Origin: Microbacterium sp. EYE_78
GTDB taxonomy: Bacteria; Actinomycetota; Actinomycetes; Actinomycetales; Microbacteriaceae
Direction of reading: 5' to 3'
Assembly (NCBI RefSeq): GCF_023149035.1
Contig: NZ_JAHXMY010000001.1
Location: 558,001-622,000 of the forward strand
DNA: 64,000 nt
The first letter of the stretch is position 1, and every line of letters starts with the position of its first letter. Below are positions 1 through 64,000 of this stretch, piece after piece. The position numbers and the translations under genes were made by a program. Below the pieces are notes generated by a model, which saw only the letters and a program-made list of their open reading frames with translations, was not told the origin of the DNA and made no database searches.

Positions 1-774
1 GCCGATGACCGCGGAACGCGAGACGGCGAGGAATGAGGCCAGCGCGATCACCGCGACTGGCAACCACCAACGCGCGCGTCTGCGACCGGCGTCGCCGACG
101 ATCGTGCACGCGAGCGCCAGCGGAAGCGCGACGGCGATGGCGGTTGCGTACTCGAGGGGATGCGTCGCCGTCCCCGCCGGGCGCACGAACCCGCCGCGGC
201 TGTCGATGCCGCCGGCGTCACCGGAGAATCCGGGGAGACCGGTGAGGAAGTCGATGATCGGCTGGTCCGTGAGGAACTGGAGGAGGCCGAGGGCCGCCAT
301 CGCACCGCCCGCGAAGGCGAGTCGCCGGACGAGCTTCATCAGATCGCTCATGCTGCGGATGCCGTCCATCGCCACGAGCACGACCCCCGTCCACGAGAGC
401 AGCCGCACGAGAGCGGATGCTGCGGGGCTGATCTGGTCCACGGGCTGGCCTCGCAAGAGGGCGTGGGCGAAGCTGACGAGGCAGATCACGAGGAACAGCC
501 CGAGTGCGATCCGGACCGGTTGGGGCACCGAGCGGACGCTCTGGGTGGGCTGCAGCCGCGCGAGCAGCCACCAGCCGAGGAGGACGAGCCCCCACAGGAA
601 CTGCGGGCGACCGAACGATCCGAGGAAGGAGATCGAAAGGCTCGACGGGAAGCCGTACAGCAGGACGATGTAGATGGTGAGCATCGTCACCGCGTCCGTG
701 CCCGCGGGTCGCCAGCCCGTGTGTCCGCGGGCGGCAAGGGGGGCCGGCGCCGTCGCCAGCGGACGGAGGATCAT
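1..774 (-). CDS. O-antigen ligase/polymerase-like membrane protein (Wzy family), partial
   Basis: This is the N-terminal 258 codons of a polytopic membrane protein; the 3' end lies outside the window. About seven hydrophobic segments are visible, starting near residues 29, 58, 88, 120, 150, 205 and 235. A segment reading RPAGTATHPLEYA near residue 200 resembles the glycine/histidine-containing stretch of the O-antigen ligase/polymerase (Wzy_C) family, which joins repeat units of surface polysaccharide on the outer face of the membrane. The ATG overlaps the stop of the upstream Wzz-like gene as ATGA, so it is translationally coupled as the last visible gene of the 4688-to-1 operon. The family call is from topology and context, because the catalytic loop is not visible. 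Confidence 0.75.
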   Translation of the reverse strand, partial: MILRPLATAPAPLAARGHTGWRPAGTDAVTMLTIYIVLLYGFPSSLSISFLGSFGRPQFLWGLVLLGWWLLARLQPTQSVRSVPQPVRIALGLFLVICLVSFAHALLRGQPVDQISPAASALVRLLSWTGVVLVAMDGIRSMSDLMKLVRRLAFAGGAMAALGLLQFLTDQPIIDFLTGLPGFSGDAGGIDSRGGFVRPAGTATHPLEYATAIAVALPLALACTIVGDAGRRRARWWLPVAVIALASFLAVSRSAVIG

Positions 775-1796
775 CCGGCTTCCCGCTCCGACTCGAACGG
801 CCCCATCGGTCCCGCGACGAACGCGTCGTCATCAGCCGCGGGATGCGGCGCCTGCCAGTTTCGTCGGCGCGCACCGACCGGTCGACCCTTTCGCGGGCGG
901 CCCCCGGCGGACCCGCCAGGCATGTTCTGGACCGCTTTGCCTTCAGGCGTCGCAGACGTGTCCCCCCGATCCGGCTCGACCGCTTCGTCGGGGTCCTCGC
1001 CTGCGTCGGCCAGCGGCGCTGACGACGCCTCCGCGCGGACGACGCGCTCAGGCGCCCCGACGTCCGGCGAGTCGGCATCCGCTCGGTCGGCGTCGCTCGT
1101 CGCGGCCTCGCCGTCCTCCATCGCGGACCCCGCGGCGCCCGCGTCGATGATGACCTCGTCCGCGGTGGCCCGCAGGGGGGTCTGCTCCGACCGACTGCGC
1201 CGTCGACGACGCAACCGGATGAGGGTGTCGCCGAGGACCGCGATCGCGACGCTGAGCATCGCGATGACGAGCCCGACGACCCCGGTCACGAGGATGCGGT
1301 TCTTCTGCACGACGACACTTGCCGAGTCGTGCGTCAACGGGACGAGATCGACCCGCTCGTCTGTCGGAATGCCCTGCTCGTCCTGCAACTCCCCGAGCCT
1401 CGTCTCGATGAGTTGCAAGGCGGTAGCGAGGACGACATCGGCATCCTCCTCACTCGATGCGGAGACCGTGACCAGCATCACCGCACCGGCAGCGGTGTCA
1501 CGAGACACAGCGATGCTGGCGCCTGGCGCATCCGCCGTCGCCTGGGCGATGTCATCCGGACCGATCGCGCGGACAAGGATGTCGGCCACCTGATAGAGGC
1601 CCCCGACGAAGAGGTACGGGTTGGCGTCGTCCGGAATGGTCGCCTCACCGGGCAGGAGCAGCTGCGACGCCGACCTCTCGTATTCCGGCGGGATGACGGT
1701 CCACGCACCGTAGGCTGCGGCGGCCGCGACGATCACCCCCACCACCAGGACGTACCACCGTCGACGAAGTGCGCCGATGACATCTGCGAGCTTCAT
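771..1796 (-). CDS. Wzz/CpsC-like chain-length regulator with long charged C-terminal tail
   Basis: A 341-residue membrane protein with the two-helix layout of Wzz-type polysaccharide co-polymerases: TM1 about residues 16-36, an extracytoplasmic domain, and TM2 about 165-187. After TM2 come an arginine cluster and roughly 150 residues of low-complexity acidic, alanine- and proline-rich sequence that looks disordered and cytoplasmic. There is no Walker motif, so it is not a fused BY-kinase. The family controls the modal length of polysaccharide made by Wzy, whose gene follows directly. I chose the ATG at 1796 because it forms an ATGA overlap with the preceding gene; a start at 1820 is also open but lies inside that gene. 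Confidence 0.8.
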   Translation of the reverse strand: MKLADVIGALRRRWYVLVVGVIVAAAAAYGAWTVIPPEYERSASQLLLPGEATIPDDANPYLFVGGLYQVADILVRAIGPDDIAQATADAPGASIAVSRDTAAGAVMLVTVSASSEEDADVVLATALQLIETRLGELQDEQGIPTDERVDLVPLTHDSASVVVQKNRILVTGVVGLVIAMLSVAIAVLGDTLIRLRRRRRSRSEQTPLRATADEVIIDAGAAGSAMEDGEAATSDADRADADSPDVGAPERVVRAEASSAPLADAGEDPDEAVEPDRGDTSATPEGKAVQNMPGGSAGGRPRKGRPVGARRRNWQAPHPAADDDAFVAGPMGPFESEREAG

Positions 1797-2485
1797 GAAA
1801 TCCCACTTCCCCCCACCCAACGGCGCATCCCCCTGATGCCGCCGGAACGTTCTCGGCTCTCCCGAGCCAGCCGATCCGCAGTCGACGCGAACCAGCCCCC
1901 CACGAGCAGACCCACTGCCCCCAGCGCTCCAGCGGCGAGGGCCGTGCCGGAGCGGCTCGGAGTCACGTGCTCGATTGTCTCGCTGAGCGGCTCGACCGCG
2001 ACCGCGATGCGGTTCTCCGCCGAGATCCCGGTTTGACGGTCATCAGCCGTCGCGAGCACGGAGCGGATGGCAGCAGTCTGCTGCTCCTCCACCCAGCCCC
2101 GATCAGGAGAGACGACATCGATCGTGATCGCCGCCTTGTTGTAGACGACCTCCCACTGCCCGCCCGTGTCGGGGACCGCGACGCGGAGCCCCTGGCGGAT
2201 GCCCGCACCGTAGAACGGCGCGTCGGCCTGCGAGTAGGTCACAGGTTCGGCACCGCCGTTGACCTCGGTGGCGACGGCGGAGGCGAACATGATCACCCCG
2301 CGATCCGCGCTTCCACCCTCCTCCCACGGCCCGGCATCCGGCGCCTCGAAGGTCACGAGGGTGCGGGTCACATAGAGCCCGCCATCACGGAGGAACAGCC
2401 ATCCGAGTCCCGCGGTCAGGCCGAGCACGACGACCATCACGTACCAGCGGCGAAACAGCACCCGGGTCAGGTCGTAGAGCGTCAT
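1793..2485 (-). CDS. Wzz-like polysaccharide co-polymerase, second copy
   Basis: A 230-residue protein with a short cytoplasmic N-terminus (TLYDLTRVLFRRWYVMV), TM1 at about residues 16-37, an extracytoplasmic region, and TM2 at about 180-200, followed by a short basic tail. The N-terminal RRWYV stretch is shared with the Wzz-like gene downstream, so the two look like diverged paralogues that could form a hetero-oligomer. The ATG at 2485 overlaps the upstream glycosyltransferase stop as ATGA and has a good ribosome site (GGGGAGG) eight bases before it. The longer frame from 2524 has no such support. No kinase domain is present. Confidence 0.78.
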   Translation of the reverse strand: MTLYDLTRVLFRRWYVMVVVLGLTAGLGWLFLRDGGLYVTRTLVTFEAPDAGPWEEGGSADRGVIMFASAVATEVNGGAEPVTYSQADAPFYGAGIRQGLRVAVPDTGGQWEVVYNKAAITIDVVSPDRGWVEEQQTAAIRSVLATADDRQTGISAENRIAVAVEPLSETIEHVTPSRSGTALAAGALGAVGLLVGGWFASTADRLARESRERSGGIRGMRRWVGGSGIS

Positions 2486-3537
2486 GCCGAGACCTCCCCG
2501 ATGACCCGTGCGACGGTCTTCCATTGCCGCTGCACCGTGAATCGTGCCCGCACGTCGTCTCTCGCGCGCTCCCCCATCGACCGACGTCGCCCGTCGTCGC
2601 GCAGGAGCTCCGTGACGGTGCCGGCGAGCGCCTCGCAGTCGCCCGGCGGCACCAGCTCGCCGGTCGACCCGGGCACGACGTAGTCGCGCATCGCAGCGGA
2701 GTCCGTTGTCACCGTGGCCGCGCCCATCGCCATCGCCTCGAGGACGACCGTCTGACCGCTCGGGTAGGCCGGCGCTGTGGTGGTGGTCACGACGAGGTCA
2801 GCGCCGTGCAGCAACGCGCGGTAGTCCGCGTCGAAGACGCTCACGAGCCTGATCCCGGGCGGGATGCGCAGATCGGTGACGTTGCGCGGTCGGCAGGCGA
2901 CGGTCATCGGGATGCCGGTGCGCTCGGCCATGCGGAAGAGGGTGGCGTAGTCCCGCCGCGAATCGCTGCCGACCGCGATGACCCCACCCCCGCCCCTCGG
3001 GCTCCTAAGGCGCCCGGCGTCGAAGTAGTCGACGTCGATCCCGAATGGGACGACACGGATCCGATCGGCCCCGACTCCCAAGTACTCCTCGAGGATGACC
3101 GCCTGATTGGCGGAGTAGACGCACACCGCCGCGACCGACGACAACGATGCGCGGACGGACGCGGCGGCCGCCGGCCGATCGAGGACATCCTGGGCGAGCC
3201 AGCACGACACCATGACGTGCGGTGACCGGTCGCGTCGTCGACCCGCCCGGCGTGCGTGAGCGAGACCGGCGTCCTCGAACACGGAGAGCACGGGACCGCG
3301 TGCGCCGCCGCGGGCGGCGCGAGCCAGCATCCATCCCCTCCTCCCCGGGGACAGCCGGCGGATCGCGCCGTCCACGCGCGTCGCCACGTGGCGTCCGAGC
3401 GGGCCGAGACTCGGAACGACCCAGTCCACGTCGAAGTCGGACTGCAGCGCGCCCATGCCGTAGGGCAGCGGTCCCCCGGGCTTGTCCTCGCCGGGCGTCC
3501 GAGGCGGAGTCGCGCAGAGGACCGTCAGCGGGATCAC
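2482..3537 (-). CDS. GT4-family glycosyltransferase
   Basis: A 351-residue GT-B fold enzyme. The C-terminal half carries the family-4 donor-site region with a glutamate-containing motif (VVLEAMAMGAATVTTD, about residue 265) followed by PGSTGELVPPGD, typical of retaining NDP-sugar transferases. The N-terminus is glycine/proline-rich around residues 12-28, as expected for the acceptor-side loop. It is presumably cytoplasmic and adds one sugar to a lipid-linked repeat unit. The GTG start at 3537 overlaps the previous gene's stop (GTGA). Donor and acceptor cannot be read from sequence. Confidence 0.85.
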   Translation of the reverse strand: MIPLTVLCATPPRTPGEDKPGGPLPYGMGALQSDFDVDWVVPSLGPLGRHVATRVDGAIRRLSPGRRGWMLARAARGGARGPVLSVFEDAGLAHARRAGRRRDRSPHVMVSCWLAQDVLDRPAAAASVRASLSSVAAVCVYSANQAVILEEYLGVGADRIRVVPFGIDVDYFDAGRLRSPRGGGGVIAVGSDSRRDYATLFRMAERTGIPMTVACRPRNVTDLRIPPGIRLVSVFDADYRALLHGADLVVTTTTAPAYPSGQTVVLEAMAMGAATVTTDSAAMRDYVVPGSTGELVPPGDCEALAGTVTELLRDDGRRRSMGERARDDVRARFTVQRQWKTVARVIGEVSA

Positions 3538-4688
3538 CGACGCACCTGCTGGGCGGAGGCGGCCAGCACGTGCGTGCGAACCGCATGGACGAAGTCGGGC
3601 GTGCGGTGCAGCCGCAGCACCTCGTCACGGCCGCGCCGGCCCATGCGAGCGGCCTCCTCCGGGTCGTCGCGCAGACGCTCGATTGCCGCGCGCAGCTCCT
3701 GGACGTCCCCCGGGGTCACATAGAGCCCCGTCTCGCCGTGCCGGATGACGTCCACCTGTCCCTCCGTGCGGCTGGTGATGACAGCGCGACCCATCGCCAT
3801 CGCCTCGAGGATGACGCTGATTCCGGCATTGTTCTCCGACTCGACGAGCGGGACGACCACGACGAATGCCGACGCGTACGCCTCCCGGAGCGCGGGCGGC
3901 TCGAGCGGACCGACCTGGATGCCGTCCGCCGCAACGAGTGCGTCGCGGGCATCGACCAGCCGGGTGCGGACGCCGTCGAAGGTGCCCAGCAGGTTCGCCG
4001 CGACGATCGTCGGCACACCGAGAGCCGCCACCGCCGCCATCAGTGTCGGAAAATCGCGCTGGGTCTCGCCCGCTGAGACGACGGGGCGCTGACGGGGATC
4101 GACCATCGACTCCTGCGGCGCGAAGAACTGCTCGTCGACGGGATGCTCGATGCGGTGCACCTGCTCGGGAGCGAAGCCGACGCGGTCCACCGCGACGCGC
4201 GCCTGCACGCTGCTCCAGGTCAGGACGTCGTCCACGCCCGAGCGGACGATCCGCAGCGGCACCCGCACGATCGGCTTCGACACCCAGTCCAGGATCGCGA
4301 CGTGTCGTGGACGCCGGCGCCGTAGACACAGCGTCCCCGCGACGCCGACCGTGTACTTCTCCGCCCAGGTCAGGATGACGTCGTAGTCCTTCGCGCGCCG
4401 CGATGCTTCCAGTGCGAGCGCGATGAACATGGGCAGGCGGCGCAGGAAGGTCCCGCGCAGGCCCGGGAGCGCGCGGATGTCGGACTCGCCAAGCAGATCG
4501 AAGCCGAACGCCTCCTCGACGAGCACGCGCCGCGGCGCAGCACCCGCCGACTCCTGGGCCCGTCGCTCCGCGCGCGAGATCGCGGCGCGGCCTTCGGTGC
4601 GCACGTAGAGCGCGCGGACGCCGACGGCAGCGTCCCCCGCCTCGTTCCCCAAGTGGGCGCGCAAACGCCCGTCCCCCAAAAAGCTCAC
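3534..4688 (-). CDS. GT4-family glycosyltransferase, first gene of the wzz-wzy operon
   Basis: A GT-B family 4 glycosyltransferase of 384 residues from the start chosen here. The C-terminal domain shows ENNAGISVILEAMAMG, with the donor-binding glutamates, and then HGETGLYVTPGD. The start is uncertain: GTG at 4706 is in frame but has no ribosome site, whereas GTG at 4688 has GGGGA six bases upstream. A TATAGT box on the same strand at 4722-4727 would place the mRNA start near 4715. The first 20 codons contain further GGGGA/GGGGGA repeats like those before other polysaccharide genes here, so the true start could be still further in. It opens the five-gene coupled unit that ends in the polymerase. 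Confidence 0.8.
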   Translation of the reverse strand: MSFLGDGRLRAHLGNEAGDAAVGVRALYVRTEGRAAISRAERRAQESAGAAPRRVLVEEAFGFDLLGESDIRALPGLRGTFLRRLPMFIALALEASRRAKDYDVILTWAEKYTVGVAGTLCLRRRRPRHVAILDWVSKPIVRVPLRIVRSGVDDVLTWSSVQARVAVDRVGFAPEQVHRIEHPVDEQFFAPQESMVDPRQRPVVSAGETQRDFPTLMAAVAALGVPTIVAANLLGTFDGVRTRLVDARDALVAADGIQVGPLEPPALREAYASAFVVVVPLVESENNAGISVILEAMAMGRAVITSRTEGQVDVIRHGETGLYVTPGDVQELRAAIERLRDDPEEAARMGRRGRDEVLRLHRTPDFVHAVRTHVLAASAQQVRR

Positions 4689-4808
4689 CGTAGGTCCCCA
4701 AACCACTCGGATCGTGGGGCAACTATACCTCCGGCAGGCTCGGTGCGGTAGCCTCGGTCGAGCGGGCCGTCTGGGGACGACTGCCCGATGGGACGCATTT
4801 TTGGGGGA
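4633..4808. repeat. Cluster of GGGGA/GGGGGA repeats at a divergent polysaccharide promoter
   Basis: On the minus strand TCCCC/TCCCCC complements begin at 4633, 4646, 4672 and 4695, that is 13, 26 and 23 bases apart. On the plus strand GGGGA ends at 4777 and GGGGGA at 4808. Both transcription units carry the same 11-mer TTTTTGGGGGA on their own coding strand. One copy on each side sits where the Shine-Dalgarno sequence should be. Matching clusters occur at 15538-15578 and 22203-22228. Confidence 0.55.
4722..4727 (-). promoter_or_regulatory. Candidate -10 box of the 4688-to-1 operon
   Basis: TATAGT on the minus strand is the only A/T-rich hexamer in the divergent region between the two glycosyltransferase units. 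No clear -35 is seen 16-18 bases upstream. It would give a leader of about 27 bases before the GTG at 4688. Confidence 0.4.
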
Positions 4809-4811
4809 TGC

Positions 4812-6026
4812 ATGTCTGTTCGACGACGCCGTCTGTGGGCACGGGTGAGGGGACGCTCACCGAGATATCTGGCGCAGTTCGCAGCGTTGCGCCTGGCGGC
4901 GCATCTGGAGGCGCGCGAACTCGAGTTCCCGTTACTGACGCACGACCTCGCGGACTCGCTCGCGCTCGCTCCGCCGCCGGCACGGACGGGTGACGGCGCC
5001 GAGCGCGTCGCGTGGCTGGCCATCCCGCCCAGCGCGGGATCCGGAGGCCACACGACGCAGTTCAGGATGATGCAGGCATCCATCGACGCCGGCGTCGACA
5101 CGACCCTGCTGCTCTACGACCGGCATGCGGGAGACTTCGAGCGCAACGCGGACACTATTCGGCACGCCTGGCCGTGGATGACCGCCGAGATCCTGCCGGT
5201 CGGCGAACGGATCACCGGCTACGACGCCGTCGTCGCGACGTCGTGGCCGACGGCGCACGTCGCCGCCTCCCGAACGGACGAGGGCAGACTGCTCTACTTC
5301 ATCCAGGACTACGAGCCGTACTTCCTCCCCCGAGGCGCAGAGTTCGCCCTCGCGGAAGACAGTTACCGGTTCGGGTTCCGTCACATCGCCCTCGGTGAGA
5401 TGGTGCACGATCTGCTCCGCGACGACGCGGGGGTCGACGCGGACCTCGTCCCGTTCGGATGCGACACCGAGGTGTACCACGCTCTCGGAGACGGACGCGA
5501 GCGCTCCGGGATCGTCCTGTACGCCAAGCGCGGGAACGACCGGCGCGGGTACGCACTCGCCGTCCGGGCGCTCGAGCTCTTCCACGCGGCGTGCCCCGAC
5601 GAGCCGATCCACGTCTACGGCGACATCGTCGACGACGCCCCCTTCCCGGTCGTCAATCACGGCAATCTCCCACCGGCTCTGTTGAACGAGCTGTACAACG
5701 GCGTCGTCGCCGGTCTCGCCCTCTCGTTCACCAACATCTCGCTCGTCGCGGAGGAGATGCTCGCCGCCGGCGTGATCCCGGTGATCAACGACTCGCATCT
5801 GGCCCGAGCAGATCTCGGCAATCCTCATGCGGCGTGGGCGCGACCCACGCCGACGGGCCTCGCGCGAGCGCTCGTCGACGCGGTGCGGCGCCCGAGACGC
5901 GACGCGCACGGCCAGGCCGTGGCCGCATCGGTGGCGGGGCGGTCCTGGACCGAGACCCAGCGCGCGACCGTCGCGATCATCGGCGACGAGCTGTCACGGG
6001 CGCGATTCGCGCGGTCCCCGAGATGA
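4812..6026 (+). CDS. WsaF-like GT4 glycosyltransferase
   Basis: A 404-residue GT-B glycosyltransferase resembling rhamnosyltransferases of the WsaF type. The hallmark is a FIQDYEPYFLP segment near residue 162, followed by the C-terminal domain with GIVLYAKRGNDRRGY and a late EEMLAAGVIPVINDS motif that corresponds to the donor-site region. ATG at 4812 is preferred because GGGGGA lies just upstream; ATG at 4788 is in frame but has no ribosome site. A basic N-terminal 30 residues may lie along the membrane. It is followed 19 bases later by a GT2 gene on the same strand. Rhamnose as donor is a family-level guess only. Confidence 0.75.
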   Translation: MSVRRRRLWARVRGRSPRYLAQFAALRLAAHLEARELEFPLLTHDLADSLALAPPPARTGDGAERVAWLAIPPSAGSGGHTTQFRMMQASIDAGVDTTLLLYDRHAGDFERNADTIRHAWPWMTAEILPVGERITGYDAVVATSWPTAHVAASRTDEGRLLYFIQDYEPYFLPRGAEFALAEDSYRFGFRHIALGEMVHDLLRDDAGVDADLVPFGCDTEVYHALGDGRERSGIVLYAKRGNDRRGYALAVRALELFHAACPDEPIHVYGDIVDDAPFPVVNHGNLPPALLNELYNGVVAGLALSFTNISLVAEEMLAAGVIPVINDSHLARADLGNPHAAWARPTPTGLARALVDAVRRPRRDAHGQAVAASVAGRSWTETQRATVAIIGDELSRARFARSPR

Positions 6027-6045
6027 CGCTCGAAGGATGCCGACG

Positions 6046-7119
6046 GTGAAGGCCCGTCGCGTGCGCCCACGACCTCTCGAGCGTCGACCGCTCGTGAGCG
6101 TCGTGATCCCGTGTTTCAACTACGTGTCGTATGTGACCGAAGCCATCGACAGCGCACTGTCGCAGCGGGGGGTCGAGGTCGAGGTGATCGTCGTGGACGA
6201 TCACTCCACCGACCGCAGCGTCGAGGTGGTCGCAACCGTCGCCGCGCAGGACGAACGAGTGCGTCTGGTGCGCCACACCAAGAATCTCGGCGCGGTCCGC
6301 ACGTTCAACGACGGCCTGGCGTGCGTGAACGGCGAGTATGTGGCACGGCTCGACGCGGACGACCTGCTGACACCGGGGTCGCTCGCCCGAGCGGTAGCCG
6401 TCATGGAGGCCCATCCGGGCGTCGGGCTCGTCTACGGCCACCCACTGCACTTCTCCGGTCCGGCCCTGCCGAGGGCGCGCCACCGGGCTCGGCGCTGGAT
6501 CGTGTGGCCCGGTGCGCTCTGGCTCGAGGGGCGCTGCCGCACGGCGGTAAACGTCATCACCTCGCCCGAAGTCCTCATGCGACGATCGGTCGTCGACGAC
6601 GTGGGCGGACAACGCGATCTGGCGCACACCCACGACATGGAGATGTGGCTCCGGATCGCCTCGGTGTCCGATGTCGCCTATGTCCGGGGCGCTGATCAGG
6701 CCTGGCACCGTGAGCACGGCGCGAGCCTCTCGCAGTCGCTCGATCCCGCCTTCGGTGACCTCGAAGATCGACGGGACGCGTTCGACACCCTGTTCGCATG
6801 GGCGACTGCGCGGGTGCCGGATGCCTCACGCCTGCACGACCTCGCACGTCAGGCACTCGCGGACGAGGCGCGTCGCAACATCGCCCACATGATCGACCGC
6901 GGCCGAGTGGACGAGCCGCTGCGGCGCCGCTACCGCGAGTTCGCGGACGCGACGTGGCCCGGACAGACACCGCACGCCGAGGCCGCGATCCGCGCGGAGG
7001 CGGAGACGGTGTCAGGGCGGGATTCCGCGCGCTCCTTCCGAGCGGCGGTGCGCCGCATCCGCTCGATGCGGCAGTACGCCCGCTGGCACCGCACCGGCGT
7101 CTTCACGCCTGATCCGTGA
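6046..7119 (+). CDS. GT2-family glycosyltransferase
   Basis: A GT-A fold family 2 enzyme of 357 residues. The N-terminal half shows SVVIPCFNYV, then VVDDHSTD for nucleotide-sugar binding, and ARLDADDLL, whose DAD/DD aspartates bind the divalent metal. GTG at 6046 has AAGG nine bases upstream; the ATG at 6037 directly abuts that motif and is less likely. The 3' end overlaps the convergent flippase gene by 17 bases, so no room is left for a terminator. It pairs with the WsaF-like gene and probably adds another sugar to the same repeat unit. Confidence 0.83.
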   Translation: MKARRVRPRPLERRPLVSVVIPCFNYVSYVTEAIDSALSQRGVEVEVIVVDDHSTDRSVEVVATVAAQDERVRLVRHTKNLGAVRTFNDGLACVNGEYVARLDADDLLTPGSLARAVAVMEAHPGVGLVYGHPLHFSGPALPRARHRARRWIVWPGALWLEGRCRTAVNVITSPEVLMRRSVVDDVGGQRDLAHTHDMEMWLRIASVSDVAYVRGADQAWHREHGASLSQSLDPAFGDLEDRRDAFDTLFAWATARVPDASRLHDLARQALADEARRNIAHMIDRGRVDEPLRRRYREFADATWPGQTPHAEAAIRAEAETVSGRDSARSFRAAVRRIRSMRQYARWHRTGVFTPDP

Positions 7120-8554
7120 CGGGCTCAGCGATGGCGGTCCTGGTCGCCCGCGCGTTGCGAAGCCGCGTGAACAGCCATGGACCCGCAACTGCCGCATAGG
7201 TGACGAGCGCGCCACTGCCTGCAACGAGCAGCGCCGTCAGCAGGTCATCGAAGAGCGAGCGCAGCAATCCCGCGATCGCCATCGCAGCGGCCGCGCCGAC
7301 CGACGGCCACACGCACGAACGCAGGATGGCTCCGACGGGCGCGCCGGCCCGCGTGAGGGCCAGGAGGTAGCAGGGCAGGATGACGAGCACTGCGACGACC
7401 ACGTGCGCCCACCCGGCACCGGAGATGCCGAACATCTGCACCCCGGCGAGGACGGCGAGGACGATGGCGACGAGCCATACGAGCTGTATCCAGAGGACCG
7501 GACGCGAGCGCCCGCGCGCGTACAGATAGCCCGCGAACACATCGAAGACCACGCGGAGCGCGCCGTACACCCCGAGGGCCGCCAGAACCGGAGCCGCGGG
7601 GAGCCATTTGTCTCCGTAGACGAAGTGGATGACGGGAGCGCTCAGCACCGCAAGCACGCCCCCCGCGGGTATCGCCAGCGCCCAGGCGAGAGACGTGACG
7701 AGTGGCATCGCATCCGAACTGGCACCCGCCCGCGAGAAGTACGGCAGCGAGATGGAGCGCACTACGGCCGAGAGCGCGCTCATCGGCCAGTTCGACATGT
7801 TGAACGCGAGGACGTAGTAGCCGAGTGCTGTGGCTCCCACAGCGCGGGCCAGGATGACATTGTCCGCGTTCAAAAGAGCCCAGGACAGAAGGTTCGCCGC
7901 TGCGATCGGCAGACCGAAGGCCAGGACCGGCCGGAGCACGGCGCGGTCGAGACCCAGGCGCGGCACCACACGGGCGAAGGCGAACTGCAGGACCGTCGAC
8001 ACCGCCTGGGCACTCACCCGTCCGATGGCGAGGGCGAGCACGCCGAACCCGGCGCCGATGAGGACCAGCGTCACCGCCGTGGACACGACGAAGTCGGCGA
8101 CGAAGACGAAGAACAGCTCTCTCTGCTGGAACCGCCGCTGGAGCAGACCGAACGGCACGACGGTGATCCCACCGAGCAAGAGCGTCACCGAGAGTACGGC
8201 GACGGCGGGCGACGCCCCCGGACTGCCGAACGCGTCGGCGATCTGACCGCTCCAGATGAGCGTGGCGAGCGCCAGTGCGCCGCCGCTCACCAGCCCGAGC
8301 GTGGCGATCGTGGGCGCAAGCCGCATCGGATCCTCGGACCGGATGATGTCGGCGGACAAGCCCAGGTCCGCCACTGTCATGAGAATGGCCTGCACTGTGA
8401 GGGCGATCGCGTACACGCCGAAGTCCTCGGGCGCGAGGATACGGGCGAGGATGATCCCGATGACGAAGCTGCCCAGCCGGAGCGCGATGCTGCCCATGCC
8501 GCTCCACGCGGCGGCTCGAGCGACTCTCCCGCCCAGCGAACCCACGTCAGCCAT
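7103..8554 (-). CDS. Wzx-type polysaccharide flippase
   Basis: A 483-residue polytopic protein of the MATE/MOP flippase superfamily with about 12-14 hydrophobic helices. The start region AAWSGMGSIALRLGSFVIGIILARIL and the following LAPEDFGVYA are characteristic of O-antigen/teichuronic acid translocases, which move lipid-linked repeat units across the membrane. It is the last gene of the eight-gene unit starting at 15532. ATG at 8554 overlaps the upstream glycosyltransferase stop by eight bases. The longer open frame from 8674 lies inside that gene and was not used. Confidence 0.88.
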   Translation of the reverse strand: MADVGSLGGRVARAAAWSGMGSIALRLGSFVIGIILARILAPEDFGVYAIALTVQAILMTVADLGLSADIIRSEDPMRLAPTIATLGLVSGGALALATLIWSGQIADAFGSPGASPAVAVLSVTLLLGGITVVPFGLLQRRFQQRELFFVFVADFVVSTAVTLVLIGAGFGVLALAIGRVSAQAVSTVLQFAFARVVPRLGLDRAVLRPVLAFGLPIAAANLLSWALLNADNVILARAVGATALGYYVLAFNMSNWPMSALSAVVRSISLPYFSRAGASSDAMPLVTSLAWALAIPAGGVLAVLSAPVIHFVYGDKWLPAAPVLAALGVYGALRVVFDVFAGYLYARGRSRPVLWIQLVWLVAIVLAVLAGVQMFGISGAGWAHVVVAVLVILPCYLLALTRAGAPVGAILRSCVWPSVGAAAAMAIAGLLRSLFDDLLTALLVAGSGALVTYAAVAGPWLFTRLRNARATRTAIAEPVTDQA

Positions 8555-9761
8555 GGCGGTGCACCACCCTCCGGAATGCCGAATGGGCTCGGGGATGGGT
8601 GAGGGCGACGCGGAAGAGGAGATATCGCCACAGCGCGTACGCAGCAGACCGACGTCCCGGCGCACGCGGGCCACGCGCCTCTGCGATGTAGACCTGTTCG
8701 AGTCGCGACGCTGCGCGGTCGATGGCGAACCGGTCCTCCACGACGGCTCTCCCGAACCATCCGAGTGCCTCCGCGGATGCTGGGTCAGCCATCACCCCGC
8801 TGACGATGGCGGCGAGGCTCGGCCCCCCCGAATCCCCATGCCCGAAGAACCCCTGCCGAAGGTGCAGGCCGATGGTGTCGGGGCTGAGGAGGTTCCAAAA
8901 GCCGCCTGGACCCTGGACGACGACCGGTCGAGCATGCGCCATGGCGCGGAGGGCGGAGCTCCCCATCCCGATGACGAGATCGGCCGCTGCGTACACAGGG
9001 CGCGGGTCGGCCACGTCTCCCTCGAGTCGGACGTCGAAGTCGACTGCCGAGAATCGCGCGGCCGCAGCTCGGACACCTTCCTCGTCATCCCCGCTGCCTG
9101 CAACGACGAACGTGACAGCGCGTGGGAGGGGCGCGGCGGCAAGAGCGGCGATCGCCTCCGCGACGCCGCGCGCCTTCTCGTGCTCGCTGGACAAGCGTCC
9201 GACGACCGAGATGACGAAGCGGTCGTCGCCCAGCCCGAGATCCGCACGAGCGCGCCGACGGTCCGTCGGCCGGTCGTGCGCGGTGTCCACCGGCGGCTCC
9301 ATGAGATGCACAGTCCCGCGCCTCGCGCCCTGGCCGCGCGCCAGGTCCGCGGTGCCGACGATCAGGGGCACGTCGACCGGCAAGAAGTCGGGAACGTCCA
9401 TCGACAGCACCGTGATGACGCTCCGGTGACGCGTGGCCTGGGAGATCGCGGTCGACGTCACCGCAGGCGGATGTTCGTAGGCGTGCACGATGTCGGGCCG
9501 GAACTCACGGATCTCGCGCCGCAGGGCGCGGACCGTTCGCGGAGAGAGGGCGCGGCCGGTCATCGGGGGCGCCGGACGGTATTGCAGCCCGAGGGCGTCG
9601 ATCCTGCTTTGCAGCGGCCCCGGCGGCGCGAAGACACGTACCTCGTGGCCGCGGTCCCGGATGCGCGCGGCCAGGTCGATCGCATTGATCTGACTGCCGC
9701 CCGTGATCAGCTCGTGCGGGCAGACGAGAACGCGAAGACGCGCGGCCGTCTCAGCGGACAC
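8547..9761 (-). CDS. GT4-like glycosyltransferase
   Basis: A 404-residue GT-B glycosyltransferase. Near the N-terminus it reads VLVCPHELITGGSQINAIDLA, the glycine-rich acceptor-domain start of GT4 enzymes, and later VISVVGRLSSEHEKARG opens the donor domain. The usual EAMA(C/M)G motif is degenerate (MGSSALRAMAHARPVVVQG, about residue 270). The GTG start at 9761 overlaps the upstream GT32 stop by 11 bases and has GGAG seven bases before it. The open frame extends to 10040, but that part is a shadow of the GT32 gene. Confidence 0.82.
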   Translation of the reverse strand: MSAETAARLRVLVCPHELITGGSQINAIDLAARIRDRGHEVRVFAPPGPLQSRIDALGLQYRPAPPMTGRALSPRTVRALRREIREFRPDIVHAYEHPPAVTSTAISQATRHRSVITVLSMDVPDFLPVDVPLIVGTADLARGQGARRGTVHLMEPPVDTAHDRPTDRRRARADLGLGDDRFVISVVGRLSSEHEKARGVAEAIAALAAAPLPRAVTFVVAGSGDDEEGVRAAAARFSAVDFDVRLEGDVADPRPVYAAADLVIGMGSSALRAMAHARPVVVQGPGGFWNLLSPDTIGLHLRQGFFGHGDSGGPSLAAIVSGVMADPASAEALGWFGRAVVEDRFAIDRAASRLEQVYIAEARGPRAPGRRSAAYALWRYLLFRVALTHPRAHSAFRRVVHRHG

Positions 9762-10551
9762 CGTATCGCTCCATCCAGGTGGCCAGCGGGCTGCCCGACT
9801 CGGGGTCACGTCCTCGACGCACCTCGTTCCACAGATGGACGGCGTACGTCGCCGAACTGAGCGGGAGCCGTCCTGGCGCGAACAGGACGTCGGCGGCTGT
9901 CCAGGGGACCGGGTAGAACACCTCGGCGGACAAGCCACGGTGGAGCAGTCGTTCCCCGGTGACCACAGTGGTGATCGCGGCTGGACCCGTCGCGCCCCAT
10001 GTGATCGCATCAGCAGTCCGTCGCCCGAGCACCGCATCACGCGTCTTGCGCAGAATGCGACGGGGTGGGTCCCCGCGCATCCATCGGTTGGGGTGCGCCA
10101 TCAGGGTCGTCAATCGCCGCGCGGCGTCATGTCCCGCCGGCAGACGCAGGACCGCCTGATTCGCGACGCGTTCGTCCTGCCACCCGAAGACGATGTCGGA
10201 GGTGAAGTCCCATGGCTTCACGCAGACCACGTCGCAGTCGCTCCACCATCCACCATGCTCGAACAGCAGCGCGTAGCGGAAGATGTCGGCGATGGGTCCC
10301 GGCTTCACGCCGCGGGCGCGGAGCTCCTCGAAGCGTGCGTACGACATGACCTCACGAGCATCGCGAATGACCGTCCCGTCCGGGACGCCGTCCAGAGGCT
10401 CGTAGGCGTAGAGATGGACCTCGTGCCCGTTCGCCTGGAACGACCGGATGCTGAGCCGCTCGACATCGCCGAGCGGCCGCCCGAACCAGAACATCTGGAT
10501 AGGGGCGAGCGCGACCGTCGCGACGGTGACAGCCCCGGCCGCAGCACTCAT
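9751..10551 (-). CDS. GT32-like glycosyltransferase with DXD motif
   Basis: A 266-residue protein with the family-32 core: an N-terminal QMFWFGRPLG segment and then ADIFRYALLFEHGGWWSDCDVVCVKP at about residues 87-112, where the DxD aspartates coordinate metal and nucleotide sugar. Family members are retaining hexosyl or HexNAc transferases that decorate polysaccharides. ATG at 10551 forms a TGATG junction with the aminotransferase stop and has GGAGGG upstream; a GTG one codon earlier is less favoured. It sits between the sugar-nucleotide genes and a GT4 gene in the same operon. Confidence 0.83.
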   Translation of the reverse strand: MSAAAGAVTVATVALAPIQMFWFGRPLGDVERLSIRSFQANGHEVHLYAYEPLDGVPDGTVIRDAREVMSYARFEELRARGVKPGPIADIFRYALLFEHGGWWSDCDVVCVKPWDFTSDIVFGWQDERVANQAVLRLPAGHDAARRLTTLMAHPNRWMRGDPPRRILRKTRDAVLGRRTADAITWGATGPAAITTVVTGERLLHRGLSAEVFYPVPWTAADVLFAPGRLPLSSATYAVHLWNEVRRGRDPESGSPLATWMERYGVR

Positions 10552-11684
10552 CACCGGCCCTCCACCGCAGCCCGGAGAACCTCCGCGACCCGTTCCTGCT
10601 GCTCCGCGGTCAGATGCGGGAACATCGGCAGCGACAGGATGCCCTCGGCCGCCCGCTCAGCCACCGGGAACTGGCCCGGTCGGCCGCCGAGCTCGGCGTA
10701 CGCCCCGGTGAGGTGCACCGGCGTCGGGTAGTGGATGCCGGCGCCGATCCCGGCATCCGTCAACTCGGCGAGGACCCGATCGCGCTGGGCGACGCGGACG
10801 ACGTACAGGTGCCAGACGTCGCGGTTCCCCGGTCGCGACGCCGGCAGCCGGACCCCGTCGATGTCGCCGAGCAGCTCCCCGTAGCGGGATGCCGCGGCTC
10901 GCCGCATCTCGTTCCATCCCTCGAGCCGGCGCAGCTTCGCCCGCAGGACGGTCGCCTGCACGGCGTCGAGCCGTGCGTTCACCCCGATGTGGTCGTGGAC
11001 GTATTTGACGGCGCTGCCGTGCGCGCCCAACGTGCGGACGAGGGCCGCGATCCCCTCGTCGTCGGTCATGACGGCGCCGGCGTCTCCCGCGGCGCCGAGG
11101 TTCTTGCCGGGGTAGAAGCTCGTCGCGGCGACGAGCCCCATCGCCCCTGCACGCCCGGCGAATCCCGACGCGCCCTGCGCCTGCGCCGCGTCCTCGACGA
11201 CGGCGAGCCCCCGACGGTGGGCGATGGCGGTCAGCGACGCCATCGGCGCCGTCTGCCCGAACAGGTGAACCGGGGCGATCGCCCGGGTGCGCTCGGTGAC
11301 GGCCGCTTCGACCGCTTCGGGGTCGATGAGCAGGTGCACGTCGTCGACGTCGACGAAGACCGGGACGGCGCCGATCCGAGAGACGGCCTCTGCCGTGGCG
11401 ATGAACGTGTTCGCCGGCATGATGACCTCGTCGCCGGGCTGGACGCCGATCGCGCGGTAAGCGAGTTCGAGCGCGTCGGTGCCGTTGGACACCCCGATGA
11501 CGTGACGCACACCGATGTAGTCGGCGTATTCGCGCTCGAACGCTTCGACCTCCGCGCCGCCGATGAAGGCGGCGCTCTCGAGCTGCGCCCGCCACACGGG
11601 AAGCACCTCATCGGCCACCTCCGCCTGCTGCGCGGCGAGGTCGAGGAACGGCACGGCGGTGACACCTGTCGTCGCGATGGTCAT
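10551..11684 (-). CDS. DegT/DnrJ/EryC1-type sugar aminotransferase, WbpE-like
   Basis: A 377-residue PLP-dependent enzyme of the sugar aminotransferase family. It opens with VPFLDLAAQQ, a start typical of WbpE/WlbC enzymes that aminate 3-keto UDP-sugars. Asp165 and the VVEDAAQAQG stretch bind the pyridine ring, and Lys194 in SFYPGKNLG should form the Schiff base. ATG at 11684 overlaps the upstream gene as ATGA. With the Gfo/Idh dehydrogenase at 14465-15532 and the WbpD-like acetyltransferase at 22427 it would give a UDP-3-acetamido sugar. The C-3 specificity is inferred from similarity and context. Confidence 0.85.
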   Translation of the reverse strand: MTIATTGVTAVPFLDLAAQQAEVADEVLPVWRAQLESAAFIGGAEVEAFEREYADYIGVRHVIGVSNGTDALELAYRAIGVQPGDEVIMPANTFIATAEAVSRIGAVPVFVDVDDVHLLIDPEAVEAAVTERTRAIAPVHLFGQTAPMASLTAIAHRRGLAVVEDAAQAQGASGFAGRAGAMGLVAATSFYPGKNLGAAGDAGAVMTDDEGIAALVRTLGAHGSAVKYVHDHIGVNARLDAVQATVLRAKLRRLEGWNEMRRAAASRYGELLGDIDGVRLPASRPGNRDVWHLYVVRVAQRDRVLAELTDAGIGAGIHYPTPVHLTGAYAELGGRPGQFPVAERAAEGILSLPMFPHLTAEQQERVAEVLRAAVEGR

Positions 11685-12304
11685 GCGAACACCCCCAGCG
11701 GTCGCGCGGGCACACCGGCCCAGGTCTGCTGCGCCGGCACGTCGGAGAGGACGACGGCGCCCATCCCGACGGTGGCGCCGTCCCCCACGGCGATCCCCTG
11801 CCGGATCGCCGCGTTCATACCGACGTACGCGGCCTCGCCGATGCGCACACCCCCGCCGAGGGCGACCCCTGCGGCGAGCGTCGCGAAGTCGGCGACCTCG
11901 TCGTCGTGCGTCACCACGGTGTTCGGCATCACGACGACGTGCCGGCCGAGTGCGGCATCCGCCGTCATCACGACCCCGTCGAGCACGATCGATCCCGCGC
12001 CCACCGTGCAGCCGGCACCGATCCGGGCGGATGCCGCGACGAAGGTCGCATGCCGATCCGCCGACAGTCCGGCCGATTCGAGCGAGCGGACCACGTCGCG
12101 TCGCACAGCGCTCGGCCCGATGCACACCAGCACCTGCTCGGGCCGGTGCACGACTTCGCGCACCGCTCCAAGGACCGGCACACCCCCGACGGTGGTGCCG
12201 TGACGACGCGGGTCATCATCCACGATCCCGACGACCGCGCCGGGCGACGCCGCCATCACCTCGCGTGCGAGGCCGCCGGCCCCGACGAGCACGATGCCGT
12301 TCAT
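11681..12304 (-). CDS. NeuD/PglD-like sugar acyltransferase
   Basis: A 207-residue left-handed beta-helix acyltransferase. The N-terminal GIVLVGAGGLAREV is the nucleotide-sugar-binding Rossmann-like part seen in PglD/NeuD, and residues from about 90 onward show hexapeptide repeats (ARIGAGCTVGAGSIV and later VRIGEAAYVGMNAAI). His133 in VVTHDDEVADFATLAAG matches the family's catalytic base region. PglD acetylates a UDP-4-amino sugar, and the neighbouring upstream aminotransferase could supply that substrate. Coupling is by ATGA overlaps on both sides. No 4,6-dehydratase of the PglF type is seen in the window. Confidence 0.83.
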   Translation of the reverse strand: MNGIVLVGAGGLAREVMAASPGAVVGIVDDDPRRHGTTVGGVPVLGAVREVVHRPEQVLVCIGPSAVRRDVVRSLESAGLSADRHATFVAASARIGAGCTVGAGSIVLDGVVMTADAALGRHVVVMPNTVVTHDDEVADFATLAAGVALGGGVRIGEAAYVGMNAAIRQGIAVGDGATVGMGAVVLSDVPAQQTWAGVPARPLGVFA

Positions 12305-13476
12305 GACGCGACCTGCTGACCCGCCGTCAGCGCAGCCAGTGCCTGCCGCGGATCGCGGAGCACCGCGATGACCCGGTCCTGGTCCGCATCAGAGAGGGTG
12401 TGGAAGACGGGCAGGATGAGGGTCCGGTCGGTGAAGCGCTCGGTCGCCGGGAGCCCCTCGGCCGGCACGAGATCGCGATACGGCGCCTGCCGGTGGGCCG
12501 CCATGATGCCGCGCCGCGCGGAGATGCCTTCGGCGGCGAGCGCGGCGAGCAGCCCGTCGCGATCGACCGGGTAGTCGTCGCCCACCTCGACCCAGAACGA
12601 CTGCACGTTCGAGGTGCCCCAGGCCGGGTCGACGACGAACCGCAGGCCGGGGACGCCGCACAGCGCCGCGCGGTAGCGGTCGGCGATCTCGCGTCTGCGC
12701 CGCACGATCTCGGGGAGGCGCCCGAGCTGGACGAGTCCGACGGCGGCCTGCAGATCGGTCATGCGGAAGTTCCAGCCGACCTCGTCATAGACCTCGGCCG
12801 GGGGGAGCACCGAGGTGTGGCGGTCGGCCGCCGACACGCTCATCGCGTGCTCGCGCAGCTTTCGCGCGCGAGCCGCCCACGCGGCGTGCGTGGTGGTCAG
12901 CATCCCGCCCTCACCGGTGGTCAGCAGCTTCCGGGGGTGGAACGACCATGCGGCGATCTCCGCGCCCGCGCCGACCGGTCGACCGCGATACGTTGAGCCG
13001 GCACCGCAGGCGGCGTCCTCGATGACGACGATGCCGAGCGGGTCGGTCACGGCGCGCACGTCCTGCAGATCGAGGGGGACGCCGCCCTGGTCGACGGCGA
13101 TGACGGCGGTCGTCCGGTGGGTCAGGGCCTGATCGACCGTCTCACCGGTCACGTTCCCGGTGATGGGGTCGACGTCGGCGAAGACCGGCGTCGCCCCGAC
13201 GTATCGGACTGCATTGGTCGTCGCGATGAACGACAGCGACGGGATGACGACGTCGTCGCCGGGCTGGACTCCCGCGACGATCAGCGCGAGGTGCAGCGCG
13301 GTCGTGCAGCTCGTCGTCGCGACCGCGTACGGAGCCTCCATCGCCTCGGCGAACTCCTGCTCGAAGCGGGCGACCCGAGGCCCCTGCGCCACCCAGCCGC
13401 TCTCGATCACCTCGGCGACCGCCTGGGCCTCCTCAGCCCCCATCCAGGGCATCATGACGTTGATGCGCTCGCTCAC
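12301..13476 (-). CDS. DegT-family sugar aminotransferase, PglE/WecE-like
   Basis: A second sugar aminotransferase, 391 residues. The opening INVMMPWMGAEEAQAV and ESGWVAQGPRV resemble PglE/PseC-type enzymes that aminate 4-keto-6-deoxy UDP-sugars. VVIEDAACGAGS carries the pyridoxal aspartate, and Lys183 in SFHPRKLLTTGEGG is the expected Schiff-base lysine. It starts at GTG 13476, overlapping the epimerase stop as GTGA, and overlaps the NeuD/PglD-like gene at its end. The pairing of aminotransferase and acyltransferase suggests N-acetylation at one amino position, separate from the WbpE-like branch. Confidence 0.85.
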   Translation of the reverse strand: MSERINVMMPWMGAEEAQAVAEVIESGWVAQGPRVARFEQEFAEAMEAPYAVATTSCTTALHLALIVAGVQPGDDVVIPSLSFIATTNAVRYVGATPVFADVDPITGNVTGETVDQALTHRTTAVIAVDQGGVPLDLQDVRAVTDPLGIVVIEDAACGAGSTYRGRPVGAGAEIAAWSFHPRKLLTTGEGGMLTTTHAAWAARARKLREHAMSVSAADRHTSVLPPAEVYDEVGWNFRMTDLQAAVGLVQLGRLPEIVRRRREIADRYRAALCGVPGLRFVVDPAWGTSNVQSFWVEVGDDYPVDRDGLLAALAAEGISARRGIMAAHRQAPYRDLVPAEGLPATERFTDRTLILPVFHTLSDADQDRVIAVLRDPRQALAALTAGQQVAS

Positions 13477-14468
13477 CGCGCGACCGCCATCCGCTCGCCC
13501 GCGACCTCGGCGCGGAGGGGTCGCCACCATTCGACGAGTCGCTGCAGCCCTTCGTCGAGTCCGATCCGCGCCTCGAAGCCGAGGTCACGGCGTGCCGCCG
13601 ACGTGTCGGCGAGGCGTCGGACGACGCCGTTCACCGCGCGTTCGGGGCCGTGCTCGAGCGACAGATCGGAGCCCATGACGCGCAGCAGCGCATGCGCGAG
13701 TTCCGCGAGGCTCGTCTCCGTGCCGCTCGCGATGTTGTACGTGCCCTCGACGACGTCGCTGCGGGCGGCGAGGACGTTGGCACGGGCGATGTCGGGCACG
13801 CAGACGAAGTCCATCGTCTGGCTGCCGTCGCCGAAGATGAGCGGCGGCTGTCCGTCGGCGATCCGCTCCATCCACCGCACGAGGACTTCGGTGTAGAGCC
13901 CGTGCACGTCCATCCGCGGTCCGTAGACGTTGAAGTACCGCAGCAGCACGTAGTCGAGCCCCTGCATCGCGCGGAAACTGCGGACCAGCCCCTCGTTGAA
14001 GGTCTTGGCGGCGCCGTAGATCGTGTCGTTGTTCTCGTGGTGGTGGCGCTCAGTCGTCGGGAATTCCTCGGCCATGCCGTAGACGGAGGCACTGGATGCC
14101 GCGATGAGCTTGCCGACCCGGTGCCGCGCAGCCGCCTCGACGACGTTGAACGTCCCGTCGACGAGGACTTCGAGCGCGAGTCGGGGCTCTTCGGCGCACT
14201 GCGTGATGCGGATCGCGGCCTGGTGGAAGACCACGTCCTTCTCGGCGACGAGGTCGTCGACCAGACGCGCGTCCCGGATGTCGCCGTCGATCAGCGAGAC
14301 CCGGCCGGACGCGAGTGCCGGCTCGAGGTTGCTCCGACGACCGCGCACCAGGTTGTCGAGGACGTCGACCGAGGCGACGCCTTCGGCGAGCAGGTCGTCG
14401 ACGAGGGTCGACCCGATCGTGCCGGCGCCTCCGGTCACGAGGACGCGAGCTCCTTCGAGCCGGGTCAT
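13473..14468 (-). CDS. NAD-dependent sugar epimerase/dehydratase (extended SDR)
   Basis: A 331-residue extended short-chain dehydrogenase. The Rossmann GxxGxxG lies at residues 13-19, and Tyr151 and Lys155 form the YxxxK catalytic pair, preceded by the serine in AASSASVYG. VLLRYFNVYGPR is the usual substrate-side signature of UDP-glucose 4-epimerase relatives. Family members act on nucleotide sugars, so 4-epimerisation of a UDP-HexNAc or UDP-hexuronate is plausible. Starts and ends are coupled by ATGA/GTGA overlaps within the eight-gene operon. I cannot separate epimerase from decarboxylase or dehydratase roles by eye. Confidence 0.85.
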   Translation of the reverse strand: MTRLEGARVLVTGGAGTIGSTLVDDLLAEGVASVDVLDNLVRGRRSNLEPALASGRVSLIDGDIRDARLVDDLVAEKDVVFHQAAIRITQCAEEPRLALEVLVDGTFNVVEAAARHRVGKLIAASSASVYGMAEEFPTTERHHHENNDTIYGAAKTFNEGLVRSFRAMQGLDYVLLRYFNVYGPRMDVHGLYTEVLVRWMERIADGQPPLIFGDGSQTMDFVCVPDIARANVLAARSDVVEGTYNIASGTETSLAELAHALLRVMGSDLSLEHGPERAVNGVVRRLADTSAARRDLGFEARIGLDEGLQRLVEWWRPLRAEVAGERMAVAR

Positions 14469-15532
14469 GCCGCCACCTCCTCGGCGGGTACGAGACGGGG
14501 GACGGGATGCGGGGCGCCGAACGCGGCGAGGCTGCCCGCCGCCGCATCCAGCACCGACAGCACCCGAAGGCCCGCGGCACCGCTCGTGCGCGACGCGCGG
14601 CGCTCGCGAATCGCGGCCGCGAACTCGGTCACGACACCGCCGAGTGCTTCACGTTCCTCGAGAGCGGGCGCCCAGGTGTCACCGAGGCGGTACGAGACGT
14701 TCGCCGCGCGACGGTCCTTGGCGGTCGCCTTCGACACGGTGTTCACGTCGACGCCCCGGTCGTAGACGCTCAGGCGCTGCTGCGGGTTCAGGTCGTCCCA
14801 GACGAGCGTGCGGCGTGTGCCCCCGATCACCATGCGGCGGATCTTCGTGGGGCTCAGCCAGTTGACGTGCACGTGCGCCATCGCGCCGCACTCGAGGGGC
14901 ATCGCCATGTAGCCGATGCACGACTTGCCGGTCCCGAGCGGGTCGGATCCGTGCGCCGAGACCGAGGTGGCCGCGAGTCCACCCGGAAGCACGAAGTCCA
15001 TGATCGACAGGTCGTGGGGAGCGAGATCCCAGAAGACGTCGACGTCGGGCTGGATCAGGCCGAGGTTGATGCGCACGCTGTCCACAAAGAGGATGTCGCC
15101 CAGGGCGCCCTTCGCCACGAGCTCGCGCATCTTCAGCACCGCCGGCGTGTAGCAGTAGGTGTGGTCGGCCATGAGCACGAGTCCCTGCTCCTGCGCCCGG
15201 CGGACCATCTCGCCGCCGCGGTCGCGGGAGTCGGCGAGGGGCTTCTCGACCATCACGTGCTTGCCGGCGTCGAGCGCGGCGAGCACGATGCGGTGGTGCG
15301 TCCGCGCCGGGGTCGCGACGGCGACGGCGTCGATCATCGGGTCCGACAGGACGGACTCCAGGTCGCTCGTGACGGGCGCCCCGCCGACGGCGTCGGCGAC
15401 CTTGCGGGCCCGGTCGATGTCCAGGTCGCAGATGGCCGCGAGGTTCCAGTCACGGCTCGCGCGGAGGTTCCGTGCGAGATTCGGTCCCCAGTAGCCCGCG
15501 CCGATGACGGCGACGTTGAGCCTTCCATTCAT
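14465..15532 (-). CDS. Gfo/Idh/MocA-family nucleotide-sugar dehydrogenase, WbpB/WlbA-like
   Basis: A 355-residue oxidoreductase with an N-terminal NAD(P) fold (GAGYWG at residues 11-16), the EKPLADS motif with Lys97, and the catalytic-region Asp169 and His173 in DLAPHDLS. Relatives such as WlbA oxidise C-3 of UDP-GlcNAc uronate, giving the keto substrate for a WbpE-type aminotransferase, which is encoded three genes downstream. ATG at 15532 has GGGGGA just upstream; the open frame from 15580 would remove the leader. It is the first gene of the unit running to 7103. Regulation is suggested by four GGGGA repeats in the 63-base leader region. Confidence 0.83.
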   Translation of the reverse strand: MNGRLNVAVIGAGYWGPNLARNLRASRDWNLAAICDLDIDRARKVADAVGGAPVTSDLESVLSDPMIDAVAVATPARTHHRIVLAALDAGKHVMVEKPLADSRDRGGEMVRRAQEQGLVLMADHTYCYTPAVLKMRELVAKGALGDILFVDSVRINLGLIQPDVDVFWDLAPHDLSIMDFVLPGGLAATSVSAHGSDPLGTGKSCIGYMAMPLECGAMAHVHVNWLSPTKIRRMVIGGTRRTLVWDDLNPQQRLSVYDRGVDVNTVSKATAKDRRAANVSYRLGDTWAPALEEREALGGVVTEFAAAIRERRASRTSGAAGLRVLSVLDAAAGSLAAFGAPHPVPRLVPAEEVAA

Positions 15533-15537
15533 TGCAT

Positions 15538-15578
15538 TCCCCCAAATGTCCCCATGTGTGTCCCCGAAGGGCTTCCCC
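15538..15578 (-). repeat. Four GGGGA direct repeats upstream of the eight-gene polysaccharide operon
   Basis: On the coding (minus) strand GGGGA or GGGGGA complements begin at plus-strand positions 15538, 15549, 15561 and 15574, spaced 11, 12 and 13 bases. The copy nearest the ATG doubles as the ribosome site. The intergenic space is only 63 bases, so the array fills most of it. Spacing near one helical turn fits direct-repeat binding by a dimeric regulator, or a series of sites on the RNA. Confidence 0.6.
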
Positions 15579-15595
15579 AATGCGCGGCGTCGCCG

Positions 15596-21270
<5,675 letters not shown>

Positions 21271-21274
<4 letters not shown>

Positions 21275-22218
21275 GCGGTCACCCCCTGCGCGCCGCGGCT
21301 CGACAGGTCCCGCTCCCAGGTCTGCGAGGCCGTGTCGCGGAGCGCGAGCCGGACCCGCGCGGCCACCGTGAGTCCCACGTACCAGCCGGCGTCCACCGCG
21401 TCGCGGATGCCGCGCACCGCCCGCAGGAGTGAGGCCACGCGTCCGGCGCCGGTGGCCCCGGCATCCTCTGCGCTCTGCTGCACGTGCCCGCGGTGCTGTC
21501 GCATGAGGACGCCGAGGAGCGTCCGGGTGTCGCGCGGCGTCCGCACCCGCATCGGCGCGGTGGCGACGACGCGCTTCTCGTCCTCGGCGAAGAGGGCGTC
21601 GAACCAGCAGTCGTCGGCCGTCAGCGTCGGGAAGGCGGCGAACCGCGCGTGCCCGACCTCGTTGGTCGCGTACCCGCCGGCGCCCCACATGCGACGGGTC
21701 GGGGCGGCGATGCGCGCTCGCGCCCGGTAGTAGGCGCGGACGGGAAGGCTCGCCCCGGAGATGTCGTACCCGAAGCACGGACGGGCCGCGAGGACGGTCG
21801 GCTCCGCGAGCGCGGCGAACGCGGCGGCGACGGCCGCGGGCTCGACTTCGATGTCCGCGTCGAGGTAGAGACGCGGCCAGCTCGTGGCGGTGCTGTCGCC
21901 GAGGTTGAGGCCGGCGACCTTCGATGCCTCCGCCGTCTCGACGACGGTCACGCCCGCGAACCGCCGCGCGATGTCGGCGGTCTCGTCCGTGCAGCCGTTG
22001 CACGCCACGATGACCTCGACCCCGGCGTCCACGAGCGGCGCGAGGTGCGCGAGCGTGCGCGCGATCACCGCTGCTTCGTCGTGCGCCGGAATGACGACGG
22101 CGCCCGCAAGGTGCGCGGTCGTCGCGAGCGGCTCGGCGTCGAATCCGTCGACGATGACACCGTCGACAGCGCGTGCCGGCCGGTCCGCACGTGCGGCGGA
22201 TGTCCCCAGAGTCCCCAT
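21271..22218 (-). CDS. GT2-family glycosyltransferase
   Basis: A 315-residue GT-A fold enzyme. [16 protein letters not shown] and [12 protein letters not shown] form the nucleotide-binding part, and [10 protein letters not shown] holds the DxD metal-binding aspartates. The C-terminal third is alpha-helical and basic without clear membrane helices. ATG at 22218 is preceded by GGGGAAGAGC as ribosome site; the open frame runs back to 22557 but has no other good start. It is the first gene of a two-gene unit with the large DUF4082 protein, joined by GTGA, so the sugar it adds may concern that protein or the polymer it binds. Confidence 0.83.
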
Positions 22219-22337
22219 GCTCTTCCCCAAGTCGCCCACACCCCGAGCAAGGAATGCGAGCCATAGACCGGCGCCGTCGACGATCCCACTCGTCGCCGTC
22301 GCGTCCGCCTCCCCAGGCGAGCGCAACCGGTGTCCCC
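22203..22337 (-). repeat. GGGGA repeats around the start of the GT2-DUF4082 unit
   Basis: Minus-strand GGGGA complements begin at 22203, 22212 and 22224 (9 and 12 bases apart), straddling the ATG at 22218. Two further copies lie at 22310 and 22333, 23 bases apart. They lie on the coding strand, as at the other polysaccharide units. Confidence 0.5.
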
Positions 22338-22372
22338 GCGGCAATGTAAGCAGATCGAGGCGCCGGGCACAA

Positions 22373-22378
22373 TACAAT
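22373..22378 (+). promoter_or_regulatory. -10 box for the WbpD-like gene
   Basis: TACAAT on the plus strand would start transcription near 22385 and give a leader of about 42 bases. No good -35 is seen. A TACATT on the opposite strand at 22343-22348 may serve the divergent GT2 gene. Confidence 0.5.
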
Positions 22379-22426
22379 CCGACACACGGATGCCGGGGGC
22401 ATCCGCATCCGATGGAGGAGGCCGTC

Positions 22427-23026
22427 ATGTCCGGCACCGCAGCGACCGTCCACCCGTCCGCCGACCTCGACGACGATGTCGAGCTGGGCGACGGCACCCG
22501 GGTCTGGCATCTCGCCCAAGTGCGGGCGGGCGCGCGGGTGGGAGCGGACTGCAACATCGGGCGCGGCGCCTACATCGGTCCCGGCGTCGTGCTCGGCCGC
22601 GCCTGCAAGGTGCAGAACTACGCGCTCGTCTACGAGCCGGCGATCGTCGGGGATGGGGTCTTCATCGGTCCGGCAGTCGTCTTCACCAACGACGAATTCC
22701 CTCGTGCGGCGAACCCAGACGGCTCGCTGAAGGGATCGGACGACTGGCACGCCGTCGGCGTGGTGGTCGATGACGGGGCGTCGATCGGGGCGCGGGCGGT
22801 GTGCATCGCGCCGGTGCGCATCGGCGCCTGGGCGCTCGTCGCCGCGGGCGCGGTCGTGACGAGGGACGTCCCGGCGCATGCGCTCGTCGCGGGCGTGCCC
22901 GCGAAGCGCGTCGGCTGGGTCGGCCGCACCGGGCGGCCCCTCACGTCCGCCGGCGACGATGTGTGGGTGTGCCCCGAGACCGGTGAGCGGTACGCGCCCG
23001 ACGGCGACGGACTGCGCCTCGTCTGA
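22427..23026 (+). CDS. Hexapeptide-repeat N-acetyltransferase, WbpD/WlbB-like
   Basis: A 199-residue left-handed beta-helix acetyltransferase. It begins [20 protein letters not shown], then [19 protein letters not shown] coils, and the [12 protein letters not shown] and [11 protein letters not shown] segments that mark WbpD/WlbB enzymes, which acetylate the 3-amino group of UDP-2-acetamido-3-amino-2,3-dideoxy-glucuronate. The C-terminus ends with a short extra region containing [12 protein letters not shown] at 22427 has GGAGGAGG upstream; ATG 22412 is also in frame. It stands alone, divergent from the GT2-DUF4082 unit, but completes the dehydrogenase-aminotransferase pair of the main operon. 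Confidence 0.85.
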
Positions 23027-23035
23027 GCGCCCGCG

Positions 23036-24295
23036 TCAGCCCCAGCCGCCCAGGTAGGCGGCCACGTCGGGCTCGGCGTCCAGGGCCCGCAGCCTGCCGC
23101 TGCGCTCCTCGATGTGCGCGAAGAGATTGTCGCGCCCCCACCGCTCGGCGCGGGCGACGGCGCGGCGCGCGCGGATGCGCAGCAGCGGACGATCCGCGCC
23201 GTCGGTCACGGTGAGCGAGCCGAGCCCCTCGCGTCCGACGCGCGCCACGGCGTCGGCGAGCGCGCCCGCCTCGGCGCGCAGCGGGCGGAGGATCTCGGCG
23301 TGGAGGCGCACCCGGTCGAGCCGGCCGTCTCCGGCGGCGAGCGCCGAGGCGTCGACCTCCTCCGCTCCCGGCAACGCCGCGAGGACGGAGTCGACGCTGA
23401 CGAACGCCGCAGCCGGCGAGACCCCCTCCGGGGCCGTCACGGCGATGTCGACGTGCGACGTCCGACTCCCGCGCGGCCTGGACCCGGGCGCCGGGATGAG
23501 GTCCGAGAGCAGGATCGCCTCGGCGTTCCGGGCGGCGAGGTCGTGGTCGTCACGAGCCCCGGCATCCGGCCCGTCATGCCACGCGACCGCCGTCGGCACG
23601 TGCGCGAGCACGGCTCCCCGCAGCCACGCCCGGTACGTCCACTCCCAGTCCTCACCGCCGTAGGCGCGGAAGGCCTCGTCGAACCCGCCGGTCTCGTCGA
23701 AGACGCGACGCGAACAGGCGAGGACCGCGCCGATCGTGTGACGGTAGCTGCGGTCGTCGACGTCGAGGAGGTCACGAGAGCGCTCGTACGCGTCGCGCAG
23801 CCAGGCCGGTTCGGCGAGCTCCCGACCGGCGATCACGCTCCGGACATCGGCGACCGGGGCGACGCCCTCGAGATCGGCGTGGCGGCGACGCCCGACCGCG
23901 ACGACGTCAGGGGCGAGCGCCGGCATCCGCGTCAGTGACCGGACGAACCCGGGCTCGGGCACCGTGTCGGCATCGAGGAAGACGAGGACGTCGCCGGTGG
24001 CGTGGGCAGCGCCGAGATTCCTCACCGCAGCGAGGCGGAAGCCCTCGTCGGCGTGCCGCACGAGCCGGACGCCCGCGGGCACCTCCGGCGCCTCGGCGGA
24101 CCCGTCGTCGGCGACGATGACCTCGAGACGGTCCTGCGGGTGGTCCTGTCCCGCGAGTCCCGCCAGGCACCGGGCGAGCTGTGCGGGCTGCTCGAAATGG
24201 GCCACGACGACGCTGACCCGTGGGGCGGGATCGGCGACCTGACCGTCGAGCAGATCCCACCGGTTGCCGGGAAGGGCGATGCCGGCAGGGGTCAT
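23036..24295 (-). CDS. GT2-family glycosyltransferase with C-terminal extension
   Basis: A 419-residue enzyme. The N-terminal GT-A domain shows RVSVVVAHFEQP, VIVADDGSAE and the metal site FLDADTVPEP, and a later GGFDEAFRAYGGEDWEW segment is typical of the galactosyltransferase-like C-terminal part of GT2/GT7 proteins. About 150 further residues after position 270 have no recognisable motif. ATG at 24295 overlaps the preceding gene as ATGA. It ends nine bases from the convergent WbpD-like gene. It shares the GGEDW motif with the GT2 gene at 28678, so the two may act on the same glycan. Confidence 0.82.
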   Translation of the reverse strand: MTPAGIALPGNRWDLLDGQVADPAPRVSVVVAHFEQPAQLARCLAGLAGQDHPQDRLEVIVADDGSAEAPEVPAGVRLVRHADEGFRLAAVRNLGAAHATGDVLVFLDADTVPEPGFVRSLTRMPALAPDVVAVGRRRHADLEGVAPVADVRSVIAGRELAEPAWLRDAYERSRDLLDVDDRSYRHTIGAVLACSRRVFDETGGFDEAFRAYGGEDWEWTYRAWLRGAVLAHVPTAVAWHDGPDAGARDDHDLAARNAEAILLSDLIPAPGSRPRGSRTSHVDIAVTAPEGVSPAAAFVSVDSVLAALPGAEEVDASALAAGDGRLDRVRLHAEILRPLRAEAGALADAVARVGREGLGSLTVTDGADRPLLRIRARRAVARAERWGRDNLFAHIEERSGRLRALDAEPDVAAYLGGWG

Positions 24296-25338
24296 GCCGC
24301 CCACCACGCGAGGTACGACGCGGCCACGTCGTCGAGCGTCGGCGAGAGCGACGTGCCGGCGGCCAGACGGGTGGATGCCGGGTCGCGCCACGCGGCCGCC
24401 AGCCGGGTCGCGAGGTCGTCGGCGCGGTACCGGACGAGCGTCCCCGGACGCAGGGCATCCATCTCCGCCGCGTACCGCGAGTCGACGACGAGCGGCCGCC
24501 TGCCCGCCTCGACCCAGTCGAGCATCGACCGCGACGCGGAGACGTGCTCGTGGGCGGCGAGCGGGACGCCGGGCGCCGCCAGGGCCCGCACGAACGCCGC
24601 GTCGTCGAGGAACCCGGTGACCTCGAACGCCACGCCTCGGGCCGCGGCATCCCGTCGGAGGTCTTCGACGTCCGCTTCGTGGCCGCGCGACGGAGACCCG
24701 ATCGCACGCACGACGACCCGACCGACCTCCGATCCCTGGGACCGGAGCTCGGACGCGGCCCGCGCCGCGGCCAGGACGGCCGGGCGGTGTCCCTTGCCGG
24801 GGTAGACGTAGCCGGCGATGAGCACGGTGAGGTCGGTCACGTCGGCGTCGGCCCAGGCGTCGGCATCGGGCGTGCCCGCTGCGGTCCGGCTGCCGAGGGC
24901 GATCGCGTGGGCCGTCCCCGATCCCGCCAGGAACTCCGCCATGAGCTGCTGCTCGTGCGCGCTGTTGACGGCGACGCGCTCGGCGGCGGCCACCATCCGC
25001 GCATAGGCGGCGCGACGGCGTTCGAACATCGCGCCGTCCGAGGTCTGCGGCACGTCGTGCAGCGTCAGGCTCAGACGCGTCCGCGCCGACCACCGCTCGA
25101 CGACGTCGGCGGCGTCCTCGGGGCGGGTGCCGAAGATGCGGTCGGTCGCGTGCAGGTGCACGATCGCGCCGTCGCCGGCATCGGCGATCACGCGGTCGCC
25201 CGCGGCGACGTCCTCGACGTCAACGACCCGCACCAGCGGGTCGATTCGGGCGACCGCGTCGGCCACATCGTGGCCGTATCGGGTGACGCCGTGGCCCTGC
25301 GGACCGAGCACGAGCAGGAGCGGAGGCGCAGAGATCAC
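24292..25338 (-). CDS. GT4-like glycosyltransferase
   Basis: A 348-residue GT-B protein. The N-terminus reads LLLVLGPQGHGVTRYGHDVA, an acceptor-domain loop, and VLIAGYVYPGKGH opens the donor domain. The canonical late glutamate motif is degenerate (SASRSMLDWVEAGRRPLVVD). GTG at 25338 lies just downstream of a good promoter (TTGACC and GATAAC), leaving almost no leader. It is transcribed divergently from four glycosyltransferase genes and coupled to the GT2 gene downstream, and it resembles the 25468 product in size and layout. Confidence 0.75.
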   Translation of the reverse strand: MISAPPLLLVLGPQGHGVTRYGHDVADAVARIDPLVRVVDVEDVAAGDRVIADAGDGAIVHLHATDRIFGTRPEDAADVVERWSARTRLSLTLHDVPQTSDGAMFERRRAAYARMVAAAERVAVNSAHEQQLMAEFLAGSGTAHAIALGSRTAAGTPDADAWADADVTDLTVLIAGYVYPGKGHRPAVLAAARAASELRSQGSEVGRVVVRAIGSPSRGHEADVEDLRRDAAARGVAFEVTGFLDDAAFVRALAAPGVPLAAHEHVSASRSMLDWVEAGRRPLVVDSRYAAEMDALRPGTLVRYRADDLATRLAAAWRDPASTRLAAGTSLSPTLDDVAASYLAWWAA

Positions 25339-25346
25339 TCGGCATG

Positions 25347-25373
25347 GTTATCCGGCCCCGGCGACCAGGTCAA
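25347..25373 (-). promoter_or_regulatory. Sigma-A-type promoter of the 25338-to-23036 unit
   Basis: TTGACC (complement of 25368-25373) and GATAAC (complement of 25347-25352) lie 15 bases apart. A perfect hairpin CCCCCT-CTCGG-AGGGGG at 25376-25392 abuts the -35 and could bind a regulator or limit read-through. Confidence 0.5.
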
Positions 25374-25467
25374 GCCCCCCTCTCGGAGGGGGTCACCGCG
25401 CGTACGGTCGGGGCGTTCAGGCGCACCCACTTCTCCGGTCGGCGCGACGCCGTCAGAGGGAGCACCG

Positions 25468-26589
25468 TTGGGAACGATCACGCGCACACGCAGGCCCGAG
25501 CAGGCTGAGGGCACGGGCACGACGACCATCGTCTCGGTGCCGGCAGGGCACCCGTATGTGCAGCAGGTGACGGCAGACCCGCGCATCGCGGTGCTGCCGG
25601 ACCCCGTCGCGCCGGGCGCCGACCCCGCAGTGTGGTGGCCGCCGGCGGCGCTCGACCCGAGCTGGATCCGCTCTTACGCGGATGCGGCATCGCTCCTGCA
25701 CATCCACTTCGGCACCGAGTCGTTCCCCGAGGGCCACCTCACCGCCTGCGTCGACGCGGCGCACGCCGCCGGCTGGCCCGTCGTCTTCACCCTGCACGAC
25801 CTCGAGCACCCGCAGCTCGGCGACAGCACCGCCTACCTCGCGCAGCTCGACGAACTCATGGCGGGTGCCGACGCGATCGTCACGCTCACGCCCGGCGCCG
25901 CCGCGGTGGTCGCAGAACGCTGGGGCCGCCGCGCCGAGGTCATCCCGCACCCCTCGGTCCTCCCCGGCACCGCCTCGACCGAGCCCGCCGTCGGCGCGGG
26001 CCGCGTGGTCGGCATGCACCTGAAGGACCTGCGGCCCGGCGTCGACGGCCCCGGATCGGTGGGCACCCTCGACGCGGCGCTCACCGTCCTGCGGGACGCT
26101 GGCCACGACGTGCGAGGCGAGGTGCGCCTGCATCGCCGCGTGCGCGACGCGGATGCCGCGAACGCGGTGCGCGCGCTGTGCGCGGCATCCGATGTCCTCG
26201 ACCTCGTCGAGCACGAGCGGCTCGCCGACCCGGATCTGTTCGCCGCGCTGGCCCGGCTCGACGCGTGCGTGCTGCCCTACCGTCACGGCACGCACTCGGG
26301 GTGGCTCGAGCTCTGCTGGGACCTCGGCGTGCCCGTCGCGGCGCCCCGCGTGGGGTTCTTCGCCGAGCAGCACGTCGACGGCACCGTCGCGTCATTCACG
26401 CCGTCCGACGGTGCGGGGCTCGCTTCCGCGCTCTCGACGCTGTGGACCGCGGCGTCCTCGCGTCCGGCAGGCCCCGCTCGCGACGCGCTGGTCGAGCACC
26501 GTCGCGCCCTCCGCACGATGACGGATGCCGCGATCGCCGAACGTCACGCCGACCTGTACCTCCGCCTCCTCGAAAGCCGCACTGCGTGA
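25468..26589 (+). CDS. GT-B glycosyltransferase, TTG start
   Basis: A 373-residue protein whose C-terminal half resembles GT4 donor domains: RVVGMHLKDLRPGVDG, then LDACVLPYRHGTHSGWLELCWDLGVPVAAP, where the glutamate after the glycine-rich run matches the donor-binding position. The N-terminal half holds LHIHFGTES and VVFTLHDLEHP, usual in GT4 acceptor domains. No ATG or GTG fits: TTG at 25468 has AGAGGGAG five bases upstream and is the best start. A TACGGT box at 25403-25408 may be its -10. It begins a four-gene operon joined by GTGA/ATGA overlaps. Confidence 0.75.
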   Translation: MGTITRTRRPEQAEGTGTTTIVSVPAGHPYVQQVTADPRIAVLPDPVAPGADPAVWWPPAALDPSWIRSYADAASLLHIHFGTESFPEGHLTACVDAAHAAGWPVVFTLHDLEHPQLGDSTAYLAQLDELMAGADAIVTLTPGAAAVVAERWGRRAEVIPHPSVLPGTASTEPAVGAGRVVGMHLKDLRPGVDGPGSVGTLDAALTVLRDAGHDVRGEVRLHRRVRDADAANAVRALCAASDVLDLVEHERLADPDLFAALARLDACVLPYRHGTHSGWLELCWDLGVPVAAPRVGFFAEQHVDGTVASFTPSDGAGLASALSTLWTAASSRPAGPARDALVEHRRALRTMTDAAIAERHADLYLRLLESRTA

Positions 26590-27692
26590 GCGCCCGCCCG
26601 CTCCGCATCGTCGTGATCGCACCGCTGCGCTTCCCGATCCGCCGTCCGCACGCCGGCGGCCTGGAATCTGCTGTCTGGGCCGAGGTCGACGCCCTCCGTC
26701 GTCGCGGCCACGAGGTCACCTTCGTCGCACCCGAGGGGTCGGACTTCCTGCCGCCGTCGAGCGTGTTCCGCCTGCCGCCGGTCACCTGGCCGGGCGGATC
26801 GGCACCGACCGACAAGACCTGGCCCGAGAGCTACCACCGCGACAGCGCCCCGGCGCTCGCCCGGGCGCTCGACGAGATCGCCGCGCATCCGCAGCGGTAC
26901 GACGTCGTCTCGAATCACTGCCTGCATCCACTCCCACTGCAGCGGGCGGCGGGCCTCGGCGTCCCGATGGTCACGACCCTCCACACCCCGGTCGACGACG
27001 CATTCGTCGCCGCGCACGCCGGCTCCCACGGCGCCGGCTCCGCATTCTTCTCCGTCAGCTCGCACACGCGTGTCGAGTGGGGTGCCGCAGGCGTCCCCTC
27101 GCGGCTGCTGCCGAACGGCGTGGACCCGGCCGCGTGGGCGCTCGGTCCCGGTGGGGACGATCTCGTCTGGTTCGGGAGGATCGTGCCCGAGAAGGCGCCG
27201 CACGTCGCCGTGGAGGTGGCCCGCAGGCTCGGGCGACGACTGGTGATCGCGGGGCGCATCGGCGACGAGACGTACGCCCGCGAGGTCCTCCTCCCCCGGA
27301 TCGGCGGCGACGTCGAGTACGCCGGCGAACTCGAGCCCGCGGCGCTGGCGCGCCTGGTCGGCAGGAGCGGCCTGGCGCTGGCGACGCCGGCCTGGGCCGA
27401 GCCGTTCGGGCTCGTCGGTCCCGAGGCGCTCATGTGCGGCACGCCGGTCGTCGGCTTCGCGGTCGGCGGCGTGCCCGAGATCGCGGCAGCCACGTTCGGC
27501 ATGCAGCTGGTGCCGGCGGGCGACGTCGACGAGATGACCGCCCGTGTCTCCGGGCTGCTGCCGAACGGAACGGATGCCGCCTTCCGCGCCCTCGTGCGCG
27601 AGTCCGCAGAGCGGCGCTTCTCACTCGCGGCCCGCATCTCGGCGCTCGAGGCCGCCTTCGCCGACCTCGTGACGGCGGAGACCGCCGCGTGA
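26586..27692 (+). CDS. GT4-family glycosyltransferase
   Basis: A clear 368-residue GT4 enzyme. It has RRPHAGGLESAVWAEVDAL at the N-terminus (the GG acceptor loop), VVSNHCLHPLPL, VSSHTRVEWGAAGVPSRLLPNGVD before the interdomain hinge, LVWFGRIVPEKAPH opening the donor domain, and EPFGLVGPEALMCGTPVVGF with both glutamates of the EX7E motif. These are retaining NDP-sugar transferases. The GTG start overlaps the preceding stop (GTGA). It is the best conserved glycosyltransferase of this second cluster. Confidence 0.88.
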   Translation: MSARPLRIVVIAPLRFPIRRPHAGGLESAVWAEVDALRRRGHEVTFVAPEGSDFLPPSSVFRLPPVTWPGGSAPTDKTWPESYHRDSAPALARALDEIAAHPQRYDVVSNHCLHPLPLQRAAGLGVPMVTTLHTPVDDAFVAAHAGSHGAGSAFFSVSSHTRVEWGAAGVPSRLLPNGVDPAAWALGPGGDDLVWFGRIVPEKAPHVAVEVARRLGRRLVIAGRIGDETYAREVLLPRIGGDVEYAGELEPAALARLVGRSGLALATPAWAEPFGLVGPEALMCGTPVVGFAVGGVPEIAAATFGMQLVPAGDVDEMTARVSGLLPNGTDAAFRALVRESAERRFSLAARISALEAAFADLVTAETAA

Positions 27693-28681
27693 GGCCGCGC
27701 ATCGGCTGGTACGTCCATCACCACGGCCGCGGACACCTCACCCGCCTGCTGGCGATCGCGCCGCACCTCGACGCCGACGTCGACTGCCTCAGCAGCCTCC
27801 CGATACCCGCGCATCTGCCGCAGGGGTGGTCGTGGACCGTGCTCGACCGCGACGACGACGGCGGCACGCCGGTCGACCCGACCGTCGACGGGATGCTGCA
27901 CTGGGCGCCCATCGGACACGCCGGCCACCGGCGGCGGCTCTCCGTGATCGCAGACGCGGCCACCACGGGTCGGTGGGACGGCATGGTCGTCGACACCTCC
28001 GTCGAGGTCACGCTGCTCGCACGCCTGCTCGGGCTCCGCACCGTCGTCGTCACCCAGCCCGGGCACCGTGTCGACCGGCCGCACGTCCTCGGGTTCGCCG
28101 CCGCCGACACGGTCATCGCGCCGTGGGCCCGCGGCATCCTGTCGCCACCGCACCTCGAGGCGCTGGGCCGCAAAGTCGTGCACACCGGCGGCATCAGCCG
28201 GTTCGCCGGCCGACGGCCCGCGGGCATGCGGACGGAGAGCGTCGTGCTCCTGGCGGGCTCCGGCGGCTCGAACATCGGCCCCGCTGCGATCCGCGACGCG
28301 GAGAAGGCGACCGGCAGACCGTGGCGCGTGCTCGGAGGGGACGGCGGCGCGTGGGCCGACGACCCGTGGGAAGCGCTCACCTCCGGCGCGGTCGTCGTGT
28401 CATGGGCGGGGCAGAACGCGGTCGCCGACCTCGCGGCGGCGCACGCACCGGCAGTCGTCGTGCCGCAGGATCGCCCCTTCGACGAGCAGCGAGAGACGGG
28501 ACGGGCGCTGCGACGAGCGGGGCTCGCCGAGGTGTCGGACTCCTGGCCGGTGCCGGAGCAGTGGCCCGCGCTGATCGACCGCGCGGTCGCGGCGAGACCG
28601 GAGTGGGAGCGCTGGGAGGTCGCCGGGGCGCCGGCCCGCGCGGCGGCGGCGATCCTCGAGACCGTGCGAGGCGACCGATGA
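27689..28681 (+). CDS. GT28/MurG-like glycosyltransferase
   Basis: A 330-residue GT-B enzyme of the MurG/GT28-like type. The N-terminal IGWYVHHHGRGHLTRLLAIA holds the HGRGH-type loop common to UDP-sugar transferases of this group. The C-terminal half carries VVLLAGSGGSN and then VVVSWAGQNAVADLAAAHAPAVVVPQDRPFDEQ, matching the MurG C-terminal diphosphate- and donor-binding region (GxxN, with a conserved Q near the end). It is coupled by GTGA and ATGA to its neighbours. Substrate is unknown; a GlcNAc-like donor would suit the fold. Confidence 0.82.
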   Translation: MRPRIGWYVHHHGRGHLTRLLAIAPHLDADVDCLSSLPIPAHLPQGWSWTVLDRDDDGGTPVDPTVDGMLHWAPIGHAGHRRRLSVIADAATTGRWDGMVVDTSVEVTLLARLLGLRTVVVTQPGHRVDRPHVLGFAAADTVIAPWARGILSPPHLEALGRKVVHTGGISRFAGRRPAGMRTESVVLLAGSGGSNIGPAAIRDAEKATGRPWRVLGGDGGAWADDPWEALTSGAVVVSWAGQNAVADLAAAHAPAVVVPQDRPFDEQRETGRALRRAGLAEVSDSWPVPEQWPALIDRAVAARPEWERWEVAGAPARAAAAILETVRGDR

Positions 28682-29535
28682 ACGTCGCCGTCGTCAGTCT
28701 GTGCTCGGCGGCCCGGGTGGACCACCTCCGCGTGCAGCTCGACGCACTGGCCGATGCGCCGGGCGTCCGGCGCGTCGTCGTCTGGGTCGGCGACGACGAT
28801 CCGCCCGAGCTCGCCGCCGACACCGTGCTCCACGTCCCCCCGGGAGAGGATGGACTCCGGCTGGCGGCCGGCAGGAACGCCGGCGCCGCAGCTGCGTCGG
28901 GCGCCGACCTCCTCGTCTTCCTCGACGCCGACTGCGTCCCGGGACCCGCCCTGCTCCGGCGGTACGGCGAGGCAGCCCTCGCTCACCCCGGCGCGGTGCT
29001 GTGCGGTCCGGTGACGTACCTGCCCGAGGGTGTCGCGGCATCCGACCCTGCCGAACTGGCCGCGCGCACGTCGCCCCACCCGGCCCGGCCGATGCCCGAT
29101 GACACCGACGACAGCGTCGCCGACGCCGGCGACTACTCGCTGTTCTGGTCGCTCTCGTTCGCCCTCACGCCCGCGACATGGGGACGGATCGGCGGCTTCG
29201 ACGAGGCATATGAGGGGTACGGCGGCGAAGACACCGACTTCGCCTTTCGCATGCGGTCCCGCGAGGTGCCGCTCGTGTGGACCGGCGGCGCGCACGCCTA
29301 CCACCAGTACCACCCGACGTCCTCGCCCCCGTGGCAGCACGTCGACGCGATCCTCCGCAACGGCGCCCTCTTCGCCGAGCGATGGGACGAGTGGCCGATG
29401 ACCGGCTGGCTCGAGGCGTTCGAGCGGGGCGGCGCCGTGGTGCGGGATGCCTCGGGCTGGCGGCGCGCGGGGGCCGGCGATCGAGTCACCGGATTCGCGT
29501 CCCATGTCGAACGGAGTTCCGTTCGCGAATCGTGA
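28678..29535 (+). CDS. GT2/GT7-like glycosyltransferase
   Basis: A 285-residue GT-A enzyme. After an N-terminal strand it shows GLRLAAGRNAGAAAA, then LLVFLDADCVPGP with the DxD metal site, and GGFDEAYEGYGGEDTDFAFRM, the C-terminal motif shared with galactosyltransferase-like GT7_C domains. HAYHQYHP near residue 206 may hold a metal-binding histidine. ATG at 28678 overlaps the preceding stop (ATGA). It closes the four-gene unit; a lipoprotein gene follows after 96 bases. Confidence 0.85.
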   Translation: MNVAVVSLCSAARVDHLRVQLDALADAPGVRRVVVWVGDDDPPELAADTVLHVPPGEDGLRLAAGRNAGAAAASGADLLVFLDADCVPGPALLRRYGEAALAHPGAVLCGPVTYLPEGVAASDPAELAARTSPHPARPMPDDTDDSVADAGDYSLFWSLSFALTPATWGRIGGFDEAYEGYGGEDTDFAFRMRSREVPLVWTGGAHAYHQYHPTSSPPWQHVDAILRNGALFAERWDEWPMTGWLEAFERGGAVVRDASGWRRAGAGDRVTGFASHVERSSVRES

Positions 29536-29631
29536 TCTGAAGGCGCGGCTGGATCTGTACGTTCACCTACAGACGGGTGATGCTGCCCCACGGAAGCGGA
29601 GAATGGCGACACCCCGTGCGATCGGAGCGGC

Positions 29632-30615
29632 ATGGATGCGAGGCAGGATCCGCTGGAGGGTGCATCGATCCGGTCGCGCGTGCGGCGGGTCACGTGCACG
29701 GTCGCTCTCCTGCTCGCGCTGACGGGATGCTCGACGCTTCCCGCGTCCGGCGATGCGACAGCCGCCGTGCTGGGAGCGAAGTTCGGGGGCTGTGACGGCG
29801 ACCACGTCGAGATCGAGGCGGTCGGTTTCCTCTCCGGCGTCGGGGAATGGGTCCACGTGGTCGATGTCCTCGGCAGAGATGATTCACGTGAGGACCAGGA
29901 CGCCGTCGTGGTGAGGACCGCAGAGGGCGAGCCGCACCGCTACATCCTCGACGCCGCGCGCCCGGCCGGGATCGAGTGGGCACTGGAGAATGACGCCGAG
30001 GTCTGGTTCGCGATCGCAGATCCCGCGATCTGGGAAAAGGACCTGGTCGCGACGGTGACGATCGTCACCGATGGTGGGGAGGTCTTCTTCTCCGGTCGTT
30101 GCAGCGACCTCGCCCTTCGCCAGCCGCTGACCCAGCGCCTCGGCGAGAAGACCAACAGGCTGCTCGCCGGCATACCCCACGTGGAACCGGCGGACGTGGA
30201 ACGCTACCTCGGCCTCGTCTCCGGGACACCCGCTCCCACCGAAGTCATCCTCAATCCCGACACAGCCGACGCGGCCCTCCTGGCCTCTTTGACACTCATC
30301 GGTGTCACCATCACCACCACCTCCGCACCTGGTGACGGCGGACTCATGATCGTCACACGGATCCCCGCCGGCTGGAACGACGCCGTTCCGATCGGCGACC
30401 TCACGCTCGAAGGCGCAGCCATCAACGCGTACGTCGACGACACCGGCATCCTCGAATTCTGGCTCGTCGACGGATCCGGCGACGTCTCCGTCCCGTACGG
30501 CCGGCTCGGTAGGGTCGACACGCACGGCGCGTCCGTATCGGTCCTCGTGAACACGTCGTTGGTGTTCGACGACGGCGCGATCGGTAGCGGAGAATTCGTC
30601 ACGGTCGTCGATTGA
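29632..30615 (+). CDS. Putative lipoprotein of unknown function
   Basis: A 327-residue protein. After about 25 N-terminal residues, including RVRRV, a hydrophobic stretch ends in LLALTGCS, a lipobox that would put a diacylglyceryl group on the cysteine at about residue 33. The mature part is acidic with alternating beta-type segments and no motif I recognise. ATG at 29632 is preceded by GGAG. The 96-base upstream gap holds an inverted repeat CTGTA-N8-TACAG at 29555-29572. Lower codon bias and its isolated position give little clue to function; proximity to the glycosyltransferase cluster may be incidental. Confidence 0.7.
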   Translation: MDARQDPLEGASIRSRVRRVTCTVALLLALTGCSTLPASGDATAAVLGAKFGGCDGDHVEIEAVGFLSGVGEWVHVVDVLGRDDSREDQDAVVVRTAEGEPHRYILDAARPAGIEWALENDAEVWFAIADPAIWEKDLVATVTIVTDGGEVFFSGRCSDLALRQPLTQRLGEKTNRLLAGIPHVEPADVERYLGLVSGTPAPTEVILNPDTADAALLASLTLIGVTITTTSAPGDGGLMIVTRIPAGWNDAVPIGDLTLEGAAINAYVDDTGILEFWLVDGSGDVSVPYGRLGRVDTHGASVSVLVNTSLVFDDGAIGSGEFVTVVD

Positions 30616-30638
30616 GAACAGTCGCGGATGGAGGTGGG

Positions 30639-30659
30639 ACGTGCCCGCGACGTCGGGCC
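30639..30659. terminator. Possible bidirectional terminator hairpin
   Basis: A GCCCG-CGACGT-CGGGC stem lies between the convergent lipoprotein and RibD/DHFR-like genes. There is no U-run, so this rests on position and stem only. Confidence 0.3.
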
Positions 30660-30665
30660 TAGCCC

Positions 30666-31211
30666 TCAGCGCTTCGGCACCCAGGTCTCGGCGATCACCC
30701 CGGAGTCGAAGGCGAGGCGGTCGACGAGCTCGAGGTCGAGCGGCTCGGGCAGGCCGGCGAACAGCCGCGGACCGTGGCCGACGATGCGCGGATGCACGAC
30801 GAAGGTGTACTCGTCGATCAGCCCCCAGCGGGCCAGCGTCGTCGCGAGCGTGACGCCGCCCGTGTAGAGCCCTGTGCCCGGCATCGACTTCAGACGTTCC
30901 ACCTCGGTGCGGAGGTCGCCCGAGAGCAGTTCGGCGTTCCAGTCGACCGCGTCGAGGGTCGACGAGACGACGTACTTCTTCGCCGCGTCCATCGTGCGGG
31001 CGAACGGCTGCATCCATTCCGGTCGCGCGTCGGATGCCGGGGGCCGCCAGGCATCCTCCATCATCCGGTAGACGGTGCGGCCGAGGATGAGCGCGTCGGC
31101 CCGCGCGATCTGCTGCGCCGCGTGGTCGTGCGTCTGCGCGTCGGGGATGCCCGCACGGTGGTCGACACAGCCGTCGAGGGTCACGTTGATGGAGTAGCGG
31201 AGCGGTCGCAT
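30666..31211 (-). CDS. RibD/dihydrofolate reductase-like family protein
   Basis: A 181-residue protein of the RibD C-terminal/DHFR-like fold that is widespread in Actinobacteria. It starts PLRYSINVTLDGC, has ADALILGRTVYRMME, KYVVSSTL, and GTGLYTGGVTLATTL for the nucleotide-binding loop. Family members bind NADPH; their physiological substrates are mostly unknown. A TAATGT box lies six bases before ATG 31211, implying a leaderless mRNA. The -10 box overlaps the stop codon of the GT4 gene upstream, so it has its own promoter. Confidence 0.83.
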   Translation of the reverse strand: MRPLRYSINVTLDGCVDHRAGIPDAQTHDHAAQQIARADALILGRTVYRMMEDAWRPPASDARPEWMQPFARTMDAAKKYVVSSTLDAVDWNAELLSGDLRTEVERLKSMPGTGLYTGGVTLATTLARWGLIDEYTFVVHPRIVGHGPRLFAGLPEPLDLELVDRLAFDSGVIAETWVPKR

Positions 31212-31217
31212 GGCGCG

Positions 31218-31223
31218 ACATTA
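31218..31223 (-). promoter_or_regulatory. Leaderless -10 box (RibD/DHFR-like gene)
   Basis: TAATGT on the minus strand, six bases before the ATG at 31211. Matches the TANNNT-N6-RTG pattern repeated in this window. Confidence 0.5.
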
Positions 31224-32471
31224 CGCCGAGACGGCGGCGGTGCCCAGGAGTTGGTCGATCGCTGCGCGCAGGCTGGTCGCGATCGGGTCGGGCGAGAAGC
31301 GGTCGACTCCGCTCGACGCGCGGCGCACCCGATCGCCCGCGGCCAACGCGTCGTCGAGCGTCCGTGCGAGGGCGCGAGCGAGCGAGTCCGGGTTCCCGGG
31401 GCTCGCCGTCAGGCAGTCTTCGCCGTCGGTGCAGAAGTCGTCGAAGCCGCTGCCCGACGTCACCACCAGCGGTGCTCCGGCAGCCTTCACCTCGACGGCC
31501 GCGTTGCCGAAGCCCTCCCACCTCGATGGGCACATCGCCACGTCGGCGGCGGCGATCGCGCCGTACAGCTCGTCGCCGGCGATATGGCCGAGGAACGTCA
31601 CACGGCTTCGCACCCGATCCGGCAGGCGATCGAGCAGCGCCGCACGTGACGGCTCGAAGCGGTCGTCTCCCCCGGCCCCGGCGACGACCAGTCGCGCCGT
31701 CGGATGCACTCCAGCCAGCTGCCCGAACGCGTCAACGGCGTCGACGACGCCCTTTCGCCGCTCGGCGCGCCCGACGAACAGCACCACGGGACCCGCGGCG
31801 ACCGGCCATCCGGCGGGCAGCCGACCGAGCGATGCGGCGCGTCGAACCGCCGCCACGTCGATGCAGTTGGGCACCACCGTCGTCGGCGGGAGCGGACCCC
31901 AGAGCGCGCGGGCACGCTCCGCCATGGCCTGGGAGATCGCGATGACGGCCGTCGACCGCCGCACTTGCCGGGCTTCAAGAAGACTCTGCACGGCGACAGC
32001 GGGGCGCATCCCCCACGGCAGGTCCCGGAGTCGCAACCCCGACACGTCATTGGCCAGCCGCGCGCCCGTCGCGAGGTTCGTCACCAGCGGCGCGTCCGCG
32101 GGAAGGAGGGCGGCAACACCCATCCACTCCGGCACGAAGACCCGGTCGTACGACGAGCCGAGGAAGACACTCCGCACGACGCGCGCCCGGTGCAGAAGGG
32201 CCGACATCCGCGTCATCCGTCCCGTGGGATGGATCAGGAGCCTGCGGATGCCGGGCGCTCCGCGCGCCGCCACGTCGCCGTCCGCGAACACGACGAGGTC
32301 GATCTCGACCCCCTGGGCGGCGAGCGCCGGAAGGAGGGCCGCGTAGTGCCGACCGATGCCGCCGGTGTAGGCCGTGACACCCGCGTACTCGGTCGTCGCA
32401 ACGAGCCAGCGTTCGCTCATCGGCACCGCCGAGGCCGCGGCGCGCGCACGACGAGGCTCCGCTCCCGCCAT
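31221..32471 (-). CDS. GT4-family glycosyltransferase
   Basis: A 416-residue GT4 enzyme. YAGVTAYTGGIGRHYAALLPAL is the acceptor-domain glycine loop, VVLFVGRAERRKGVVDAV starts the donor domain, and SRWEGFGNAAVEVKAAGAPLVVTS holds the EX7E glutamates. A start at 32471 or at ATG 32420 is possible; the first has GAGG nine bases upstream. It follows the 111-residue small protein by ten bases on the same strand, so the ElaA-like gene, the small protein and this GT may form one unit. Its role is probably cell-surface glycosylation. Confidence 0.84.
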   Translation of the reverse strand: MAGAEPRRARAAASAVPMSERWLVATTEYAGVTAYTGGIGRHYAALLPALAAQGVEIDLVVFADGDVAARGAPGIRRLLIHPTGRMTRMSALLHRARVVRSVFLGSSYDRVFVPEWMGVAALLPADAPLVTNLATGARLANDVSGLRLRDLPWGMRPAVAVQSLLEARQVRRSTAVIAISQAMAERARALWGPLPPTTVVPNCIDVAAVRRAASLGRLPAGWPVAAGPVVLFVGRAERRKGVVDAVDAFGQLAGVHPTARLVVAGAGGDDRFEPSRAALLDRLPDRVRSRVTFLGHIAGDELYGAIAAADVAMCPSRWEGFGNAAVEVKAAGAPLVVTSGSGFDDFCTDGEDCLTASPGNPDSLARALARTLDDALAAGDRVRRASSGVDRFSPDPIATSLRAAIDQLLGTAAVSA

Positions 32472-32481
32472 CGCGGGCGCC

Positions 32482-32817
32482 TCAGAACGACTCCTCGTAC
32501 CAGGGATCGTCCTCTTCGTACGGGTACTCGCCGATCGGGACAGGGGGGTGCAGCAGTCGGTCGTTGCGGCTGAGCAGCTCCATCACCCACGACTCGTCAT
32601 CGAACCCGGGCATCGCGCCCGAATGCGGGGTCGTGTAGAGCTGACTGGCAGGGCCGATGAGCATCGAAGAGGTGGCAGGGCCCTCCGGTGTCGCGATCGG
32701 CACGGAGATGAGGTCCGAGGCCTTCTGATCGGCGAGGCTCTTGGCGTACCGCATCACTGCGTCGGCGACGGCGCCCGTGGTGACCACGTATCCGTCGGAG
32801 TAGTGCAGTTCGAGCAT
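32482..32817 (-). CDS. Conserved hypothetical protein, 111 aa
   Basis: A soluble 111-residue protein starting LELHYSDGYVVTTGAVADAVMRYAKSL and ending in an acidic/aromatic tail (YEEDDPWYEESF). I do not recognise the family. ATG at 32817 gives a compact beta-alpha start; the open frame reaches 33183 but that part overlaps the acetyltransferase gene. A degenerate CACCAT box is six bases before this ATG. It lies between an ElaA-type acetyltransferase and a GT4 gene. Confidence 0.6.
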   Translation of the reverse strand: MLELHYSDGYVVTTGAVADAVMRYAKSLADQKASDLISVPIATPEGPATSSMLIGPASQLYTTPHSGAMPGFDDESWVMELLSRNDRLLHPPVPIGEYPYEEDDPWYEESF

Positions 32818-32879
32818 CGCTCGATGGTGCGCCCGGTGGACCGCCCGGCAATGGGGGTCGCGCCCGCGGCATCCGTCTT

Positions 32880-33338
32880 CTACACTCCGTCGCCGGCCGC
32901 GCGGCGCATCGGAATGTGCGGGATCGCGTCCTCGACGTAGGGGGCTCCGGCAGGGACGAAGCCGAATCGTCCGTACCAGTCGGCGAGGTGTTCCTGGGCG
33001 TCCAGGACGAACGGACGACCTGCGTCGTCCGCGACGCAGGCATCGATCGCCCGCTGCATCAGTGCCGCCCCGACGCCTCGCCCGCGCGCCGCGGCGGAGG
33101 TCACGACGCGCCCGATGCGCCACGCGTCCGCCTCGTCCAGCACGCGGAGCGCGCCCAGGACGTCGCCGTGCTCCTCGGCCCACACATGAAAGGCCCCCGG
33201 CTCGATGTCACGGCCGTCGAGCTCGGCATAGGCAGCCTGCTGCTCGACCACGAAGACGCTCACGCGCAACCAGAGGATCCGATAGAGCGTCGTCGCCGGG
33301 ATGTCGGCGAGCGGGGACAGGTGGATGCCGAGGGTCAC
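32880..33338 (-). CDS. elaA: ElaA-family GNAT N-acetyltransferase
   Basis: A 152-residue GNAT enzyme of the ElaA type. The N-terminal LWLRVSVFVVEQQAAYAELDGRD is the family signature, and VVTSAAARGRGVGAALM is the acetyl-CoA pyrophosphate-binding loop (motif A), followed by LADWYGRFGFVPAG. ElaA proteins are thought to acetylate small molecules or protein side chains; the substrate is unknown. A TACCGT box is six bases before the GTG at 33338, so the mRNA is probably leaderless. Confidence 0.85.
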   Translation of the reverse strand: MTLGIHLSPLADIPATTLYRILWLRVSVFVVEQQAAYAELDGRDIEPGAFHVWAEEHGDVLGALRVLDEADAWRIGRVVTSAAARGRGVGAALMQRAIDACVADDAGRPFVLDAQEHLADWYGRFGFVPAGAPYVEDAIPHIPMRRAAGDGV

Positions 33339-33344
33339 CGCTCC

Positions 33345-33350
33345 ACGGTA
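33345..33350 (-). promoter_or_regulatory. Leaderless -10 box (elaA)
   Basis: TACCGT on the minus strand, six bases before the GTG at 33338. Confidence 0.5.
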
Positions 33351-33432
33351 GCCGCGGCGAGACATCCTCCGAGGCCGGTGCCGTTCTCGCAAGCCCTTGT
33401 CGCGCACGGCGGCTCAGGCGGAGTCTGCCGTC

Positions 33433-33636
33433 ATGAGTGATCCCGACGACATCCGACAGCCGCTCGACCACCTGCCGAAGAAGGAGGACCGCGACCCCGC
33501 CATCGAGATCGAGGAGCCCTCCTACCCCGGCACCGCATCGCCCCATGGCGGATCTGCCGCGTCTCCGGACACGGCGGCGGAGCCCGAGGAGCCCGGCCGC
33601 CACGGCACCGCGAAACTGCCGCCCACCGACCGCTGA
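33433..33636 (+). CDS. Small acidic hypothetical protein
   Basis: A 67-residue protein rich in Pro, Glu and Asp (start DPDDIRQPLDHLPKKEDRDPA), probably unstructured. ATG at 33433 has GGAG nine bases upstream; an ATG at 33397 is in frame but unsupported. Small acidic proteins of this kind are common beside membrane genes in Microbacteriaceae, without known function. A pair of 16-base tandem repeats and a strong hairpin follow it. Confidence 0.5.
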   Translation: MSDPDDIRQPLDHLPKKEDRDPAIEIEEPSYPGTASPHGGSAASPDTAAEPEEPGRHGTAKLPPTDR

Positions 33637-33666
33637 GCCCACCGGCCGCTGAGCCCACCGGCCCCC
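33632..33666. repeat. Tandem repeat CGCTGAGCCCACCGGC x2
   Basis: Two adjacent copies of a 17-base unit span the stop codon of the small acidic gene and run into the hairpin that follows. Confidence 0.6.
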
Positions 33667-33677
33667 TGACGGGGGCC
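33660..33677. terminator. Bidirectional terminator hairpin
   Basis: GGCCCCC-TGAC-GGGGGCC, a perfect seven-pair stem, between the convergent small protein and permease genes. No U-tract follows. Confidence 0.45.
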
Positions 33678-33681
33678 GGAC

Positions 33682-34991
33682 TCACCTGCGGACGCGTGAG
33701 CGCGCGATGCGCGTGGCGAGGAACAGCAGTGCGCCGACGGCGAGCAGCCCCGCCCCGAACAGCCAGACGACGCCGGACTGCTGCGTGAGCAGCAGGACGC
33801 ACGACGCGATGCCGAGCACCGGGATCGGCGTCCACACCCGGAAGTGATCGTGATCGACGCGATCCCGTCGCAGGACGAGCACCGAGACGTTCGCGCTCAG
33901 GAACACGAACAGCAGGAGGAGCACGACCGTCTCCGCGAGCAGGCTCAGGTCTCCGACGAGCGTCAGCAGCATCGCCACGAGGGTGGTCGCGAGGATCGCC
34001 ACCCACGGCGTTCGCCGCTTCGGCAGTACGCGGCTGAGGACGCCGGGGAGGAGCCCCTGCTCCGACATGCCGTAGGCGAGTCGGCTGGCCATGATCATCG
34101 TCAGGAGCGCTCCATTCGCGACCGCGATGAGGGCGATGAGGCTGAACAGCCATGCGGGCACCCCGACCCCGGCCGCCGCGACGACGTCGAGGAGCGGGCC
34201 GCTCGAGTCGACGAGATCCTGCGCCGGCAGTGCGGCCGCGCTCGCGAGACCGACCAGCACGTAGACGACACCCGCCGTGATGAGCGACGCGAAGAGCGCT
34301 CGCGGGTAGGCCTTGCGGGGCTCGCGCACCTCTTCGATGACGTTCGCCGACGTCTCGAACCCCACGAAGGAGTAATACGCGATGATCGCGCCCCCGAGCA
34401 CCGCGGTCGGCAGCGCGGCGTCGCTCGGCAGTTCGAACACCCGACCGGGCTCCCCCCCCCGCCGGCGACCAGGACGGCGACGACGACGATCACGATCACC
34501 AGGCCGCTCAGCTCGACGAGCGTCATCACGAGGTTGGCACCCATCGATTCTCGGATGCCTCGGGCGTTGAGGGCGCCGACGACGGCGAGGAAGATGATCG
34601 CGACGAGGGGCGCCGGCAGATCGATGAAGGTCGCGAAGTAGTCGCCCGCGAAGGCGATCGCGAGTCCCGCGGCGCTGACCACCCCCGCCGCGAGCATGCA
34701 GAATCCGATGAGGAACGACACCAGCGGAGTCCGGAACGCGCGTTCGGCGAAGACCGCTGCTCCGCCCGCACGCGGGTACTTCGTGACGAGCTCGGCGTAC
34801 GACCCGGCGGTGAGTAGCGCGAGCAGCAGCGCGACGAGCAGCGGAGCCCACAGCATCCCGCCCACCTCGGCGGCGAGGACGCCCATGAGGGCGTAGATGC
34901 CCGCGCCGAGGACGTCGCCGAGGATGAAGGCGAACAGCAGCGGTCCGGTGATGCCCTTCTTCAGCCGGGTCGGCGCATCGAGCTCGGTCAC
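33682..34991 (-). pseudogene. APC-family amino-acid permease with frameshift in a homopolymer
   Basis: The gene is read in two frames. The 5' part, from GTG 34991, encodes a typical APC start (TGPLLFAFILGDVLGAGIYALMG) and about five helices up to VVAVLVAGGGG. At 34452-34460 nine C (nine G on the coding strand) shift the frame; the second part, from FELPSDAALPTAVLGG, continues in another frame to the stop at 33682 with the remaining helices (YYSFVGFETSANVIEEV is the consensus APC motif). One extra G (ten) would restore one 436-residue permease. The GTG overlaps the YihY-like stop (GTGA). Either an assembly error or a phase-variable tract; the rest of both halves is well conserved. Confidence 0.8.
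34452..34460 (-). repeat. Homopolymer of nine (G on coding strand)
   Basis: This tract sits at the frame break of the permease. Ten or seven bases would restore the frame. Such runs are prone to slippage in cells and to indel errors in sequencing. Confidence 0.85.
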
Positions 34992-36052
34992 CGCTGCTCG
35001 TCCTCGCCGTGGGCGAGACGGATGCGGCGGCCCTCGTCGATGTCCTTCTGCTCCTTCTCGGCCTGCTTGTCGGACTTGCGGGTGTCGCGGGCGGGCAGCT
35101 GGATGTCCTTCTCCGCGGCGATGCCGCCCTGCAGCTGGCGGCCCCGCTCGAGCTCGGCGTCGAACTCCGCGCCGAACAGCAGCACGTTGTTCGCGATCCA
35201 CAGCCACAGCAAGAAGACGATCACGCCGGCGAGCGAGCCGTAGGTGCGGTCGTAGTTCGAGAAGTTCGCGACGTAGAAGACGAAGCCGGCCGTCGCGATG
35301 ATCATGACGACGATCGCGATCAGCGCGCCGAGGCTGATCCAGCGGAACTTCGGCTGCTTCGCGTTGGGGGTGGCGTAGTAGAGGATCGCGACGAGGAAGA
35401 CGACGATCAGCAGCATCACCGGCCACTTCGCGATGTTCCACACGAGCAGCACACCCTCACCGAGGCCGAGCGCTTCGCCGATCGAGCGGGCGACGTCACC
35501 GGAGAGCACCAGCCCGAGCGCCACGAGGGCGAGCGAGACGACGGCGATCAGGGTGACGAGCAGCTGCATCGGACGCAGCTTCCAGAACGGGCGCCCCTCC
35601 TCGATCTCGTAGATCCGGTTCATCGCCCGCGAGAAGGCGCCCACGTACCCGGATGCCGACCACAGCGCCGCGAGGATGCCGAAGACCAGGGCGAGCCCCG
35701 CCCCGGGCGAGGACGCCACCTGCTGGATGGGTCCCTCGAGCGCGCTCGCTGTGTCGGCGGGGGCGACGTCGCGCACGATGCCGAGCACGGCGTCGGCAGC
35801 GGCCTGGCCCTGGCCGACGACGCCGAGCAGCGAGAAGATCGCGATGAGCGCCGGGAAGAGCGCGAGCACCGCGTAGTAGGTGAGGCCCGCCGCGGCATCC
35901 GTGCACTGGTCCGCGCTGAACTCGCGGATCGTCTTGCCGAGGACGTACTTCCACGACCGCTTCTTGACGTCGGTCACGGAGTCGGGTTTCTGCGACGCCT
36001 CGGGGTCAGGGGCATCCGTGCGCGTCGTCTGCGTGGTGTTCTGCTCGGCCAT
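34988..36052 (-). CDS. YihY/BrkB-family membrane protein
   Basis: A 354-residue integral membrane protein of the YihY (formerly ribonuclease BN) family, with six helices. The N-terminal cytoplasmic part is hydrophilic (QNTTQTTRTDAPDPEAS). DAAAGLTYYAVLALFPALIAI is the family's first-helix signature, GYVGAFSRAMNRIYEIEEGRPFW a conserved cytoplasmic loop, and NYDRTYGSLAGVIVFLLWLW the fifth-helix signature. The last 60 residues are charged and likely cytoplasmic. Function is not established. ATG at 36052 overlaps nothing upstream, with AGGGTGA inside a GCAGG-CCTGC hairpin. The permease is coupled downstream. Confidence 0.85.
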   Translation of the reverse strand: MAEQNTTQTTRTDAPDPEASQKPDSVTDVKKRSWKYVLGKTIREFSADQCTDAAAGLTYYAVLALFPALIAIFSLLGVVGQGQAAADAVLGIVRDVAPADTASALEGPIQQVASSPGAGLALVFGILAALWSASGYVGAFSRAMNRIYEIEEGRPFWKLRPMQLLVTLIAVVSLALVALGLVLSGDVARSIGEALGLGEGVLLVWNIAKWPVMLLIVVFLVAILYYATPNAKQPKFRWISLGALIAIVVMIIATAGFVFYVANFSNYDRTYGSLAGVIVFLLWLWIANNVLLFGAEFDAELERGRQLQGGIAAEKDIQLPARDTRKSDKQAEKEQKDIDEGRRIRLAHGEDEQR

Positions 36053-36141
36053 GCAGGTCACCCTGCGTGCGCCGACCCCACCGTCAGAGGGGCTTGCACC
36101 GCGCGGCGGTTCGTGGCATCCGCTCCGCCGCCCGCTCGCGA

Positions 36142-37521
36142 TCAGCGGCGGTGGAGGGGGCACCCGCCGGTCGACCCGTCGGCGCGGACGCGGCCGCCCG
36201 AGCGCGGTTTGGTCGGCATGCGGCGCTCGTTCACCTCGAGTCCCGTGGGCAGGATCGTCAGCCGGGGGTCGCTCATCGCGCTGATGGATGCCGCGAGCCC
36301 CGCGATCGCGAGCTTCTCACCCGGGCAGCGGTGCCCCGTGGCGACGTCGGCGCCGCCGTGCGGGACGAAGGCTGCGATCGCCTCGTAGTCCTCGACGTCG
36401 ACGAACCGCTCCGGGTCGAACTCGTCCGCACGGTCCCAGGAGCGCTCGTCCGTGTCGGTGCCGAGGATGTCGAGGACGATCCGGCCGCCGGCGCGGACGG
36501 TACGACCGTCGACCTCGATGTCCTGTGTCGCGAACGCCGGCAGCATCGGGACGAACGGCGCCGTGCGGCGGATCTCCTGCGCGAAGGCTGTGGCCAGCGG
36601 CCCGTCGACCAGGGAGCCTCGATCCGAGACCTCAGCGGCGATGCGCTGCCGCCAGTCCGGGCGCTCGTGCAGCCGCTTCGCGGCGAAGGCGGTGAAGCGG
36701 GCGACCGCGATCATCGGCCGGAAGCTGTTCTGCAGCTCGACGCCGGCGACCTTCGCGTCGAGCAGCCTGCCGTCCCGATCGCGATGCCAGGCCCACGCGT
36801 TGAGCGCCGTGCCCGGGTGCGCGTCCAGCCGGCCTGCGCGGACGGCGAGGATGAGCCGCTCCGCGTGGCGATCCGACCACCGCCGGTGCAGTGTCGCGAG
36901 GAGGTATTCGGGTGAGTACGGCACGCCGAACCCATCCACGATCTGCGCCTGCCGCCGGGCCCAGCGGGTCTTCGCCTCTCCGGTGCCGGGAAGGCCCGCC
37001 CAGCGCATGATGGCCCGCCCGAGCGCGCCGACGGCCGCGTCGTACGCCGAGCTCGTGCCGCCCGAGATCCACTCGTCGACCTCGTGCCGCCATTCGCGCT
37101 CGAGGTGCGGCCGCAGGCGCGCGACCTGCTCATCCTCGTACAGCGCCGTCACGAAGGTCGCCTTGCGGTGGAGGTGCTCGTCGCCGTCGAGACTGTGCAC
37201 GGAGTCGTGGCCGAACAGGGTCTCCTGGATGAAGGGCGGCATCGCGCCGTGTCGCCGTACCCGGTCCGCGTCGTAGAACGCGGCTACACCCTCTGCGCCC
37301 CGGACGAGGAGCGCGTCGGCGAACAGCAGCCGCATCGGCGCCGACCGCGCGCCTCGCGGCGCACGGCGCCAGATGCGCTCACCGAAGCGGTAGCCGCGCG
37401 TGAGCAGAGCGGCCGAGTCGTCGCGCCACGCGGGCCGGGACACGACACCCAGCGTCGGGTCGGCGGAGCGCTCCGCTCGAGTCGCGGGGCCGGTCGTCGG
37501 GTTCGCATCGGTGATCGACAT
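36142..37521 (-). CDS. Cytochrome P450 of the CYP152 peroxygenase type
   Basis: A 459-residue P450. The heme-thiolate loop FVPHGGADVATGHRCPGE has Cys399 as axial ligand. Arg268-Pro269 in FRPMIAVARF replaces the usual acid-alcohol pair of the I helix, the signature of CYP152 peroxygenases (P450-BSbeta, SPalpha, OleT), which use hydrogen peroxide on fatty acids. At the position of Gln85 in BSbeta and His85 in OleT there is His109 (VHSLDG). The family is usually 415-425 residues; extra residues lie at both ends. Expected reaction: alpha/beta-hydroxylation or oxidative decarboxylation of fatty acids, in the cytoplasm. Its GGGGA lies directly against the ATG. Confidence 0.85.
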   Translation of the reverse strand: MSITDANPTTGPATRAERSADPTLGVVSRPAWRDDSAALLTRGYRFGERIWRRAPRGARSAPMRLLFADALLVRGAEGVAAFYDADRVRRHGAMPPFIQETLFGHDSVHSLDGDEHLHRKATFVTALYEDEQVARLRPHLEREWRHEVDEWISGGTSSAYDAAVGALGRAIMRWAGLPGTGEAKTRWARRQAQIVDGFGVPYSPEYLLATLHRRWSDRHAERLILAVRAGRLDAHPGTALNAWAWHRDRDGRLLDAKVAGVELQNSFRPMIAVARFTAFAAKRLHERPDWRQRIAAEVSDRGSLVDGPLATAFAQEIRRTAPFVPMLPAFATQDIEVDGRTVRAGGRIVLDILGTDTDERSWDRADEFDPERFVDVEDYEAIAAFVPHGGADVATGHRCPGEKLAIAGLAASISAMSDPRLTILPTGLEVNERRMPTKPRSGGRVRADGSTGGCPLHRR

Positions 37522-37600
37522 TCCCCGACGGTCGCAGAGGCGACGCAGACGAGCCAGGGGCGTGCGCCGACGGAGTCGGTGTGTTAGTCGCGCCCCGGAC

Positions 37601-38563
37601 TCAGGCGGCGGGCGCTGCGGTCGAGCCGCGGACGATGAGCTGGGAGTTCAACGTCGTCAGCTCTGTGACGGGTTCTCCCGCCAGCGCCTGCAACAGGAGG
37701 TCGACCGCGAGGGTGCCGCACCGTTCGATCGGCATCCGCACGGTGGTGAGTCCCGGGGTGACCGCCGCGGAGAGGTCGATGTCGTCGATGCCGACGATGC
37801 TGATGTCCTCCGGGCACGACCGGCCGAGCTCGGACATGCCCGCCTCGACGCCGAGTGCAACGAGGTCGTTGTAGGCGACGACCGCGGTCGATCCGCTCGC
37901 GAGCGCGGGGGCCGCCGCCGCCCGGCCGCCCTGGATGGACGCGGCGTGATGGCTCAGGCGCGTCAGCCGGATGTCGAGACGCTCGCACGCGCGCTCGATC
38001 GTCGCCGAGCGCCGCTCGTCGGCCCACGAGCCGCGGGGTCCCGAAGCGTAGGCGACATGGCGGTGGCCGAGGGCGGCGAGGTGCTCGACCGCCTGGGTCG
38101 GCCCGTACTCGAAATCCATCAGGACGCTCGGTGCGCCCTCGAGCTGCCGATTGACCACGACGAACGGCGTGTCGCCGACGAGGGCGCGGATGTCGTCGTC
38201 CGGCAGTCGCGGTGAGCACAGCAGCATCCCGTCGAGTTTGCGTGCCCGCTCGATCTGCTCTCGTTCGCGGCGCAGATCCTCGTCCGCGTCGAACAGGACG
38301 GTGCGGTGCCGTCCGTGCCAGGCCTGTCCGAGGATCGCCTTGAGCAGGGTGCCGTAGACGGGGTTCGCCACGTCGGGCACCACGACACCGAACAAGCGTG
38401 TCACACTGGCGGCCTGCGAGGTCGCATAGCCGAGCTCGGCGGCCGCCTGCAGCACACGCTCGCGCGTCGTCGCCGCGAGGCGCTCGGGTTCTCCGAAGGC
38501 GCGCGACGCGGTGGCCACGGACACGCCGGCCCGTCGTGCCACGTCTGTCAGCGTCGCCGCCAT
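37601..38563 (-). CDS. LacI-family transcriptional regulator
   Basis: A 320-residue repressor. The N-terminal helix-turn-helix is TLTDVARRAGVSVATASRAFG, followed by a hinge and a periplasmic-binding-protein-like effector domain (FGVVVPDVANPVYGTLL, and later ISIVGIDDIDLSAAVTPGLTTVRMP). It is divergent from the sugar-acid catabolic genes and the intergenic region holds a palindrome, so it probably represses them and responds to a sugar acid. ATG at 38563 has GGGAGGG upstream; the frame from 38665 would cross the divergent promoter. Confidence 0.88.
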   Translation of the reverse strand: MAATLTDVARRAGVSVATASRAFGEPERLAATTRERVLQAAAELGYATSQAASVTRLFGVVVPDVANPVYGTLLKAILGQAWHGRHRTVLFDADEDLRREREQIERARKLDGMLLCSPRLPDDDIRALVGDTPFVVVNRQLEGAPSVLMDFEYGPTQAVEHLAALGHRHVAYASGPRGSWADERRSATIERACERLDIRLTRLSHHAASIQGGRAAAAPALASGSTAVVAYNDLVALGVEAGMSELGRSCPEDISIVGIDDIDLSAAVTPGLTTVRMPIERCGTLAVDLLLQALAGEPVTELTTLNSQLIVRGSTAAPAA

Positions 38564-38637
38564 CGAGCCCTCCCCCGTCGGTGTCTCTCTATGATCACGC
38601 ATCGCCGGGCCGACGCGAACCCTCCGGGTAAAAAGTC

Positions 38638-38667
38638 TTGACAAGTTTGTACAAACCTTGCACACTG
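38638..38667 (+). promoter_or_regulatory. Promoter of the sugar-acid operon with operator-like palindrome
   Basis: TTGACA at 38638-38643 is a perfect -35 and CACACT at 38661-38666 lies 17 bases on. Between them, 38645-38656 is the perfect palindrome GTTTGTACAAAC, likely the LacI-type operator. A repressor there would block RNA polymerase directly. Confidence 0.75.
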
Positions 38668-38727
38668 ATTTTCACGACGATCATCGGCGATCCCGAACGG
38701 GTGCGCCGCGAACCGAGAAGGAGCCGC

Positions 38728-40245
38728 GTGAGCACCCACATCCCGCGCCTGCGACGGTCCACCGCGGGAACCGCCGTCCCCGCCGCTCCGGAGACCGCCG
38801 GCATCCTGCACCTGGGTCTCGGCAGCTTCCACCGCGCGCACCAGGCCGTCTACACGGCGGCCGCCCGCGACGCCGGCGGTGCCGACGGCTGGGGCATCGT
38901 GGGGGCCGCATCGCGGTCGCGGTCGGTCGTCGACGCGCTGCACGCCCAGGACCTGCTCTACAGCGTCGCGTCCGTGTCGCCCGAGGGCACCTCGGTGACC
39001 GTCCCCGCCGTCCACACCGACGCGTTCGTCGCCGCGGACGAGCCGGCCCGCGTCGTCGCGCACATCGCGGACGAAACGATCCGCATCGTGACGCTCACCG
39101 TCACCGAGAACGGGTACAGCTCCTCGCCCGCCACCCAGCACCTCGACCTCGACGACGCTGCGATCCGCGCCGACCTCGCCGGTGGGGATCCCCGAACCAC
39201 CATCGGGCAGCTCGCGAGGGGCCTGCAGGCACGTGCCGCCTCCGGCGCACCGATCTCGATCCTCAGCTGCGACAACCTCGCCGCGAACGGCGCCCACACC
39301 GAGAAGCTCGTCCGCGAGTTCCTCGGCGCACTGCCCCGCGAGGGCGGCGCGGCGACCCTCGACTTCCTCGACCGTTCGGTGGCCTTCCCGTCGAGCATGG
39401 TCGACCGCATCGTCCCGGCGACGACGCCCGAGCTGCGCGATCGCGTCGCAGCGCTGCGCGGCCTGCGCGACGAGGCGCCCGTCCCCGCGGAACCGTTCAC
39501 CATGTGGGCGATCGAGGACCGTTTCGCCGCGGGACGCCCCGCGTGGGAGGCCGGCGGCGCGGTGTTCACCGACGAGGTCGGCCGCTTCGAGCAGATGAAG
39601 GTGCGCCTGCTGAACGGCACCCATTCCCTGATCGCCTACCTCGGCGCCCTGCAGGGGCTCGCCACGATCCCCGAGGCGATCGCCCGGACCGACGTGGAGG
39701 AGGCCGCCCGCACCGTTCTGCGCGACGAGTACGTGCCCTCCATCACCGTCCCCACCGGCGTCGACATCGACGCGTATCAGCACGACCTGTTCGACCGGTG
39801 GGCCAACAGCGCGCTCGCCCACCGCACGGCGCAGGTCGGCACCGACGGGTCCGTCAAGCTGCGTCAGCGCATTCCCGAGCCGGCCGTGCGGATGCTCGCC
39901 GAGGGGCGGATGCCGCACATGATCGCGCTCACCGTGGCGGGCTACCTGTCGTGCCTCGCCCCGCTGGACGGCTTCGACCCCGGCGTCCATGCCGCTGCGA
40001 TGACGGATGCCGCCCGCCCCCGACTGGCCGACGCCGCCGCATCCGCCCGCGACGGTCGCGACCTCGCGGCGCGTGTCATCTCGGGGATGCGGCTGTTCGG
40101 CGACGACCTCGCCGCGCACGACGGCTTCGCCCTGCGGGTGGGGGAGCTCGTCGACACCATCCGCCGCCGCGGTGTCGACGCCGCGGTCGCGGACGCCGTC
40201 GGCGCGAGCGACGACGCCACGATGCGGACGGCGGCCTCCGCATGA
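38728..40245 (+). CDS. Mannitol dehydrogenase-family enzyme, fructuronate reductase-like
   Basis: A 505-residue long-chain polyol dehydrogenase. GILHLGLGSFHRAHQAVY is the NAD-binding N-terminus, and KVRLLNGTHS around Lys291-Asn296-His299 gives the catalytic lysine and neighbours of this family (MDR/UxuB/UxaB). With a D-mannonate dehydratase and KDG kinase nearby, the best function is D-fructuronate reduction to D-mannonate (UxuB-like); mannitol or altronate use cannot be excluded. GTG at 38728 has AAGGAG seven bases upstream. First gene of the operon under the LacI regulator. Confidence 0.83.
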   Translation: MSTHIPRLRRSTAGTAVPAAPETAGILHLGLGSFHRAHQAVYTAAARDAGGADGWGIVGAASRSRSVVDALHAQDLLYSVASVSPEGTSVTVPAVHTDAFVAADEPARVVAHIADETIRIVTLTVTENGYSSSPATQHLDLDDAAIRADLAGGDPRTTIGQLARGLQARAASGAPISILSCDNLAANGAHTEKLVREFLGALPREGGAATLDFLDRSVAFPSSMVDRIVPATTPELRDRVAALRGLRDEAPVPAEPFTMWAIEDRFAAGRPAWEAGGAVFTDEVGRFEQMKVRLLNGTHSLIAYLGALQGLATIPEAIARTDVEEAARTVLRDEYVPSITVPTGVDIDAYQHDLFDRWANSALAHRTAQVGTDGSVKLRQRIPEPAVRMLAEGRMPHMIALTVAGYLSCLAPLDGFDPGVHAAAMTDAARPRLADAAASARDGRDLAARVISGMRLFGDDLAAHDGFALRVGELVDTIRRRGVDAAVADAVGASDDATMRTAASA

Positions 40246-40271
40246 CTCGAATCGATGAAGGAGGGGCGACC

Positions 40272-41276
40272 ATGAAGGCGCTCACGATCCACGGCGCGGA
40301 GGACATCCGCTGGGGCGACCGCGAGGTCCCGGTCCCCGGAGCCGGACAGGTCCGCATCCGCGTCGCATACGTCGGGATCTGCGGATCCGACCTGCACTAC
40401 TACTTCCACGGCGCGAACGGTGAGTACACGATCCGCGAACCGTTCCAGCCCGGCCACGAGCTCTCCGGCACCGTCGACCTCGACCCCTCCGGTCGCCTCG
40501 CTCCCGGTACCCCGGTCACGGTGCACCCCGCCCGCTACGGCCCGTCGGTCCCCGGCCTCGAGGACCGCCCCCACCTGCGGGCCGGCGGCGACTACCTCGG
40601 CAGCGCGGCCACCTTCCCCCACCGGCAGGGCGCTGCGGCAGAGCTGATCGTCGTCGAGGAGCACATGGTCCGCGTCCTCCCCGAGGGCGTCTCCGTGCAG
40701 CGCGCAGCCCTCGCCGAGCCACTCGCGGTCGCCCTCCACGCCGTCGGGCTCGCGGGCGATCTGACCGGACGCCGAGCGCTCGTGATCGGCGCGGGGCCGA
40801 TCGGTCTGCTCGTGGTCGCGGCCGCCGTCCGCGCGGGCGCGCAGACGGTCGGAGCGAGCGACGTGCGGCCCGAGCCGCTCGACCGCGCTCGCGCGCTCGG
40901 CGCGACCGAGGTGTCGATGGTCGGCCGAGACACGATCGACGCAGAGTCGTACGACGTCGTCTTCGAGTGCTCGGGCGTCGGCGTCGCCCTCACGCAGGCG
41001 GTCCGCGTCGCCGCCCGCGCCGGCACGATCGTCCAGGTCGGGATGCTGCCGAACGCCGACATCTCGGTGAACCTGGCGCCCATGCTCGCCAAAGAGCTGA
41101 CCCTCCGCGGCGCGTTCCGCTTCTCGACCGAGATCGACGACGCGATCGAAATGCTCCGCGACACGCCCTCACTCGACGAGGTGGTGTCGCACGTCGTCCC
41201 CGCCGCTGACGCCGTCTCGGCGTTCGAGCTGGCGCGCGACTCCTCCGCATCCGCGAAGGTCCTGCTCGCCCTCTGA
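40272..41276 (+). CDS. Zinc-dependent alcohol dehydrogenase, L-gulonate/L-idonate 5-dehydrogenase-like
   Basis: A 334-residue MDR-family dehydrogenase. Catalytic zinc ligands are visible as Cys37 in GICGSDLHYYFHG and His62-Glu63 in GHELSG; GAGPIGLLVVAAAVRAGA binds NAD(P). The LHYYFHG stretch is typical of IdnD/RspB enzymes. The four-cysteine structural zinc lobe usual in this family is missing (HPARYGPSVPG stands in its place), which is odd. ATG at 40272 has GGAGG upstream; an ATG at 40242, overlapping the previous stop, is also in frame. In this operon it could oxidise L-gulonate to D-fructuronate. Confidence 0.8.
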   Translation: MKALTIHGAEDIRWGDREVPVPGAGQVRIRVAYVGICGSDLHYYFHGANGEYTIREPFQPGHELSGTVDLDPSGRLAPGTPVTVHPARYGPSVPGLEDRPHLRAGGDYLGSAATFPHRQGAAAELIVVEEHMVRVLPEGVSVQRAALAEPLAVALHAVGLAGDLTGRRALVIGAGPIGLLVVAAAVRAGAQTVGASDVRPEPLDRARALGATEVSMVGRDTIDAESYDVVFECSGVGVALTQAVRVAARAGTIVQVGMLPNADISVNLAPMLAKELTLRGAFRFSTEIDDAIEMLRDTPSLDEVVSHVVPAADAVSAFELARDSSASAKVLLAL

Positions 41277-41333
41277 CACCCCTCGCGGCTCGTCCGCACC
41301 CGATCCGAACCCTGGTCCGAAGGAGTACCTCCC

Positions 41334-42728
41334 ATGTCCGAATCCCAGACGACGGCAGCACCGGCCGTCGACCCGACCCAGAAGAGGTCGGTGCGCGACC
41401 TCGTGCGCGCAGCCGTCTCCGGCTGGCTCGGCACCGCCCTCGAGTTCATGGACTACCAGCTCTACTCGCTGGCTGCCGCGCTCGTGTTCGCCGAACTCTT
41501 CTTCTCGTCCGAGAACCCCGCCGTCGCCGTCGTCGCCGCGATGGCGACCTACGGCGTGGGCTACGTCGCCCGACCCGTCGGCGCGTTCTTCTTCGCACGC
41601 CTGGGCGACAAGACCGGTCGCACGAAGGTGCTGTTCTACACGATCCTCCTCATGGGGCTCGCGACGACCCTCATCGGCTTCCTGCCGACCTACGACCAGG
41701 TGGGCGTGCTCGCACCGATCCTCCTGGTGCTCCTGCGCATCGCGCAGGGCTTCGGTGCCGGCGCCGAGATCTCCGGCGCGGGGGTCATGCTGGCCGAGTA
41801 CGCTCCGGCGAAGCACCGCGGCATCATCGCCTCGCTGGTCGCCCTCGGCACCAACTGCGGGACGCTCCTGGCGTCGGCCATCTGGGCCGTCCTCCTCGTT
41901 GCCTTCAGCGAGGGCGAAGTCATCGAGTGGGCGTGGCGAATCCCCTTCATCGGCAGCGCCATCATCATGCTGTTCGCGATCTGGGTGCGCTTCAACCTCA
42001 AGGAGACCCCGGTCTTCGAGGAGCGCGACGACGTCGTCGACGGCAAGGCGCTCTCGAAGGAGGAGGCTCGCCGCCTCGCCACCGAGACGGGCGACGTGCG
42101 CACGCTCGAGGCGATGGATCGGAAGCCGTGGAAGGCGTTCTCGATCGCGCTCCTGCTGCGCTTCGGCCAGGCCGGCAACTCCGGCATGATCCAGACCTAC
42201 CTGATCAGCTACATCACCGTCGTCCTGCTGCTCGACCGCTCGATCGGCGTCAACGCGGTCATCGTGTCGTCGCTGGTCGCCTTCATCACCGTGCCCCTGT
42301 CGGGCTGGCTCGGCGACCGGTTCGGCCGCAAGCGGATGTACATGATCTGGGCGATCATCGCGCTCATCGTCATCGTGCCGACGATGCTCATGATCAGCAG
42401 CGGCGTGACCGCGCAGGTCTTCATCGGCTACGTCGTGCTCCACAACCTCGCGGTCATGAGCTTCGCCTCGCTCGAGAACCTGACGCTCCCCGAGATCTTC
42501 GGTGCCCGCAACCGCTACACGTTCACCGCCATGGCACGCGAGATCGCCGCGATCGTCGCGACCGGCGCGGGTCCCGTCATCGCCGCCGCATGGGTGTCGG
42601 CCGCGACCGGCTCCTTCATCCCGATCATCGTCATGCTGATGTTCTTCACGGTGTGCGCGCTGATCGCGTCCATCTGGATGCCGGAGGTCGCCGGCCGCGA
42701 CCTCACCGACCCGCGCGACGCGATCTGA
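41334..42728 (+). CDS. MFS metabolite/H+ symporter (MHS family)
   Basis: A 464-residue major facilitator with 12 helices. [25 protein letters not shown] holds the loop 2-3 signature of the MHS subfamily (D-K-x-GR-(K/R)), and [22 protein letters not shown] its second; [14 protein letters not shown] repeats the motif in the second half. MHS carriers import organic acids such as citrate, ketoglutarate or shikimate with protons. Position inside the sugar-acid operon, 57 bases after the dehydrogenase, suggests it imports the substrate. AAGGAG precedes the ATG. Confidence 0.85.
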
Positions 42729-42742
42729 CCCACCCCACCATC

Positions 42743-42770
42743 GGGGGCGGACGCCGGCGCGTCCGCCCCC
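42743..42770 (+). terminator. Intra-operon GC hairpin
   Basis: A perfect 12-pair stem GGGGGCGGACGC-CGGC-GCGTCCGCCCCC between the transporter and mannonate dehydratase genes. It has no U-run; it may attenuate or protect the mRNA and make the downstream genes differ in level. Confidence 0.5.
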
Positions 42771-42789
42771 GCATCTCCAGGAGAACGAC

Positions 42790-44016
42790 ATGAGCATCGA
42801 ATCCGTCGACGTCATCATCACCAGCCCGGGGCGTAACTTCGTGACGCTCAAGATCACGACCTCCGACGGGATCGTCGGCTGGGGCGACGCGACCCTCAAC
42901 GGCCGCGAGCTCTCGGTCGCCTCCTACCTCTCGGACCACGTCGCCTCGACCCTCGTCGGTCGCGACGAGGACCGCATCGAGGACACGTGGCAGTACCTCT
43001 ACCGCGGGCCGTACTGGCGCCGTGGCCCCGTCACGATGGCGGCGATCGCCGCCGTCGACATGGCGCTGTGGGACATCAAGGCCAAGAAGGCCGGGATGCC
43101 CCTGTACCAGCTGCTCGGCGGCGCGAGCCGCGAGGGCGTCCGCGTCTACGCGCACGCGTCCGGCACCGACTACGCCGCGCTGTCGAATGCGATTGCCGGC
43201 TACAAGGAGCTCGGCTTCACCGCGGTCCGTGTGCAGACGGGCGTCCCCGGACTCGGCCAGATCTACGGGGTCTCGTCGGCCGGTCCCGGGGTCCGTTACG
43301 ACTACGAGCCCGCGAAGCGATCCGGCGCGCGGCCCGCCGAGGAGACGTGGGACACCCGCAACTACCTCAACCACATGCCGGGCGTCTTCGCCCAGATCCG
43401 CGAAGAGTTCGGGATGGATCTCCGCATCCTCCACGACGGCCATCACCGCATGTCGCCGATCGAGGCCGCGCGCTTCGCGAAGGACATCGAGCCGTACGAC
43501 CTCTTCTGGCTCGAGGACTGCACCCCCGGCGAGGACCAGACCGCGCTGCGTCTGGTCCGCCAGCACTCCACGACGCCGCTCGCCATCGGCGAGGTGTTCA
43601 ACACGGTCTTCGATTACCAGACCCTCATCACCGAGCGGCTCATCGACTACGTCCGCTCCGCCGTCACCCACACGGGCGGCATCACCGCGATGAAGAAGCT
43701 GCTCGACTTCGCCGCCGTGTACGGCATCAAATCCGGCATCCACGGCCCGACCGACATCTCGCCGGTCGGCATGGCGGCCGCGCTCCACCTCGACCTCGCG
43801 ATCCACAACTTCGGCATCCAGGAGTACATGCCGCACAACGAGCAGACGCTCGAGGTGTTCCAGACCTCCTTCACGTTCGACAGCGGCTTCCTCCACCCCG
43901 GCGACCAGCCGGGTCTCGGGGTCGAGCTCGACGAGGAGGCCGCCGCGGGGCACGAGTACACGAAGGCGTACCTGCCCGTGAACCGCCTGCTGGACGGGAC
44001 CGTCCATGACTGGTGA
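42790..44016 (+). CDS. manD: D-mannonate dehydratase, enolase superfamily (ManD/RspA)
   Basis: A 408-residue enolase-superfamily enzyme. Metal ligands Asp216 (HDGHH), Glu242 (WLEDCTPGE) and Glu268 (IGEVFNT) have the same 26/26 spacing as in characterised ManD, and His218 is the expected active-site partner. The reaction is loss of water from D-mannonate to give 2-keto-3-deoxy-D-gluconate (KDG). Some members are low-efficiency RspA types with broader roles; the operon context supports genuine dehydratase function. CAGGAG lies upstream of the ATG. Its stop overlaps the KDPG aldolase start by 11 bases. Confidence 0.9.
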
Positions 44017-44653
44017 CCGTCTCGCGCTGCCCGAGCGCACCCTCGCATCCCGCCTGGTCGTCGTCGCCCGCGCCCAGCGCGCCGAGGACTACGACGCCGT
44101 GCTCGAGGTGCTCGCTGACGCGGGCATCCGCAGCGTTGAACTGACCCTCACGACCCCCGGCACCTTCGATCACCTCCCGCGCCTGCGGGATGCCTTCGGC
44201 GACCGGCTCGATCTCGGCGTGGGCACGGTGGTGGACGAGGCGCAGCTCGACCGCGCAGTGGCCGGCGGCGCGGCCTACCTCGTCACCCCCATCACCTCGA
44301 CCTCGCTGGTGCGTCGCGCCGTCGAGGCGGGCGTCCCCATCGTCCCGGGCGGACTCACCCCGACCGAGCTGTTCTCGTCGTGGTCTGCGGGCGCATCAGC
44401 CGTGAAGGTGTTCCCCGCCGGGCAGGTCGGCCCTGGCTACCTGTCCGACCTCCGCGGACCGTTCCCCGACATCCGGGCCGTGCCCTCCGGCGGCGTCGAT
44501 CTCGCCGGGGCGACCGCATGGCTGGATGCCGGCGCCCTCGCCGTCAGCGTCGGCGGGCCACTCCTCGGTGACGCGTTCCGCGGCGGCGATCTCGGCGCGC
44601 TGCGTGAACGTGCAGAGGCCTTCGTGCGGGTCACACGGGGCGCCGACGCATGA
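44006..44653 (+). CDS. eda: KDPG/KHG aldolase
   Basis: A 215-residue (beta/alpha)8 aldolase. Glu45 in VELTLTTPG is the catalytic acid-base and Lys134 in SAVKVFPAG forms the Schiff base. The enzyme splits 2-keto-3-deoxy-6-phosphogluconate into pyruvate and glyceraldehyde 3-phosphate. ATG at 44006 is inside the end of manD and ATGA links it to the kinase gene downstream, so the last three genes are translated together. Confidence 0.9.
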
Positions 44654-45600
44654 CCGGCACCGTCGTCACCTTCGGCGAGACGATGGCGCTCGTGCGGGCG
44701 ACCGACATCGGCTCGCTGCAGCACGCCTCGTCGCTCACGCTCGGCGTCGGCGGCGCGGAGAGCAACGTCGCGGTGGGTCTGCGGCGCCTCGACGTCGCCG
44801 TGTCGTGGCTCGGCCGCGTCGGTGACGACTCGCTCGGCGCACGCGTCGCGCGCGAGATCCGCGCCGAGGGCGTGGACGTCCACGCGATCGTCGACGGGGG
44901 CGCCCCCACCGGGCTCATGCTGAAGGAGCGTCCGTCGGTGGCCGCGACCGCGGTGCACTACTATCGCGCGGGCTCCGCAGGGTCGCGGCTGCGCCCCGAG
45001 GATCTGCCCGAGGGCTGGATCGAGAGCGCCGCGCTGCTGCACGTGACGGGCATCACCCCGCTGCTGTCCGAGTCGGCTCGCGCCGCGACGACGGCGGCCG
45101 TCGACCGAGCCGTGGCCGCCGGCATCCCGGTGTCGTTCGACATCAACTACCGCTCGAAACTCGCCGCCCCCGATCTCGCGCGCCCGGTGCTGCGCGAGCT
45201 CGCCGAGCGGGCGGACATCGTCTTCGGCGGCGAGGACGAGTTCGCCCTCCTCTTCCCGGACACCCCCTCTCCGGATGTCGCGGCGCACCTGCGGTCCACG
45301 GGCTGCGCGCAGGTCGTCGTCAAGCTCGGCGAGCGCGGCGCCGAGGTGCACCACGGCGACCACGTGTCGGCGGCGCCCGGCATCCCGATCACACCGCTCG
45401 ACACCGTCGGCGCGGGCGACGCGTTCGTCGCGGGCTACCTGAGCGGGCACCTCGAGGGCCTCGCGGTCGAGGACTCGCTGATCCGCGCCAACGCCTGCGG
45501 TGCGCTCGCGTGCCTCGTGCCCGGCGACTGGGAGGCCGCGCCCACGCGCCGCGAACTCCAACGGTTCCTGGGCGGCGCAGGCGATCCCGTCAGCCGCTGA
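44650..45600 (+). CDS. kdgK: 2-keto-3-deoxygluconate kinase (PfkB family)
   Basis: A 316-residue ribokinase/PfkB kinase. GVGGAESNVAVGLRRL is the N-terminal substrate-binding motif, and TPLDTVGAGDAFVAGYL the C-terminal signature with Asp257 as catalytic base. Phosphorylates KDG to KDPG, which Eda splits. It is the last gene, and its stop lies within an inverted repeat that separates it from the convergent glycosyltransferase. Confidence 0.88.
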   Translation: MTGTVVTFGETMALVRATDIGSLQHASSLTLGVGGAESNVAVGLRRLDVAVSWLGRVGDDSLGARVAREIRAEGVDVHAIVDGGAPTGLMLKERPSVAATAVHYYRAGSAGSRLRPEDLPEGWIESAALLHVTGITPLLSESARAATTAAVDRAVAAGIPVSFDINYRSKLAAPDLARPVLRELAERADIVFGGEDEFALLFPDTPSPDVAAHLRSTGCAQVVVKLGERGAEVHHGDHVSAAPGIPITPLDTVGAGDAFVAGYLSGHLEGLAVEDSLIRANACGALACLVPGDWEAAPTRRELQRFLGGAGDPVSR

Positions 45601-45607
45601 CGGGATC
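45583..45607. terminator. Terminator hairpin between convergent genes
   Basis: GATCCCGTCAG-CCG-CTGACGGGATC, a perfect 11-pair stem that includes the kdgK stop codon. It has no U-run. Confidence 0.55.
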
Positions 45608-45611
45608 GGTG

Positions 45612-47087
45612 CTAGCGGCGGCGCCAGGCCCGCGGGATCCTGCCGCCGAGGCGACGCACCACGCGTTCGCGCAGGGACGGCTTCGCGGGCTTCTCCACCC
45701 GCCGGGCCGCTCGACGTGCCAGCGCGTCGTCGTGGACGGCCTCCCACGCGTCGAGGTGGGCATCGTCGGTGCGTGTCGCAGCGGCGGCGCGAGCGGCGGC
45801 GCGCATCGCCGCGTACTCGGCATCCGGCATCCGGCACACCTGCTCCAGCGCATCCGCGGCGGCCGCGATGTCGCCGGCGGGGACGAGGAAGCCGCTGACA
45901 CCGGGCTCGATCGCCTCGGCGGGACCGAAGTCGATGTCGTAGGCGACGGGCACGCATCCCGCCCCCATGGCCTCCGAGAGGGTGAGGGACTCCCCCTCGG
46001 ACCGGCTCGCCAGCATCGTCCAGCCGCCCGCCTCGAAGCGCGCCGCGCCGTCTGCGATGTGCCCCGCGAACTGCACTGCGTCACGGAGGCCCAGCTCGGC
46101 GGCGAGGGCCTCCGTCCGCTTGCGCGCTCCGCCGTCGCCGACGAGCTCGAGCGTCACCGGCACCCCCCGCTCCCGCACATCGGCCACGACCCGGAGGACG
46201 TGGTCGAGACGCTTGAGCGGCGTCATCCGCGAGACGATGACGCCGTGCATCCGATCGCGAGGCAGGCGGGGGATGGATGCCGGTGTCCCGACCGCGTTGC
46301 GGACGACCGCCAGACGGTCGCCGCCGCCGAAGTCCGCGTCGATGATCGCGCGCTGGCGCTCGGTGAGGACGACGACGGCATCCCACCGGTCCAGGTGCTC
46401 GAACACGTCGCCGCGCGACGGCGCGACCCCGCCCTTCGGGCTCCGGTGATCGGCGTGGATCATCAGGATCAGCGCCGCGTTCGGGCGGGCGTAGTGCTGC
46501 AGCGTCTGCGCCGCCGTCTTGCTGTCGACCGTCACCACCGTCGGCTCGCTGCCGATGAGCCCGTCGAGCCACGCGAACCGGAAGCTGCGCACCGACGGCC
46601 ACTGCCCGGTGACCCTCCCCCGCCGATCGAGCGAGGTCACGTGCCGTGAGCCGCCGGCACGGACGGTCGCCTCTTCGACCACGGCGATCGTGCCGTCGGC
46701 ACGCACGTGCTCGACGCGGCGGAGGCCGTCGTCGTCGCGCCACCGCCGCACCTCCCCGGCGTCGGTCGTGACGACCTCGTTCGGGTCGTCCCGCGCTGCG
46801 GACGGCGCGATGGCGAGCCCGGCGGAGCGCTCGGCGACGCGGAAGTCCTCGTAGATGTTCCGCAGCGTCGCCCCGCCGAGCGCACCGCTGGACTCGAGGC
46901 GCCGGCGGACGACGTCGTAGTCGGGGCGGTCGTCGAAGGTGACCACCTCGACCTGCGCGCCGCGCGCGGCGAGACCGCGCGACCGCCGGAGGGCGGCCCC
47001 CGTCATCCCGCCGTAGTCGTCGGGGATCCGCCACGCGACGGTGACGTGCCGGCGCATCGGATCGGTCATGTGCGTCGGCTGGCTCAT
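45612..47087 (-). CDS. TagE/Gtf1-like GT4 glycosyltransferase
   Basis: A 491-residue GT4 enzyme with an inserted N-terminal domain that resembles poly(glycerol phosphate) alpha-glucosyltransferases (TagE/Gtf1): YDVVRRRL, then a beta-rich middle (VRAGGSRHVTSLDRRGRV), VVTVDSKTAAQTLQHY and LILMIHADHRS. The donor domain has HGVIVSRMTPLKRLDH and SRSEGESLTLSEAMGAG with the EX7E glutamates. Such enzymes glucosylate wall teichoic acid or glycoproteins. A TACGGT box six bases before ATG 47087 supports this start. Fused to no other domain; it ends convergent to kdgK. Confidence 0.78.
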   Translation of the reverse strand: MSQPTHMTDPMRRHVTVAWRIPDDYGGMTGAALRRSRGLAARGAQVEVVTFDDRPDYDVVRRRLESSGALGGATLRNIYEDFRVAERSAGLAIAPSAARDDPNEVVTTDAGEVRRWRDDDGLRRVEHVRADGTIAVVEEATVRAGGSRHVTSLDRRGRVTGQWPSVRSFRFAWLDGLIGSEPTVVTVDSKTAAQTLQHYARPNAALILMIHADHRSPKGGVAPSRGDVFEHLDRWDAVVVLTERQRAIIDADFGGGDRLAVVRNAVGTPASIPRLPRDRMHGVIVSRMTPLKRLDHVLRVVADVRERGVPVTLELVGDGGARKRTEALAAELGLRDAVQFAGHIADGAARFEAGGWTMLASRSEGESLTLSEAMGAGCVPVAYDIDFGPAEAIEPGVSGFLVPAGDIAAAADALEQVCRMPDAEYAAMRAAARAAAATRTDDAHLDAWEAVHDDALARRAARRVEKPAKPSLRERVVRRLGGRIPRAWRRR

Positions 47088-47093
47088 CGGGTC

Positions 47094-47099
47094 ACCGTA
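47094..47099 (-). promoter_or_regulatory. Leaderless -10 box (TagE-like gene)
   Basis: TACGGT on the minus strand, six bases before the ATG at 47087. Confidence 0.5.
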
Positions 47100-47394
47100 C
47101 CTCTGCCCGCCGCCGCGCCCCCGCGGCTTGACAGGGCGCACCGGGCCCGGCCGCCCAGCGGCGGGTCGCGGGCCGCGCCGCAGTTCGGCCACGGCGGGCG
47201 CTCACGACGCGGCATCCGACCGGCTCGAGGGACCCATGTCGTCGCGTGCTCCCCCGCCGATCGTCGTGTCGCGCCCCCGAGCACTCGGACCACGATATTC
47301 GGCACCGCCTCCCTCGGTCGGATACCTCATACCCACCCGAGGAATCCCCGTCCACCCCTTATGCTCGGCGGGCCCGACGCGCCATGGTGATCGT

Positions 47395-48633
47395 GTGCGA
47401 TTCGAAGACGACCTCGGCGCCTGGGTGGCGCGGCAGCGCTGGTACGCGGGCAAGAGCCACGAGCCGCAGTTCCGGGTGCTCGATGCGCAGCCGGTCCCCG
47501 GGGCGACCCGGTACCTCCTCATGGACGACGCGGGCGCCGCCCCGACGCTGTACAACGTGCCCCTGGCCGAGTCACCCGACGCGCCCGACCACGCCGTGGC
47601 CGCACGGGTGGACGGTCGGACGCTGGTGGATGCCGCCGGCCACCGCGAGTTCACGGTCGGCCTGCTCGCGGCGATGGGGCTCGACACCGCTCGCGTCACG
47701 GGCTCCCGCATCCTGACGGGAGAGCAGTCCAACACCTCGATCGTGTTCGATGTGGACGGCGAACCGACCATCATCCTCAAGCTGTTCCGCACGCTCCACC
47801 ACGGCGAGAACCCCGACGTCACGGTGCAACGGGTCCTCAGCGACGCCGGCTCGCCGTTCGTGCCCCGCTTCTTCGGGAGCCTCGATGCCGAGTGGCCCGA
47901 CATCGGCCGTGACACCGGCACCGCCCACGGCACGCTGGGCTTCGCGCAGGAGTTCCTCGCCGGGGTCCGCGACGGCTGGGCGATCGCGCTCGACGCCGCG
48001 CGCGAGGGCCGCGACTTCACCGACGCCGCGCGCGACCTCGGAGTGGCGGTCGCAGGCGTCCACGGCGACCTGGGCGCGCACCTCGACACTGTCGACGCGA
48101 CGCGCGCGGACGTGTCCGCGGTCGGTCGCGCCTGGCGCCGGCGCCTCGCCATCGCCGCGGCGGAGGTCCCCGCGGTGGCCGACCGGCTCACGGCGATCGA
48201 GGCCGTCTACGACGCCGCGCTCGCACGGCCGTGGCCGCGGCTGCAGCGCATCCACGGCGACCTGCACCTCGGGCAGGTGCTGGCGGTCCCGCACGGCGGC
48301 TGGCGCCTGGTCGACTTCGAAGGCGAGCCCCTCCGTCCGATGGAGGAGCGCGCGATCCCCGATCTGCCCCCGCGCGACGTCGCCGGGATGCTGCGCTCGT
48401 TCGACTACGCGGGGGCGGTGGGCGGTGGGCCCGAAGCCGCCGCGTGGGCCGCCACCTGCCGCGCGGCCTTCACCGAGGCCTATGCGGCCGCGCCCGGGGC
48501 GATCGAACTCGACCCCGAGCTGCTGCGCGCACTCGTGCTCGACAAGGCCGTCTACGAATCGATCTACGAGGCGCGGAACCGCCCCGACTGGCTGCCGGTG
48601 CCGCTCGCCGGCATCGACGCCGCGCTCGCCTGA
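47395..48633 (+). CDS. mak: Maltokinase (Mak/Pep2)
   Basis: A 412-residue maltokinase. The N-terminal cap reads LGAWVARQRWYAGKS, typical of mycobacterial Pep2, and the kinase-like C-lobe has RIHGDLHLGQVL with the catalytic aspartate, and LVDFEGEP for metal binding. It phosphorylates maltose at C-1 with ATP, giving maltose 1-phosphate for GlgE-type glucan synthesis. GTG at 47395 is the best-fitting start, but no strong ribosome site is seen. The partner trehalose synthase is probably the GH13 gene at 49035 on the opposite strand. Confidence 0.83.
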   Translation: MRFEDDLGAWVARQRWYAGKSHEPQFRVLDAQPVPGATRYLLMDDAGAAPTLYNVPLAESPDAPDHAVAARVDGRTLVDAAGHREFTVGLLAAMGLDTARVTGSRILTGEQSNTSIVFDVDGEPTIILKLFRTLHHGENPDVTVQRVLSDAGSPFVPRFFGSLDAEWPDIGRDTGTAHGTLGFAQEFLAGVRDGWAIALDAAREGRDFTDAARDLGVAVAGVHGDLGAHLDTVDATRADVSAVGRAWRRRLAIAAAEVPAVADRLTAIEAVYDAALARPWPRLQRIHGDLHLGQVLAVPHGGWRLVDFEGEPLRPMEERAIPDLPPRDVAGMLRSFDYAGAVGGGPEAAAWAATCRAAFTEAYAAAPGAIELDPELLRALVLDKAVYESIYEARNRPDWLPVPLAGIDAALA

Positions 48634-48652
48634 CGGCCGCGTCGCGCGGCCG
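48634..48652. terminator. Terminator hairpin after maltokinase
   Basis: CGGCCGCG-TCG-CGCGGCCG, perfect eight-pair stem one base after the stop, between convergent maltokinase and DUF3072 genes. Confidence 0.45.
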
Positions 48653-48671
48653 GTCATACGGCGACGCCGCG

Positions 48672-48971
48672 TCAGTCCGAGGCGCCGCGACCGGTCGCCT
48701 GCTGCAGCCGGTCGATGTGCTCGGATGCCTGCGCCTTCGTGAGGTCCGCGGGAATCTGCTCCCCCGCCTCGCGAGCGAGGGTGTCGAGGTAGCTGCGCTG
48801 CGCGCCGGTCATCGGCTCGTCGCCCGTGACCCACTGCTCGGGGTCCTTCACCGCGGTGTCGCCGCTCGGCCCGCCGAGCATCTCGCCCGCACCGTCCGGC
48901 TGCGCCTCAGGCGGCAGGGCGTGGCCCTCGGCGGGCGCGGACTCGTTCTCGGGGGTGTGCTGATCGCTCAT
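48672..48971 (-). CDS. DUF3072 domain protein
   Basis: A 99-residue protein: an acidic disordered N-terminal half and a C-terminal DUF3072 domain (PMTGAQRSYLDTLAREAG, and LTKAQASEHIDRLQ). The domain is common in Actinobacteria and of unknown function. TAGCGT lies six bases before the ATG, so the mRNA is probably leaderless. Confidence 0.8.
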   Translation of the reverse strand: MSDQHTPENESAPAEGHALPPEAQPDGAGEMLGGPSGDTAVKDPEQWVTGDEPMTGAQRSYLDTLAREAGEQIPADLTKAQASEHIDRLQQATGRGASD

Positions 48972-48977
48972 GCCGCG

Positions 48978-48983
48978 ACGCTA
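48978..48983 (-). promoter_or_regulatory. Leaderless -10 box (DUF3072 gene)
   Basis: TAGCGT on the minus strand, six bases before the ATG at 48971. Confidence 0.5.
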
Positions 48984-49034
48984 CGCCGGTGATCCGACAT
49001 CGGGCCGGGGCTTGCGCCCCGGCATCCGATCGGC

Positions 49035-51320
49035 TTACTCCTCGGTCTGCGGGCGCAGCAGCAGGAACTTCGCTCCGTAGCCGTCCAGCGACACCGAGAA
49101 GCTCTGCAGGTCGTCGACCCGACCGATCGTCTCGCCGGACGCGGCGTCGACGACGTCGCTCTGCGGCACGAGGTGCTCCGATCGGACGGTGCCCTCGGTC
49201 GCCTCGGCCGAGAAGTTCAGCACCGTGACCTGCACGGGCGCGTCCTCGTCGGCGTGTCCGTCGTCGAGGCGGTGCACGAGCACGAGCATCCCGGCGTGGG
49301 CGACCTCGGGGATGTCCACCTGCGTCGCCGTGGCGATCCCGTGCTCGCGCCGCAGCTCGATGATGCGCGAGAGCCGCGAGGCGAACGAGTCCGGGTCCTC
49401 GAGCTGCGCGGGCAGCGGCCCGTAGAGGGCGCGGCCGCGCGGCATCCCCGACGTCGACCGGGTCGCACTCGGGTCCACGTCGAGCAGGTCGTGGGCGCCG
49501 CGCTCGATCCAGCGCGTGTCGCCGACGCGGATGAGGTCGGCCACCTCGTCGCCGGGGAGCGTCAGCATGCCGACGAGGTCCCAGCCCGACAGGCCGAACA
49601 CCCCGGGCTGCCAGGCGTTGTAGGCGCAGAGCAGCAGGTGCGCATCGCGGATGGCGGGGACGTCCTCGTCGCTGATGTCGTCGAGGGTCGGGATGCCGCG
49701 GGTCGCCGCGATGAGCGACGTCGACGTGCAGGCGATGCCGTTCTGCGTGAAGACGCGGTTGTAGTCACCGGCATCCACCAGCTTCTCGGTCAGTTCGGCA
49801 CGGACGAGCTCGGCGAGCTCCCCGCCGGTGATCTCCTCGCCGCGGAAGTGGTACTCGTCCTCGGCGTGCCGGGTCGCCCAGTGCACGAGCTCGTAGGTGA
49901 GTTCGTCGTGGTTCTGCAGCCCGTGGACGAGTTGCACGGGCGCGACGCCGAGCTCGAGCGACGAGGTGAGCGCGAGGCGCAGGAACTCGGTCTGGCCGGT
50001 GGCGAGGGCGTGGTGGTAGCCGGGGCGGCCGATGAAGTCGTACGAGAGGTCGGCGCCGACCGCGCCCGTGTCGCGGATGTCCTCCATCGTCAGGTTCAGC
50101 TCCTGGAACGTGAACCCGCCAACCTTCCGCACCATGCCGGCGATGATGTGGTTCGCCGCGTGCGAGAGCGGATGCCCCTCCGACCACGCGGGCAGCCCTT
50201 CGGCGCTCTTCTCGACCCCGAGGAAGCCGTTGGCGTCGAGACGCAGCGCACTCGTGCCGAGCTCGCCGAGCGAGTGGAGGGCGTCGCCGATGACCAGGCG
50301 CATCCCCGCGAACGTCGGGTCGAGCCAGTTGATCGAGGGCTGGCCCTGTTTGAAGTAGTGCAGGTAGACCCAGCGGCGCGTCACGCCGTCGGGGCCGATC
50401 GCCGGTGCCGTCGCGCTCCAGTTCGTCTCCTTCACGCCCGGCGTGTAGAAGATGACGCGCTGCAGGGCACCGATGATGTAGCCGTGCTCGGCGAGCGTGT
50501 GCTCGGTCGCCGGGTCGAGGTTGACGCTGTCGTAGCCTTCGGGGACATCGGGCAGCAGGTGCCAGTCCTCCGGCGGGATCGCGACCATGTGGTAGATCCC
50601 GGGATAGTCCTTGAAGCCCATCTCGGCGAGGCGGAAGTCCGCGCCTTTGCCGGTGTGGCCGGGGACGATGTCGTCGATGATGCTGCCGCCGTGCGAGTCG
50701 GCGACGTCGCACAGCGCGCGGAACTCGTCCTCCGTGCCGAAGGCCGGATCGATGGCCGTGCTGATGCGGTCGAAGTGACCGTCGACGCTGGGGGTCTCGC
50801 CCCAGCCCTCGATGCCGCCGGCGCGCTTGACCGGACCGGTGTGGATGGCGGTGATGCCGATGCGCTCGAACGCCGACCAGAGTTCGTCGTCGCCGAGGGC
50901 GGACAGGAACGACTGCCCCGGCCGGGTGATGAGCGAGATCGGGTAGGCCGTGAACCACACGTCGCTGGTCGCGATCGCGCGTCGGGCGTCGGGGCGGGCG
51001 TAGGCGTTGCGCCACATCGTCGGCTGACCCGACAGCTGCCGGGCGAGGACGTCGGCATCCTTCAGCATCGACTGCCGCACCAACCACTCGACGTACGACG
51101 GGTTCGTCCCGTTCGCGGTGCGCGGGTCGGTGCGGATGCGTCGCACGCTGCTGCCGCGCAGGTTGTCGCGAGGACGCAGCCGCCGCGGGCGCGCCGGGTA
51201 CCGCTGCTCGTCATAGCTGATCTCGGGCATCCCGAGGTCGCTCTCTTCGTCGGAGGTCAGTCCGGACAGGTCGATGGGGCCGGTGTAGAGGTCCTCCGGC
51301 CGATCCTCGTCGCGCGCCAT
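49035..51320 (-). CDS. GH13 alpha-amylase-superfamily enzyme, trehalose synthase-like
   Basis: A 761-residue GH13 protein. The nucleophile is Asp362 in ALRLDANGF, the acid/base Glu407 in FTFQELNL, and the third carboxylate Asp472 in LQNHDEL. Region I is divergent: DIVPGHTG instead of the usual DxVxNH. The C-terminal 120 residues form the expected beta domain, and about 90 N-terminal residues are extra. The neighbouring maltokinase suggests interconversion of maltose and trehalose (TreS-like) or glucosyl transfer; other GH13 activities are possible. TAGCGT six bases before the ATG predicts a leaderless start, with GGAGGC between. Confidence 0.72.
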
Positions 51321-51326
51321 GCCTCC

Positions 51327-51332
51327 ACGCTA
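51327..51332 (-). promoter_or_regulatory. Leaderless -10 box (GH13 gene)
   Basis: TAGCGT on the minus strand, six bases before the ATG at 51320. Confidence 0.5.
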
Positions 51333-51416
51333 CGGATTCGCCCGAGTCGGCCGGAAGGGGTGGTGCGCAGTTTCCCGACGCGATAGTGGGCCGCTACGGC
51401 GCCGACCCGACGCGGC

Positions 51417-51773
51417 TCAGACGGTGAGGAAGTCGGCGACGCCGACGAGGGCGGCGGGCTGCAGCCGGTAGTAGGCCCACGTGCCGCGCTTGGAGCGGGA
51501 GAGGAAACCGGCCTCGGTCAGGACCCTCAAGTGGTGCGACACGGTCGGCTGCGAGAGACCGATCGGCTCGATCAGGTCGCAGACGCAGGCTTCCTGATCG
51601 GCGGACGAGGCGACGATCGACAGCAGCCGCAGGCGCGCGGGATCGGCGAGGGCCTTCATCGTCGCGGCCAGGCGCTCCGCCTCGGTCTGGCTGATCGGCT
51701 CCTTCACGAGCGGCGCGCAGCATGCCGCCGCGTCGATCGGAGCGCTCGAGATCACGGGAAGCATCGTCACCAT
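51417..51773 (-). CDS. arsR: ArsR-family arsenic-responsive repressor
   Basis: A 118-residue winged-helix repressor. Cys18-Cys19 (AACCAPL) near the N-terminus and Cys63/Cys65 (ACVCDL) in the alpha-3 region suggest an As(III) site of the Corynebacterium type, which uses an N-terminal cysteine pair and one alpha-3 cysteine. LSQPTVSHHLRVLTEAG is the recognition helix. It is divergent from the arsenic operon. The intergenic region holds five ATCGA(T/C) hexamers, the probable operators. The start may be ATG 51773 or 51764. Confidence 0.87.
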   Translation of the reverse strand: MVTMLPVISSAPIDAAACCAPLVKEPISQTEAERLAATMKALADPARLRLLSIVASSADQEACVCDLIEPIGLSQPTVSHHLRVLTEAGFLSRSKRGTWAYYRLQPAALVGVADFLTV

Positions 51774-51775
51774 GC

Positions 51776-51842
51776 ATCGATGCTAATCGATATTGACAGC
51801 CATCGATAGATCCGCGCATACTTTCCATCGACATCCATCGAT
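51776..51842. promoter_or_regulatory. arsR-ars divergent promoter with paired ATCGAT operators
   Basis: ATCGAT occurs at 51776, 51786, 51802 and 51837 and ATCGAC at 51827; two pairs (51776/51786 and 51827/51837) have ten-base spacing. TTGACA at 51793-51798 and CATACT at 51817-51822 (18 bases apart) form the plus-strand promoter, with one ATCGAT in the spacer. Occupation by ArsR would block both directions. Confidence 0.75.
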
Positions 51843-51855
51843 ATCGGAGGACCGG

Positions 51856-53157
51856 ATGACGCTGCTCGACCTGACGCCCCGCGCGGCCACCGCGCCCCGA
51901 CTCGACGCCCTCCCCGTCGTCGTCATCGGTGCCGGCCCGATCGGACTCGCCGCGGCCGCCACCCTCATCGAGCGCGGCATCGACGTGATCGTCCTCGAAA
52001 GCGGCGACGAACCTGCGGCCGCCGTCCGCCGGTGGGGCCACATCCGCCTCTTCTCGCCGTGGCGGCATCTCGTCGATCCCGCATCGCGCCGACTGCTCGA
52101 GGCCTCGGAGTGGATCGAGCCCGACGCGGATGCCGCACCGACCGGGCGCGAGCTGGTCGACGAGTACGTGCAGCCGCTCGCCGAGCTCGAGCCGCTGCGC
52201 TCCCGCATCCGCTACGGGGCGCGGGTCGTCGCCGTCGCCCGCGAGGGCATGGACCGCACCCGCAGCGCGAGTCGGGACACGACGCCGTTCGTCGTCCGGT
52301 ACGCGACCACCGACGGGATCGACGAACTCACCGCCCGCGCCGTCATCGACGCCTCAGGCACGTACAACTCCCCGAACCCGCTGGGCTCGACCGGGCTCGA
52401 CCCCCTCGGCGCCGCGGATCTCGGCGACCGGCTGGTCCACCCGCTGCCCGACGTACTGGGCGGCGACCGGGCGCGCTTCGCAGGTCGCCACACGACCGTC
52501 GTCGGCGCGGGGCACTCCGCGGCGAACACGCTCCTCGCCCTCGCGACGCTCGCCGAGTCCGCACCCGGCACCCGGATCACCTGGCTCATCCGCACTGCGT
52601 CCGCGATGCGCGTGTCCTCCTCCACCGAGGACGAGCTCGGCGACCGGGCGCGCCTCGGCTCGCGGCTCGACGCCCTGGTCGCGAGCGGGGCTATCGAGAA
52701 GATCGACTCATTCGAGATCACGACGGCGGAACTCCGCGGCGACGGCGTCCGGCTGAGCGGGATGCGGCGGGGCGCGGCATCCGTCCACGACACCGACCTC
52801 GTGGTCGGCGCGACCGGCTTCCGGCCCGATCTGTCGATGCTGCGCGAGATCCGGCTCGGGCTCGACGACATCGTCGAGGCCCCCGTGCGACTCGCGCCGC
52901 TCATCGACCCCAACGTCCACTCCTGCGGCACCGTCGAACCGCACGGGTTCGACGAGCTGCGGCATCCCGAACACGGCTTCTTCATCGTCGGCATGAAGTC
53001 CTACGGCCGCGCACCGACGTTCCTCCTCGCGACCGGATACGAGCAGGTGCGGTCGGTCGTCGCCTGGATCGACGGCGACATGCGCGCTGCGACGCAGGTC
53101 GAGCTCACGCTGCCCGCGACCGGGGTCTGCTCGACGGGTGCCGGGGGATGCTGCTGA
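51856..53157 (+). CDS. FAD-dependent oxidoreductase of the ars operon, ArsO-like
   Basis: A 433-residue flavoprotein. VVVIGAGPIGLAAA near residue 20 is the FAD-binding dinucleotide fold, TVVGAGHSAANTLLAL near residue 215 the NAD(P)H fold, and VGATGFRPD the ATG motif before the second FAD contact. The C-terminus ends CSTGAGGCC, a cysteine-rich tail that might bind arsenite. It is the first gene after the ArsR-controlled promoter, with GGAGG before ATG 51856. Members in ars operons are called ArsO-like monooxygenases; the reaction is unknown. Confidence 0.8.
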   Translation: MTLLDLTPRAATAPRLDALPVVVIGAGPIGLAAAATLIERGIDVIVLESGDEPAAAVRRWGHIRLFSPWRHLVDPASRRLLEASEWIEPDADAAPTGRELVDEYVQPLAELEPLRSRIRYGARVVAVAREGMDRTRSASRDTTPFVVRYATTDGIDELTARAVIDASGTYNSPNPLGSTGLDPLGAADLGDRLVHPLPDVLGGDRARFAGRHTTVVGAGHSAANTLLALATLAESAPGTRITWLIRTASAMRVSSSTEDELGDRARLGSRLDALVASGAIEKIDSFEITTAELRGDGVRLSGMRRGAASVHDTDLVVGATGFRPDLSMLREIRLGLDDIVEAPVRLAPLIDPNVHSCGTVEPHGFDELRHPEHGFFIVGMKSYGRAPTFLLATGYEQVRSVVAWIDGDMRAATQVELTLPATGVCSTGAGGCC

Positions 53158-53675
53158 TGGCGCGCGTCCGACCGATGACAGCCGCCGACTGGCCCGCCGT
53201 CGAGCGCATCCTCGCGACGGGGATCGCCGGCGGCGAGGCGACCTTCGAGACGTCCACGCCGACCTGGGAGGCGTTCGACGCGGGCAAGGTGCCGGACGCG
53301 CGCCTGGTCGCCGTCGATGCCGATGACCGCGTCGTGGGGTGGGTGGCGGCATCCCGCGTATCCGCCCGCGACGTGTACCGGGGGGTCATCGAGCACTCCG
53401 TCTACGTCGACCCCGCCGACACGGGCCGGGGTGTGGGACGCGCGCTGCTCGATGCGTTCATCGACGCAGCCGAGGCGGCCGGGTACTGGACGATCCAGGC
53501 GAGCGTCTTCCCCGAGAACACGGCGAGCCTCCACCTGCACGCGGGCGCCGGATTCCGCACCGTCGGCCGGCGCGAACGCATCGCCCGCTCCACGCTCGGC
53601 GCCCACGCCGGTCAGTGGCGCGACACCCTCCTCATCGAACGCCGATCCACCCGAAACGGAAGCGACCTCCCATGA
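53157..53675 (+). CDS. arsN: GNAT acetyltransferase, ArsN/phosphinothricin acetyltransferase-like
   Basis: A 172-residue GNAT protein closely following the PAT/ArsN pattern: RPMTAADWPAVERIL, GGEATFET, YRGVIEHSVYVDP, GRGVGRALLDAF for acetyl-CoA, and SVFPENTASLHLHAGAGFRTVGRRERI. Proteins of this type in ars operons acetylate arsinothricin; others acetylate phosphinothricin (bialaphos resistance). ATG at 53157 overlaps the previous stop (TGATG), with GGGGGA six bases upstream, and ATGA joins it to arsC. Confidence 0.85.
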   Translation: MARVRPMTAADWPAVERILATGIAGGEATFETSTPTWEAFDAGKVPDARLVAVDADDRVVGWVAASRVSARDVYRGVIEHSVYVDPADTGRGVGRALLDAFIDAAEAAGYWTIQASVFPENTASLHLHAGAGFRTVGRRERIARSTLGAHAGQWRDTLLIERRSTRNGSDLP

Positions 53676-54073
53676 CCGCGAACCCCACCGTCCTCTTCGT
53701 CTGCGTCCACAACGCGGGCCGCTCGCAGATGGCCGCCGGCTACCTGCAGCACCTCGCCGGCGACCGCATCGAGGTGCTGTCGGCCGGCTCGGAGCCGAAG
53801 GACCGGATCAATCCGGTCGCGATCGACGCGATGGCGGAGGAGGGCATCGACATCGCCGCGAACACCCCGAAGCTGCTGACCGTCGACGCGGTCCGCGAGT
53901 CGGACGTCGTGATCACGATGGGATGCGGCGACGCCTGCCCGATCTTCCCCGGGAAGCGCTACGAGGACTGGGAGCTGGATGACCCGGCCGGTCGGGGCAT
54001 CGACGACGTCCGCCGCATCCGCGACGACATCCGCGGTCGCGTCGAATCGCTCATCGCCGACCTGACCCCGTGA
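53672..54073 (+). CDS. arsC: Arsenate reductase, low-molecular-weight phosphatase fold
   Basis: A 133-residue enzyme with the P-loop CVHNAGRSQMA (Cys11 nucleophile, Arg17) and a second cysteine pair in MGCGDACP (Cys85, Cys89). It reduces arsenate to arsenite, coupled to mycothiol/mycoredoxin or thioredoxin; the pair at 85/89 fits the thioredoxin-type relay as well. Coupled by ATGA upstream and GTGA downstream. Confidence 0.9.
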   Translation: MTANPTVLFVCVHNAGRSQMAAGYLQHLAGDRIEVLSAGSEPKDRINPVAIDAMAEEGIDIAANTPKLLTVDAVRESDVVITMGCGDACPIFPGKRYEDWELDDPAGRGIDDVRRIRDDIRGRVESLIADLTP

Positions 54074-54783
54074 CCGCGCCGCTGTGGCGGCGCGCCGTCG
54101 CCGAGGCGCTCGGCACGGGGCTGCTCGTCGCGGTGGTGGTCGGCTCGGGCATCGCCGCTGAGCGACTGTCGGCCGACGCCGGGCTCCGTCTGCTCGAGAA
54201 CTCCATCGCGACCGCGCTCGGCCTCTTCGCGATCATCGTGCTGCTCGCCCCGGTGTCGGGCGCGCACCTGAACCCGGCGGTGACCGCAGCGGATACTGTG
54301 CTGCGACGCGCGCGGGTCGGCGAGGCGCTCGCGTACGTGGCCGCACAGCTCGCGGGTGCGGTCGGCGGCGCCCTCCTCGCCGGCGCCATGTTCGCGGAGC
54401 CCTTCGCACTGTCGTCGGCCCCGCGTGCCGAGCCGGCGACCCTCCTCGCCGAAGTCGTGGCGACGGCCGGACTCGTGCTGCTGGTCACGGGCCTCGTGCG
54501 GACGCGCGCGGCGACCGCGGTGATCGCCGCCGCCGTCGGCGCATACATCGGCGCCGCCTATTGGTTCACCAGCTCGACGTCGTTCGCGAACCCCGCGGTC
54601 ACCCTCGGCCGGGTGTTCACCGACACCCTCTCCGGCATCGCGCCCGCCTCGGCTGTCGCCTTCTTCCTCGCCCAATGCCTCGGCGCGGCCGCCGGCACGG
54701 TGCTGACCCTGGTGCTCTTCCCGCGCGGGGCATCGCCCGACGTCTCCTCGAGCCGACGCGACCTGTCGCTCCGCCGCCTCTGA
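54070..54783 (+). CDS. aqpS: MIP-family aquaporin (AqpS-like)
   Basis: A 237-residue, six-helix channel of the major intrinsic protein family. Both Asn-Pro-Ala motifs are present: SGAHLNPAVTAAD and FANPAVTLGRVF. In arsenic operons such channels (AqpS) let arsenite leave the cell by facilitated diffusion, taking the place of a pump. GTG start overlaps the arsC stop (GTGA). No ArsB or Acr3 gene is present here. Confidence 0.88.
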   Translation: MTAPLWRRAVAEALGTGLLVAVVVGSGIAAERLSADAGLRLLENSIATALGLFAIIVLLAPVSGAHLNPAVTAADTVLRRARVGEALAYVAAQLAGAVGGALLAGAMFAEPFALSSAPRAEPATLLAEVVATAGLVLLVTGLVRTRAATAVIAAAVGAYIGAAYWFTSSTSFANPAVTLGRVFTDTLSGIAPASAVAFFLAQCLGAAAGTVLTLVLFPRGASPDVSSSRRDLSLRRL

Positions 54784-54785
54784 AG

Positions 54786-54805
54786 CGACAGTTCGGGTCG
54801 GCTCG
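54786..54805 (+). repeat. REP-like 20-mer, copy 1
   Basis: CGACAGTTCGGGTCGGCTCG just after aqpS. Related copies lie at 55014 (inverted) and 55051 (direct). Confidence 0.5.
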
Positions 54806-54837
54806 GCAGGCGCTCACCAGGTACGCCCGGGGAACGA

Positions 54838-54865
54838 AGAAACCCCCGCATCAGCGGGGGTTTCT
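54838..54865. terminator. Strong bidirectional terminator
   Basis: AGAAACCCCCGC-ATCA-GCGGGGGTTTCT, a perfect 12-pair stem with T/A-rich flanks. It lies five bases after the tRNA-Ser 3' end on the minus strand and after aqpS on the plus strand. Confidence 0.85.
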
Positions 54866-54870
54866 GTGGC

Positions 54871-54957
54871 GGTGACGGTGGGATTTGAACCCACGGTAGG
54901 GGGTTACCCTACACAACTTTTCGAGAGTTGCACCTTCGGCCGCTCGGACACGTCACC
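54871..54957 (-). tRNA. tRNA-Ser (anticodon CGA)
   Basis: An 87-base class II tRNA. The acceptor stem begins GGTGACG, the anticodon stem CAACT/AGTTG closes a CTCGAAA loop with anticodon CGA, a long variable arm pairs GTAGGG with CCCTAC, and the T-loop reads GGGTTCAAATCCC. It reads UCG codons, frequent in this high-GC genome. No CCA is encoded. A TAAGCT box lies at 54965-54970 on the same strand. Confidence 0.96.
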
Positions 54958-54964
54958 GTCGTCC

Positions 54965-54970
54965 AGCTTA
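54965..54970 (-). promoter_or_regulatory. -10 box of tRNA-Ser
   Basis: TAAGCT on the minus strand, eight bases before the mature 5' end. No clear -35. Confidence 0.5.
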
Positions 54971-55013
54971 CGACACGAGAGCGGATGCCGCGAACCACAC
55001 CCGTTTCCGGCCT

Positions 55014-55070
55014 CGAGCCGACGCGAATCGTCGCCTGCGGACGCCCAGAACGACAGTTCGCGGCGACTCG
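55014..55070. repeat. REP-like inverted pair, copies 2 and 3
   Basis: CGAGCCGACGCGAATCGTCG (55014-55033) is the near-complement of CGACAGTTCGCGGCGACTCG (55051-55070), with a 17-base spacer. Together with copy 1 at 54786 they surround the tRNA. Confidence 0.5.
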
Positions 55071-55082
55071 ACGCCGACCGGC

Positions 55083-55088
55083 TAGCGT
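55083..55088 (+). promoter_or_regulatory. Leaderless -10 box (DUF429 gene)
   Basis: TAGCGT, six bases before the GTG at 55095. Confidence 0.5.
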
Positions 55089-55094
55089 CGTCGG

Positions 55095-55835
55095 GTGATC
55101 ACCACCGGAGTGGACCTCGCCGCCCAGCCTGCGCGCACCGCGCTGGCCGTGATCGCCTGGCGCGGCGACCACGCGGAGCTCGAGCACCTGCAGCTGGGCG
55201 CGGACGACGACACGATCGTCCGGCTCTCGCGCGACTCGGCTCGGGTCGGCGTCGACTGCGCCTTCGGCTGGCCCGACGAATTCGTCGCCTACGTCACGGC
55301 GAACGCGCGCGGCGACGCACCGCATCCGGATCACCGCGGCCTCGACGGACGCCGGCGCCTGGCCTACCGCGACACCGACCGCGCCGTGCAGACCCTCACC
55401 GGGCGCCTGCCCCTCAGCGTGTCGACCGACCGGCTCGGCCTCACCGCCATGCGCTGCGCCGACCTGCTCGCCGCGTTCGGCGCCGCCGGCGACACCGTCG
55501 ACCGCTCAGGGCTCACCGGCCACCTCGTCGAGGTCTACCCCGCGGCGTCCCTCCGCCTCTGGGGCGTCGACGTCACGGGATACAAGACGGATGCCGCAGC
55601 CCGCGTCCGCGCGACGGCGAACCTCCTCGACCACGCCGGCTGGCTGCGGGTCGACACCGCGCAGCGTGCGCTCATGGAGGCATCCGACGATGCTCTCGAC
55701 GCGGCGGTCGCGGCCTGCGTCGCCCGCGCGCACGCCGTCGGCGCGACGCATCCGATCCCGGAGGACGCGCGCGCACGCGCCCGCCGGGAAGGCTGGATCG
55801 CCCTCCCCGACGGGCCGCTCGCCCGGCTCGTGTGA
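55095..55835 (+). CDS. DUF429 protein (RNase H-like fold)
   Basis: A 246-residue DUF429 protein: TTGVDLAAQPARTA at the N-terminus with an early aspartate, then VGVDCAFGWPDEF and VEVYPAASLRLWGV, the family's conserved stretches, and ASDDALDAAVAACVARAHA near the C-terminus. These acidic residues match an RNase H-like metal site, suggesting nuclease activity, but function is unknown. GTG start is supported by a TAGCGT box six bases away. Confidence 0.82.
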   Translation: MITTGVDLAAQPARTALAVIAWRGDHAELEHLQLGADDDTIVRLSRDSARVGVDCAFGWPDEFVAYVTANARGDAPHPDHRGLDGRRRLAYRDTDRAVQTLTGRLPLSVSTDRLGLTAMRCADLLAAFGAAGDTVDRSGLTGHLVEVYPAASLRLWGVDVTGYKTDAAARVRATANLLDHAGWLRVDTAQRALMEASDDALDAAVAACVARAHAVGATHPIPEDARARARREGWIALPDGPLARLV

Positions 55836-55886
55836 CCCCGGCGCTCGAACCCCGCCGCTCAAACCCCCGCGCTCCGACCCCGCCGC
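55836..55886. repeat. Four degenerate 14-base intergenic repeats
   Basis: Units of the form (C/A)(G/A)AACCCC(G/C)(C/G)CGCTC repeat four times in the gap between the convergent DUF429 and DUF899 genes. The gap shows no hairpin with a U-tract. Confidence 0.45.
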
Positions 55887-56570
55887 TCAGGCGCCGGCAC
55901 CGTACAGGCGCCCGATCTCCTTCGACGAGATGCCGTGGTCGTAGGTCCCGCGCTGCGGCCATCCCTCGGGCACGTCCTGCCAGTCCTCCTGTCGACCCCA
56001 CGGCAACACGTCGATCAGCCCGTGCAGGTGCCCCAGCTGCTCGGTGCCGCGTCCGTCGGTGTGCCACGTGCGGAACACCCGGTCACCGTCGCGCAGGAAG
56101 ACGTTGACCGCGAACCCGGCGTCCGGCGGCGCGCCCATGTCGGCCCCGAAGGAGGTGTGGGCGGTCGAATACCAGTCCATCCGATTGCCGACGCGCTCTT
56201 TGTAGGCGAGGGCCTCGGCGATCTCGCCCTGCGTGACGATCACGAACCGCGCGTCGTACTCGTCGAGGAAGTCGAGCCTCGTGAACTGCGAGGTCCAACC
56301 GGTGCAGCCGGGGCACTGCCAGGTGTTGCCCGTCGTCCACATGTGGTTGTAGACGATGAGCTGCGACCTCCCCTCGAAGACGTCGACCAGCCGCACCGGG
56401 CCGTCCGGTCCGTCGAGCGTGTACTCCGGCATCTCCACCATCGGCAGCCGGCGACGCTGGGCGGCGACGGCATCGAGCTCGCGGGTGGCGGCCTTCTCGC
56501 GGATGCGGAGCTCGTCGAGCTCACGCTGCCACGTGGCGGCGTCGACGACGGGAGGGAGGGACGTGGGCAT
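55887..56570 (-). CDS. DUF899 thioredoxin-like protein
   Basis: A 227-residue DUF899 protein with a thioredoxin-like fold. YNHMWTTGNTWQCPGCTGWTSQF near residue 75 includes a CPGC dithiol motif, and YSTAHTSFGADMG and LPWGRQEDWQD are family landmarks. Possibly a redox enzyme; substrates are unknown. GAAGGAG precedes the ATG at 56570, so it has a leadered mRNA. Confidence 0.85.
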   Translation of the reverse strand: MPTSLPPVVDAATWQRELDELRIREKAATRELDAVAAQRRRLPMVEMPEYTLDGPDGPVRLVDVFEGRSQLIVYNHMWTTGNTWQCPGCTGWTSQFTRLDFLDEYDARFVIVTQGEIAEALAYKERVGNRMDWYSTAHTSFGADMGAPPDAGFAVNVFLRDGDRVFRTWHTDGRGTEQLGHLHGLIDVLPWGRQEDWQDVPEGWPQRGTYDHGISSKEIGRLYGAGA

Positions 56571-56654
56571 GGCGACTCCTTCGTGACCTTGCCGCGAAGG
56601 CTACGCCGCCCCGCCGACACGGGCCAGACCTGCCGCAGCGTCCTCGCTCGGGCG

Positions 56655-56660
56655 TACGGT
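56655..56660 (+). promoter_or_regulatory. Leaderless -10 box (MFS drug exporter)
   Basis: TACGGT, six bases before the GTG at 56667. Confidence 0.5.
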
Positions 56661-56666
56661 GATCTG

Positions 56667-58040
56667 GTGAGCGCACCCGCGACGAATCCGCAGGCAGGGC
56701 TCATCGTCGCCGTCACCGCGCTCGCCTCGGCCGTCGCGTTCCTCGACGGCACCGTCGTGAACGTCGCACTGCCGGCGATGAGCGATGAGCTCGGCGGCGG
56801 TCTCGCGACGCAGCAGTGGACGGTCGACGCCTACCTGCTGACCCTCAGCGCGCTCATCCTCTTCGCCGGATCGGTCAGCGACGCCTTCGGCCGGCTGCTC
56901 GTGCTGCGGATCGGACTGATCGGGTTCGGCGTGGCATCCCTCGCCGTCGGGCTCGCCCCCGACCCGGTGACCCTGATCATCGCCCGTGCGGTGCAGGGCG
57001 CTGCCGGCGCCTTCCTCGTGCCCAGCTCGCTCGCGCTGATCACCTCGCAGCTGAACGGTCCGGCGCAGTCCAAGGCCATCGGCCAGTGGACGGCGTGGAC
57101 GACGGCCGCGACCCTCGCCGGCCCGCTCCTGGGCGGCGTGTTCGTCGACACCCTGTCGTGGCGCTTCGCGTTCCTCGTCAACGTCATCCCGATCGCGATC
57201 ACCTTCGTCCTGCTCGCCCGGCTGCGCATCGACGATCACCGCCGGCCCGATGCCCGCATCGACGTCCTCAGCGCCCTGCTGTGCACGCTCGGCCTCGCCG
57301 GCATCGTCTTCGCCCTCATCGAGCAGCCGAACCTGGGGTGGTCCAACCGACTGATCTGGATGCCCCTGGTCGGCGGCGCCGCGCTGTTCGGCGCCTTCCT
57401 CCTCCGCCAGCGGACCGCGTCCTCGCCCATCCTCCCGCTCGACATCTTCACGGTCCGGAACTTCTGGACCGGCAACCTCTCCACCTTCTTCGTCTACGCG
57501 GCACTGTCGCTGAACGGCTTCGTCGTGGGCGTGTACCTGCAGCAGGGCGCCGGCCTGTCCGCGACCCTGGCCGGTCTCGCGAGCCTCCCCGCGACGGTGC
57601 TGCTGTTCGCGCTCAGCTCGTGGGCGGGCGGCCTGTCGGCCCGCCTCGGCCCCCGCCTGTTCATGACCGCGGGGCCGCTGGTCATGGCGGGCGGGGCGCT
57701 CCTCCTGCTCACGGTCCGCGAGGACTTCGACTACTGGACGCAGGTGCTGCCCGGCCTCTTCGTGTTCGGCCTCGGCCTCGCCTTCACCGTCTCGCCGCTC
57801 ACCGCGGCGATCCTGGGCGCCATCGGCGGCGAGCGGTCGGGCATCGCCTCGGCGACGAACAACGCCGTCTCGCGCATCGCGGGGCTGGTGGTCATCGCCG
57901 TCCTCGCGACGATCGTCGGCGGGTCGCTCGACCTCGAGGGCTTCCACCGCGCCGCGCTCGTCACCGCGGCGCTGATGGCGGCCGGCGCCGTCGTGGCGCT
58001 CGTCGGCATCCGCAATCCGTCCCGCGTGACGGACGAGTGA
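56667..58040 (+). CDS. DHA2-type MFS drug exporter
   Basis: A 457-residue facilitator with about 14 helices. AVAFLDGTVVNVALPAM at the start, RIGLIGFGVASLAVG and ARAVQGAAGAFLVPSSLALI are hallmarks of the DHA2 (EmrB/QacA) group, which exports drugs using protons. The GTG start is set by a TACGGT box six bases upstream; the long frame to 55935 is on the opposite side of DUF899 and not coding. Confidence 0.86.
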   Translation: MSAPATNPQAGLIVAVTALASAVAFLDGTVVNVALPAMSDELGGGLATQQWTVDAYLLTLSALILFAGSVSDAFGRLLVLRIGLIGFGVASLAVGLAPDPVTLIIARAVQGAAGAFLVPSSLALITSQLNGPAQSKAIGQWTAWTTAATLAGPLLGGVFVDTLSWRFAFLVNVIPIAITFVLLARLRIDDHRRPDARIDVLSALLCTLGLAGIVFALIEQPNLGWSNRLIWMPLVGGAALFGAFLLRQRTASSPILPLDIFTVRNFWTGNLSTFFVYAALSLNGFVVGVYLQQGAGLSATLAGLASLPATVLLFALSSWAGGLSARLGPRLFMTAGPLVMAGGALLLLTVREDFDYWTQVLPGLFVFGLGLAFTVSPLTAAILGAIGGERSGIASATNNAVSRIAGLVVIAVLATIVGGSLDLEGFHRAALVTAALMAAGAVVALVGIRNPSRVTDE

Positions 58041-58083
58041 TATTCCCGGCCCGCACTCCTGGCCGCCTCATCACCGGCACTGA

Positions 58084-58089
58084 CACACT
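58084..58089 (+). promoter_or_regulatory. Leaderless -10 box (ldh)
   Basis: CACACT, six bases before the ATG at 58096; weaker than the other boxes. Confidence 0.4.
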
Positions 58090-58095
58090 GACGGT

Positions 58096-59049
58096 ATGAG
58101 CGTCATCGAGAACTCGAAACTGACCGTCGTCGGCGCGGGCGCCGTCGGATCGAGCGTCGCCTACGCGGCCCTCATCCGCGGCTCGGCGCGACACGTCGCG
58201 CTGTACGACATCGCCACCGAGAAGGTCGAAGCCGAAGTCCTCGACCTCGCCCACGGCGCGCAGTTCACGGGATCGAGCGACATCACCGGCGGGTCCGACG
58301 TCTCGGTCGCAGCCGGCTCGCACGTCGTCGTCATCACGGCAGGCGCCAAGCAGAACCCCGGGCAGACCCGCACCGAGCTCGCCGGGGTGAACGCCGACAT
58401 CCTTCGGCGGATGCTGCCGCAGCTGCTCGAGGTGGCCCCGAACGCCGTCTTCGTCATCGTCACGAACCCGTGCGACGTCCTGACCGTCATCGGCCAGGAG
58501 GTCACCGGCCTCCCCGCCGAGCGGATCTTCGCCTCGGGCACGGTCCTCGACACCTCGCGCCTCCGGTGGAAGCTGGCGCAGCGCGCGGGCGTCTCGACCT
58601 CCAGCGTGCACGCCTACATCGTCGGCGAGCACGGCGACACCGAGTTCCCGCACTGGTCGAAGGCCACGATCGGCACCGTCCCGATCCTCGACTGGCAGCC
58701 CCTCGACGGCCAGCCGGCGTTCACCGTCGATGAGCTCGACAGCATCGCGGTCGACGTCCGCGACGCGGCCTACAAGGTGATCCAGGGCAAGGGCGCGACG
58801 AACTACGCGATCGGCCTGTCGAGCGCGCGCATCGTCGAGGCGATCCTCGGCGACCAGCACGCCGTCATGCCGGTCTCGACCGTGCTGCACGACTTCCAGG
58901 GCGTCGACGGGGTCGCGCTCTCGGTGCCGTCGGTGGTCAGCAGCGCGGGCGCGCGCCCCATCCTCGAGACGTCGTTCTCCGACGACGAGCTCGCGCTCTT
59001 CCACCGCTCCGCGGACGCGTTGAAAGAGGTCGCGGCGACGCTGCGGTAG
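58096..59049 (+). CDS. ldh: L-lactate dehydrogenase
   Basis: A 317-residue NAD-dependent L-lactate dehydrogenase. VVGAGAVGSSVAYAAL binds NAD, GTVLDTSRLR carries the substrate-contact residues, and YIVGEHGDTEFP has His179 as catalytic base. The dehydrogenase reduces pyruvate to lactate, regenerating NAD+. It stands alone after the drug exporter, with a CACACT box six bases before the ATG. Confidence 0.93.
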   Translation: MSVIENSKLTVVGAGAVGSSVAYAALIRGSARHVALYDIATEKVEAEVLDLAHGAQFTGSSDITGGSDVSVAAGSHVVVITAGAKQNPGQTRTELAGVNADILRRMLPQLLEVAPNAVFVIVTNPCDVLTVIGQEVTGLPAERIFASGTVLDTSRLRWKLAQRAGVSTSSVHAYIVGEHGDTEFPHWSKATIGTVPILDWQPLDGQPAFTVDELDSIAVDVRDAAYKVIQGKGATNYAIGLSSARIVEAILGDQHAVMPVSTVLHDFQGVDGVALSVPSVVSSAGARPILETSFSDDELALFHRSADALKEVAATLR

Positions 59050-59102
59050 AGGGCTCCCGTCGCCGCGCTGTGGAGGGACCGGGCGATGTCGGATGCCGCG
59101 GT

Positions 59103-59108
59103 TAGCCT
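59103..59108 (+). promoter_or_regulatory. Leaderless -10 box (radA)
   Basis: TAGCCT, six bases before the ATG at 59115. Confidence 0.55.
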
Positions 59109-59114
59109 GTGAGC

Positions 59115-60473
59115 ATGGCTTCCCGACGACCCGCCCCCACCGCGGCGTTCCGCTGCACCGAGTGCGGCTGGACGACCGCCAAGTGGGTCGGGCGCTGCGG
59201 TGAGTGCCAGCAGTGGGGCACGGTCGTCGAAGCCGGCGCGCAGACCGGCATCACGGCATCCGTCACCCCGGTCACCCCGACGCGCAGCGCGCGGCGGATC
59301 ACCGAGATCGACACGCGCGAGACGCCGCGGCGATCGAGCGGCGTCGGCGAGTTCGACCGGGTGCTGGGCGGCGGCATCGTCCCGGGCGCCGCGATCCTGC
59401 TCTCAGGCGAACCCGGTGTCGGAAAGTCGACGTTACTGCTCGAGGTCGCCGCGCAGAGTGCACGGTCGGGGCGACGCGTCCTCTACGTCAGCGCTGAGGA
59501 GTCGCTCAGCCAGGTGCGTCTGCGCGCCGAGCGCACCGGCGCGCTGCATGACGAGCTCTACCTCGCGAGCGAGACCGACCTGGCCACGACCCTCGGGCAC
59601 GTCGACGACGTGCGGCCCGACCTGCTCATCGTCGACTCGGTGCAGACCGTCTCGTCGGGCCTCATCGACGGCGCGGCCGGGCAGCCGAGCCAGGTGCGCG
59701 AGGTGGCATCCACCCTCATCCGCGTCGCGAAGGAGCGCGACCTGCCCGTCGTGCTCGTCGGGCACGTCACGAAGGACGGTCAGGTCGCAGGTCCCCGCAT
59801 CCTCGAGCATCTCGTCGATGTCGTGTGCCACTTCGAAGGCGACCGGCAGACGTCCTTGCGCTTCGTCCGGGCCCTGAAGAACCGCTTCGGGGCTACCGAC
59901 GAGGTCGGCTGCTTCGACATGGCCGGCGACGGCATCGCCGAGGTCCCAGATCCGAGCGCGCTCTTCCTCAGCACCCGTCCGAGCGAACCGGGCACCTGCG
60001 TGACGGTCGCCCTCGAAGGCCGCCGCGCGCTGCCGGTCGAGGTGCAGGCCCTGACCCTGCGCACATCGGCCCCGAATCCCCGCCGGATCGTCAGCGGTGT
60101 CGACGGCGCCCGCGTCGCGATGGTGCTCGCCGTCCTCGAGAAGCGAGCCGGCATCACGCTGTCCGACCAGGACGTCTACGTCTCCACCGTCGGGGGCGTC
60201 CGGCTGACCGAGCCCGCTGCCGATCTCGCCATCGCCCTCGCGATTGCGAGCGCAGCGTCGGAACGCCCGAATCCCGAGAAGCTCGCTGCGATCGGTGAGT
60301 TGAGTCTCTCCGGCGAGATCCGCCGCGTCACGCAGCACGACCAGCGTCGTGCGGAGGCTGCGCGCCTCGGCTACCGGGCCGTGATCGACGCGCAGGCGGG
60401 CACGCTCCGTGACGCCCTCGCGCAGCGCGCTCGTCACCATCGGCCGCGCGCGGACGACCGCCCCGACTTCTGA
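59115..60473 (+). CDS. radA: DNA repair protein RadA
   Basis: A 452-residue RadA (Sms). A zinc finger has Cys14, Cys17, Cys28 and Cys31; the Walker A loop GEPGVGKST has Lys104; KNRFG is the family's signature after the ATPase domain; and the C-terminal domain is Lon-protease-like (GGVRLTEPAADLAIALAIAS). It helps process recombination intermediates with RecA. The ATG at 59115 is preceded by TAGCCT at six bases. Confidence 0.95.
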   Translation: MASRRPAPTAAFRCTECGWTTAKWVGRCGECQQWGTVVEAGAQTGITASVTPVTPTRSARRITEIDTRETPRRSSGVGEFDRVLGGGIVPGAAILLSGEPGVGKSTLLLEVAAQSARSGRRVLYVSAEESLSQVRLRAERTGALHDELYLASETDLATTLGHVDDVRPDLLIVDSVQTVSSGLIDGAAGQPSQVREVASTLIRVAKERDLPVVLVGHVTKDGQVAGPRILEHLVDVVCHFEGDRQTSLRFVRALKNRFGATDEVGCFDMAGDGIAEVPDPSALFLSTRPSEPGTCVTVALEGRRALPVEVQALTLRTSAPNPRRIVSGVDGARVAMVLAVLEKRAGITLSDQDVYVSTVGGVRLTEPAADLAIALAIASAASERPNPEKLAAIGELSLSGEIRRVTQHDQRRAEAARLGYRAVIDAQAGTLRDALAQRARHHRPRADDRPDF

Positions 60474-60484
60474 GCGACCGCCGG

Positions 60485-60886
60485 TCAGGCGTCGAGCGCC
60501 GCGATGATGTCCGCCGGCGCCGCCTGCATCGGATGCGGCCCTGCGATGTCGAAGAAGACGGTCGTGATCTCCTCGCCGTGCGCGCCGAGGAACGCCCGGA
60601 GCCACGCGGGCGACTGCAGCCCGACGCCCGGCGGCAGGGTCGCCGGCTTGTTGGCGGCGTCGCTGAACAGCAGCAGTGCGACGTCGCCGCTGTTCGGGTC
60701 GCGATACGTCCACACCTCGCCGGAGTCGCGCGGATCGTCGCGCTGGCCCGGCCGCATGAGCGGGACCACGGTGGGACCGTGTCGCAGGGCGAAGGCGAGT
60801 GCTGCCATGTCCTTGGTCTGGAGCGCATCCGCCAACTGCGTGTTGCGGAACTCCAGCGGCTTCTTGTCGCGCTTCTTGCCGGCCAT
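60485..60886 (-). CDS. Conserved hypothetical, SseB-like
   Basis: A 133-residue protein: a basic start (KKRDKKPLEF), then a fold reading TVVPLMRPGQ, DVALLLFSDAANKPA, and a late HPMQAAPADIIAAL. This pattern resembles SseB N-terminal domains, without proven function. ATG at 60886 with TAGGCT six bases upstream. It is convergent with radA. Confidence 0.6.
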   Translation of the reverse strand: MAGKKRDKKPLEFRNTQLADALQTKDMAALAFALRHGPTVVPLMRPGQRDDPRDSGEVWTYRDPNSGDVALLLFSDAANKPATLPPGVGLQSPAWLRAFLGAHGEEITTVFFDIAGPHPMQAAPADIIAALDA

Positions 60887-60892
60887 CCCACC

Positions 60893-60898
60893 AGCCTA
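60893..60898 (-). promoter_or_regulatory. Leaderless -10 box (SseB-like gene)
   Basis: TAGGCT on the minus strand, six bases before the ATG at 60886. Confidence 0.5.
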
Positions 60899-60899
60899 G

Positions 60900-61184
60900 A
60901 ACGGCGCGTCGCCGGCGGGAGGATGCCCGCAGAAACGTCAGGGGGCCCCCTCGAACTCCCCATTGGGGACTGGAGAAGTCGAGAGGGCCCATCGCTCACC
61001 GGTGGCCCGGGGGATCCAGGCGTTCCGTCTCTGGGGTTCGACGGAACTTCCGCTGCTGGGGACAACGGGGGTGTGCCACCGGGAGCTGAGACCCAGGCTA
61101 CGCGCCTGCGCTCGCGGCGTAACCCCCTCCAACCCTCTCGCAGATGAGAAAGTTCTCAGAGAAACGTGTGCGCGAGCCGGGTGC
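60900..61184. other. Structured intergenic region without a gene
   Basis: About 285 bases without a supported gene. It holds the palindromes GGGGGCCCCC, TCCCCATTGGGGA, and TGAGAAAGTTCTCA (61144-61157), and an eight-pair hairpin (61022-61047) with a GGGG-containing loop. GGGGA/GGGGGA occur on the plus strand at 60965, 61009 and 61058. It could be a small RNA or the 3' processing region of the gene at 61185. I do not recognise a known RNA family. Confidence 0.35.
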
Positions 61185-61889
61185 TCAGCGCAGCGTGAAC
61201 TGCGCCGGCTCGACCGATTCGATCCCGCCGATCGACACCGTGAGGTTGTACCAGCCGGGCAGCGCCTTCTGGCGATCGCCGTCGCACGAGTCGACGGACG
61301 ACCGGGTGCGGTCCCACACAATCGGCGCCGCACTCGCGACGGTCTGCCCCGCCCCGAGCGTCACGACCTGGTCGCTCGGCTCTTTCTGGCAGTCGGTCGA
61401 CCGCCACCATGTGTCGCTTCCGCTGGTGATCTCGAACGTCTGCGCGGCGGTGCCCACGTTGATGACGCACGGCATCTCGGTGTCGTTGGTGAGCCGGATC
61501 GAGAGGTTCGGCAGCTCCCCCGTTCCGTAGGAGCCCTTGTCCGCGACGGCCGCCACGGTGACGTCGCCCGTCGTGCACGGTTCGGCGTTCTGCGCGTCCT
61601 CGTCCTCCGCCTCCGCTGTCTCGGTCGGAGTCGGGGACGGGCTCGCCGCCGATTCGCTCGGAGCCGGGCTCGAAGGTACGGGAGTCGCGTCGTCGACGAC
61701 GCTCGAAGCGGATGCCGTCGGTGCCGCCTGCGATCCCGTCGCCGCGTCGGCGGCCCATGCCCGCCACGGCTGCCAGACGATGAGTGCGACGATGCCGCCG
61801 ATCACCACGAGGGCGAGCAGCGCGGCGACCAGCCGACGCCGTCGGTACACGGCCGGCGACGGCCGGCGGCGAGGGGTCTGGCTGGTCAC
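61185..61889 (-). CDS. Membrane-anchored secreted protein with DUF4232-like domain
   Basis: A 234-residue protein. A basic N-terminus (PRRRPSPAVYRRRR) and one hydrophobic helix (residues about 20-40) suggest a membrane anchor. A Ser/Pro/Thr/Glu-rich linker (about 55-95) leads to a beta-rich extracytoplasmic domain with cysteines, resembling DUF4232-type proteins. GTG at 61889 is six bases from a TACCCT box. Function unknown. Confidence 0.65.
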   Translation of the reverse strand: MTSQTPRRRPSPAVYRRRRLVAALLALVVIGGIVALIVWQPWRAWAADAATGSQAAPTASASSVVDDATPVPSSPAPSESAASPSPTPTETAEAEDEDAQNAEPCTTGDVTVAAVADKGSYGTGELPNLSIRLTNDTEMPCVINVGTAAQTFEITSGSDTWWRSTDCQKEPSDQVVTLGAGQTVASAAPIVWDRTRSSVDSCDGDRQKALPGWYNLTVSIGGIESVEPAQFTLR

Positions 61890-61895
61890 GCGTCC

Positions 61896-61901
61896 AGGGT
61901 A
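61896..61901 (-). promoter_or_regulatory. Leaderless -10 box (secreted protein)
   Basis: TACCCT on the minus strand, six bases before the GTG at 61889. Confidence 0.45.
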
Positions 61902-61934
61902 AGCGCGCCCTCCGCCGGCGCCGGTCCGGCGCGC

Positions 61935-62450
61935 CTACAACTGCTTGAGCATGCGGGTGTTGCCCAGGGTGTTGGGCTTCACGTGCGCGAGGTCGAGGAA
62001 CTCGGCGACGCCCTCGTCGGGGCTGCGCAGCAGCTGCGAGTACACGTCGGGCGCCACGACCTGCTCGCCGATCTCCTCGAACCCGCGGCGCGAGAAGAAG
62101 GGCACCTCGAAGGTCAGGCAGAAGAGGCGGCTGAGCCCCAGGACCCGTGCGTTCCGCTCGAGCAGGTCGACCACCGCGCCGCCCACACCGCGGTGCAGCC
62201 AGTCGTCGGCGACGATGAGGGTGCGGATCTCGCCCAGGTCCTCCCACATGACGTGGAGGGCGCCGCAGCCCACGAGGCGGTCGCCCGACTCGGCGACGAC
62301 GAACTCCTGCACCGTTTCGTACAGGGTGACGCGCTCCTTGCCGAGCAGGATGCGGCGTTCGACCCAGGGCTCGAGCAGCCGCTGGATGCGGGGGACGTCC
62401 GAGGTGCGCGCAGGGCGCACGGTGAACTCCGCGTCCTCGGATGCCGTCAT
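61935..62450 (-). CDS. argA: Amino-acid N-acetyltransferase (N-acetylglutamate synthase)
   Basis: A 171-residue GNAT protein matching short actinobacterial ArgA: VRPARTSDVPRIQRLL, VTLYETVQEFVVAE, VGCGALHVMWEDLGEIRTL, RGVGGAVVDLL for acetyl-CoA, and the end VKPNTLGNTRML. It makes N-acetylglutamate from glutamate, the first step of arginine synthesis. TACAGT lies six bases before the ATG at 62450. It is not linked to other arg genes here. Confidence 0.88.
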   Translation of the reverse strand: MTASEDAEFTVRPARTSDVPRIQRLLEPWVERRILLGKERVTLYETVQEFVVAESGDRLVGCGALHVMWEDLGEIRTLIVADDWLHRGVGGAVVDLLERNARVLGLSRLFCLTFEVPFFSRRGFEEIGEQVVAPDVYSQLLRSPDEGVAEFLDLAHVKPNTLGNTRMLKQL

Positions 62451-62456
62451 GCCTCC

Positions 62457-62462
62457 ACTGTA
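62457..62462 (-). promoter_or_regulatory. Leaderless -10 box (argA)
   Basis: TACAGT on the minus strand, six bases before the ATG at 62450. Confidence 0.5.
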
Positions 62463-62566
62463 TTGCCGGCGGCGCAGCCGTCCGGGCGATCTCGCCGCTG
62501 CCCCTACTCTTGACCCAGCGGGCGCGCGATGCCGGGAGCGTGCCTGATCCGAGGGAGGGGACCGCC

Positions 62567-64000
62567 GTGAGCGTGCTCCGCGACTATGCCGCCGCTGTGT
62601 CGCAGCCGACGCTGCCGTTCGCGTCCACCTCGGCGCGCTATGACGAGGTCGTCGATGCTGACGGCACTCTCCGCCCCGCGTGGCAGGCCCTGGCATCCCT
62701 CGCCCTCGGGCTCACCCGTGACGAACTCGACCGTGTCGACGGCGAGATCTCCCGCTTCCTCGCCGACGACGGCGTCTCGTACGCCCGTGCGGGCTCGGAA
62801 CTGCAGCCGTGGCAGCTCGACCCGATGCCCTTCGTCATGGATGCCGCCGGCTGGGCGCGCCTCGAAGTGGGGCTGGCGCAGCGCGCCGAACTGCTGAACG
62901 CGCTCCTGGCCGACCTGTACGGGCCCCAGACGGTGCTGCGCGAGCGCATCGTCCCGGCCGCGGTCGTCCTCGGGCACGCGGGGTTCGTCCGCGCGATGGC
63001 CCGGGGGCAGGAGGGTGGGGCGCCGCCCGATCTGCTGCTGTCGGCGGTGGACCTCGGTCGGGATGCCGACGGCGAATGGCATGTGCTCGGCGACCGCGTG
63101 CAGGCGCCGTCCGGGCTCGGGTATGCGGCCGAGAACCGGCGCGTCATCTCGCAGGTGCTCCCCGATCTGCTCGACGAAGGCGCCCTCCACCGGATGGACC
63201 CGTACTTCGCCGCGCTCCGGGCCGCCCTCATCGCCGCGGCACCCGACGGGGCGGAGACGCCTCGCATCGTCGTCCTCTCGCCCGGCCCCCTGTCCGAGAC
63301 GGCATTCGACCAGGCGTTCCTCGCGAGCGCGCTCGGCTTCCCCCTCGTTCAGGGTAGCGACCTCGTCGTCCGCGGCGGCGCGGTGTGGATGAAGCCGGCC
63401 GGCTGGCCGGGCAAGGCACCGGTGGAGCGGGTCGACGTGATCCTGCGGCGCGTCGACGCCGAGTGGTGCGATCCGCTCGAACTGCGCGCGGGCTCGCGGC
63501 TCGGCGTGGCCGGTCTCGCCGAGGCCGTCCGCCGGGGGCGGGTGCGCGTCGTCAACGGGCTCGGCGCCGGCGTACTGGAGAACCCCGCGCTCCTGCCGTA
63601 CCTGCCCGCCGTCTGCGAACGGCTGCTCGGCGAACAGCTGCGGCTGCCCTCGGTGCCGGCGTGGTGGCTGGGCGACCCGGCATGCCGCGACGAGGTGCTG
63701 CCGCGACTGCTCGCCGGTGACGGCGCCGTGGGTCTGCGCCACATCGACGATCCGCGCACGCGACTCGACCCGGCCGACCCCGACGTGCGCGCCCGGCTCG
63801 ACCGCGAACCGCACCGCTACGCCGCCGTCGCGCAGCTGCCGCTGTCGCAGGCGCCCGTCTGGGATGCCCGGCCCCAGGCATCCGCCACCGGCACCGCACC
63901 CGCCGGGTCGGCCGCGGCCGCCCTGCCGGTGACCCTGCGGGCATTCGCGATCCGGTTCGGCTCGACGTACCGGCCGCTCGTGGGCGGTCTCGCGACCGTG
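62567..64000 (+). CDS. Circularly permuted ATP-grasp protein (partial)
   Basis: The first 478 codons of a protein that continues past the window. Its N-terminus, with WQLDPMPFVMDAAGWARLE, LLADLYGPQTVL, GYAAENRRVISQVLPDLL and VDVILRRVDAEWCDPLELR, matches circularly permuted ATP-grasp type 2 proteins that often sit with alpha-E and transglutaminase-like proteins. The activity may be peptide ligation to a small molecule or a protein. GAGGGAGG precedes GTG 62567; a TACTCT box at 62505-62510 gives a leader of about 50 bases. Confidence 0.8.
   Translation, partial: MSVLRDYAAAVSQPTLPFASTSARYDEVVDADGTLRPAWQALASLALGLTRDELDRVDGEISRFLADDGVSYARAGSELQPWQLDPMPFVMDAAGWARLEVGLAQRAELLNALLADLYGPQTVLRERIVPAAVVLGHAGFVRAMARGQEGGAPPDLLLSAVDLGRDADGEWHVLGDRVQAPSGLGYAAENRRVISQVLPDLLDEGALHRMDPYFAALRAALIAAAPDGAETPRIVVLSPGPLSETAFDQAFLASALGFPLVQGSDLVVRGGAVWMKPAGWPGKAPVERVDVILRRVDAEWCDPLELRAGSRLGVAGLAEAVRRGRVRVVNGLGAGVLENPALLPYLPAVCERLLGEQLRLPSVPAWWLGDPACRDEVLPRLLAGDGAVGLRHIDDPRTRLDPADPDVRARLDREPHRYAAVAQLPLSQAPVWDARPQASATGTAPAGSAAAALPVTLRAFAIRFGSTYRPLVGGLATV

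Follow-up and report, generated by a model that had tools for sequence, protein, structure and literature searches.

The closest described counterparts of the leaders analyzed here are the targets of the mycobacterial 6C small RNA and its homologue B11 (RF01066), RNAs with C-rich loops, the last of them in the terminator hairpin, whose targets the available portions of two reports describe as G-tracts beside the start codons of envelope genes (PMC12395582, PMC10470900). As given there, the C-rich terminator loop of B11 in M. marinum pairs with G-tracts near the start and represses lipooligosaccharide genes (PMC12395582), and B11 in M. abscessus exerts a similar repression via a G-tract in the 5'-UTR (PMC10470900). 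G-tract targets of 6C/B11 RNAs are, in this sense, already known. The Microbacterium leaders have their G-tracts in the same position but differ in form: they hold arrays of at least three short UGGGGA copies, often borne in loops and, in the leaders of sugar-transferase genes, combined with an overlapping upstream open reading frame (uORF), whereas the mycobacterial reports, in the portions considered, describe G-tracts and not such arrays.

Other systems offer partial likenesses. In Csr/Rsm networks, in which CsrA is joined by the decoys CsrB/RsmZ, GGA loops lie over the starts of biofilm, polysaccharide and pilus genes and the decoy is a multi-hairpin, terminated array RNA; the Microbacterium leaders carry UGGGGA instead of ANGGA, and CsrA is absent from the genome under study. 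JUMPstart/ops leaders, which work with RfaH, are likewise a short leader element common to polysaccharide operons, but they contain no repeat array and act on transcript elongation, whereas the UGGGGA leaders are repeat arrays. The DNA sites of MraZ and of OmpR/PhoB-type proteins are also direct repeats of short words (G-rich for MraZ), but at fixed spacing, whereas the spacing of the UGGGGA leaders is variable and RNA hairpins are predicted in them. A literature search, with most subscription journals outside its scope, returned no description of UGGGGA arrays that are displayed in loops, coupled through a uORF and accompanied by a possible sponge.

The window, by which we mean the whole 64,000-base stretch of DNA analyzed (G000:C1:558001-622000), comes from a Microbacterium genome of 3,104,878 bases (G000). 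Its main leader (15533..15580, minus strand) precedes a Gfo/Idh/MocA oxidoreductase gene (14465..15532, minus strand, Pfam PF01408), the first gene of the main unit, with its ATG at 15532. The original prediction had described four GGGGA copies on the coding strand, 11, 12 and 13 bases apart, filling a 63-base gap and ending at the Shine-Dalgarno place, and all of this is borne out. The minus-strand text before the gene, TTGGGGAAGCCCTTCGGGGACACACATGGGGACATTTGGGGGAATGCAATG, holds GGGGA at 15574-15578, 15561-15565 and 15549-15553 and GGGGGA at 15538-15543; the GGGGA words start at 15578, 15565, 15553 and 15542, in steps of 13, 12 and 11 bases in reading order, 63 bases separate the gene from the upstream ORF, which ends at 15596, and the final GGGGGA stands 5 bases upstream of the ATG. 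The predicted fold of this leader is weak (-13.1 kcal/mol).

Similar clusters lie elsewhere in the window, in the sense of the gene that follows. Four minus-strand copies (4699, 4676, 4650 and 4637; 4633..4702) are found before or at the 5' end of a family-4 glycosyltransferase gene (3534-4706, minus), whose true start codon is uncertain, with 4604 the first in-frame start past the repeats; upstream of them, TATAGT at 4723..4728 on the same strand, picked out by eye, may be a -10 box. Two plus-strand copies (4773 and 4804; 4772..4808) precede a WsaF-like glycosyltransferase gene that probably starts at ATG 4812, with 4788 as an in-frame alternative. Three minus-strand copies (22228, 22216 and 22207; 22203..22230) cluster where a family-2 glycosyltransferase gene begins (21271-22218, minus; PF00535 found in the ORF 21271-22557), the middle copy lying 3' of the ATG inside a predicted hairpin, AGAG-CAUGGGGA-CUCU. 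The claim that the motif recurs at other polysaccharide units therefore stands as regards the clusters at 4633-4808 and 22203-22228, with the amendment that the latter, with an ATG among its copies, belongs to the family-2 glycosyltransferase start and does not lie directly at the gene for the DUF4082/DMFA2_C secreted protein (15596..21274, minus, GTG 21274 the likely start). Further copies occur to the left of the window (L043, G000:C1:538001-558000), before a priming sugar transferase gene (PF02397; L043:9118-10587) and 3' of a gene (L043:3127-5877) whose 916-aa product carries a LuxR/GerE domain at its C-terminus. By eye, this protein has a degenerate P-loop-like GPAGSDKS, and it finds matches at 1e-20 in 32 of 99 genomes of the genus.

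To the question whether the motif is equally frequent elsewhere in the same genome, the answer from a sample of that genome is no. The strict pattern GGGGA-N(4-10)-GGGGA-N(4-10)-GGGGA has six matches in the 3,104,878 bases, three of them (two overlapping) in leaders of the window, and none when reversed. A 464-kb sample, made up of the window and 20 stretches of the same genome, was divided into a 43-kb polysaccharide region and the other 421 kb, and the motif is concentrated in the former: TTTGGGG occurs nine times in the region and five times outside (reversed word, 0 and 8), TTGGGGA 10 and 16 times (reversed, 1 and 14), and pairs of TGGGGA at most 31 bases apart form four clusters in the region and one outside (reversed, 0 and 0), counts that are descriptive, the bounds of the region having been chosen after the clusters were known. 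A looser GGGGA triple is by itself non-specific, with many matches over 78 genomes of the order and an equally high reversed control in several of them. The pattern TTGGGGA-N(2-28)-TGGGGA-N(2-28)-TGGGGA (hereafter the three-copy pattern) is present in 53 of 366 genomes of the genus, and a pattern scan of a wider named genome collection yielded at least 80 loci, mostly outside Microbacterium. Rfam searches returned one tRNA and no known leader family in the window and L043, and two tRNAs, one sub-threshold match (E<=0.1) and no leader family above its gathering score in L263, L484, L259, L275 and L261.

The predicted link of the motif to polysaccharide and DUF4082-type genes holds in other genomes as well. 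A Pfam scan of 20 out of 45 downstream ORFs found seven priming sugar transferases (PF02397), two DMFA2_C proteins (one with DUF4082, like that of the window), three secreted Rax2/DUF5122 propellers, and, as pilus components, a type II/IV secretion ATPase with an MshEN domain and a pilin-type N-methylation protein; the rest were a SpaA-domain protein, a cytidylyltransferase, a DUF6492 protein, an AMP-binding enzyme and two proteins of no family. The sugar-transferase leaders have an additional feature in common. In a set of 12 (11 pattern-matching leaders from 14 candidate loci, L150, L157 and L043 being non-matching, with the G000 leader in L043 added by hand), every one contains a uORF of 28-35 codons whose stop overlaps the gene start (ATGA or GTGA) and whose own start codon stands 3' of the copies. 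Around that start codon, 11 of the 12 have a hairpin whose stem is 3 bp or longer, and AUGGGG lies in a predicted loop in 8.

A potential partner for these copies is encoded in the same genomes. A 6C-type small RNA lies upstream of tadA in most of the genomes inspected there, and a covariance model (R1) built from 37 such tadA-linked RNAs matches 327 of 366 genomes. The G000 RNA (C1:42696-42786, minus, upstream of tadA) has two hairpins with C-rich loops, containing CCCCCC and UUUCCCCCAAU, of which the second is the terminator, and the tail TTCCTCTTTTCC. Because it scores 36.2 bits with the Rfam 6C model (RF01066), below the gathering cut-off of 47, we call it a 6C homologue and not a formal member of the family; the corresponding scores are 42.8 in G011 and 52.2 for the homologue in G087. 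It was found via synteny with tadA, the Rfam 6C model run over the whole G000 genome having missed it (143 of 1926 candidates scored) and the expression TCCCCN{6,28}TTTTTT having given no match in G000. Between the 6C terminator and tadA, a CTCCCCAG-like word is recurrent (L205, L210, L214 and others).

As in the targets of 6C/B11, a G-tract complementary to a C-rich loop lies near the ribosome-binding site of the main unit. The complement of the G000 terminator loop, TTGGGGGA, occupies 15538..15545 (minus), 5 bases before the ATG, and makes nine complementary bases with the next base; this nine-base complement, UUGGGGGAA, coincides with the main leader's final copy and ends four bases before ATG 15532. 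In the 464-kb sample, all four occurrences of TTTGGGGGA and four of the five of TTGGGGGA fall within the polysaccharide region, as do none of the nine of the reversed word AGGGGGTT. Ranking sites by duplex energy with the 6C loop was not discriminating, the eight best rows lying outside the polysaccharide region, and 6C is similarly present in genomes with and without the three-copy pattern (50/53 vs 277/313, p=0.33).

Within this single genus, the 6C terminator loop falls into types according to the base preceding the C-run, which may be U, G or A (e.g., L177, L193, L222). Pairing of the final A in GGGGA calls for a U at this place, which is found in 48 of the 50 typed genomes that carry the three-copy pattern. 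Some of these 48 look like chance or coding matches; the two exceptions, G320 (G) and G342 (A), are low-complexity repeat matches. When 99 genomes were drawn evenly, the pattern occurred in 13 of 66 with a U loop, in 0 of 18 with a G or A loop and in 1 of 12 without 6C, namely G043, where the match is a DnaA-box-like stretch; G005, G016 and G042 were untyped in this draw, the loop of G085 was read by eye, and some of the 12 were assigned from a missing covariance match. Two-copy matches per genome, relative to the control, numbered 2.15/0.89 for U loops, 1.33/0.94 for G or A loops and 1.25/0.83 without 6C. The association between loop type and leader is borderline: 13/66 vs 0/18 gives p=0.061, pooling with the genomes without 6C gives p=0.008 (G043 dropped) or 0.057 (G043 counted), and the two-copy matches of U vs G/A loops give p=0.048 (one-sided), all in tests that overstate independence, with G/A loops falling into few loop types and clade structure uncorrected. 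The length of the G-run does not track that of the C-run, G098 having eight C yet GGGG targets, and inspection by eye of 20 LuxR-anchored loci gave no clear case of compensatory GGGGC or GGGGU leaders for GCCCC or ACCCC loops.

As read from the sequences, the copies recur, lie in sense orientation close to start codons and are accompanied by predicted hairpins in spacers and around loops, on stems specific to each genome, and G000 has a 6C homologue. We propose, with a probability of roughly one half, that the repeats are a recurrent 5'-leader element of Microbacterium whose UGGGGA copies pair with the 6C terminator loop, blocking translation of polysaccharide and surface genes. The leaders would be transcribed as drawn; their UGGGGA motifs are predicted to stand open beside start codons, either within short linkers or in the loops of hairpins; GGGGA of the leader would pair with UCCCC of the 6C loop, presumably to repressive effect, and several copies may raise avidity. 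In the sugar-transferase leaders, a block of the uORF would also shut the gene, via translational coupling. We favor pairing with 6C because the small RNA is present, its loop matches, there is a mycobacterial precedent, and the leaders fade where the loop has no U.

Regulation at the RNA level, one of two options that the original prediction had raised, is supported by the folding of the leaders. Among distinct spacers of at least 14 bases, 21 of 58 form better folds than single-base shuffles do (p<0.05), and 12 of 58 at p<0.01, in a test of 53 of the 72 three-copy rows that omitted overlapping rows, near copies (G218, G331, G357, G393), five low-complexity rows of G342 and one row of G031. 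The stems of these spacer hairpins differ by genome, for example GCGGGT-ACCCGC in G025, GTGGGC-GCTCAC in G161, GCAGGC-GCCTGC in G258 and GCGAGC-GCTCGC in G013. Moreover, in a set of 50 genus leaders, which leaves aside near copies (L143, L158, L171), leaders that look coding (L148, L155, L162), the DnaA-box-like L272 and the matches of some further genomes, the predicted unpaired probability of GGGG was 0.51, against 0.34 with the surroundings shuffled, and it was the greater of the two in 45 leaders. For the window's three leaders taken singly, exposure was not significant (0.12, 0.15 and 0.28 of shuffles do equally well), and the predicted fold of the 4637-4699 cluster lacks a hairpin that visual inspection suggests between its second and third copies. 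An alignment of the leaders (A2) misaligned hairpin loops of unequal length and gave no pair counts.

The copies themselves are often displayed in loops. Perfect stems of at least 5 bp enclose 23 of 187 copies (mean 3.4 and maximum 9 in 200 shuffles), and those of at least 4 bp enclose 39 of 187 (12.4 expected); the exact hexaloop YGGGGA occurs 13 times on stems of at least 4 bp, where 0.9 are expected, and 11 times on stems of at least 5 bp, where 0.2 are. Two related leaders carry the same loop on different stems, TACGGA-UGGGGA-TCCGTA (L169, G107) and GCGGA-UGGGGA-TCCGC (L270, G304). In the manner of Csr-type targets, a GGA-type motif, here UGGGGA, is thus predicted in hairpin loops at start codons, and such display of one exact hexaloop on many different stems would also be expected if an RNA-binding protein, CsrA-like in action, read UGGGGA loops near start codons and were titrated by array RNAs. 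We rank this explanation second because 6C leaves both the preceding U and the typical G-run length unexplained: its loops of five to eight C predict neither the U nor an exact preference for four G. A U precedes the G-run in 186 of 207 runs, and exactly four G are found in 191 of 207, both figures being inflated by a search pattern that requires them, in a leader set chosen on TTGGGG-containing clusters and therefore biased in its flank counts. Within this biased sample, a fixed U and a four-G length suit protein recognition, and a regulon of polysaccharide and pili resembles that of Csr. Against such a protein, however, G-runs of four to six are tolerated among the leaders, and the leaders thin out where the 6C loop has no U. 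The candidate search covered CsrA (PF02599) only, which is absent from G000 and likewise from G013, G098, G031, G087, G116 and G121. We consider this reading less probable than 6C pairing. CsrA itself, which is found in 22 of 99 genomes, the carrier G025 included, is rejected as the reader, since PF02599 has no match in G000.

Terminated arrays similar to CsrB would also suit an RNA-binding protein. A homologous stretch in G121 (L263:3803-4140), G312 (L484:3043) and G331 (L483:211) holds nine, seven and four GGGG+A copies, several of them placed in the loops of hairpins; a terminator-like hairpin and a T-run come next. In G121 this array and a nearby sugar-transferase gene are on opposite strands, the array folds 7.3 SD below shuffles (z -7.3), and Rfam gave no match at the stretch in L263 or L484. 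Such a terminated, non-coding UGGGGA array resembles RNAs of the CsrB/RsmZ type and is a possible decoy; multi-hairpin candidates of this kind were found in three genomes, with none identified in G000. Long hairpins with UGGGGA near the tip lie 3' of the LuxR-domain gene in G000 (L043:5888-6040), G087 and G015, and upstream of the sugar transferase in G025, G098 and G031, where the hairpin has 17 bp with one mismatch and UUUGGGGA in its loop. The stems of these UGGGGA-tip hairpins (L043, L122, L123, L259, L261, L275) differ between genomes, and their role may be that of a further decoy or of an attenuator. Additionally, 3' of two TGGGGA copies and upstream of the sugar-transferase leader, a hairpin CGTTGTGCCGT...ACGGCACAACG followed by TGTTT is seen in L259 (~2368, minus), L261 (~2600, minus) and L275 (~1456, plus), possibly an attenuator or the end of a small RNA. 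Tentatively, and with less assurance than for 6C pairing itself, these elements might form a Csr-like network without CsrA, in which UGGGGA-loop leaders coordinate polysaccharide priming, DUF4082 proteins, propellers and pili, 6C reads them by loop-loop pairing and the arrays are sponges.

An RNA G-quadruplex formed by the G-runs and blocking ribosome loading would suit the 35 of 50 leaders that have at least four GGGG runs, and the main leader of the window, which has exactly four runs with short loops. It is nevertheless very unlikely, given that the other 15 leaders have only three GGGG runs, that a quadruplex has no need of asymmetric flanks (T before, A after) and that single copies in hairpin loops do not fit. 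Phase variation through slippage in the G-runs was set aside, the runs being mostly of four.

The original prediction had also considered a DNA-binding regulator of the OmpR/PhoB type, on the strength of a spacing near one helical turn. Direct repeats on one strand are compatible with such a protein, whether OmpR/PhoB-, MraZ- or MalT-like, the GGGGA core is also part of the MalT box, and the gene for a possible reader, the 916-aa LuxR-domain protein, is within the same locus. The orthologous leaders argue otherwise. The motif is not absent from them, both loci examined (G087 and G015) having retained it: the leader at 22203-22228 is preserved there at ~80% identity, and the Gfo/Idh leaders keep their copies at steps of 30/9 and 12/18/12. 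Judged from these sequences, the motif is conserved and its phase is not, because the orthologous leaders hold copies with differing steps. Instead of a constant near-helical spacing, the three orthologous leaders have 13/12/11, 30/9 and 12/18/12, and copies within the clusters lie 9 to 31 bases apart, so the helical phasing fails and a phased OmpR/PhoB-type site is not supported. The copies also extend to the start codon, and hairpins in the spacers and copies displayed in loops are unexpected of a DNA site. The LuxR-domain protein is disfavored as the reader, as G025, G031 and G121 have the three-copy pattern without a match to it at 1e-20. Binding of the repeats by a DNA regulator is therefore highly improbable. 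In G087 and G015 the GT2/DUF4082 stretch (window 15596-22185) is absent and two UGGGGA leaders adjoin, which reflects insertion or loss.

The last main-leader copy, at the Shine-Dalgarno place, would suit the copies being extra ribosome-binding or standby sites that work without a trans factor. We give this very little credence, since GGGGA is a poor anti-Shine-Dalgarno match, the far copies and hairpin display are left unexplained, and within the genome sample the clusters crowd into a single region.

If pairing of UGGGGA leaders with the 6C loop is correct, it would give 6C-type small RNAs a defined target code in actinobacteria beyond mycobacteria, and would mean that Microbacterium switches its exopolysaccharide and surface structures post-transcriptionally, with the array RNA as a sponge for an RNA regulator. 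The combination of a multi-copy, loop-displayed motif with uORF coupling makes this target rule testable by reporter fusions.
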